Source: an uncultured Lentisphaerota bacterium
GTDB lineage: Bacteria > Verrucomicrobiota > Lentisphaeria > Oligosphaerales > CAITYL01
Length of the DNA: 38,130 nt
Assembly (NCBI GenBank): GCA_903894975.1
Contig: CAITSE010000023.1
Coordinates: 1 to 38,130, forward strand
Direction: 5' to 3'
Part shown: one piece after another, positions 1-38,130 of the stretch
Numbering within the stretch: position 1 is the stretch's first letter
Layout: each line of letters starts with the position of its first letter
The notes under the pieces: model-generated
The model's database searches: none
What the model saw: the letters and a program-made list of their open reading frames with translations, nothing else
What the model was told of the DNA's origin: nothing
Translations under genes and position numbers: made by a program

Positions 1-108
1 AAAGCGGGGTTCAGGGTTCAGGGCCGTGAAAGCAACTGTCAGATTGTGAAAGTGTTGTACATCCAGCAGACTCTGCCTCCTGAACCCTGACACCCTGAAC
101 CCTGCTTT
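1..108. repeat. Heptad-repeat inverted element A (GGTTCAG type)
   Basis: The left arm (about 1-23) carries tandem GGTTCAG heptads and the right arm (about 79-108) carries the complement, CTGAACC-type heptads. The outer ends AAAGC and GCTTT also pair, so the two arms could form an imperfect hairpin around a loop of about 55 bp. The element lies downstream of the minus-strand regulator and touches the window edge, so it may extend further left. Its architecture matches the elements at 7693-7820 and 23886-23987. Confidence 0.6.
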
Positions 109-162
109 GCTGGCAGGACGGAGTTCTGCAAGCGCCTCAGGGGATGCAGAATGCGGTGAGAG

Positions 163-1719
163 TCAGCGGAAGGTGCGGTAATCGATCCCGTACTGCTTGA
201 TCTTGTACTGGATGATCCGCTTGGTGAGCCCCAGTTTCTGGGCGGCCTGGGTCTGGTTGCCGCGGGAGTCTTTGAGGGCTTCGGTGATCAGCTCGATCTC
301 GAAATTTTTCACGAGACTGAGGAAATCGCCCTTTTCCTCGCGCTGGGGAACGTACCGGTTCATCTGGAGGGAAGGCGGCAGATGATGGCCGTGGATGACG
401 CCGGCATCGGCCAGGAGCACGGCCCGCTCAATGACGTTTTCCAATTCGCGGACATTGCCGGGCCAGTGGTAGGCGCTGAGCATGTCGATGGCCGGAGTGT
501 CCAGACGGAACACCTGCTTTTTCATTTCCCGGGCAAAGGCCTGGGTGAAATGATCCACCAACAGGATAATATCGGCCTTGCCACGTTCACGCAGGGGCGG
601 AAGATGAATGGGAAAAACATTGAGCCGGTAAAAGAGGTCGGCGCGGAAGCGGCTTTCATTAACGGCCTGTTCAAGGTCGCGGTTGGTGGCGGCAATGATA
701 CGGGCGTGAAACTGCAGGGTCTCGGTGCCGCCGACGCGTTCGAAATCACGGGTCTGAAGCACACGCAGGAGCCGGGTCTGGGCCGGCAGCGGCAACTCCC
801 CGATCTCATCCAGAAAAACCGTGCCCTTGCCAGCCCGCTCCAGGACGCCGGTGTGCCGCTGCATGGCGCCGGTGAAAGAGCCCTTTTCATGGCCGAACAG
901 CTCGCTTTCCAGCAGCGACTCGGGAATGGAACCGCAGTTGACCGCGACAAAAGGCTGGGTTGACCGCGGACTCAGCAAATGAATGGCCTCGGCCACCACG
1001 CCCTTGCCCGTGCCGGTCTCGCCGGTGAGGATGATGGTGGTCGGCACCGGCGCCACCTTGGTGATGAGCTTGCGTACTTCCATCATTACGGCGGATTTGC
1101 CGATGATCTTGTCAAAGGCGCCGCCGGGTTGCTGGGCGCGTTTCCACAGTTCGAAACGATCTTCCAGGCGCCGACGCTGCACAAAGGGGGCGGTGAGCTG
1201 GGCGACCTCGCCGAGGAAGGCCAGTTCGGCCTCGGATTGGGTGATCCGGCGTTGCTCCTTGTCCACCGACAGGGTGCCGATGGTCGACCCGCGGTAAGTG
1301 ATGGGCACGCAGAAAAAGGAGAGCGCGGCGTGCTGAAGAGACTTGAGCTCCTTGCGCAACCCGGACCGGTCGAGAAAATTGCGGTCACGGAACAGATCCT
1401 GAATGTAGACCGGGCGCCCTTCGGCGAAAACCCGGCCGGTGATCCCTTCGCCCGACCGGTAGCGCATTTTTTCAGACTTGGCCCCGGGAACGTCCGCGGC
1501 CGTGATGTCCGCCTGCAATTCCGCATCGCTTTCGTTAAGCAGGGTGATGACTCCGCGTTGCATGCCGCACTCGTCGGCCAGCCACTCCAGCACCAGCGCC
1601 AGCGCGGTGCGCAGATCCTCCGCCGCGGCCAGGTGCCGGGCGGTGCGCGAAAGCAGGCGAAGCTGGGCGACGGAGAACGCGGTTTCCGGCAAAGCCGGCG
1701 CGGCGGCGGATTTTGACAT
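163..1719 (-). CDS. NifA-like sigma-54-dependent transcriptional activator (GAF-AAA+-Fis)
   Basis: This is a bacterial enhancer-binding protein that would remodel RNA polymerase holding sigma-54 using ATP. In a 518-aa protein the domains are: GAF sensor (about 20-180), AAA+ with Walker A GETGTGKG (233-240), a sigma-54 contact loop GSFTGA (280-285), Walker B VFLDEIGELP (from 301), and a Fis-type helix-turn-helix at the C terminus (NQTQAAQKLGLTKR, about 488-501). The ORF track begins at a TTG 18 codons upstream; I chose the internal ATG (MSKSAAAP) because the extra residues look like leader sequence. The contact loop has Ser where the family consensus GAFTGA has Ala. The GAF-AAA-Fis order is that of NifA, but no nif gene is in the window, so the effector and regulon are unknown. 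The gene is divergent from the outer-membrane protein gene, an obvious candidate target. Confidence 0.93.
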   Translation of the reverse strand: MSKSAAAPALPETAFSVAQLRLLSRTARHLAAAEDLRTALALVLEWLADECGMQRGVITLLNESDAELQADITAADVPGAKSEKMRYRSGEGITGRVFAEGRPVYIQDLFRDRNFLDRSGLRKELKSLQHAALSFFCVPITYRGSTIGTLSVDKEQRRITQSEAELAFLGEVAQLTAPFVQRRRLEDRFELWKRAQQPGGAFDKIIGKSAVMMEVRKLITKVAPVPTTIILTGETGTGKGVVAEAIHLLSPRSTQPFVAVNCGSIPESLLESELFGHEKGSFTGAMQRHTGVLERAGKGTVFLDEIGELPLPAQTRLLRVLQTRDFERVGGTETLQFHARIIAATNRDLEQAVNESRFRADLFYRLNVFPIHLPPLRERGKADIILLVDHFTQAFAREMKKQVFRLDTPAIDMLSAYHWPGNVRELENVIERAVLLADAGVIHGHHLPPSLQMNRYVPQREEKGDFLSLVKNFEIELITEALKDSRGNQTQAAQKLGLTKRIIQYKIKQYGIDYRTFR

Positions 1720-2118
1720 GGACGGGAACCCCCAGGCGGCCGGCGCAGAGAGGCCCCGGCCTGACCAGAACAAAAATGTACCGCAGGCCCGAGGGAATGC
1801 AAGCCCAGGCTCGGGAGCCGTTGGCGATGGAAAAGTAACAAAACTGTGTCAATGTTAAAATCATTTTGGGTGGGAATAAGCTCACTTATCCTTATTTGCG
1901 ATACGATATTGTGGTTTATACTCAATCGGAAACGCCATTTTCGTGGTTGCAATCAGGGTTTTAATATGTTTGAAAATAGATGGATGTAACGATTTTGTCC
2001 GGCATGGCATGAGGCGGGCTTTCCCTGACGGCATCCCGCGCCGAAATGACCGGCGGCGGACCTGACGGCATTTCATCCCCCCCGATCCGACAATCCGACC
2101 CATAAGGAGTCCCTGGCC
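1720..2118. other. AT-rich divergent intergenic control region
   Basis: This gap of about 400 bp separates the regulator from the divergent outer-membrane protein gene. Roughly 1800-1990 is clearly AT-richer than the GC-rich surroundings, as expected for a regulatory region. On the minus strand a TTGACA hexamer (1847-1852) could be a -35 for the regulator, but no convincing -10 follows. I looked for NifA-type TGT-N10-ACA upstream sites and found none that match. No gene is supported here. Confidence 0.5.
2005..2020 (+). promoter_or_regulatory. Candidate sigma-54 -24/-12 promoter
   Basis: TGGCATGAGGCGGGCT has the invariant GG (2006-2007) and GC (2018-2019) dinucleotides at the required 10-nt separation, and a TGGCA -24 box. 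The -12 box is GGGC rather than TTGC, so the match is partial. It lies about 100 bp before the outer-membrane protein start and next to a sigma-54 activator gene, which makes it more credible. Confidence 0.45.
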
Positions 2119-3024
2119 ATGATCCGGAAACTGGAACGTTCAATCCGCCGCGCCGCCATCCTCGCCTGCAGCTTTGGGATTCTGGCCGCCGCCACCCGCG
2201 CCGAGGACACGCCCGCAGCGCCCGCCCCGGCTTCCCCTCCGGCCATCACCCTGGCCCCGCCCGCGGCAGCCGCCGACGGCTGGGAACGACCCACCGGCTC
2301 GCTGAGCCTGGACTACGCCAGCCGCTATGTCTGGCGCGGCATGGTGGCCAATCAGGATCCGGTGCTGCAACCGTCCCTCACCCTCAGCTGGTACGGCTTC
2401 TCCGTCAACGCCTGGGGCAACGTCGACACCACCAATTACGGCGACCACGAGGGCGGCTATAACGACCGCAAATGGGAATTCTCGGAAGTCGACTATACGC
2501 TGTCCTATTCCCACACGTTCGAGAAGAAGACGACCGGCCTGCCCTTCAATGTCGCCCCGACCCTCGGCTACATCTCCTACACCTTTGACGGCACCACGGT
2601 GGAGAATACGCAAGAGGTCTTTTTCGGTGTCGGCCTGCCGGACGTCCTGCTCTCCCCCACCCTCACCGCCTACTATGACGTGGACGAGTGCCACGGCTGG
2701 TACCTGAACGCCGCCGTCAGCCATTCCATCTCCCTCTACAAGAAAGAAGACAAGGACATCCTCGCACTGATCCTCGGCGCCAGTCTCGGCTGGGGCAGTG
2801 CGCAGGAGAACGGCTTCTACTACGGCGGCACCAGCGAGCAGGGGCTCTCCGACTTCGGCCTGTCCGCCGGCATCAAGTACGCCGTCACCGACAACTTCGC
2901 CATCACTCCCTACGTCAAGTACTCGGACATCATTACCAAGGGGTTGAACGACGTGCGTGACAACCTCTCCGGCGCCACCTCGAGCCAGACGGTGTTCGGC
3001 GTCAATGCCACTTATTCATTCTGA
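2119..3024 (+). CDS. TorF-like / gcw_chp family outer-membrane beta-barrel protein
   Basis: A 301-aa secreted protein predicted to sit in the outer membrane. It begins with a basic n-region and a hydrophobic core (AAILACSFGILAAATRAED), a signal peptide probably cut near the ATRA-E boundary. A Pro/Ala-rich spacer follows, then alternating aromatic/polar strands starting at GSLSLDYASRYVWRGM. That opening, with a YVWRG motif and DPVLQPSL, is characteristic of the TIGR02001 (gcw_chp) family of putative porins. The chain ends in an aromatic residue (NATYSF), the usual C-terminal signal of barrel proteins. An AAGGAG ribosome site lies about 11 nt before the ATG. The 3' end overlaps the convergent comEC-like gene by 13 bp. 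The substrate is unknown; control by the adjacent sigma-54 activator is an inference. Confidence 0.82.
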   Translation: MIRKLERSIRRAAILACSFGILAAATRAEDTPAAPAPASPPAITLAPPAAAADGWERPTGSLSLDYASRYVWRGMVANQDPVLQPSLTLSWYGFSVNAWGNVDTTNYGDHEGGYNDRKWEFSEVDYTLSYSHTFEKKTTGLPFNVAPTLGYISYTFDGTTVENTQEVFFGVGLPDVLLSPTLTAYYDVDECHGWYLNAAVSHSISLYKKEDKDILALILGASLGWGSAQENGFYYGGTSEQGLSDFGLSAGIKYAVTDNFAITPYVKYSDIITKGLNDVRDNLSGATSSQTVFGVNATYSF

Positions 3025-5291
3025 TCTCCCAGCCCGGGGCCGTTCAGGACGGCCATGACCGGGCGGCGGCGGAGCGGAAGGCGCAACGGCGCCGCTTCCG
3101 TTCCGCGGTCGTTTCCGGTCTCTGTCAGGCTGGCGCGGGCGCCGCCCGCGGCGGTTTCTGATTCCGTGGTCAGAACCCGCGCCGGCGCCGGGTGCCGCAA
3201 TTCCAGGCGCCGGCCGACGGCGCAAGTGGTCCAGGTGACGATAAGCGGCCCGGCCGGTTGCGGCGCCTCGCCGGAAGCCGCGGTGCGGATACGGACGCCG
3301 GCCACGGCCAGGTTCAGAGCGGCCAAGCGCAGGGCGGGAGAAAGGCGGCGGCCGCCGCCTTCGAGCAGGAGCAGGCTTTCGCCGCGGAGTCCGCAACGAA
3401 AGAGTTCCAAAGCGGCGGGAGGACAACCGGGACCGGCAACGATCAATGCCGCCGTGCCATGGCCGGAACGGACGAGTTGCTGGAGCATGGCGCGGGCCAG
3501 GGTGAAACTGTCGGGAAGCACAACCACGGGCGGTGTCGCCGCAACCGGTCGCCAGATCAGGCCGGGTTGACCGGCGCCGTCGCCGGAGAAAACCTGCGCA
3601 GTTCCGGCCGGCAGCTCGCCGGGCAGGAATGGCAGAATGAAGATTCCCAGCAGGACCATACCCGCGCCGGCGGTACGCAGGCCGGGATGGAAGCGTCGTC
3701 CCAGGGCCGTGGCCAGGATCAGGTAAAACAGGATCACGGCAGCCAGGGGCGGCCGGACCACGGGCAGGCTCACGGCCAGGTCGCGTCCGGCTTCGGCCAG
3801 GGCATCGGTCAGACGGACGCTCAAATCCAGACCGCGGGCCAGCAAGCGCTCCGGTCCCGGCCACCACGGGCTGATCAGGAAAGACGCCGGCAACTTCAGA
3901 CAGGCCAGGAAGAGCATCCACCAGACGGTGAGACCGGTGAGCGGGTTGATCCAGAGGCAGGACAGGATCAGCCGCTGGTTGGTCCAGGCGACAAGTCCCG
4001 CGGCGGCGGCCCAGCCCAGAAGGCTGCCGGCGGCCAGGTCGGCCAGACGCGCCCGCAGGCCACGCCAGAACCGGTGCGGCCGGCAGCGTTCCGGGCGCCA
4101 GGCGTCGGCTTCACCGATCCAGTCACGGAACCGGCGCACGACATGCCATCCGGCGATCAGAAAAAAAACCAGAAGAAAAGAAAACTGAAAACCGGTCTGA
4201 AAAAGCTGGAGTGGGTTCCACAACAGCAAGATCAATGCTGCGGCCGCGACAGAATTGAGGGGGTTCACGGCCTGGAACCACGCGCGGCCCGCCGCCCACA
4301 GGGCGATCATCAGCCAGGAGCGCACGGCGGCGGCCTCGGACCCGGTCATGACCACATACAGCCCCAGCAGCGGCGGCAGCAGGGCGTGGCGCATACGGAA
4401 CGGCAGCCCGGCCAACGCCAGGGCGGGAAGCAGGATCGAGGCGAGGATGGCGACGTGCAGCCCGCTGACCGAGAAAATGTGAATCGTCCCGCTCTGCAGG
4501 AAGCGGGCACGCAGCTCCGGGGCCAGTTCTTCGCAGCGGCTGAAGATTACGGCGGCTAGGATCCCGGCCTGAGCGGGACTGGCAACGCCCGCGCAAATGC
4601 GGTCCAGCAAGGCGTCACGGCCACGGTACAGCGCCGCCGGCAGCCACCGCCAGCCGCAAACCGGTCCGGTAATTTCCAAGGTCTGAACCTGGAAAAGAAG
4701 GAAAACCCCGCGGGTCCGGAGATAGGCGCGGTAGTCGAAGTCCTCCAGAAACGGCGCGGCGTCCGGTTCGAGCATGGCGCCGATGGCGCGAACCCTGCTG
4801 CCGTAAGGCGGAGTGACGACCGTTTCGCGCGGAAGACGCAGGAGGATGTCACCGCGGACGTTTCGCCAGGGGGCGCCGTTACCGCCAGGGGTGCGGAGTC
4901 GGACCAGGCTGGCGCGGAGTCCGGGACCTGGAGCGGCAACATCCTCGCGGGAAACGGGTTCAGTAATAATGGCTTCTATTTCTACCGCGCATTCGGCGCG
5001 GGGCAGGGCCGTGCGGCAGGTTTGCCAGGGGGCAGCCAGGTGCAGGAGCGTCAGCAGGGCGGCAAGGGGCAGCAGGATGGCGAACCGCCGACCGGCGCGG
5101 TCCTGGATGAGCCAGAGCAGCCCGCCGGCGGCCAGGGCCAGGAGCGTGGCGGCCCAGACCGGAAGGCTTCCGGCAGCGCCGAGCCAGGCGGTCAGAATGC
5201 CGGGCACAAGCCAAAGCCCGGCGGCCAGGGCCGGCAGAGTCCGTCCATCCGGCAGTCCGGCGCCGGGCCCGCCCGTATCCACCTCCCCCAT
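3012..5291 (-). CDS. comEC: ComEC/Rec2-like competence membrane protein with degenerate C-terminal domain
   Basis: A 759-aa polytopic inner-membrane protein of the family that carries single-stranded DNA into the cytoplasm during transformation. An N-terminal DUF4131-like section (two or three helices, then a soluble beta-rich segment about 100-210) precedes the competence core, recognised by SGTIHIFSVSGLHVAILAS (about 267-285) and many later helices. Canonical long ComECs end in a metallo-beta-lactamase-like domain. Here residues after about 560 keep a trace of its start (AQVFSGDGAGQPGLIW, where DVGQGDA is normal), but no HxHxDH motif is visible and the tail is Ala/Gly/Arg-rich. The ORF track starts 39 codons earlier; I chose ATG 5291 because GGAGG sits 9 nt before it. 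It lies 86 bp downstream of the FHA/PEGA gene on the same strand, so co-transcription is plausible. Confidence 0.85.
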   Translation of the reverse strand: MGEVDTGGPGAGLPDGRTLPALAAGLWLVPGILTAWLGAAGSLPVWAATLLALAAGGLLWLIQDRAGRRFAILLPLAALLTLLHLAAPWQTCRTALPRAECAVEIEAIITEPVSREDVAAPGPGLRASLVRLRTPGGNGAPWRNVRGDILLRLPRETVVTPPYGSRVRAIGAMLEPDAAPFLEDFDYRAYLRTRGVFLLFQVQTLEITGPVCGWRWLPAALYRGRDALLDRICAGVASPAQAGILAAVIFSRCEELAPELRARFLQSGTIHIFSVSGLHVAILASILLPALALAGLPFRMRHALLPPLLGLYVVMTGSEAAAVRSWLMIALWAAGRAWFQAVNPLNSVAAAALILLLWNPLQLFQTGFQFSFLLVFFLIAGWHVVRRFRDWIGEADAWRPERCRPHRFWRGLRARLADLAAGSLLGWAAAAGLVAWTNQRLILSCLWINPLTGLTVWWMLFLACLKLPASFLISPWWPGPERLLARGLDLSVRLTDALAEAGRDLAVSLPVVRPPLAAVILFYLILATALGRRFHPGLRTAGAGMVLLGIFILPFLPGELPAGTAQVFSGDGAGQPGLIWRPVAATPPVVVLPDSFTLARAMLQQLVRSGHGTAALIVAGPGCPPAALELFRCGLRGESLLLLEGGGRRLSPALRLAALNLAVAGVRIRTAASGEAPQPAGPLIVTWTTCAVGRRLELRHPAPARVLTTESETAAGGARASLTETGNDRGTEAAPLRLPLRRRPVMAVLNGPGLGDQNE

Positions 5292-5377
5292 CGTGACATT
5301 CCTCCCCGGAAGGACCGGACGCAACGGTCTCCCTCCGTCACGACCGGCGACTCTGCGAAACGAGCGGCCCCAACACC

Positions 5378-7489
5378 TCAGGGCGCCGCGGGAGCGACCA
5401 AACCGCAATCCCGAAGCACGAGCACGCCCTGACGCGTAATTTCATCAAAGGTGCCGGCAACGGTGACGGGCTGTCTACGAATCTGGGAGGTATTGAGAAC
5501 CGCGCGGATGTCTTCAAATTCCTTGCGGCCGAAAACACATTTGACGTTGCCAAAAAGAACCATCACCGAGACGGGATCATACCCGCCGGTGACCGGCGTG
5601 CCGATGACCGTGAGCTGGCGTTTGGCATAAGCCTTGGCCGCAGCCTCGGGAGCGAGAGGACGCAACCGTTCCAGCAACGCCTCCGGGGACAGCGGCTCGT
5701 TAGCGGGGATCAAATCGACCACCAGCGGCCTGACCGTGTCAGCCGGCACTGGCGGTGGCTTCGGCAAGGGGGTCGGCGGGACAATCTCGGGACCGAGCTC
5801 CGCCGTGGCCTTGAGCCGGGCCTCTTCCAAGTTGGCCCGGGATTGCGCCTCTTTGGAGCGTTCCAGCGGCAACGGGGCACTCCCCTGGATCTGCGGCTTC
5901 AGGTACCGTTCCAGACGCTTTGGCGTTTCCGCCAAAACCATGTCGCCGAACGAGTTCTGCTCAATGAGCATGCCAGAGCGGGTGGTCTTGTCGATAAGCG
6001 TGACCTCGGTATCCGGCACCCATAGGCTGAACACCATTTTGCGTTTTTCATTGCGAACGGTCTTGACATGCTTGCTTTCGCGCGGGCCCAACGGATGAAC
6101 TACCTTGATATCGTGCTCGCCTTCCAAGATGCCGCGCAGGATCAGAGGCTTGGACTCGCGGCCGGGTTCGCTACCGGCGGCTTCGGTGCGCCCCACCGGC
6201 ATGTCGTCCACCAGCACGTCGCACCCCGCCGGGGTGGTCACCACTTCCAGCGAGCCGATGCAACTGCGCAGGGGGATGGCCACGGTTTCGGGCTGGTTAT
6301 CGCGGACATTGGCACGGAATTTTTCGACATCATAGCCGGGCAGGGAGAGTTTAAATTCATACTCGCCGGCGGGAAGTTCGTCGAGAAACATGGGGGTTTG
6401 CCCAAGGAGCCGCGGCCCGAGCGAGAGGACGGCGCCGACGGGGTTCGAGGTGATGAGCAGGGTAGCGGACTTCTGGCGGAGCTGGAAAGGCTTGTCCGGC
6501 ACCAGCGCGGGATAATGGATCTGGCGACTGAGATCTTCATAACCGCGCAACGAAAAGGTGAGCGCATGTCGGCCGGGGGGCAGGTTTTTCAGGTAGGCAG
6601 GGGTGACCCCCTGGTCGGCGCCATCAAGCAGGACCTTGGCGCCGTGCGGCTCGGAGTCGACTAGGATAAGCAGAGGCGAGGGAGGTTCGGCGACACCCTT
6701 GGTGGCGGGCTCGGCGACGGCAGCCGCAACCGCGCCTGTACCGGTTTGGAGCGTGGCCGTTCCCGTCGGAGCGGCGGTGGCTCCGGACGAGGTTGGCGCA
6801 ACGGTTGGAGTGGCAACTGCCGGCGCCGCCGGGCCGCCGAACATCGCCATCGGCGCGCCGCTGCCGGGACCGGCTGGAACGGGCGGCTTGGCGATGACCG
6901 GCGCCAACGCCACGGCCGGAACGGAGGGGGCGGACGCAGCGGCCGGCTTTCCCGGGAAGAACGTGAACCAGACCAACGAGCCGGCCAATCCCAGCAAGAC
7001 CGTGAACAGGGCCGCCAGAAACAGCACGGTCAGGCTGACAGATTTACGGGCGGGTTGACCCGGGGCTGGCGCCGCGGCCGCGGCGCTCGCCGCCGGAACC
7101 GGAGGCGGCGGCGCGGAAGCGGGAGACTTGGCCGGCGAAGTGGCCGGGGAATGGGCGGGAGCATGACCGGGAAGCTTGGCCTCGGGCACAATCTCGCCGG
7201 AATCAGTGGCCAGAAGAATACATTCACCGATGCCAATGCGGTCACCGTTGTGGATTTCTTCGCGCGTGGTTCCCTGAAGCTTGCGGCCGTTGATGCGGAT
7301 GCCGTTGGTGCTCTGCATGTCTTCCGCGGACCATTTGTCCTTGTCGCAAGTCAACTTGCAGTGAGTGCGGGAGACTCCGTCTTCGGTCAGGATTAAGTCG
7401 TTGCCTTTTTCCCGGCCGATGATGAACGAACTGCCTTTAAGTTCGATAATTCTGCCTTGATCATGACCGGTCAATATGCGTAATTTCAT
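5378..7489 (-). CDS. FHA-TM-PEGA-OB-fold multidomain membrane protein
   Basis: A 703-aa protein with clear modular structure. Residues 1-95 are an FHA phosphothreonine-binding domain (IIGREKGNDLIL, GVSRTHCKL, STNGIRING). A Pro/Ala linker leads to one transmembrane helix (about 151-178, SLTVLFLAALFTVLLGLAG). After a second low-complexity linker come three PEGA beta-domains (about 272-338, 342-408, 412-488), with SEPHGAKVLLDG and LPPGRHALTFSLRGY in the first. The C terminus (about 618-697) looks like a tRNA_anti-like OB fold (VKCVFGRKEFEDI then VTVAGTFDEI). The layout implies a cytoplasmic FHA sensing phosphorylation, joined through the membrane to an external region that may bind the envelope. 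The partner kinase is not in the window. The ATG has only a weak GGGTG ribosome site. The gene is upstream of comEC on the same strand. Confidence 0.85.
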   Translation of the reverse strand: MKLRILTGHDQGRIIELKGSSFIIGREKGNDLILTEDGVSRTHCKLTCDKDKWSAEDMQSTNGIRINGRKLQGTTREEIHNGDRIGIGECILLATDSGEIVPEAKLPGHAPAHSPATSPAKSPASAPPPPVPAASAAAAAPAPGQPARKSVSLTVLFLAALFTVLLGLAGSLVWFTFFPGKPAAASAPSVPAVALAPVIAKPPVPAGPGSGAPMAMFGGPAAPAVATPTVAPTSSGATAAPTGTATLQTGTGAVAAAVAEPATKGVAEPPSPLLILVDSEPHGAKVLLDGADQGVTPAYLKNLPPGRHALTFSLRGYEDLSRQIHYPALVPDKPFQLRQKSATLLITSNPVGAVLSLGPRLLGQTPMFLDELPAGEYEFKLSLPGYDVEKFRANVRDNQPETVAIPLRSCIGSLEVVTTPAGCDVLVDDMPVGRTEAAGSEPGRESKPLILRGILEGEHDIKVVHPLGPRESKHVKTVRNEKRKMVFSLWVPDTEVTLIDKTTRSGMLIEQNSFGDMVLAETPKRLERYLKPQIQGSAPLPLERSKEAQSRANLEEARLKATAELGPEIVPPTPLPKPPPVPADTVRPLVVDLIPANEPLSPEALLERLRPLAPEAAAKAYAKRQLTVIGTPVTGGYDPVSVMVLFGNVKCVFGRKEFEDIRAVLNTSQIRRQPVTVAGTFDEITRQGVLVLRDCGLVAPAAP

Positions 7490-7692
7490 GGATTCACCCG
7501 ATTATCATCATGCACCACCACGATCCGGATATGTGAAAAACCGGTTTCCGGCCCGGGCCGGACGTTTCCACCGGTTTTGGCTTTCCCTTGAGACTTTCAG
7601 ACCAAGGTTTAAAGCGTCCAGTTCCCCAGTACATTAAACCGGTTGCCGCCGCCGGCCAACTGCCGGTTCAAGGAATCCCGGTGCCACAAAAA

Positions 7693-7820
7693 GTCTGTGG
7701 TCTGTGGTCTGTGGGGGAAAACAAATACGAAATGCCGGCATTCGCGCAAGATGGCGAGACCTCTCCGGTTGAGAATCCGCCGCCCCCTCTTCCCCACAGA
7801 CCACAGGCCACAAGCCACAG
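7693..7820. repeat. Heptad-repeat inverted element B (GTCTGTG type)
   Basis: The left arm has three exact GTCTGTG heptads (7693-7713) then GGGG. The right arm (about 7791-7820) is the complement, CCCC followed by four imperfect CACAGAC/CACAGGC/CACAAGC-type heptads. The arms can pair with about three mismatches around a loop of about 75 bp. The element fills much of the 347-bp gap between the divergent FHA/PEGA and PHP genes. The right arm ends 16 nt before the PHP start codon, so it is probably in that transcript's leader. I see no clear sigma-70 promoter in the rest of the gap (7490-7692). Confidence 0.65.
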
Positions 7821-7836
7821 CCCCCCCCCTTCCTCT

Positions 7837-8703
7837 ATGATCGATCTGCACTGCCACAGCACCGCCTCGGACGGTTCCTGCCGCCCCGGCGACCTGCCCG
7901 GACTCGCCCGCGCCGCCGGCCTGTCCGCCCTGGCCCTGACCGACCATGACACGGTGGCGGGACTGGAGGCATTCCTTGCGGCCGCGCCCGCCGCCGGCAT
8001 CGAACCAGTGACCGGCGTGGAATTTTCATGCAGTTGGTACGACGGCACCATGCATATCCTCGGCCTGTGGATCGACCAGGCCGACCCGGCGCTGCTGGAA
8101 CTGCTCGCCCGCGAACGAGAGTCGCGCCGGGTACGGAACGAAAGCATTCTGAAAAAATTGGAATGCCTGGGCATGCCCCTGAGCGACGTGGAAATGGCAA
8201 CGGCCACAGGCGAGAGCGGCGTCATGGGGCGGCCGCATCTGGCCAAAGCCCTGGTCACGGCCGGGCACTGCCAGGACCCGCAGGATGCGTTCGCCCGGTT
8301 CCTGGGCCGCGGCCGCGCCGCCTATGTCCGCCGTTATCTGCCGCTTCCCGAAGCCGTGATCCGGATCATCCACGGCGCCGGCGGTGTCGCCGTCTGGGCC
8401 CATCCCACCGCCCAGCTCCGGGCGTCCCCGGCCCGCCTGCGCCAGACGGCGCGCGCCCTGATCAAGGCCGGACTCGATGGCATGGAAACCTATTACCCCG
8501 AGTTCACTCCCGCGGAGGTAACGCTGGCCCTGGAGGTGGCGCGCCAGCTCAGCCTGCTCCCCTCCGGCGGCAGCGACTTCCACGGCTCCTTCACTCCGGA
8601 TCTCCGGCTCGGCACCGGCCGCGGCACCCTTGCCGTCCCCGACGACATCCTCCCCGCCCTCCGGGAAAAAGCCGCCGCCCACCGCCGCGCCGCCCGGCCG
8701 TAA
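7837..8703 (+). CDS. PHP-domain phosphoesterase (RNase AM / TrpH-YciV-like)
   Basis: A 288-aa metal-dependent phosphoesterase. It starts directly with the PHP signature MIDLHCHSTASDG (metal ligands in HxH), then LTDHDTVAG, the GVEFSC strand, VWAHP, and a C-terminal GGSDFHG carrying the last metal ligands. This set and length match the RnaAM/YciV (TrpH) branch, whose characterised members hydrolyse 3',5'-nucleoside bisphosphates and trim RNA 5' ends; the exact substrate here is inferred. The ORF track begins 83 codons earlier, but those codons translate the heptad element and resemble no protein, so I place the start at ATG 7837. No Shine-Dalgarno is visible: the preceding bases are a run of C followed by TTCCTCT. 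Confidence 0.87.
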   Translation: MIDLHCHSTASDGSCRPGDLPGLARAAGLSALALTDHDTVAGLEAFLAAAPAAGIEPVTGVEFSCSWYDGTMHILGLWIDQADPALLELLARERESRRVRNESILKKLECLGMPLSDVEMATATGESGVMGRPHLAKALVTAGHCQDPQDAFARFLGRGRAAYVRRYLPLPEAVIRIIHGAGGVAVWAHPTAQLRASPARLRQTARALIKAGLDGMETYYPEFTPAEVTLALEVARQLSLLPSGGSDFHGSFTPDLRLGTGRGTLAVPDDILPALREKAAAHRRAARP

Positions 8704-9116
8704 AAAGCCGCCGGGAAAATCCGTTTTTACCACAAAGGACACATAGAATACAAGGGAAAACGTCAGGGCTGCATTGCCGTTGCCTTTGTGTAAAATACGC
8801 CTACACGCTGGATTAAAAATCCCCACAGGGCGGAGACACAACCCGAGCGTCTCCCGTCCCTGTCATTTTCACGCCGCCACAACTCGAAATTCCGGGTCTC
8901 TTAAGGTCTGTCCTTTTGAATCTTGACACCCCGTCCTGTTGCGGAAAATCTGCGCCAATCTGCGAATGAAGATTTTTCGCGAAGGTTTTACCGCGAATTG
9001 CGCGAATTTTCCGGATTGAAGGCCTTCTTCGCCGCGGCCGCCACGCCTCCCTGTGGGCCGGTTCGCCGCGGACACGGAGTGGGATATTGTATTTGTCCCT
9101 TTCCACCGCATCCTTC
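8704..9116. other. Intergenic region with degenerate short-period repeats
   Basis: No gene is supported in this gap of about 410 bp. It contains two low-complexity stretches. At 8731-8756 there is a period-9 series CACAAAGGA / CACATAGAA / TACAAGGGA. At about 8940-9025 there are repeats built on AATCTGCG and CGCGAATT. A TTGACA at about 8923 has no good -10 at 17 bp. The material looks like eroded intergenic repeat sequence. Confidence 0.5.
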
Positions 9117-10155
9117 ATGGAAACCGGCACCATGAACAAAACGGCTTCCCCCGCAACCGCCTGGCCCCTGCCCAAAACCGCCCCGGCCCGCGTCGGCATC
9201 TGTCCGGAACGCCTGGAACGGGCGACCGCCTACGCTGATGCTTTACGAGGAGCTCGCCCTGTCGCTGCAAGACCCCGTGCACCGCTTCCTGCCCGAATTC
9301 GCCGGGCTCAAGGTTGCGGTCACCGAGCCCAATGGCGCCACCCGGCTGGAGCCGCCCCGACGCGACATCACCATCCACGACCTGCTGACCCACACCGGCG
9401 GACTCAGCTACGCCCTGGCCCAAGAGTTCGGTAACACCGGCCGCGATTCGGCGGCCTTCATCACCGCCTTCTGCAAAGAACCGCTCCTCGGCCACCCGGG
9501 CGAGAAATGGCGCTATTCGAGTTCCAATGATGTACTCGGCCGCGTCATCGAAGTGATCTCCGGGCAACCCCTCGACATCTTTCTGGAGGAACAGATCCTG
9601 CGCCCGCTGGATATGCGCGACACCGGCTTCTTCGTCCCGCCGGACAAGCGTGACCGCTTCACGGTCCTCTACGAACACAACGCCGACGCGCGCATCGTCC
9701 GCCGGCAGACCGAGGACCGGCCGTATCTCGAAAAACCGGCCTTCCTTTCCGGCGGCGCCGGCCTGGTGTCAAGCACCGCCGACTATCTGCGTTTCTGCCT
9801 CATGCTGCTGGGCGGCGGCACCCTGGACGGGACGCGCCTGCTCAGCCCCAAGACCGTCGAACTGATGCGCCAGGACCACCTGCCGCCGGGCCATCTGGCG
9901 ATCGAACCCTTCAAGTTCGGCTACGGCTACGGTGTGTCGGTGGTGCGCAGCCTGACCGAGAAGCAGAACATCGGCTCGGTCGGCGAGTTCGGCTGGGGCG
10001 GAGCCGCCGGCACCAACGCCTGGATCGACCCGCAGGAGAACATGATCTCCATGGTCATGTTCCAGCTCAAGCCCGCCCGCATGCCGATGATCGACCACCG
10101 GGTGAAGGTCGCGCTCACCCAGGCAATCGTCGGCCCCGGCGAGAGTATGTTATGA
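9117..10155 (+). pseudogene. Beta-lactamase-family serine hydrolase, inactivated by internal deletion and frameshift
   Basis: Two out-of-frame pieces form one gene of the class C beta-lactamase / esterase (S12-like) family. The first piece (start at ATG 9117 or 9132) reads MNKTASPATAW...PERLERATAYAD, the normal family N terminus. It then jumps near 9232-9240 into the frame of ORF 9238-10155 at LMLYEELALSLQDP, which normally lies about 60 residues further on. The missing part would hold the catalytic SxxK motif (typically SMTK). Downstream features remain: LLTHTGGLSYAL, the YSSSNDVLG region supplying the catalytic Tyr, and GWGGAAGTNAWIDP near the C terminus. The lost length is not a multiple of three, hence the frame change. 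Without Ser and Lys the protein cannot be a hydrolase. An assembly error is the alternative. Confidence 0.8.
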
Positions 10156-10197
10156 ACAACCCGTGCGCCGGAGACGGCGCGCGGCCGGGGGCAACGC

Positions 10198-11151
10198 ATG
10201 CCGACCAGATACCGCTACCGCATCGAGTTCACGCCGGGCATCGAGTTTGATGCCGTGGGCGAGGAATCTCTTCTCCTTGAAGCCGGCATGGACGTCGTCG
10301 TCACCTGCGAACGATTCGAGGATCTGGGGCGCATCCGCCGCGCTTTTGACCGCGCCCCGGCCGATGAAGACGCGATGGCCCATGACCTTCAGGAAAACGA
10401 AAAAGGCCGCCGCATCCAGGGACTCATCGTTCCTGTCGTCCGCCGCATCGCCGGTCCGGCGGACCTGGCCCAGGCCGCGGAAAACCGCGAGCGCGAAACC
10501 ACGATGCAACGCTCAGTCCTCCAGAAAATCGGCGAGTACCGCCTGGAGATGAAACTGATCAACCTGCACCTGGTCCAGGACCGCAGGCTCCTCGTCGTCC
10601 AGTTCGCCGCCGAAGGCCGCGTCGATTTCCGGGAACTGCTCCGGGACCTCTCCCGCGTCCTGCACCTCCGCGTTGAACTGCGCCAGATCGGCGTCCGCGA
10701 CGAAACCGCCGTCCGCGGCGGCCTCGGCTGTTGCGGCCGCCCCTTCTGCTGCGCCACCTTTCTCGCCGATTTCCAGAGCATCAACGTCCGGCTCGCCAAA
10801 GAGCAGGGGCTCTCGCTCAACCCCGTCAACATCTCCGGGGTCTGCGGCCGGCTCAAGTGCTGCCTGCGTTACGAGGCGGAAGGCTACCGCGAACTGCGCC
10901 GCGAACTGCCGCGCCCGGGATCCCTGGTCCTCACACCCGACGGCGAGGGCAAGGTGCTGGACGTGCAGCCGCTCAAGCGCGTGGTCCGCGTCTCCCTGCC
11001 GCCCGCCGGCGGCGAAGTCGGCCCGCGCGTAGCCGATTTTCCCGCGGACCAACTGAAGTCGCTGCACCCCCCGGGCTGCTGCCGGCATGAAGAAGATGAG
11101 GATGCTACGGCCGGAGGAGATGAACCCGAAGCCGTGGACGCCCGCCCATGA
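10198..11151 (+). CDS. PSP1 / RicT (YaaT)-family protein
   Basis: A 317-aa cytoplasmic protein of the PSP1 C-terminal family. The hallmark is the cysteine cluster CCGRPFCCATFLADF followed by SGVCGRLKCCLRYE (about 180-225), as in Bacillus RicT/YaaT, where the cysteines take part in Fe-S binding in the Ric complex that affects RNA processing and competence. The N-terminal half starts YRIEFTPGIEFDAVGEE and includes the conserved pattern RRIAGPADLAQA. The C-terminal tail is acidic and probably disordered. The start ATG follows a GGGGG tract rather than a clear Shine-Dalgarno. The last codons overlap the next gene by 4 bp (ATGA), so the two are translationally coupled. RicF and RicA partners are not in the window, so the Bacillus role is only suggestive. 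Confidence 0.85.
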   Translation: MPTRYRYRIEFTPGIEFDAVGEESLLLEAGMDVVVTCERFEDLGRIRRAFDRAPADEDAMAHDLQENEKGRRIQGLIVPVVRRIAGPADLAQAAENRERETTMQRSVLQKIGEYRLEMKLINLHLVQDRRLLVVQFAAEGRVDFRELLRDLSRVLHLRVELRQIGVRDETAVRGGLGCCGRPFCCATFLADFQSINVRLAKEQGLSLNPVNISGVCGRLKCCLRYEAEGYRELRRELPRPGSLVLTPDGEGKVLDVQPLKRVVRVSLPPAGGEVGPRVADFPADQLKSLHPPGCCRHEEDEDATAGGDEPEAVDARP

Positions 11152-13007
11152 AGGCGTTCCGGTCACCAGCGCCCGCCGGCCCGGCGGCGGCGGTTGCGGA
11201 GTCCGCGCCGCGGCGGGTGATCTTCTGCCGAAGCCTGCTGGTGCTGACGGTATTCCTGCTTCCCGTAAAATTCGGCCTGCCCGTCACCTACTGGGAGGCG
11301 CCCGTACTGCCGGGCAGCGGCTGGGAATGGCTACTGGGGCTGTGGCCACCCTTCCTGGCGCCCTGTCTGGCCGGAACATGCCTGCTCGCCGCGGCGCTGC
11401 TGCTGCCCGTGCCCCGGGCGCCCCGCCACGCCTGGCTGCTGCCCACACTCTGGGCCGTGCTGCTACTGGCCCAGTTGCCGGGACTGCGCCATACCACGGA
11501 ATGGGATTCGGCCCTGCTCATGCTCGGACACTGGGCGGGCGTCGCCGCCCTGGCCCTGGCCGGATTCTGGGTCTGGAGCCATGACCGGCGCCTGGCCGAC
11601 TGGCTGCTGGCGGCGGCCGCCGCCGGTACGCTCCTGACGGCGCTGGCCGGCTGGGAACAGTATTTCTGGGGCTTCGACCGCACCCTCGAATTCGCCCTTG
11701 ACCAGCAGCGGCAGAGCGGCCGGCCGATCAACCCGGACCTCCTAAACCGGATCCAGCAGCACCGGGCCTACGGCTCCTTCGTCTATCCCAACAGTTATGC
11801 CGCTCACCTGATTCTGACCCTGCCGCTGGTTCTGGCAGCGGCCTGGCGCGCCGGCAACCACTTCGAGCCGGCGCGCCTCTCCCGCTTGCTCTTTTCCGTG
11901 CTGGCCCTGACGGTGACCGGTGGCGCACTCGTGCTTTCCGGCAGCCGCGCCGCCATACTGGCGTTGGGCCTGGGACTGGGCGGAATGCTGGCGCTACTGC
12001 CGTGCGCAAGCCCGGGGCTCCGACGCCTGCGGGCCGGGTTGGCCATGGCGGCCGTACTTGCCGGCCTGGCCGGGGTCTGGTTACTGGGCCAGGGACGGGC
12101 CTTGGAAACGGTGGCGGCGCGGGGCGACTATTGGCGAGCGGCCGTGACCATGGCCCGGCAACAGCCGGCCTGCGGCGTCGGCCTCGGCGAGTTCCACACT
12201 TGGTATGCGCGTCTCAAGCCGGCGGACGCCGAATTCACACGCCAGCCCCATGCCATGATCCTGGGCATGGCCGCCCAGGCCGGGCTCCCGGCGGCCCTGG
12301 CCGCCCTGGGCTGTTGCTTCTTGCCGCCCCTGCTCCTCGGCCGCCGGCCGGACGACCGGTCCGTCCTTTTCTGGACTACCGCCGCCGTTCAGGCCGGGCT
12401 GCTTGCCTGGGGTTTTCATGCCCAAGCTGATTTCAACAGCGAAATCCCGGGCACCGTCATGCTCGTCGCCCTGCTCCCGTTCATCGTCCTGCCGCGGCCG
12501 GAAGACGAAGATACTTCCGAACCCGCCCGCCGCCCGGGCGCCGACCCGAGTTTCACGGCCCGCGCCGGCCTGCGCCTCGGCGCCGGGCTGCTGGCCCTGG
12601 TCTGTCTCGCCTCGGCCTGGCGCATTCCCGGCGAACAACTTCAATTGATTCTGTTTCAGGTCGCGGACGCTCCGAATCCGGAGGCCAGGGCTCTTCTGCC
12701 GGATCTAACCCGGGCCACGGCCAGGCTCATGCCGTTCTCGCCCGGCCCCTGGCTGATCCTGGCCCGCGCCGAGGAGGCCGCCGGCGACCGGCCGGCCGTA
12801 AATGCCGCCTGGCGGGAAGTTCTGCGCCGAACCCCGCACCGCGGCGTGTTCCACGCCCGGGCCGGACTCGCCCTGCTCGCGACCGGCGCTCCGTCGGAGG
12901 ACGTCCGCCACACCCTGGTCGAAGCCGAAACCTGGTATCCCGACAGCGCCGCCACCCGCGATCTCCGCAACCGCCTGGAAAATACCCGGACGGCACCGGA
13001 GCGTTAA
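11148..13007 (+). CDS. O-antigen ligase / polymerase-like (Wzy/WaaL) membrane protein with C-terminal helical repeats
   Basis: A 619-aa inner-membrane protein with about a dozen hydrophobic helices between residues 20 and 480. The Wzy_C-type region is recognisable from a Ser/Arg motif after a long helix (LVLSGSRAAILALGLGLGG) and then the large periplasmic loop GVGLGEFHTWY ... RQPHAMILGMAAQAGLPAAL (about 342-385). Family members join or polymerise lipid-linked surface glycans. The last 110 or so residues are soluble, with TPR-like helices (ALLPDLTRATARLMP, AWREVLRRTPHRG). The start overlaps the PSP1 gene stop as ATGA. No glycosyltransferases are nearby, so the substrate cannot be guessed. Codon use matches its neighbours. 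Confidence 0.82.
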   Translation: MKAFRSPAPAGPAAAVAESAPRRVIFCRSLLVLTVFLLPVKFGLPVTYWEAPVLPGSGWEWLLGLWPPFLAPCLAGTCLLAAALLLPVPRAPRHAWLLPTLWAVLLLAQLPGLRHTTEWDSALLMLGHWAGVAALALAGFWVWSHDRRLADWLLAAAAAGTLLTALAGWEQYFWGFDRTLEFALDQQRQSGRPINPDLLNRIQQHRAYGSFVYPNSYAAHLILTLPLVLAAAWRAGNHFEPARLSRLLFSVLALTVTGGALVLSGSRAAILALGLGLGGMLALLPCASPGLRRLRAGLAMAAVLAGLAGVWLLGQGRALETVAARGDYWRAAVTMARQQPACGVGLGEFHTWYARLKPADAEFTRQPHAMILGMAAQAGLPAALAALGCCFLPPLLLGRRPDDRSVLFWTTAAVQAGLLAWGFHAQADFNSEIPGTVMLVALLPFIVLPRPEDEDTSEPARRPGADPSFTARAGLRLGAGLLALVCLASAWRIPGEQLQLILFQVADAPNPEARALLPDLTRATARLMPFSPGPWLILARAEEAAGDRPAVNAAWREVLRRTPHRGVFHARAGLALLATGAPSEDVRHTLVEAETWYPDSAATRDLRNRLENTRTAPER

Positions 13008-13027
13008 GAATCATTCACTCCCGGTCA

Positions 13028-13130
13028 AATAGTCAAGTACCACCGGCTGAGCCGGTGGCTTGTTGGACGCTTCGCTTGGGCCGCTCAAAGCGGCTATTCG
13101 TTGAGGTTTTGCCGTCTAAAGACGGCGGTG
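13028..13130 (-). mobile_element. IS200/IS605-type 3' end with three hairpins
   Basis: Directly downstream of the tnpA remnant are three perfect hairpins. They are CCACCGGC/GCCGGTGG with loop TGA (13040-13058), GCCGCT/AGCGGC with loop CAA (13080-13094), and GCCGTCT/AGACGGC with loop AA (13111-13126). IS200/IS605 elements have subterminal hairpins of this kind recognised by TnpA instead of inverted repeats. This fits the right end of the element, with the outer boundary near 13028. Confidence 0.65.
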
Positions 13131-13345
13131 TTAGTAGCCGGGCAACGCGAGTTGCTGATCCAAACGATTGTCGTTTACCTCCTGATACTTGATGTACTCC
13201 CTGATTACCTTCTCGTCACGGCCCACCGTGGACACATAGTACCCCCGAGCCCAAAATGTGACGCCGGTAAAATTCCTCTTGACATTGCCGAACTCCCGCG
13301 CGATGTGAATCGCGCTTTTCCCTTTGATGTACCCCACCACTTGGG
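13131..13345 (-). pseudogene. tnpA: IS200-family transposase TnpA, N-terminally truncated
   Basis: The reading frame from about 13345 to the stop at 13131 gives TQVVGYIKGKSAIHIARE, then FWARGYYVSTVGRD and EYIKYQE, a close match to the C-terminal half of IS200 TnpA. The catalytic tyrosine helix (EYIKYQE) is present. The N-terminal half with the HUH metal motif, about 65-70 residues, is absent. Upstream of the match the frame translates a TCCATTGG tandem repeat into meaningless PNGPPMDPNGPP, so the ORF track's 119-aa protein is a chimera of remnant and repeat. It cannot transpose by itself. The nearby RAYT is a different subfamily and would not be expected to act on these ends. Confidence 0.8.
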
Positions 13346-13398
13346 TCCATTGGAATCCATTGGGGGGTCCATTGGGGTCCATTGGGGGTCCATTGGGG
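13346..13398. repeat. TCCATTGG tandem repeat (5 units)
   Basis: Five head-to-tail TCCATTGG units, each followed by AA or 2-4 extra G, give unit lengths of 10-12 bp. The array begins exactly where the tnpA homology stops and runs directly into the 33-bp RAYT-associated repeat at 13393, sharing the bases ATTGGGGTC. The variable G-run suggests replication slippage. Units are too short and have no spacers, so it is not CRISPR. Confidence 0.8.
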
Positions 13399-13426
13399 TC
13401 AGAGCTATCTTTGCGAGCGTAATTGG
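13393..13426 (+). repeat. RAYT-associated ~33-bp repeat, copy 1
   Basis: This copy contains the core GTCAGAGCTATCTTTG followed by CGAGCGTAATTGG. It matches the inverted copies at 14682-14716 and 14747-14779 with two substitutions in the core (CGAGCG in place of TGAGCT). It lies downstream of the RAYT gene, in opposite orientation to the copies on the other side. Confidence 0.75.
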
Positions 13427-13571
13427 TTTGCAGCGCTTTGGAATATTCTGACCAAAAACGTCCAGCCAAAACGTTTTGAATTGTCCGCAAACCATCTGCA
13501 TGGGATCAAGTTACTGCGCAACTAGGACACTGTCAATTCTAACCCATGTTGGCGAGAAACCAGAGCGGACT

Positions 13572-14582
13572 TCATCCCTGATCGCCGTGGCTTTGCAGGC
13601 TTGCCACCGCCTGATCCCACCAGGAACCGGGCGTCTGTTCCTGAGCCCGCCCGCGCTCACTGGCATGGACAAACCCGCTATAGGACAACTCCAGCTCCCG
13701 CGCCATCTCTCCCGGACGCAACCGGCCGCGGCAATGCCGTCGCACCAAGGCCGCCAGCAAATCCCGCGCCGCCCGGTCCCGACACCGCCGCACCTTCAAC
13801 ACTTCCTTGGGAATCCCGGTTACCCGAGCCGCCGCCGCGACCACCTCCGCCAAGGAAAACCCGCCTTGACGCATCTGCAGCTCGGGCTGCTCCCGCCCGG
13901 CCGCTGGCCGCCGTAAAAGAAATTCCCGCCGAACCCAGTCCACAAAACCCTCGCTCCCCAGAATGCTCCGCGCCTCGGCCGCCGCCGCCGGATCGCAAAT
14001 CTCCTTCATCAACCCCTCCTCCACAAACAACCGGTACCCCTGCATCTGCTTGCGCAACGTGGCCCCGAACCCCTTCAAAATCCCCGCCATCCGCAACCAT
14101 TCCGGTGTTTTCGCCAACCCGATCAACGCTGGGAAACTCGACCATTTGAACTCCGCCAGCACCCGCCGCCGTTCTTCCATCGGCAAATTCTTGACCGACT
14201 GCACCCGCACCGGGTTCAGATGGATATAACGCGACAACGTATCGTAGTACCCCCCCCCCTCCACCAATTGCGCCTTGAACCGCCCCTGGAAGATATGCCC
14301 TGAACTCTTGTCACGCCGGTTCACAAACACCGTGAACGATGTCAGCAGGCTCTGCATGAACCGGCTCAGGTTCGCCTGCCGCGTCCGCAGGAACAGGTGA
14401 AAATGATTCGGCATCAGACAGTAACTCAACACCTCCACCTCGAAATCCTCCGCAAACCGCCCCAACCGCTCCAAAAACAGCCGGTAGTCCGCCCTAGTCC
14501 GGAACACCCGTTCCCGCCGGTTCCCCCGGTTCATCACATGGTACAGCGCACCCGGATATTCAACTCGCAATGGCCTGGCCAT
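13572..14582 (-). CDS. REP-associated tyrosine transposase (RAYT / TnpA-REP, Y1_Tnp family)
   Basis: A 336-aa single-strand DNA transposase relative. The HUH-type motif is NHFHLFLR (His60, His62) and the catalytic tyrosine lies in SRYIHLNPVR (about Tyr119). The opening MARPLRVEYPGALYHVMNRGN and the GHIFQGRFKAQLV segment are typical of RAYTs, which excise and copy short palindromic repeats rather than a complete IS. Beyond about residue 230 there is an extra helical domain (FSLAEVVAAAARVTGIP ... LSYSGFVHASERG) resembling the DnaA/HTH-like C-terminal extension of long RAYTs. It looks intact, with GGATGGAG just before the ATG. Copies of a 33-bp repeat flank it on both sides, the expected relation between a RAYT and its substrate. 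It shares codon use with the chromosome, which suggests a resident gene. Confidence 0.88.
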   Translation of the reverse strand: MARPLRVEYPGALYHVMNRGNRRERVFRTRADYRLFLERLGRFAEDFEVEVLSYCLMPNHFHLFLRTRQANLSRFMQSLLTSFTVFVNRRDKSSGHIFQGRFKAQLVEGGGYYDTLSRYIHLNPVRVQSVKNLPMEERRRVLAEFKWSSFPALIGLAKTPEWLRMAGILKGFGATLRKQMQGYRLFVEEGLMKEICDPAAAAEARSILGSEGFVDWVRREFLLRRPAAGREQPELQMRQGGFSLAEVVAAAARVTGIPKEVLKVRRCRDRAARDLLAALVRRHCRGRLRPGEMARELELSYSGFVHASERGRAQEQTPGSWWDQAVASLQSHGDQG

Positions 14583-14681
14583 AACTCCATCCTTTTCTCG
14601 TCCGACCTACTCCCCCCGGTTCCCTTCTCTTCATGACTTTCATGACGGCCAAACCATACAGCGCCTTTCCAATAATACCAA

Positions 14682-14716
14682 CCAATTAAGCTCACAAAGA
14701 TAGCTCTGACCCCCAA
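14682..14716 (-). repeat. RAYT-associated ~33-bp repeat, copy 2
   Basis: Read on the minus strand: TTGGGGGTCAGAGC, then TATCTTTGTGAGC, then TTAATTGG. It holds two AGCT tetramers 9 nt apart (AGCT-ATCTTTGTG-AGCT) that can form a small stem. It lies about 100 bp upstream of the RAYT start. Confidence 0.8.
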
Positions 14717-14746
14717 AACTCCCCAAAACTCTAAAACTCTCCCCCA

Positions 14747-14779
14747 AATTAAGCTCACAAAGATAGCTCTGACCCCCAA
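14747..14779 (-). repeat. RAYT-associated ~33-bp repeat, copy 3
   Basis: Identical to copy 2 across the core and in the same orientation, 65 bp away. The spacer is an A/C-rich CCAAAACT-type sequence that itself repeats. Together the two make a direct pair like a REP doublet. Confidence 0.8.
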
Positions 14780-14823
14780 AACTCCTCCTTTCCTGCCCCC
14801 CCCCAAACTGACCCCCCAAAGAC

Positions 14824-15207
14824 CGGGTCAACTTCCCGCCGCAGCCAGGGCAAGGTCGCCATGTCTACTATCTGTACTATCTGGGTTGTCTCAACTTCCC
14901 GGCGCAACCACGGCAGTCCGGCCAAATCCAAACCGGCATCTGGCGCAATCTCCTGATGTAACTAGGGAAGGCCGGCCAGGTCCAGGCCGGGAACCGTACC
15001 GGCGACCGGCGCGAGGGTGTCGAGTTCACGCCACGACAGCGTGGCGGAGCGGAGGCCGGCCACAGGCCTGACGCCGGGTTCGCGCCACGGCAGTTTCGCG
15101 GTCGGGATCGACTTGAGCGCGCCGAATACGGCCGGCCCAACGACCAACAGCCGCGCGGCGAAAAAGCGCGACACCGAACCAAACGGATTTCCGCCTCCCC
15201 GCTTCAT
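14824..15207 (-). pseudogene. Decayed ORF with LPWLRRE-type repeats, function unknown
   Basis: From ATG 15207 the frame gives a basic start and a hydrophobic stretch (SRFFAARLLVVGPAVFGAL), then imperfect repeats of about 20 aa: AKLPWREPG, ATLSWRELD, GLDLAGLP-stop, GLDLAGLPWLRREVE, ATLPWLRREVD. The stop at 14962-14964 is TAG where the other units have TGG (Trp). The following codons (TTACATCAGGAG) differ from TTGCGCCGGGAA mainly by transitions. The repeat pattern therefore continues past the stop in the same frame, which argues for a once longer protein with a nonsense mutation. The sequence beyond runs into the RAYT repeats, so the 3' end is probably lost. I do not recognise the family. The start codon lies inside a heptad-like repeat, so the true start is uncertain. 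Confidence 0.4.
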
Positions 15208-15224
15208 CCTTTATCCCTCATCCC
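15204..15224. repeat. Heptad repeat D (TCATCCC type, single arm)
   Basis: Three consecutive heptads TCATCCT, TTATCCC, TCATCCC. This is the same 7-bp periodicity as elements A-C but with a different word, and I see no inverted partner arm nearby. Confidence 0.45.
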
Positions 15225-15384
15225 GTCAACTTCACGGCAAAAACCAAATCACGGCCGCCGGTCGAAAAGCCGGCGGACGGGCGTTCACTGTAACCTGCTT
15301 GGAGGGATGCGCCAGCAGCTCCCTCGGAAGCCCGGCGGGCATGAATCCGTACAATTCGCCCTGATCCGCATCCCCCGAAAACAA

Positions 15385-15420
15385 TTTATCCCCGCAGGCG
15401 CTCTGGCCTGCGGGGATAAA
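15385..15420 (-). terminator. Rho-independent terminator of tRNA-Val
   Basis: A perfect 15-bp inverted repeat (TTTATCCCCGCAGGC and its complement) with a 6-nt loop starts 2 nt after the encoded CCA of tRNA-Val on the minus strand and is followed there by TTGTTTT. Position and strength fit a terminator for the tRNA transcript. Confidence 0.85.
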
Positions 15421-15422
15421 AA

Positions 15423-15499
15423 TGGTGGGCAATACAGGACTCGAACCTGTGACCCCTACCATGTCAAGGTAGTGCTCTAACCAACTGAGCTAATTGCCC
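15423..15499 (-). tRNA. tRNA-Val (anticodon GAC)
   Basis: Read on the minus strand: acceptor GGGCAAT pairs with ATTGCCC, followed by discriminator A and an encoded CCA. The D arm is AGCTCAGTTGGTTAGAGC. The anticodon stem CTACC/GGTAG encloses loop TTGACAT, giving anticodon GAC (valine, GUC/GUU codons). The T arm is ACAGGTTCGAGTCCTGT. All stems pair, so it looks functional. Confidence 0.96.
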
Positions 15500-15517
15500 G
15501 CGGAAAAGTGAGTCTCA

Positions 15518-15545
15518 AATATAACGCCAGCCGTCGCCACTGCAA
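15518..15545 (-). promoter_or_regulatory. Sigma-70-type promoter for tRNA-Val
   Basis: On the minus strand TTGCAG (15540-15545), 16 bp, then TATATT (15518-15523). The -10 lies 18 bp before the first base of the mature tRNA. Confidence 0.6.
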
Positions 15546-15743
15546 GACTGGATTCGGAAGACGGTTGAATTCCCCTGCATCCCGGATGCGTTTTCCGGGG
15601 AAACCCCAAGGCCGACGACAAGACGATTCCACTCCAGCGTGACACAGGCAATCCTGCCTGCCTTCCTCCCACGCCAAGGCACGGCGAAGTCACGCCAAAA
15701 TAGTTCGGCATCAGTGCAGTAATCAGCTTCACGTCGTCAAATA

Positions 15744-15772
15744 TGGTAACCGGCGCATTCCCGGCGTATACT
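15744..15772 (+). promoter_or_regulatory. Possible promoter for the giant membrane protein gene
   Basis: TATACT (15767-15772) is a good -10. The hexamer 17 bp upstream is TGGTAA, a weak -35. It would give a leader of about 80 nt before the GTG start at 15862. I see no gene between the tRNA promoter and this point. Confidence 0.3.
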
Positions 15773-15861
15773 TCTCCCGGTTTTGTTCCAGGCCTGACGC
15801 GAGGGTGACGTATGAGCGCCCGGTGACAAGGCCGGGATTGTTTCGCAAGAGGAGGTCGGCC

Positions 15862-18800
15862 GTGGGAGAGAATCTGGTGTCGGCGGGAAAGCCACAACTG
15901 GCCCTGGAACTGGTTCGCCAGACCGTTCATGGCACGTCTCTTTCCTTCGCAAAAATCGAGCCACTGCTGCGAAAGCTCCTGCCGCGGCCGGAATGGGAAG
16001 AAGGCGGCACGCTTTACGCCCTCCAGCGCCTGCTTCTGGAACAGGGCGTGGCGGAAGCCCGTGACCTGGCGGCGCAGATTCACCTCGGCATTCTGAAAGA
16101 CGCCGTCCAGGCCGGCCGCGCCCGCCGCTGTGATCCGGCCCATCCCTGGCGCACCCTGGCCGCGGCCACCCTGGCGCACCTGCCGCCGGACCTGCCCGTC
16201 GACTGGCGCGATGATGCCGGGGCGCTCGCGATCCTCACCCGCGCCGTCCAACTTGAACGCGACCGCGGGTTTCTGCTCACTACTACGCCGGATCTGTATC
16301 CTCCCATCCGCAGTCTCTCCGAGGAATGCCAGGGCCAGCGTCAGCGTCTACGGACTTTTTCTTTTTTCTGGAATCTAATCCCTCCCAACTTGTTGTGGAA
16401 AGATTTCACGCTGCCTTCCGGAACCGCGCTGCCCGCCGGCGCCGATACCGACCCGGCCGCGGCCGACGCCACCCGCCTGGCGGACCTGGCCGCGGCCGTC
16501 ACCGGATCGCAGCCTTCCACGCCCCAGGCTAAAACCGCCCTGGCCTGCCTGCTCGCCTGGCCGGACCGCGCCGCCGCGGAATACATCCTGCGCCTCGGCT
16601 CCGCCCTGCCCGCGGTACAAGCGTATGCCATGCACGCCCTCGCCCTCCGCACCGGCAATGACTATGCCACTTGGGGCGAATGGGCGGACTATCTGCGGCG
16701 GACCATGGCGGAACGCAACTGGCAGCAGGCCACCGCCAGCCGCCTGCTGAGCGAAAACCGTGCCGAGCTCCGCCTGCTCTGGTACACCTGTCAGACGCCG
16801 CAGCCCGACCCCGTTCTCCTGGAGGCGCTGACCGCCGCCGTGGCAGAATCCGCGCACCGGACCGTCCAGCCCGCGGATTTTGTCCGGCGCCGGGAAGCGG
16901 TGCTGACGCCCGCGGACGTCGCCCGGCTCCAGGGTCTTCCCGTCCCGCCAACTGCGCCCGCCCCGCCCCGGCCAGCCGGCGGCCTCTCCATTCCGCCGGG
17001 GCTTGGCCTTCCTCCGGTATTGACGGAACCCATTGCGCCGCAGTCAGCCGCAGCACGCCTTTCGCCAATGTCGCCGCCGATCCTCCCGCGCATCATCCCT
17101 ACCCCGGCGCCGGAGCCGGAAAAACCGGCCGCCCCGCCGGAGCCGTCGCTTTGGGAAGAACACATCCAACCGTTCCTGACGGCGAACTGGTACATCCTGG
17201 CCGGGCTCCTGATGGTCGTCGCCGGCGCCTCGCTGCTGGCCTATTTCACCTGGGACAAAAGCCTGCTCGTGCGCTACCTCTTCCTGCCGGTACTCCTGGC
17301 CGCGTTCACCGGGGGGTTGGCCGAACTGGGGCTGCGCCTGACCCGGCGGCATCCGGACCTGCGCGCCACCGGCACCTTCCTCCTCGGCGGCGCGATCTGC
17401 CTGCTGCCAGCGAATTTCATGGTGCTCTGCCGCGCCGGCGACGATCCGCAGGCCGCGCGTCTGCTCCTCCCGGCCCTCGCCCTCTACGCCGCGGCGGCCG
17501 GCGCCGGCCTCTGGCGCTGGTGCGGTGAAGTCCGCAGAGAACTGCGCCCCCTGCTCGCCCTGCCGCTACTGGCGGTGAATCTCCTGGCGGTGCTCGGCGA
17601 CATGCCCGGCGTCCGCGATGCCGCCGCCGGTCACCGTTCCACCCTGGTCCCCTTCACCATCACCGCCGCCGTGCTCCTGGTGCTCGCCGTCGCGAACCGT
17701 TTCCTCCGGCTCGTGCTCACCCGGGAACTGCTTGACGCCAAATGTGTTCCCTGGTTTTTCGGCATCACTCTGGCAGCCACCACTCTCCAAGTCTCCGCCT
17801 GGCGGCATTTCCATCTCGGCATCACCCCGCACCCGCGGGACTATGCCCTGGCCGTGATCCTGGCCGGCGCCGCGCTCCTGCGCTGGGAACGGCGGGCCGG
17901 CGAACTCCGCAACACTGGCGCTGCCTACGGCGGCGAATCCTTCCTCGGCTATGCCGCCCTGTTCCTCGGCATCCTCATGGCCGCCGGCAACCAGCACCTC
18001 CGCGTCATCGCACTGCTTCTGGCGGGCGGGATCTGGCTGGTCCAGGCCCCGCGCCGCCCGGGCATCGTCCACTACTGGATCGGCGTCACCCTCTGCCTGC
18101 TCGGCGGCGCCGCCACCGGCATGCTTGAAACCTTCCCGAAACGCCGCGAACTCAACCTCCTGCCCGAACTCGGTTTCGCCCTGGCCCTGGCCGCCGGCGC
18201 CGCCCGCGCCCTGGCCGGACGCTTCCGTGAACCGCGTCTGCGCCAGGTCGCCCTGGAAATCCAGCCGCCGATCCTGCTCGTCACCGCCCTGGTCGCCGTC
18301 CTCTCCCAATACCACCTGCGCTCCGCGCCGTGGCAGACCGGGCTCATCCTCCTGGCCGTCGCCGGATTCTTCGCCGTCCGCGCCACCGTCACCGCGCGCC
18401 GGGACTGGCTCCACATCGCCGCCGTCAGCGCCGGGCTGGCCCTGCCCTACCTCGGCTGCGCCGACATGACGGAGTACCGCTTCGACGAAAACACCCTGGG
18501 CCTCGGCTTCGGCCTGCTCGCCGCCGTCTGGCTCGCCGCCGCGCGGTTCCTGCCTTCCGCCACCTGGCGCCGGACCGGCGGCCGGATCGTCACCGCTTTC
18601 GGCCTCGCCGGCATCGCCGGGCTGCTCCTGCGGTTGCTGCTGGCCTGTCGGCCCGAAATCGGCGGCGCGGAACTCGCTGGCGGCGTGCTGCTTGCCGTCG
18701 CGCTCGGCGTCACCGCCTGGCGGGCACGCTCGCGGCTTCCGGCCATGTCCGCCGCCGGCACGCTCGCCGTGATCCTGCCCCTGTTCCGCGTCCCCGCCGC

Positions 18801-21800
18801 CGCCGCGCCGGAACGCTGGCACCACGGCACCGGCCTGGTTTCCGCTGCCGTGGCCTTCCTCCTGACCCTGGTCTGCTTCCAATTCCGCCGCGCCCTGGCC
18901 GAACCCGTGCCCGCCATCCCCGCGCCGGCCCCGGATCCCGCCGCCCCAACCCGGCCCGGCGCCGTCTCCGCGGCCGCCCTGGTCACCATCCCGATCCTTT
19001 CCGCGGCGTTCTGGCTGTGCGGGAAAGCGCTCATCCTTCAGCTTCAAAATCACCACGGTCAGATTCCGTTTATCGCCGCCATCGCCTTGGTCTCCGCCAC
19101 CTTTTATGCCGCGGCGATTTATTTCCGCCAACGCCCGGCCGGAAGCGGCCTGTTCCATCTCTCCTGGCCGCTGCTCGCCGCCGGCATCGCCATGGGCTGC
19201 GATCAAGCCGGGTGCGAGGGGCTGGCCATGCTCGAATACCCGCTGCTTTGGACCGGTGTCGCGTTCACCCTCCTCACCGGAGTGGAAGCCCTTGCCGCAC
19301 GGCGGCAGGACTGGGCGGAAACGCTCCTCGCCCGGCCCCGGCGCGAGATCCTCGCCTGCGGCAGCATTCTGGTCACAGTAATCATCACCATGCTGGTCAT
19401 CCAACTTTCGGAATCCTACACCCGGCACACCGGCCTGCAAGCGCTGGCCATCTTCACCGCCGCCCAGCTCGTCTGGCATGCCCTGCGGACCTCGCAACGC
19501 CGGTTTGGCGCCGTACTTTTCGTGCTCACAACCGCCTGGCTGTTCGCCGCTCCGGACGCGGCCGAACGGAATTTCGGCGCGCTGCCGCTGTTCCTTTTGG
19601 CCGTCCTGACGGCGGACCTCGCCCTGGAAGGAGTCCCGGGGCTCCGCGCCTTCCTGCGTCCTCTCCAGGCCCCGTTCATCGCCGGCGTCACGCTTCTCGG
19701 CGCCTTTCTAGCCTTCCTGGCGGCCGGCCTTCCCGACTCCCTGATCCACGCCGTAGGGACCCAGGACCTGCTCAACCTCACCATTCCTCCGGCCGAAACC
19801 GGCATGCTCCTCGCCGCCATGCTCCTGATCGCCCGCACCCAGAACTGCGCGTTCTTTGTCCTCCCGGCGGCGGCACTCGGCTACCAACTTCTCCTGCTTC
19901 CCTGCACCCTGAACGAACTGTTCCGGCCGTGGCGGCTGGCGGACTTCGCCCTTGTCCTCTGCCTGCTGCCCTTCGCCGGCGGCATGCTGCGCACCTGCTG
20001 TCCGCGACTGCTGCAAGGGCCGACGCCGCAAGTGCCGGCCGCCGAAACCCTGCCCCAGGCGCCCTGGCTCACCATCCCGGCGCTCGGTCTCGCCCTGGGC
20101 GCCGCCTTCGGCCAAATGGCGCTGTCCTCGGCCGGAATCACCACCGACACCCGCGGCATGCAGACCCTCGCGCCGTTCGCCGCCGTCCTCGCCTTCGCCC
20201 TGGCCGGACTGTATTGGCGCCGGGGCGGGTTCTGGACTGTGGCAGCCGGACTGCTGCCCGCGGCCAACCTCTTCGCCATCGCCGTGCTCCGCGGCCGGGA
20301 ACTGCTGGACGCCCAGATGACGGAGGTCCACATCCTCTGCCTGGCCCTGGTCCTCACTCTGGCCGAGTTCGCCCTGGCCCGGAAACTCGTACTGAAAGCC
20401 GCGCTCACCACTGCCGCACACCGGCTGCACCTGGGCTGCGCCGCGCTGGCGGGAACGATCCTGCTCCTGATCGGCGTCAACTACCTGGCTAACCCGGACC
20501 TGACGACGATCCCGACCATCCGCTTCCTGACCTCGGGCCTGCTCGCCCTGGCCGCCGGACTCTATTTCCGCGGCGCCGCGCGCCGGCCGGAAAATCTGCC
20601 GACCCGGGACGGGCTCTGGCTGGAGAGCTTCTGGCACGCCGCCCTCGCCCTCGCCCTCTGGTGCGGCGCGTTAATGATCCCGGCCTTGCGGACCCCGCAC
20701 GCCGCGCTCTATGCGCTGGCGCTTCCGGCCCTGGCCTGCTGGGTGGCGGCGGAATTCTCCCGCCGAACCGCGCCGGCCGCCGCCCCGCCGCCCCGCCTCA
20801 TTCTCGCGGAACGCTTCGCCACCAGCGCCACCGTGTTCGCCGGACTCGTCCTGATCTTGTACGGCTCCCGCCTGCCCTTCCAGATGCTGCTCTTCCCGAA
20901 CCTCCCGCCCGACCTGCATCTCTACCACACCGGCGCGCCCGCCGCCGTGCTCATGGGCCTGATCCTGATCCGCATCCGCGGCCTCGGCGGCGCGACCTGG
21001 ACGGCGTTCACGGGCGGCCTCGCGCTCATGGCCGGCACGTACTTCAGCGTGACCTGGCTGCCCGGACTCTCGCCCTTTGACTTCCCCATGGCCGGCGCCT
21101 GGACCGCCCTTGGCGCGGCGCACCTGCTGATTTTGCTGAGCTACCAGCAGTCGCCGCTGCGCAGTTTCATCCAGGATCTTGGCGGCATTGGCGCGGAAGA
21201 ATGGCACGCGCACCGGCGGCAGTGGGGGCTGTTCCTGACCGCCGCGGTGCATGTCGCCGTCCTTTCCGGCCTGCTCCAGGACTATTCCACGCACAGCCTG
21301 GAGACCACGCCGCTCCTGCTGGCGCTCGCCACCGTCCTCCTCCACCAGGCCGTGATCGGGGCGCCCTGGGCCAAGGCCTATTATGTCCTCGCCGGGCTCG
21401 AAATTCTGGCCGCCCTGCACCTGGACTTCTTCTTGCCGGCCGGCGCCCCCGGCCTGATCCCGGCCAAACAAGTGGTCTGGTACCTGCTCACGCCATGGCT
21501 GGCCGCGGCGCTCCTGTGGTCCCGCCTCAAAGAATGGGTGCCTGCCCGGGCCGTCTGGAACAGCGCCGGAGGCCTGGCCCTGCTCTGCGCCGCGCACCTC
21601 GTTTATCACGGCCCGAGAACCGGCGTCGGCCTGCTCATCGCCCTCCTCATGCTGCTGGCGGCGCTGCGGACGCCGCGGCCGGAAGACGCCCCGCCGCCGC
21701 ACCCCCTGCCCGCGCTGCTGCTGGGCGCGCCGCTGTGGTTCGTCTATTTCGGCACACTCCGGCTCACCGGCGACCACGCCGACGGCTGGCGTCCGCTGCT

Positions 21801-22980
21801 CGCCGGCGCCGCCGCGCTGCTGGCCACCGGCATGCTCGCACGCTTCGCCGACGCGCTGCACGACAGGCTCCGCCAACCCGGCCGGCCGGAGGATTCCGCC
21901 CAGCCCGCTCCGGACCGTTTCCTCGCGCACGAAGTTCTCGATCTCTGCCGGCGCCGGACCGAGGCCGTCGCCCGCACCCTGCTGTGGCTGGCCTTCGCCA
22001 TCCTCTCTCTTGTCACCAGTCCTCGCAATGACAGCCTCGACATCATGCTGGCGCTCGCATTCGTCTGGGGCGTCGGTGCTGTGGCCTGGTACCGCGAAGG
22101 CCGGTTCCGCGACGGCGTCCTGCCCTACGCCGCCAGCCTGCTCAGCCTGGCCGGCGCCTGGATCGTCCTCCGGCGGTTGCTATTCCGCCACTTCGATTTC
22201 TGGACCTACGAGTACGACATCTGGCTTGGCCTCGGCGCCTCCATCGCCTTCAGCGCCGCCAAGCGCCTGGTCAGGCATCAGCAGCCGGGGCTCAGCCGCA
22301 CCATCACCGGCACCGTCTGGCTCCTGCCCGTCCTGCAATGCCTCTGGCTGCTGACCAACCACATGAGCGCCGACCTCACCCTGCTCGTGATCGGCATTCA
22401 GGCCATGCTCTTCGCCTGGCAGGGCGGCGGCAAGCGTGATTCCCCGTACAATGCCGTGGCCATGCTCGGCTTCGTCAGCTTCATCTGCCTGCTCTTCTGG
22501 GCCAAGCTCGACCTGCGCTGCATCCAGGCCTATGTCCTGCCCGCCGGATTTGGCGTGCTCGGCCTGCTTTGGCTGTTCGGCTCCCATGTCCCGCCACCCC
22601 TGCGCCACGCCATCCGCCTGGTCACCGTCCTCGGCATGCTCGGAAGCTGCGGCTATTATGCGCTGCTGGACAACCGCTACCCCGTCAGCTTCCACCTGAC
22701 CATGCTCCTGCTGTGCCTGATCGTGATGGCTTTCGGCCCGCTCCTGCGCGTCCGGCTCTACCTCGGCCTCGGCTTCGCCGGCTTTGCCACCGACCTGATC
22801 GCGTTGGTAGTCAAGGAGTTCCGGACTCTTGACCGTTCCCTGCAGATGATGGGCATCGGCCTGCTCCTGCTCCTGCTCGGCGTCGCCGTGGTCGGCGGCG
22901 CCATCTTCTACAAAACCAACCGCGACGCCCTCCGCGCCCGCTGCGCCAGTCTCGGCGCCAGATTCGGCGTCTGGGAATAA
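15862..22980 (+). CDS. Giant polytopic membrane protein (2372 aa), DUF2339-like
   Basis: One uninterrupted reading frame of 2372 codons. Residues 1 to about 360 form a soluble, helical N-terminal region (LVSAGKPQLALELVRQTVHG). About 370-430 is a Pro/Ala-rich linker (PAPPRPAGG, PAPEPEKPAAPPEP). From about 440 to the end there are by eye several dozen hydrophobic helices with short Arg- or Pro-containing loops, beginning WYILAGLLMVVAGASLLAYF and ending with LLLLLGVAVVGGAIFY and a short basic tail. The first membrane segments resemble DUF2339/DUF2157 proteins, which are usually well under half this length. The start is GTG with AAGAGGAGG 6 nt upstream; the ORF track's GTG at 15805 has no comparable site. 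Base composition matches the neighbours. No catalytic motif, sugar-binding loop or ATPase is visible. Function unknown; roles in envelope lipid or glycan handling are possible but unsupported. Confidence 0.8.
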   Translation: MGENLVSAGKPQLALELVRQTVHGTSLSFAKIEPLLRKLLPRPEWEEGGTLYALQRLLLEQGVAEARDLAAQIHLGILKDAVQAGRARRCDPAHPWRTLAAATLAHLPPDLPVDWRDDAGALAILTRAVQLERDRGFLLTTTPDLYPPIRSLSEECQGQRQRLRTFSFFWNLIPPNLLWKDFTLPSGTALPAGADTDPAAADATRLADLAAAVTGSQPSTPQAKTALACLLAWPDRAAAEYILRLGSALPAVQAYAMHALALRTGNDYATWGEWADYLRRTMAERNWQQATASRLLSENRAELRLLWYTCQTPQPDPVLLEALTAAVAESAHRTVQPADFVRRREAVLTPADVARLQGLPVPPTAPAPPRPAGGLSIPPGLGLPPVLTEPIAPQSAAARLSPMSPPILPRIIPTPAPEPEKPAAPPEPSLWEEHIQPFLTANWYILAGLLMVVAGASLLAYFTWDKSLLVRYLFLPVLLAAFTGGLAELGLRLTRRHPDLRATGTFLLGGAICLLPANFMVLCRAGDDPQAARLLLPALALYAAAAGAGLWRWCGEVRRELRPLLALPLLAVNLLAVLGDMPGVRDAAAGHRSTLVPFTITAAVLLVLAVANRFLRLVLTRELLDAKCVPWFFGITLAATTLQVSAWRHFHLGITPHPRDYALAVILAGAALLRWERRAGELRNTGAAYGGESFLGYAALFLGILMAAGNQHLRVIALLLAGGIWLVQAPRRPGIVHYWIGVTLCLLGGAATGMLETFPKRRELNLLPELGFALALAAGAARALAGRFREPRLRQVALEIQPPILLVTALVAVLSQYHLRSAPWQTGLILLAVAGFFAVRATVTARRDWLHIAAVSAGLALPYLGCADMTEYRFDENTLGLGFGLLAAVWLAAARFLPSATWRRTGGRIVTAFGLAGIAGLLLRLLLACRPEIGGAELAGGVLLAVALGVTAWRARSRLPAMSAAGTLAVILPLFRVPAAAAPERWHHGTGLVSAAVAFLLTLVCFQFRRALAEPVPAIPAPAPDPAAPTRPGAVSAAALVTIPILSAAFWLCGKALILQLQNHHGQIPFIAAIALVSATFYAAAIYFRQRPAGSGLFHLSWPLLAAGIAMGCDQAGCEGLAMLEYPLLWTGVAFTLLTGVEALAARRQDWAETLLARPRREILACGSILVTVIITMLVIQLSESYTRHTGLQALAIFTAAQLVWHALRTSQRRFGAVLFVLTTAWLFAAPDAAERNFGALPLFLLAVLTADLALEGVPGLRAFLRPLQAPFIAGVTLLGAFLAFLAAGLPDSLIHAVGTQDLLNLTIPPAETGMLLAAMLLIARTQNCAFFVLPAAALGYQLLLLPCTLNELFRPWRLADFALVLCLLPFAGGMLRTCCPRLLQGPTPQVPAAETLPQAPWLTIPALGLALGAAFGQMALSSAGITTDTRGMQTLAPFAAVLAFALAGLYWRRGGFWTVAAGLLPAANLFAIAVLRGRELLDAQMTEVHILCLALVLTLAEFALARKLVLKAALTTAAHRLHLGCAALAGTILLLIGVNYLANPDLTTIPTIRFLTSGLLALAAGLYFRGAARRPENLPTRDGLWLESFWHAALALALWCGALMIPALRTPHAALYALALPALACWVAAEFSRRTAPAAAPPPRLILAERFATSATVFAGLVLILYGSRLPFQMLLFPNLPPDLHLYHTGAPAAVLMGLILIRIRGLGGATWTAFTGGLALMAGTYFSVTWLPGLSPFDFPMAGAWTALGAAHLLILLSYQQSPLRSFIQDLGGIGAEEWHAHRRQWGLFLTAAVHVAVLSGLLQDYSTHSLETTPLLLALATVLLHQAVIGAPWAKAYYVLAGLEILAALHLDFFLPAGAPGLIPAKQVVWYLLTPWLAAALLWSRLKEWVPARAVWNSAGGLALLCAAHLVYHGPRTGVGLLIALLMLLAALRTPRPEDAPPPHPLPALLLGAPLWFVYFGTLRLTGDHADGWRPLLAGAAALLATGMLARFADALHDRLRQPGRPEDSAQPAPDRFLAHEVLDLCRRRTEAVARTLLWLAFAILSLVTSPRNDSLDIMLALAFVWGVGAVAWYREGRFRDGVLPYAASLLSLAGAWIVLRRLLFRHFDFWTYEYDIWLGLGASIAFSAAKRLVRHQQPGLSRTITGTVWLLPVLQCLWLLTNHMSADLTLLVIGIQAMLFAWQGGGKRDSPYNAVAMLGFVSFICLLFWAKLDLRCIQAYVLPAGFGVLGLLWLFGSHVPPPLRHAIRLVTVLGMLGSCGYYALLDNRYPVSFHLTMLLLCLIVMAFGPLLRVRLYLGLGFAGFATDLIALVVKEFRTLDRSLQMMGIGLLLLLLGVAVVGGAIFYKTNRDALRARCASLGARFGVWE

Positions 22981-22990
22981 ACCGGGAGAG

Positions 22991-23077
22991 GGGCATCCTG
23001 CCCACTAACCCCGGGGGGCGGGTGTCCACACCCGGCAACACAGGCCGGCGGACTTCCAGCCCGGCGAAATTTCCGCC
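22991..23077. repeat. Array of small hairpins with TCC loops
   Basis: In the gap after the giant gene there are consecutive mini-hairpins. GGGCA-TCC-TGCCC is at 22991-23003. CGGGTGT-CC-ACACCCG is at 23019-23034. GCCGG...CCGGC is at 23044-23065, with inner CT-TCC-AG. A near-palindrome GGCGAAATTTCCGCC is at 23063-23077. No U-tract follows any of them directly, so they do not look like an ordinary terminator, though they could stabilise the 3' end of the upstream mRNA. The rest of the 264-bp gap has two TTGACT boxes, each only 10-12 bp from a TATA-like box. Confidence 0.5.
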
Positions 23078-23244
23078 CGGCAGCGGCACGGCCCCCGCCC
23101 GAAACAAAAAAGTCTATTTGACTAGACATGGTTTATAAAGAATCCGCTCCCTCTCTTATGGATTGACTGCCAAACCTGTTTATAGTCTGGGGACAGGCCA
23201 TGGACCGTCCGGACATTCCGGACGCGCGGCCCAAGGACTCTTCC

Positions 23245-23859
23245 ATGAACCGCATCGGCACGGCATTGGTCATTTCCGGTCCCAGCGGCGCCGGTAAAAG
23301 CACTGTTTGCGCCCAGGTCCTGACGGCCTGGCCGGATCTGCGTTTTTCCGTTTCCTGCACCACCCGCACCCCGCGCCCCGGCGAGGTGAACGGAAAAGAC
23401 TATCATTTCTTGGCGCGCGCAGAGTACGACCGGCTCATCACCGCCGGCGAATTCCTCGAACATGCCGAGGTCCACGGCAACGGCTACGGCACCCTCCGCC
23501 GCGAAGTCGAACCGTTCCTGGAGCGCGGCGGCGACGTGCTGCTGGACATTGACGTCCAGGGCGCGCGCCAGGTCCGCCAACGCATCGCCGGCACACCCCT
23601 GGCCGGACACACCGTATTTACCTTTCTGGCGCCGCCGTCACTCGCGGTGCTGGAGCAACGGCTGCGCGGCCGCGGCACGGATGCCGAAGAAGTCATCCGC
23701 CGCCGTCTGGAAAATGCCCGGTGCGAACTGGCCGCCTGGCGCGAATACGAGTACCTGGTCATCAACGACCAGGTCACGGACGCCGCGGCCGACTTGCTGG
23801 CCATTCTCCGGGCCGGTCACTGCCGGAGCACGTCAGCGATGTGGGACCCGCTGGCATGA
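23245..23859 (+). CDS. gmk: Guanylate kinase
   Basis: A 204-aa cytoplasmic nucleotide kinase converting GMP to GDP with ATP. The P-loop is GPSGAGKST near the N terminus. The GMP-binding region has SVSCTTRTPRPGEVNGKDYHF, GEFLEHAEVHGNGYGT and the central LLDIDVQGARQVR. The lid segment is RLRGRGTDAEEVIRRRLENA, and the chain closes with YEYLVINDQ. Length and motif spacing are those of ordinary bacterial Gmk. I place the start at ATG 23245 (MNRIGTALVISGPSG), 7 nt after AAGGA, rather than the track's start 15 codons upstream. It stands alone between the giant gene and the pilus operon. Confidence 0.96.
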   Translation: MNRIGTALVISGPSGAGKSTVCAQVLTAWPDLRFSVSCTTRTPRPGEVNGKDYHFLARAEYDRLITAGEFLEHAEVHGNGYGTLRREVEPFLERGGDVLLDIDVQGARQVRQRIAGTPLAGHTVFTFLAPPSLAVLEQRLRGRGTDAEEVIRRRLENARCELAAWREYEYLVINDQVTDAAADLLAILRAGHCRSTSAMWDPLA

Positions 23860-23885
23860 TCAGTCGCTGTGACAGGAAAAGCCTA

Positions 23886-23987
23886 GGGTTCGGGGTTCGG
23901 GGTTCGGGGTTCGGGGTTCGGGAGGAGGACGGCCCCCGTCGACCGCAAGTTTTCACGGGATTCTGAACCCCGAACCCTGAACCCTAG
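23886..23987. repeat. Heptad-repeat inverted element C (GGGTTCG type, G-quadruplex-like)
   Basis: The left arm has five exact GGGTTCG heptads (23886-23920) followed by GG, so runs of three or four G recur with TTC loops, ideal spacing for a G-quadruplex. The right arm (23963-23987) is CTGAACC, CCGAACC, CTGAACC, CTAG. It pairs with the left arm over 25 bp including the outer CTAG, with only G/A differences. The loop is about 40 bp. It lies between gmk and the pilB promoter; the rest of the 346-bp gap (23860-24205) contains only that promoter and leader. Confidence 0.7.
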
Positions 23988-24089
23988 ATTTTTCCCCGAA
24001 TCGACCCGCCGAAACTCGCCGACGCCTAACCCTGCCCGACTTGGCCGGGCATGTCAGGAATTGACGGTTTTTTATGCCGGTCGGCCCGA

Positions 24090-24120
24090 TTGACTTGCCC
24101 CCTTCGCCGGATTATATAAT
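24090..24120 (+). promoter_or_regulatory. Sigma-70-type promoter of the pilB-pilB-pilT-pilC operon
   Basis: TTGACT (24090-24095), 17 bp, then TATATA (24113-24118). A perfect TATAAT (24115-24120) overlaps it at a 19-bp spacing. It lies about 85 bp before the preferred GTG start of the first pilB, which argues against the track's start at 24074, upstream of this promoter. Confidence 0.65.
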
Positions 24121-24205
24121 AGGCCGCCATGTTGCCAGCGACATGGCGTGCCGACTGGACTGCGACGAATATTCGCATTGCGCACCTTATACGGAGACAC
24201 GGGCC

Positions 24206-25921
24206 GTGGCCGAGAACGACGAACTGTTGGTCGATCTTCTGATCGGCAAAGGGCTCATCACCCAGGAACAGGCCGCAGCCGCGCGGGCCAAGGCCGAGCA
24301 GGACGGCACCACCATCATCGACAACATCATCATCCTCGGCTTCCTCGCCGAGGAAACCGTGATGATGTTGCTGGCGTCCGAGTATGGGATGGAGTGTTTC
24401 GACCTGTCCGGCTACAAAATTCCGCCGGAAGTCATTGCGGCGATGCCTCCGGACATTGTCCGGCGCTACAAGGTGGTGCCGGTGATGCGGAACGGCCAGA
24501 CCCTGACCGTGGCGCTGGCGGACCCCACCGACGTCGAGACCCTGGACTCCCTGCGCTACATCCTCAAGACCGACGTTGAGGGCGTGCTGGTCTCCCGCAA
24601 GCAGATCAAAGAGGCGATCACCCATTATTACAGCACGATCGAGGAGAGCGTCGACAGCTTCCTGGAGGACTTCACCGAAGCCAACGTCGAAGAAGTTGCG
24701 CAAGTTGGCGGGATGGACATGGGCGACGCAAAGGCGACCGACGACGACGCGCCGATCATCCGCCTGGTTTCCCTGCTCATCCTGGAGGCCTACCGCAGCC
24801 GCGCGTCCGACATCCACCTGGAGCCGCTGGAGCGCCGCTTCCGCGTCCGCTACCGCATTGACGGCCAGCTCAAGGAAATTGACGAACCGCCGCCGAAGTA
24901 TTTGCAGAACAACATCATCAGCCGCCTCAAGATCATGGCGAAGATGGATATTTCCGAGCACCGCGTCCCGCAGGATGGCCGCATCCAGATCAACGCCATG
25001 GGCAAGAGCTTGGATCTGCGCGTGAACGTGCTGCCGACCCGCCACGGCGAATCTATCGTCATGCGTATCCTGGACAAGACCAGCGTACAGCTCGGCATTC
25101 CCGAACTCGGTTTTTTTGTCGACGACCAGCAGACCATCGACCGGATCGTCAGTTTTCCCGACGGCATCTTCCTGGTGACGGGGCCGACGGGGTCGGGCAA
25201 GACCACCTCGCTCTACGCCTTCCTCAACACCCTGAACAAGCCCTCCCGCAAAATCATCACGGTGGAAGACCCGGTGGAATACGAGTTCGCCGGCATCAAC
25301 CAGTGCCAGGTCAACGAAGACGTCGGCATGTCCTTTGCCAAAGCCCTGCGCGCCATGATGCGTCAGGCGCCGAACGTGATCATGGTCGGTGAAATCCGCG
25401 ACATGGAGGCGGGTGAAATCGCCATCAATGCGGCGCTCACGGGACACTTGGTCTTCAGCACCTTGCACACCAACGACGCCCCCTCGGCCATCACCCGCAT
25501 GATCGACATCGGCATCAAGGAATTCCTGATCGCCTCCGCCCTGCGCGCCGTCATGGCCCAGCGCCTGGTCCGGCGCATCTGCCAAAAATGCGCCAAACCC
25601 TACCAGGCCACGGAAGCCGAGCTGGAGTCGCTGCACCTGACCCCCGACTTCTTCAACGGCATGGAACTCAAGCGCGGCGCCGGCTGCCCGGACTGCAACA
25701 ACCGCGGCTACCGCGGCCGGATGGGCATCTATGAAATCTTTATCGTCGGCGAGCAGATCCTCGCCCTCATCTATGAGCGCGCCTCGTCCGGCATCATCCG
25801 TGAAAAAGCCCGATCCCTGGGCATGCGCACCCTGCGGGAGGACGGCCTGCGCAAGGCCGGCGCCGGCCTGACCTCCCTGGAAGAGGTGATCGAAGAAACC
25901 GCCGCCGACGCGAGCGACTGA
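24206..25921 (+). CDS. pilB: Type IV pilus / type II secretion assembly ATPase (GspE/PilB), copy 1
   Basis: A 571-aa hexameric cytoplasmic ATPase powering pilin addition. The N-terminal MshEN-type domain (LVDLLIGKGLITQEQ, about 5-150) can bind c-di-GMP in some relatives. The ATPase core has Walker A GPTGSGKTTS (about 326-335), the Asp-box EDPVEYEF, Walker B VIMVGEIRDMEAGE and the His-box STLHTND. Two zinc-binding pairs follow, CQKC (about 457) and CPDCNNRGYRGR (about 492). The start is GTG (VAENDELLV), with GGAG 9 nt upstream and the promoter just before. Copy 2 follows after 47 bp, then pilT and pilC, clearly one operon. Whether this copy serves a pilus or a secretion system cannot be decided, as no pilin or secretin gene is present. 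Confidence 0.92.
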   Translation: MAENDELLVDLLIGKGLITQEQAAAARAKAEQDGTTIIDNIIILGFLAEETVMMLLASEYGMECFDLSGYKIPPEVIAAMPPDIVRRYKVVPVMRNGQTLTVALADPTDVETLDSLRYILKTDVEGVLVSRKQIKEAITHYYSTIEESVDSFLEDFTEANVEEVAQVGGMDMGDAKATDDDAPIIRLVSLLILEAYRSRASDIHLEPLERRFRVRYRIDGQLKEIDEPPPKYLQNNIISRLKIMAKMDISEHRVPQDGRIQINAMGKSLDLRVNVLPTRHGESIVMRILDKTSVQLGIPELGFFVDDQQTIDRIVSFPDGIFLVTGPTGSGKTTSLYAFLNTLNKPSRKIITVEDPVEYEFAGINQCQVNEDVGMSFAKALRAMMRQAPNVIMVGEIRDMEAGEIAINAALTGHLVFSTLHTNDAPSAITRMIDIGIKEFLIASALRAVMAQRLVRRICQKCAKPYQATEAELESLHLTPDFFNGMELKRGAGCPDCNNRGYRGRMGIYEIFIVGEQILALIYERASSGIIREKARSLGMRTLREDGLRKAGAGLTSLEEVIEETAADASD

Positions 25922-25968
25922 GCAAGGAACCCGGGCCGCCCCGCGGCCCGCAGCTTGGAACCGGACCC

Positions 25969-27669
<1,701 letters not shown>

Positions 27670-27712
27670 TCCCCGGCCGGTCCCGAACCGGCTTTTGTGA
27701 AAGAAGGTTCCC

Positions 27713-28795
27713 ATGTCGATCGAAATGTCCGACATGCTGCAAATGGTGGTGGACGAAGGCGCCAGCGACCTGCATCTGCCCGTCGGCTCGCCCCCGGTCC
27801 TGCGCATCCACGGCGGGTTGCACCCGCTGGACGTGCCGTCCCTCGTTCCCGAGGACACCGAGCGGCTGATGAAGTCGATCACCTCCGATGCCAACCAGCA
27901 AAAGTTGCGCGAAGTCGGCAGCGTCGACTTCGGCTTCGCCTTCGGCTCCAAGGCCCGGTTCCGCGTGAGCTGTTTCCGGCAGAAGGGCTCCTTCGGCCTG
28001 GTTCTGCGCTGCATTCCCCGCACGCTGCTGACCCTGGAACAGATCGGCCTGCCGCCGGCAATCAAGGACATCCTCTTCAAGCCCCGCGGCCTGGTTCTGG
28101 TTACCGGGCCCACGGGCTCCGGCAAATCCACCACGCTCGCCTCCATGATCGACGTGGTCAACAACCAGCGCGACTGTCACATCATCACCGTCGAAGATCC
28201 TATCGAATTTTACCACGAACACAAGAACAGCATCATCACCCAGCGCGAACTCGGCGTCGATGTCCCCTCCTTCGAAGAAGCCCTGCGCCGCGCCCTGCGC
28301 CAGGATCCAGACGTGATCCTCGTGGGTGAAATGCGCGACCTGGAGACCATCAAGGCCGCGGTCACCGCCGCGGAAACCGGCCATCTGGTCTTCGCCACCC
28401 TGCACACCACCGGCGCCGCGGAAACCGTCGACCGCATTGTCGACGCCTTCCCCACCGATCAGCAGGAGCAGATCCGCGCCCAGCTTGCCACCTGTCTGAT
28501 CTGCGTCATCTCCCAGGTGCTGCTCGCCCGCGTAGACAAGCCCGGCCGCGTTGCCGCGTTCGAGATCATGATCTCCACCCCCTCGATCCAGGCGCTCATC
28601 CGCGACAACAAAACCTTCCGCATCACCTCCGACATCCAGACCGGCGCCAAGTGGGGCATGAACACCCTCGACGCCCACCTCCTTTCCCTGTACGAAACCG
28701 GCAAGATCGGCTATGGTGAACTGATCACGACCTGCCGGGACAGTGAAAGCATTGTGCAGAAACTCCAGCAGTCCGGCACCGGCGCGCGCCGCTAG
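27713..28795 (+). CDS. pilT: Type IV pilus retraction ATPase PilT
   Basis: A 360-aa ATPase that depolymerises type IV pili, driving twitching motility and DNA uptake. It opens with the PilT-type N-terminal domain ([27 protein letters not shown]) and has Walker [11 protein letters not shown] (about 131), Asp-box [10 protein letters not shown], Walker [13 protein letters not shown] (the PilT-specific GEMRDLET form), [12 protein letters not shown] and the C-terminal [19 protein letters not shown]. Length and the absence of the zinc module separate it from PilB. AAGG lies 5 nt before the ATG. Its presence favours a true type IV pilus over a pure type II secretion system. Confidence 0.95.
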
Positions 28796-28840
28796 CCTAA
28801 ATTATTCACGAACCGGTTCCAACCTGTGAGGTGATTCCCC

Positions 28841-30145
28841 ATGGCGATGAAATTTGCCTACACTGCAATGGACGGCCAGGGCAAGGAACAGCACGGCCGC
28901 GTCGAGGCGGAAAATGAACAGGAAGCCTCCGCCAAGCTCAAACAACAGGGGCTTTTCCCCACCGGCATCAAGGAAATCCGCTCCGGCGGCGGCGGCCGCG
29001 GCCTTCAGGCAGGCGGCGCCACCGCGGCGAAAAAGGGCGGCCTGCTCAGCATGCAGCTCGGCACCCCGACCCTGAACACCAAAAAGCTTTCCACCGCCAC
29101 CCGCCAGCTCGCCACCTTGCTCAACGCCGGCCTGCCCCTGGTCCGCGCCCTGCGCACCCTGGAACGCCAGGCCAAGAAGGATATCTCCCTACGGCGCATC
29201 ACCGGCGACCTGGCCAATTCCGTCGAGGGCGGCAGCACCTTCACCGAAGCCCTTCAGGCCCACCCCAAAACCTTCAGCAAACTCTACATCAACATGGTCC
29301 GCGCTGGCGAAGCGTCCGGCGCCCTCGAAGGCGTGCTCGAGCGGCTGGCCGTTTTCATGGAAAAAGGACAGCGCATCGCCGGCAAGGTCAAGTCCGCCAT
29401 GGTCTACCCGGTGATCGTGCTCGTGGTCGCCATGACCATCACCAGCGGCTTGATGGTCTTCGTCGTCCCCAAGTTCGGCAAGATCTTCGAGGAAATGCTG
29501 CCGGGCAGCAAACTGCCCGGGCTCACCCGCTTTGTGATCGGGATCAGCAACGCCATGGTCGCCCCGTTCACCAACCTTAACAACTGCATCATCTACGCCA
29601 TCCTCCTCGCCGTACTCGCGGTGGCCTTCTCCTTCGTCCGTAAAACCAAGTTCTGGAATTACTACCGGGATCTACTGGCCGTCAAGCTGCCGCCCATCAA
29701 TACCCTGGTGATACGAACTACCGTCTCTCGCTTCTGCCGCACCCTGGGCACCCTGATGCAATCCGGCGTCTCCGTGCTCCAAGCCCTGCAGATCGTCCGC
29801 GACACCGCCGGCAACGAAATCGTCTCCCGAGCGGTGCAGACCATCCATGACGCCGTCAAAGAAGGCGAAAACATGTCCAAGCCCATGTATGAAGCTGACA
29901 TCTTCCCCGGCATGGTCGTCTCCATGGTCGAAGTCGGCGAAGAAACCGGCGCCCTGCCGGAAATGCTCAACCGCGTGGCCGACATCTATGAGGAGGAAGT
30001 GGATCGCGCCGTGGAAACCCTGACATCCCTCATCGAACCGTTCATGATGGTCTTCCTCGCCATCGTCATCGGCACCATTGTCATCGCCCTGTTCCTGCCG
30101 CTCGTCGAACTCATCAAAAACATCGGCAGCCAGTCGGCGGGGTGA
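28841..30145 (+). CDS. pilC: Type IV pilus inner-membrane platform protein PilC (GspF family)
   Basis: A 434-aa inner-membrane protein on which PilB and PilT act. The N terminus (MKFAYTAMDGQGKEQHGRVEAENEQEA) is the usual GspF leader. Two homologous T2SSF domains follow: TRQLATLLNAGLPLVRALRTLE (from about 88) and RFCRTLGTLMQSGVSVLQALQIV (from about 295). Each ends in hydrophobic segments, including YPVIVLVVAMTITSGLMVFVVPKF and the final MMVFLAIVIGTIVIALFLPLVE. A GAGGTG ribosome site lies 7 nt before the ATG. It is the last gene of the operon; I see no strong terminator between it and tRNA-Pro. Confidence 0.95.
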   Translation: MAMKFAYTAMDGQGKEQHGRVEAENEQEASAKLKQQGLFPTGIKEIRSGGGGRGLQAGGATAAKKGGLLSMQLGTPTLNTKKLSTATRQLATLLNAGLPLVRALRTLERQAKKDISLRRITGDLANSVEGGSTFTEALQAHPKTFSKLYINMVRAGEASGALEGVLERLAVFMEKGQRIAGKVKSAMVYPVIVLVVAMTITSGLMVFVVPKFGKIFEEMLPGSKLPGLTRFVIGISNAMVAPFTNLNNCIIYAILLAVLAVAFSFVRKTKFWNYYRDLLAVKLPPINTLVIRTTVSRFCRTLGTLMQSGVSVLQALQIVRDTAGNEIVSRAVQTIHDAVKEGENMSKPMYEADIFPGMVVSMVEVGEETGALPEMLNRVADIYEEEVDRAVETLTSLIEPFMMVFLAIVIGTIVIALFLPLVELIKNIGSQSAG

Positions 30146-30185
30146 CCCCCGTAGCGCCGGATCGGCGCAGGATGCGGCCGACCGC

Positions 30186-30213
30186 TTGCCTGCGCTTGAT
30201 CTGGCGTTATAGT
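30186..30213 (+). promoter_or_regulatory. Sigma-70-type promoter for tRNA-Pro
   Basis: TTGCCT (30186-30191), 16 bp, then TATAGT (30208-30213), about 48 bp before the mature tRNA 5' end. It could also feed the TPR/ExbBD operon downstream, because the only hairpin between them lacks the form of a terminator. Confidence 0.6.
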
Positions 30214-30261
30214 AGGCACGGTTTAAACGGAAACCCGATGCGGGCTCCGTGCAAAACCGCT

Positions 30262-30360
<99 letters not shown>

Positions 30361-30397
30361 CGGCACTCATTCCCACGAATTTTGGTGGAGTGATCGC

Positions 30398-33300
30398 ATG
30401 ATGATGGTGTTTATCCGGTTTTTCCGGCCGCTCGTAACCCTATCAAAAAAACACCCCATCGCCGTCAAAGTTTTCTTGTTTTGTCTTTTCCTGTCTCCTT
30501 CTGCCGCCATGGCAGTAGATGAGTTTTCCTACGATTGGCGACTCGCCAAGGAGTTGCAGGAACACCAGGCCTTGGCGGATTATGCCGGCCGGCAGATTCA
30601 GATCATGCTGCTCAACCCGCGGTATGCGGAACACAAAGAGCCGCTCCAGCTTGAACAGGCCCGGATCCTTTACAACACCGGCCGTTCCGCCCAGGCTGAC
30701 GCCATCGTCGCCCAGATCCCCTCCGCCAGCCCGGCCGGATTGAATGCCCGGCTCCTCCAGGCGCGCGCCGCGTTCTCGCGCAAAGATCTGGCCACCGCCA
30801 AAAAATTGTATGCGGACTATTTCGCTAAGCAGGACAAGCCGGTCGACGACAGCGAAGACGCCATCCGCGAGTTCCGCCAGGCCGTGGTGATCTACTCCAA
30901 GGTGTTCGAGCAGGAAGGCAATGCCGTACAGTCCGGCAAAATCCTCGACCTGCTGGCCAAAATTCCCAAGGACGGCGACGACGCCATCAGCGAACGCGAA
31001 CTGCGTTTCCGTAAAGCCAAACAGGTGCTGGACACGCTGGAGCAGTCGTCCCTCGATGGCAAGCCCGTGGACAGCAAGGTCGTGGATGGGGTTCGGACGG
31101 ACTTGGAGAAGTTGCAATGGAGCACGGACATGATCATGGCCCGGTCCATGGTTGAAGTCGCCCGCGCCTATTATCTACAGAAAAATTATGACCAGGCGCT
31201 CAAGACCATCAAGAACAGCAAAGGCGTCTTTGTCGACTTCGACCAGGCCCTGAAGGCGGAAAAGAAGTCCGACCTTTCTCCTCTCCCCGGCGCCTGGCTG
31301 TATTTTGCCAAAGCCCAGATCGCCCTTCTCCCCCAGCTTAAGGCCAAAGATCCGGCCGCGGCGGAAAAGATGCTGAGCGACGTCATCCAACTGCTCCAGA
31401 AAATCCGCGAGCAGTATCCCAAATCCGAATTTGCCGTGCCCGCCACCACCGAATACTCCCGGGCCCGGGCCCTCACCAAATCCCTTTTCAACAAAGAGCC
31501 GGCCGGCGCGACGGCCGCCGCCGGCGGCGACGCCCGGACTCCCGCGGTGGACGAGGGCGCCCTGATGGTCAAAATCCAGGAAGCCACCCAATTTGCCAGC
31601 GCCAAAAAACCCGCCGAGGCCGCCGACCTTTATCTGGCAGCACTCCAGGGCCTGGGCCGCCACAATCTCCCCGCCACAATCGAAGCCGGCGCCGGGCTGG
31701 CGGCGACTTATACGGCGTTAAACAAACCCCTGCTCGCCCAGGCCGCGGTCCTCTATCTTTCCGATATCGCCCCCGAAGACGATGCCGTGCAACAGGCGCT
31801 TTTCCAAACCGGGCAGGCCCTGGCCATCGGCGCCAAAACCATTCCCGACATTACCAAACGGGAGGCCCAGATTGACGACGGCATGATGCTGTTTGAGCGG
31901 CTGGTTCAGATCGCGCCGAGGCATCCGCGCGCCCCGGACTTGGCCTATGCCGTGGCGGAAAACCTCTACGGCCGGGCGTCCGGCCTGGGCAAGCAAACCC
32001 AGGGCATGCCCGAAGGCCCCGCCAAAGAACAGCTCAAAAACCGCGCCCGGGAAGCCTACCTCGCCGCCGTGCCCAAATACCTGGCGGTCACCCAGCTTTT
32101 CCCCGCCCATGAACGGGCAGTCCGTTCCTGGTACAAGCTGGGCTGGATCTATTATTCCACCGACAACCCGGAAAAGGCGGCGGCGGCCTTCCTGAAGTAT
32201 GTCGCGGAAGAAAGCAATCCCGACCCAAAGATCGGCGAGGATCGGCTGGAGGCGAAATTCCGCGCCGCCGACCAGATGCTCTTCAACAACCGGCCCGAAG
32301 AAGCCCGCGTCCAGCTCCAGGAACTGCTGGTCTGGCTGGAACCGGCCGAGGCGGCCACCCGCAACCTGGATCTCAATTCCGCCGTGGCCAAACGGGTGAA
32401 GGAAGACGCCACCGCGTACCTGGCCTGGTCCTATGATTTGCAGGGCGAGGGGCTCCGGCCCAAGATCGCCGGCCTGGAAAACCGGATCGCCGAAGGGCGC
32501 GCCCGGGCCGAGGAAATTGACGCGCGGCGCGCCCAGATCACCCGCTCTCTGGACAATTTTGCCGCCGAACAGGACAAGGCGCGCAAAGAAGAGACCGCCC
32601 TGGAAAAAGCCCTGACCAGCGAACCAGGTGTCACCGAACGAGCCAAAATTTTCGCCGAGGAAACTCAGGGCAAAAGCGGACCGGAACTGGAAATCGCCAA
32701 ACGGATTGCCGAGGACAAAGTCCAGAAAATCGCCAGTGAAGCCGTAAAAAACGAACAGACCCGCCTGCGCGGTGAGGCCGGGGAGCTGAAGGAAGAACGC
32801 GAAACCCTCTTCCGCCTCAAGGACGAGCAGGACGGCCGGCTCAAGCTTCTGACCACGCGGGCCGCCACGGCCAAACCGGAAGCCGCCGACGCCGAAGCCC
32901 GTCTGGCGGATGCCGACAGCAAATGGACCTCAGCCCAAAAGGCCGTGACGGAATGGATCGCGGCGCTGGCCAAGGCCCAGACCGAAAACACCAAACTGGA
33001 TCAGGACACGGAATCCTTGAAGGCCGCGGTGGCCCAGGCCAAAGACACCGACACCCGCGACGAAGCCCGCCGCGCCTGGCAGCAGGCCATGGGCCGGCTC
33101 CGGGAAGTTCAAAAACAGCTGCGCGACCTGCGCGATCAGGAAGTGCGCATGCTCAAACTCCAGAAAACGGACTTGCCGGAACTGCAGCAGAAAAAAGCGC
33201 AGGCCGCCACTGCCGCCACCGCCGCCCGCAGCCGGGCGACCGGCCTGGAAGCCGAACAACGGCTGGCCGAAGCTGAAGGCTCCCTGATCCGGGCCCGCCT

Positions 33301-34555
33301 GGAAGCCGGCAACCGGGCGGAGGCGCGCAACGCCGCCGCCGTGAATGTGCTCAAGAACAAAGGCATCTCCGGCATTCCCAACGACCCGGAATATGCCGCC
33401 GCCACCAAAGCGGAAATCGACGCGCGCCGCAAGACTTTGGCCGGCCGCGAGGCCATGGACACGGTCCGCACCGCCGACCTCAGAAAAGAAGACGCCGCCA
33501 TCGTCACGGAGCGGGCGGAACTGGGGAAAACCCTGGAGGCGATGCAAGCCGAACGCCAGCCCCAGCAAAAACGTATCATCGAACTCAAGACAGAAGCGGA
33601 AACGCGGTTCTGCGCCTACCTCGCCGCCTATCCGCAGGGCAAACAGATCCCGGACGTCCTGTCGCGCCGGGGTACCATTTTGTTGGAACTCAAACGGATT
33701 GACGATTCCAAGCGCGTCCTTACCGAACTTTCCACCAAATTTCCGGAGAGCAAAGCCGCCAAGCAAGCCTATTTCAACATGGGCCGGGCCCTGTTCGAGA
33801 CGGGTGACACCGCCGCCGCCGCCGAGGCGTTTGCCAAAGCGCTGACTACCGCTCGCGACCTTCCCGCCGGCAACCTCACCTATATCGTCGAAAAAATGCT
33901 GTCCGGAGACCAACCCCAACTGGCCCGGGACGCCGCGTTGGAACTGCTGGCCCGGGCCGGCAACCCGGCTCACCCGGATCAGGCTTTCCTCGCCAAGTTC
34001 AAGGAACAGATTTCCGTCCAAGCCGCCGAGGCCCTGCTCGCCACCGGCGAAGACCAGGACCGGGCCCGCGCGGTGGAAATCCTCGCCGCCGTACTCAAAC
34101 AGAACGATCGAACCGCCTATTTCTTCCAAATCAAGTTTCTGTTAGCCCGGGCCAAGCGCGAAATGAAGCCGCCAGACCTTGACGGGGCGGTTCAGGATCT
34201 AGCCGAAGTCACGCAGTACGCCACCGATCCCTTGTCCAAGGCCCGGGCCTTCTGTGAAACGGGCGACTTGCTCGTCCGTTCCGCCGGTAACGACCCAGCC
34301 AAGCTCAAGCCGGCCGCCGGACGCTACATGCAGGTCGTGCTCATGGCCGATCCCGCCAATGTCGAACTCCGTCCCTGGCTAGAGCGTGCGCTAGTTTCCG
34401 GCGCCGGCATCTTTGCCAAGATCGGCGACACTGCCGCCTTGGAGAAATTTAAGAAGCAATACGCGGAAACCTTCCCCAAGGGCGCCAAGGCCGGTGAAAT
34501 GCGGGGCCTCGGCGCCACGCCGGCTCCAGCCGCCGGCGGCGCAGGGAAGAAATGA
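30398..34555 (+). CDS. Large secreted TPR / coiled-coil protein
   Basis: A 1385-aa protein with an N-terminal signal peptide (AVKVFLFCLFLSPSAAMAVDE, cut probably after AMA). Residues about 45-650 are helical TPR-like repeats (for example AVRSWYKLGWIYYSTDNPEKAAAAF). About 680-1060 is a long charged coiled coil rich in K, E, A and R (RAEEIDARRAQITRSLDNF, VAQAKDTDTRDEARRAWQ). About 1080-1350 returns to TPR repeats (AYFNMGRALFETGDTAAAAEAF), ending in a Gly/Ala tail. It is probably periplasmic and may span the gap between membranes as a scaffold. GGAG lies 8 nt before the first of three adjacent ATG codons. It is the first gene of a same-strand cluster with a second TPR protein, ExbB and two ExbDs, which implies a structural or adaptor role. 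No enzymatic motif is visible. Confidence 0.82.
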   Translation: MMMVFIRFFRPLVTLSKKHPIAVKVFLFCLFLSPSAAMAVDEFSYDWRLAKELQEHQALADYAGRQIQIMLLNPRYAEHKEPLQLEQARILYNTGRSAQADAIVAQIPSASPAGLNARLLQARAAFSRKDLATAKKLYADYFAKQDKPVDDSEDAIREFRQAVVIYSKVFEQEGNAVQSGKILDLLAKIPKDGDDAISERELRFRKAKQVLDTLEQSSLDGKPVDSKVVDGVRTDLEKLQWSTDMIMARSMVEVARAYYLQKNYDQALKTIKNSKGVFVDFDQALKAEKKSDLSPLPGAWLYFAKAQIALLPQLKAKDPAAAEKMLSDVIQLLQKIREQYPKSEFAVPATTEYSRARALTKSLFNKEPAGATAAAGGDARTPAVDEGALMVKIQEATQFASAKKPAEAADLYLAALQGLGRHNLPATIEAGAGLAATYTALNKPLLAQAAVLYLSDIAPEDDAVQQALFQTGQALAIGAKTIPDITKREAQIDDGMMLFERLVQIAPRHPRAPDLAYAVAENLYGRASGLGKQTQGMPEGPAKEQLKNRAREAYLAAVPKYLAVTQLFPAHERAVRSWYKLGWIYYSTDNPEKAAAAFLKYVAEESNPDPKIGEDRLEAKFRAADQMLFNNRPEEARVQLQELLVWLEPAEAATRNLDLNSAVAKRVKEDATAYLAWSYDLQGEGLRPKIAGLENRIAEGRARAEEIDARRAQITRSLDNFAAEQDKARKEETALEKALTSEPGVTERAKIFAEETQGKSGPELEIAKRIAEDKVQKIASEAVKNEQTRLRGEAGELKEERETLFRLKDEQDGRLKLLTTRAATAKPEAADAEARLADADSKWTSAQKAVTEWIAALAKAQTENTKLDQDTESLKAAVAQAKDTDTRDEARRAWQQAMGRLREVQKQLRDLRDQEVRMLKLQKTDLPELQQKKAQAATAATAARSRATGLEAEQRLAEAEGSLIRARLEAGNRAEARNAAAVNVLKNKGISGIPNDPEYAAATKAEIDARRKTLAGREAMDTVRTADLRKEDAAIVTERAELGKTLEAMQAERQPQQKRIIELKTEAETRFCAYLAAYPQGKQIPDVLSRRGTILLELKRIDDSKRVLTELSTKFPESKAAKQAYFNMGRALFETGDTAAAAEAFAKALTTARDLPAGNLTYIVEKMLSGDQPQLARDAALELLARAGNPAHPDQAFLAKFKEQISVQAAEALLATGEDQDRARAVEILAAVLKQNDRTAYFFQIKFLLARAKREMKPPDLDGAVQDLAEVTQYATDPLSKARAFCETGDLLVRSAGNDPAKLKPAAGRYMQVVLMADPANVELRPWLERALVSGAGIFAKIGDTAALEKFKKQYAETFPKGAKAGEMRGLGATPAPAAGGAGKK

Positions 34556-34606
34556 TTCCGTGCCGGAAAGCCGGTACGGATGACGAAGGAGACAAGGAAT
34601 CATACC

Positions 34607-35365
34607 ATGAACTTCACCCGGATCATGCTCTGGACGGCGGCCTTCTGCCTGACCACCCTCCCGGTTTTTGCCCAAAAGGCGGGCGACTGGTACATCGTCA
34701 AGAAAAACAACGAACGAGTTGACGGTGTCCGCATCACCTATGATCCTGCGGCCGGCTACCGCGTGTTCCAGGCCGAAAGCGGCATTTCCACCACCGTCCG
34801 CCGGGACGACGTCCAGTCCGTGGTCACACCCAAGCCGGCGGAAATCGCCGCGCTGGACAAGAGCCTGGAAGCGGGCGCCGCCGACGCCGTTCTGGCCGCG
34901 GCCCCGGGGCTGATGACCAAATACCAGTATCTCGGCTGGAGCGCCTACCTGCGCTATCTCGAAGGCATGGCCAAACTGACCAAAAAAGACGGCGACGGCG
35001 CCATGCAGGCCTTCAAGGCCGGCTTGGAAAACCCCGACCAGTTCGAAGCCCAGCTGACGCGCGGTCGCATTCAGGTCCTGCTGTTGCAGCAGAAAAATCA
35101 GGAAGTCCTCTCCCTGATCGACAAGATGATCGCCGACGCCAAGTCCGACCGCGAAGCCGCCTTTGCCTTCAACACCCGGGCCCGCGCCTACGCCGCCATG
35201 GAAAACCGGAAGAAAGATGCCGTCCGGGAATACCTCAAAACCTTGCTGGCCACCAAGGCCGACCAGGCTCCGACCGAGCGCGACGAAGCCCGCCGCGCCG
35301 CCGTGGCCCTGCTCAAGGAAATGGGCGACAACGCCGCGGCCGCGGATGTTGAAAAGATCAAGTAA
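34607..35365 (+). CDS. Small secreted TPR-like protein
   Basis: A 252-aa protein beginning with a signal peptide (MNFTRIMLWTAAFCLTTLPVFAQ, cut after FAQ or nearby). A short beta-type segment (DWYIVKKNNERVDGVRITYD) precedes helical repeats from about 80 (YQYLGWSAYLRYLEGMAKLTKKD ... AMQAFKAGLENPDQFE) and RARAYAAMENRKKDAVREY. The pattern is TPR-like though irregular. I chose ATG 34607 (AAGGA 8 nt upstream) over the track's start 9 codons earlier. It lies 51 bp after the large TPR gene and 61 bp before exbB, so it is very likely in the same operon, perhaps as a periplasmic partner of the ion-driven complex. No enzymatic function is suggested. Confidence 0.78.
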   Translation: MNFTRIMLWTAAFCLTTLPVFAQKAGDWYIVKKNNERVDGVRITYDPAAGYRVFQAESGISTTVRRDDVQSVVTPKPAEIAALDKSLEAGAADAVLAAAPGLMTKYQYLGWSAYLRYLEGMAKLTKKDGDGAMQAFKAGLENPDQFEAQLTRGRIQVLLLQQKNQEVLSLIDKMIADAKSDREAAFAFNTRARAYAAMENRKKDAVREYLKTLLATKADQAPTERDEARRAAVALLKEMGDNAAAADVEKIK

Positions 35366-35426
35366 CGGCCTCAGCTTTTTTGCATAACTGACAGAATCAG
35401 AAAACGAACCGACAGGAGAATACATC

Positions 35427-36209
35427 ATGAAACGCTGGATGAAGCTGTGGAACTTGGCGGCGGTGACGACCCTGACCCTTCCGGCCTTGGCGGCCCGGGC
35501 ACAGGAAGTGGCAGCGGCGGCCGGTGGGGAAGCCCCCGCGGCGGCGGCTGAGGCGCCGATGGGCGGCGGCAGCATGTATCAAATTATCTTCGGCGGCGGT
35601 TTCTCCCATGCCATCGCCTTTATCCTGCTGATCATCACCTCGGTGGCGATCCTCGCCTTAATCATCGACGGCGTCCTCACCATCAAGCGCACCAAACTCA
35701 TGCCCGCCGAACTGGTCGATGGCGTGCGTGAAGCCCTCAATCGCGGCGACCTCAACGGCGCCGTTCAAACCTGCGAGGGCAATCCCGGCGCCCTCTCCCG
35801 CATCCTGCTCACCGCGTTCTCCAACATCCAGGAAGGCTATGAAGTCATCCAGGAAGCCGTTGCCTCCAGCGCCGAGTATGAAAACGAAAAACTCATCCAA
35901 CGCATTAATTACCTCAACGTCTGCGGCCAGCTCGGCCCCATGATCGGCCTCTTCGGCACCGTCATGGGCATGATCTCGGCCTTCGCCGGCCTGGGCGCCG
36001 GCGCCGCCGGCGCCGCCAAGACCGGCGCGCTGGCCAGCGGTATCTCCACCGCCCTGTGGACCACCGTGCTCGGCATCGGCGTCGCCATTCCCGCTCTCTT
36101 TGCCTTCGTGGTGATCAAGAACAATGCCACCCGCCTGATCCTGGAAATGCAGCACACCGTGCTGGATCTGATCAAGGTGCTGCGCACCGCCGAAGTCGAG
36201 CAGCAGTAA
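35427..36209 (+). CDS. exbB: ExbB/TolQ/MotA-family proton-channel protein
   Basis: A 260-aa inner-membrane protein. An N-terminal signal-like helix (NLAAVTTLTLPALAARAQ) and an Ala/Gly-rich segment precede the MotA/TolQ/ExbB domain. The first core helix is AIAFILLIITSVAILALIIDGVL. After a cytoplasmic loop come the paired helices LNVCGQLGPMIGLFGTVMGMISAF and ALWTTVLGIGVAIPALFAFVVIKN, with the conserved GLFGTVMGM and ALWTTVLGIGVAIPA motifs that line the channel. With ExbD it forms the stator that uses proton or sodium flow to move a partner across the periplasm. AGGAG precedes the ATG. The extra cleavable N-terminal segment is seen in many ExbBs from non-proteobacterial phyla. Confidence 0.93.
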   Translation: MKRWMKLWNLAAVTTLTLPALAARAQEVAAAAGGEAPAAAAEAPMGGGSMYQIIFGGGFSHAIAFILLIITSVAILALIIDGVLTIKRTKLMPAELVDGVREALNRGDLNGAVQTCEGNPGALSRILLTAFSNIQEGYEVIQEAVASSAEYENEKLIQRINYLNVCGQLGPMIGLFGTVMGMISAFAGLGAGAAGAAKTGALASGISTALWTTVLGIGVAIPALFAFVVIKNNATRLILEMQHTVLDLIKVLRTAEVEQQ

Positions 36210-36276
36210 GACGGGCGGAGTCCGCGGGCCACCTTCGGTCCGCGGCGGCGACGGACGACCGACGGGAGATGCCTCG

Positions 36277-36705
36277 ATGGCAATGAAAAAACTCAAAAAA
36301 GCGGAAACCAATCTGGAAATCCCGATTGTTCCGTTGATCGATATTGTGGTGGAATTGATCATCTTCTTCGTCATCACCGGCGCCCAGCAGGACGCCCTGT
36401 TCGACGATACGATCAAGCTGGCCTATGCCAAGCATGTCACGCCTGAAAAAGCGGCGGAAAAGAAGGTCGTGATCATCAACATCAACAAAAAAGGCCTCTG
36501 CAACATTTCCAACAACCCGGTCGACCTGCCAGGCCTGCGGTCCTACCTCAAAGACGTCCGCTCCGATCCCGCCCTGGGCGTGGATACTCCCATCATCCTG
36601 CGCTGCGACGCCGAAACCGCCTATGAAAGCGTCGATGCCGTGATGCGGGTGATCACTGCCGCCAGGCTCTACAAAGTTCGCATCGCCGCCGTCACCGGCA
36701 AGTAA
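36277..36705 (+). CDS. exbD: ExbD/TolR-family protein, copy 1 (extra acidic residue in TM helix)
   Basis: A 142-aa single-pass inner-membrane protein with a periplasmic domain. The TM segment is VPLIDIVVELIIFFVITG: Asp22 is the family's essential ion-carrying residue. Glu26, one helical turn on, lies where most ExbDs have a hydrophobic or neutral residue, placing two carboxylates in the membrane. The periplasmic part has the ExbD pattern KKVVIININKKGLCNISN ... PIILRCDAETAYESVDAVMRVI. GGGAG lies about 10 nt before the ATG. It sits between exbB and a second exbD. Confidence 0.9.
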   Translation: MAMKKLKKAETNLEIPIVPLIDIVVELIIFFVITGAQQDALFDDTIKLAYAKHVTPEKAAEKKVVIININKKGLCNISNNPVDLPGLRSYLKDVRSDPALGVDTPIILRCDAETAYESVDAVMRVITAARLYKVRIAAVTGK

Positions 36706-36769
36706 GGCCGCGCCCCGGCGCCGCCACCCGCGCCCACCGCCCGCTCCCACCGCCAAGGATTCCCGACCC

Positions 36770-37177
36770 ATGCCCAAAAAACAGGAAAAGCCGGAACAGG
36801 TCCTGACCTTTCCCATGGCGCCCATGCTGGACATGATGTTCCAGATTCTGGTCTTCTTCGTCGCCACCTACCGCACCATCACCCCCGAGGCGCACCTGGT
36901 CGTGAACCTGCCCGCCCCGGCCCGCCCGACCTTGAATAAAAAGCCCCCCACGCTCCTGGAAATCCGGATCCTGCCCGATCAATACCTGTTGAACGGGGCG
37001 GTCAAAAAATTCGAAACCCTGCAGGACGACCTGACCACCCTCGCCAGACAGGACTCGGAACTAACGGTCATGATCAAGGTCAGCCCCAAGTCCAAGGTCG
37101 ACAACCTGGTGCAAGTTCTTGATATTTGCAAAACCAACAAACTCAATAACTTGAATTTGTTGACACTGACGCAGTAA
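36770..37177 (+). CDS. exbD: ExbD/TolR-family protein, copy 2
   Basis: A 135-aa ExbD with TM segment MAPMLDMMFQILVFFVATY. Asp21 is the essential residue, and Gln25 holds the position of Glu26 in copy 1. The periplasmic portion (LLEIRILPDQYLLNG ... LTVMIKVSPKSKVDNLVQVLDICK) follows the family pattern. The two copies are clearly diverged from each other, which suggests a heteromeric ExbD pair rather than a recent duplication. AAGGA lies about 10 nt before the ATG. The next gene starts 24 bp after the stop. Confidence 0.9.
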   Translation: MPKKQEKPEQVLTFPMAPMLDMMFQILVFFVATYRTITPEAHLVVNLPAPARPTLNKKPPTLLEIRILPDQYLLNGAVKKFETLQDDLTTLARQDSELTVMIKVSPKSKVDNLVQVLDICKTNKLNNLNLLTLTQ

Positions 37178-37201
37178 GCTTCGAATGGAGAAGCCCTTTT
37201 C

Positions 37202-38130
37202 ATGGCCGATGATCCGCAATTGACCGCAGCCGATCCGGAGGCTCCGCCCGCCGGAGAGCCGGTCGCGGCCATGCCGCTGAACGTGGAGGAGGTGCTCGAA
37301 GAGTACCGCCGCCGGCAGATGATTGAGCACATGACCGGACCCATGGTCTCGGTCATCGTCCATCTGGTCGTGCTGGTGGTCTGCTTCTTTTTCATGGTCG
37401 CGCCGGTGGATGTGACACCCAAGGATTACGAAGTAGAGATCAAGGACATCCAAGTCAAGGAACTGCAGGAAAAGGTCCAGGAAAAGCTGCAGGAAATCGT
37501 CAAGAACGCGGATAACACCCCCGTGCCGACGGTGGACAAACCGGCGGGCGCCGGCGAATCGGAAGCCTCGGAAGTGACCAACAGCCTGGACTCGAACATC
37601 GCCCAACAGGATGTCTCGATTGAAGGCCTGTCCGACGTGAAATTTTTCGGCGAATCCCCGATCCGAATCGCCGGCGTGTATGCCGGGCGCAGCGCCTCGG
37701 GCCGCGCCGGCATGATGGGCGGTGGCGGTGGTGGCGGCGGCCGGGGTAGCGGCCCGACAGCGACAACGGAGTCCGCGGTGCTCCGAGCCCTGCGCTGGCT
37801 GAAAGCGAACCAGAGCGCGGACGGTTCCTGGTCGCCCCAGTTCCCCGGCGCCATGACCGGCTTGGCGCTGCTGGCTTTCCTGGCCCATGGCGAGACCCCC
37901 TCGCCGGAATGCAAAGAATTTGGCGAAACCGTCAACAAAGGGCTGCAATGGCTGACGGCCACAATGATGAAAGCCAACGTCGTGGACGGCAAGGAATACA
38001 GCCACGCCATCGCCACCTACGCCCTTTCCGAAGCCTACGGCATGACCAAGATTCCGGCCCTGAAGCCCGCGATGGAAAAGGGGTTGGCCACGATCATCGC
38101 CGGTCAGCAGGCGGGCGGCGGCTGGGATTA
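37202..38130 (+). CDS. Membrane-anchored protein with squalene-cyclase/prenyltransferase-like alpha/alpha repeats (TonB position; partial)
   Basis: This gene is absent from the ORF track because it runs off the window; 309 codons are visible. A cytoplasmic N terminus (EEVLEEYRRRQMIEHM) leads to one TM helix (MVSVIVHLVVLVVCFFFMV, about 52-70), as in TonB or TolA. Then come a charged coiled coil (KELQEKVQEKLQEIVKN), a linker with FFGESPIRIAGVYAGR, and a Gly run. From about 195 there is an alpha/alpha-barrel repeat region: ALRWLKANQSADGSW, MTGLALLAFLAHGETP, KGLQWLTATM and a further repeat ending GQQAGGGWD. The xDGSW/GGGW motifs are those of squalene cyclase and prenyltransferase beta-subunit folds. 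It is the fourth ExbB/ExbD-linked gene, so it probably receives the mechanical output; catalytic activity is not implied by the repeats alone. The start ATG has GGAG 12 nt upstream. Confidence 0.82.
   Translation, partial: MADDPQLTAADPEAPPAGEPVAAMPLNVEEVLEEYRRRQMIEHMTGPMVSVIVHLVVLVVCFFFMVAPVDVTPKDYEVEIKDIQVKELQEKVQEKLQEIVKNADNTPVPTVDKPAGAGESEASEVTNSLDSNIAQQDVSIEGLSDVKFFGESPIRIAGVYAGRSASGRAGMMGGGGGGGGRGSGPTATTESAVLRALRWLKANQSADGSWSPQFPGAMTGLALLAFLAHGETPSPECKEFGETVNKGLQWLTATMMKANVVDGKEYSHAIATYALSEAYGMTKIPALKPAMEKGLATIIAGQQAGGGWD

Follow-up and report, generated by a model that had tools for sequence, protein, structure and literature searches.

An unnamed family of giant bacterial membrane proteins with about 64 predicted transmembrane helices, represented in a Lentisphaerota genome

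The window, i.e., the whole stretch of 38,130 nucleotides of an uncultured Lentisphaerota bacterium analysed here, carries at 15862-22980 (+ strand) a gene for a real, selected inner-membrane protein of 2372 amino acids. In the structural and topological models the protein very probably comprises a cytoplasmic helical domain, a flexible Pro-rich tether, and some 64 transmembrane helices in one continuous array; their number is the striking part of the finding. The gene begins with GTG and is a single intact frame without an internal stop, as the initial annotation had stated. The strong ribosome-binding site mentioned there is the Shine-Dalgarno-like AGGAGG at 15850-15855 (+), six bases upstream of the GTG at 15862. 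A longer product starting from the in-frame GTG at 15805 is possible, but that codon lacks an AGGAGG-type site. The host genome of 4.46 Mb is incomplete (89% complete), and its class also includes Lentisphaera marina.

The soluble N-terminal domain and the Pro-rich linker of the initial annotation are both borne out by AlphaFold2 (AF2). The former (residues 1-360, 15862-16941, +) is predicted to be cytoplasmic and all-helical (pLDDT ca. 75-96 over residues 51-360), and the latter (approximately residues 364-420, 16951-17121, +) to be disordered (pLDDT <50), its length and sequence differing among the homologs. R263, situated in an RFG motif of the N-terminal domain, is invariant, and weak HEAT_2 matches found in this domain in 2 of 27 members leave it possibly alpha-solenoid-like.

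The membrane part spans roughly residues 430-2350 (AF2 and the topology model) and contains 64 predicted transmembrane helices (residues 443-2349, 17188-22908, +), located on the basis of hydropathy, AF2 and the alternation of K/R-rich and K/R-poor loops. Alignment-averaged profile hydropathy gives 62 helices, with 59 to 67 in each of 23 homologs. AF2, run on the two halves of the protein separately (alignments of 24 and 27 sequences, mean pLDDT 80.4 and 82.1, pTM 0.50 and 0.55), gives 63 hydrophobic helices and one weak or borderline helix. The count is thus not a modest one, and the exceptional number of membrane passes postulated at the outset is upheld by all three approaches. In the 64-helix model K+R amount to 99.8 on the inside loops versus 36.4 on the outside loops per average sequence, with a Mann-Whitney p of ca. 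1e-9 that is only a guide, since these very sequences had served in part to fit the list of helices. K/R-rich and K/R-poor loops alternate strictly over the entire chain, with no out-of-phase block, and thus both termini are predicted to be cytoplasmic.

The gene is old but patchy in its distribution. The survey of the phylum suggested in the initial annotation found it in 10 of 198 genomes of the class and, with a relative of the window's protein as the query, in 7 of 241 genomes of a phylum sample. Matches were also obtained in 9 of 99 related genomes, the own genome included; one of them (in G079) was rejected as a serine/threonine-kinase-like protein. A scan of 84,980 species yielded 23 loci, distributed over Lentisphaerae, Verrucomicrobia, Planctomycetes, and single metagenome-assembled genomes (MAGs) labelled Deltaproteobacteria and Elusimicrobia. 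The nearest relatives, 57-62% identical, come from MAGs labelled Verrucomicrobia or unclassified bacteria, and an intact homolog is present in the cultured Lentisphaera marina. Near-complete homologous frames measure 2050-2470 amino acids.

That the frame is maintained, as originally claimed, follows from the retention of full length by the homologs and from a dN/dS of ca. 0.25-0.31 in the homolog pairs in which it is measurable, indicative of purifying selection. One Lentisphaera-genus genome (G060:C1:103970-109716; L007, L010) carries the gene as two frames split by a stretch without similarity, so there it is either dispensable or misassembled. This interrupted copy is what speaks for regarding the giant frame as an artefact, an assembly-caused fusion, or a decaying gene. 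Equal length in about 20 independent genomes, purifying selection, and invariant residues spread along the chain make such a reading practically negligible, and the sequence comparison with the homologs already refutes it.

The invariant columns are concentrated at residues 430-530, 1528-1860, and 2100-2300. The first group falls within the membrane-entry module (residues 429-531, TM1-TM3, 17146-17454, +), delineated by its conservation and by its match to an Acaryochloris protein described below, with the consensus WxxHIxPFLxENWYxxAGxxMVxAGSSLLAYYTWDKxWLxRY...LLPxNF. The variable middle of the array (residues 1228-1527, 19543-20442, +) is nearly devoid of invariant columns. A candidate functional site is the histidine region H1689-H1916 (20926-21609, +), in which H1689, H1828, and H1853 are invariant in 29/29 homologs, H1754 and H1912 in 28/29, and H1916 is mostly conserved. 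The first five lie within 224 residues, a clustering with p of ca. 0.013 that was noticed post hoc. The topology model puts H1689 in a periplasmic loop, H1853 and H1912 near the periplasmic face, and H1754 and H1828 closer to the cytoplasmic side. Further towards the C-terminus, in a predicted periplasmic loop, is the W2114...EYDxW motif (residues 2114-2121, 22201-22224, +). Its W2114, Y2118, and D2119, like R263, R924, Y1541, and R1554, are invariant where present.

The protein of the window has no Pfam match and no PDB match by sequence, its family members have no significant Pfam match, and no Pfam or NCBIfam model exceeds its cut-off for the family. The possibility that homology would place it in a known large family was not realised. 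A link to the NCBIfam family NF047321 (SCO7613_CTERM) is supported for the C-terminal module (approximately residues 2172-2341, 22375-22884, +) via the homologs. When slices comprising the last ca. 293 residues of 10 homologs were compared with this model, eight matched it at one fixed place, mostly at profile positions ca. 3-168 of 188, with E-values from 3e-10 to 0.43 and a best score of 40.1 bits, below the curated cut-off of 45. The window's own, divergent C-terminal copy gave no match and is tied to the model only by way of its homologs. None of 289 Verrucomicrobiota genomes reaches the cut-off. Weak matches appeared also in 3 of 14 control genomes, so that single weak matches mean little; what counts in this sequence comparison is the constancy of position and the highest scores.

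A search of the phylum with the SCO7613_CTERM model reached a Verrucomicrobiota protein (G226) of 1654 amino acids and ca. 51 helices, the last 145 residues of which match the last 145 of the giant protein (BLAST E 4e-6). This protein, encoded at L114 602-5566, is unannotated and shares only the C-terminal module with the giant. Its C-terminus led in turn to WP_235112337.1, a hypothetical plasmid protein of Acaryochloris sp. Moss Beach with 1267 amino acids and ca. 35 helices. Residues 89-188 of the latter match residues 423-522 of the giant (hhalign probability 86%, 28% identity over 95 columns), and a second match, colinear with that at the entry, covers giant residues 1714-2371 (583 columns, hhalign 61%). 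The reversed giant profile gave at most 0.5%, with control scores of half or less. Giant residues 523-1713 correspond to only ca. 470 residues in the Acaryochloris protein. The gene is intact on plasmid pMB04 (L115 3842-7645), and the copy on pMB07 (L116 3841-7645, 98% identity) is annotated as two genes; a HicAB toxin-antitoxin pair adjoins it on both plasmids.

The giant thus appears to belong, as an enlarged member, to an unnamed superfamily with relatives of ca. 35 and ca. 51 helices. The simplest reading of the alignments is that the membrane entry and the C-terminal third are retained and the middle differs by dozens of helices, and the shorter relatives suggest that such proteins gain or lose whole helices in mid-chain. 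That a continuous solenoid or ring of ca. 64 helices with a conserved histidine site, its size varying in the middle (35, 51, 64) between a fixed entry and exit, might represent a new class of membrane machine is a speculative and rather doubtful proposition.

As regards internal duplications, for which the initial annotation had proposed a self-alignment, none was found beyond controls. Self-comparison scored 37-49 (no more than 39 when thirds of the array were compared with one another), whereas reversed profiles scored 21-35 and the giant versus forward DUF2157 ca. 40. A Foldseek search with the AF2 half models, made against PDB and viral structures, returned only alpha-solenoids of the TPR/HEAT type and designed toroids, and no convincing membrane-protein or solved transporter fold. 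The TM-scores were ca. 0.1-0.2 relative to the query, hence the resemblance is generic; it is compatible with a succession of helical hairpins along the chain and is too weak for a fold assignment.

No conserved neighbour gene was found beside the giant in 24 loci, and apparent neighbour clusters were rejected as antisense frames, so the gene appears to stand alone. Its neighbours in the window (guanylate kinase, pilB-like ATPases, pilT, pilC, an O-antigen-ligase-like protein, and a transposase) do not recur beside homologs. Several of the other genes in the window are worth mentioning in their own right. The segment 24074-30145 encodes two adjacent ATPases of the PilB/GspE type, both bearing an MshEN domain, and after them PilT and PilC, and is a pilus/type II secretion cluster with a doubled assembly ATPase. 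A gene (30398-34555) flanked by PilC and by a TolQ/ExbB plus ExbD pair encodes a protein of 1385 amino acids in which hardly anything apart from C-terminal TPRs is recognised. On the minus strand, a protein of 703 amino acids with an N-terminal FHA and two PEGA domains (5378-7489) adjoins a ComEC-like competence protein, and a relative of REP-associated tyrosine (Y1) transposases, with its 336 amino acids longer than the model (13572-14582), is encoded just upstream of the giant.

The protein had been described as resembling DUF2339 proteins, and of this the look remains, i.e., the anatomy, and the membership does not. The DUF2339 model (PF10101) has no match in seven full-length members up to E 10, and none up to E 0.1 in slices taken from the N-terminus (27) and the C-terminus (24). 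Profile-profile comparison aligned no more than 109 columns, located at the first hairpin, at 76-90% with the linker included, against 85% for the reversed DUF2339 control. Slices freed of the linker scored 24-27, and reversed controls 16-29. The GGYxTP motif of DUF2339 is absent from the giant consensus, and the invariant columns of the two alignments differ. Membership is accordingly unsupported by hmmscan, profile-profile comparison with reversed controls, and slices alike. The same profile method detects the homology of DUF2157 with DUF2339 (hhalign 89%), which served as a positive control; these two are related at both ends (hhalign 89% and 56%), yet they are separate Pfam families. A relation of the giant to DUF2157 (PF09925) was dismissed for want of convincing profile similarity. 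A DUF2339-like match in the own genome (C374) turned out to be a histidine kinase. Within the class, DUF2339 proteins occur in 1 of 10 giant-bearing genomes versus 88 of 188 others (Fisher p 0.025), and this complementarity would fit a replacement of one by the other, with the caveat that MAGs are incomplete. In other phyla they are present in 8 of 19 giant-bearing genomes (pooled p 0.16), and mutual exclusion as a general rule was abandoned, its significance being lost once these phyla are added.

A possible function is suggested by Arc3A, a DUF2339 protein of 35 predicted helices without obvious enzymatic residues, which protects Pseudomonas against the lysophospholipids that the toxin Tle3 generates and prevents their build-up (PMC8926400). 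By analogy, the giant array might bind, flip, or buffer lipids within the bilayer, the cell would thereby tolerate lipid damage or envelope stress, and a signal could perhaps be passed through the cytoplasmic domain. Such handling of membrane lipids is put forward tentatively; taken jointly with the anatomy, it deserves somewhat more credence, short of an even chance. The many-helix anatomy of Arc3A and the within-class rarity of DUF2339 in giant-bearing genomes argue for it. Against it stand the failure of profile comparison to demonstrate a sequence relation to DUF2339, the loss of the complementarity in the other phyla, the lack of a conserved partner gene, the restriction of the AF2 models to halves with a pTM of no more than 0.50-0.55, and the histidine cluster, which points to a chemistry that Arc3A is not reported to have. 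The same cluster may be read as the mark of a membrane enzyme, in which the histidines between TM41 and TM49, perhaps together with W...YDxW, would bind a metal or a haem or act as catalytic residues in the membrane, the remainder being a lipid-facing scaffold. The near-complete conservation of five histidines within 224 residues and the invariant W2114, Y2118, and D2119 in a predicted periplasmic loop are consistent with this. However, the Acaryochloris relative lacks both the histidine pattern and EYD, the clustering is modest in significance and was noticed after the fact, and neither the giant nor its homologs match an enzyme family, so that an enzyme is considered unlikely.

Two further explanations rank below these. 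The protein could be a structural scaffold shaping or stiffening the inner membrane, or organising envelope machinery such as that of the adjoining type IV pilus genes, as its large size, its cytoplasmic domain on a tether, and the resemblance to nothing but solenoids and toroids would allow. The pilus genes, however, are not common neighbours of the homologs, the low TM-scores detract from that resemblance, and the conserved histidines and the Y-D motif would be left unexplained, which renders a scaffold rather improbable. It could also be an ordinary transporter or flippase that has grown through the doubling of a permease unit, and its polytopic nature with strict in/out alternation agrees with such an origin. 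Yet there is no duplication above controls, no match to a permease family, and no similarity to solved transporter folds, and this origin is regarded as quite improbable. Lipid handling is thus retained as the working proposal. The family itself is amenable to experiment, given the intact copy in the cultured L. marina and the relative of 35 helices encoded on a plasmid of Acaryochloris.

With its ca. 64 passes, this conserved single chain has nearly double the 35 helices of Arc3A (PMC8926400) and more than the 42 transmembrane helices predicted in the 39,678-residue giant of Omnitrophota (PMC10066038). Such a number puts to the test the membrane-insertion pathway on very long arrays, as well as the purpose of such arrays. 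Moreover, the superfamily would bring together giant membrane proteins of SCO7613-like, cyanobacterial, and verrucomicrobial type that are so far scattered and unannotated.

In comparison with known systems, Arc3A and other DUF2339 proteins share with the giant an N-terminal extension, a Pro-rich linker, very many helices, and a similar-looking entry hairpin, but the giant has nearly twice the helices and other conserved residues. It also has no conserved neighbour, unlike DUF2339, which in its Gram-negative members has a neighbouring arc3B-like gene. DUF2157 proteins are likewise polytopic, with a first hairpin that looks similar. The SCO7613 proteins resemble the giant over the C-terminal ca. 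170 residues, nearly the whole profile, and only this module is common to both; SCO7613 is complemented by a 3.7-kb fragment, and its deletion reduces stored polyhydroxyalkanoate (PMC8313934). The Acaryochloris protein WP_235112337.1 has, like the giant, a soluble N-terminus, the membrane-entry motif, and the W near the C-terminal end, but it has ca. 35 helices instead of 64, without the long middle and the histidine cluster. The giant represents a new family without a name, of the known kind of giant polytopic helical arrays.
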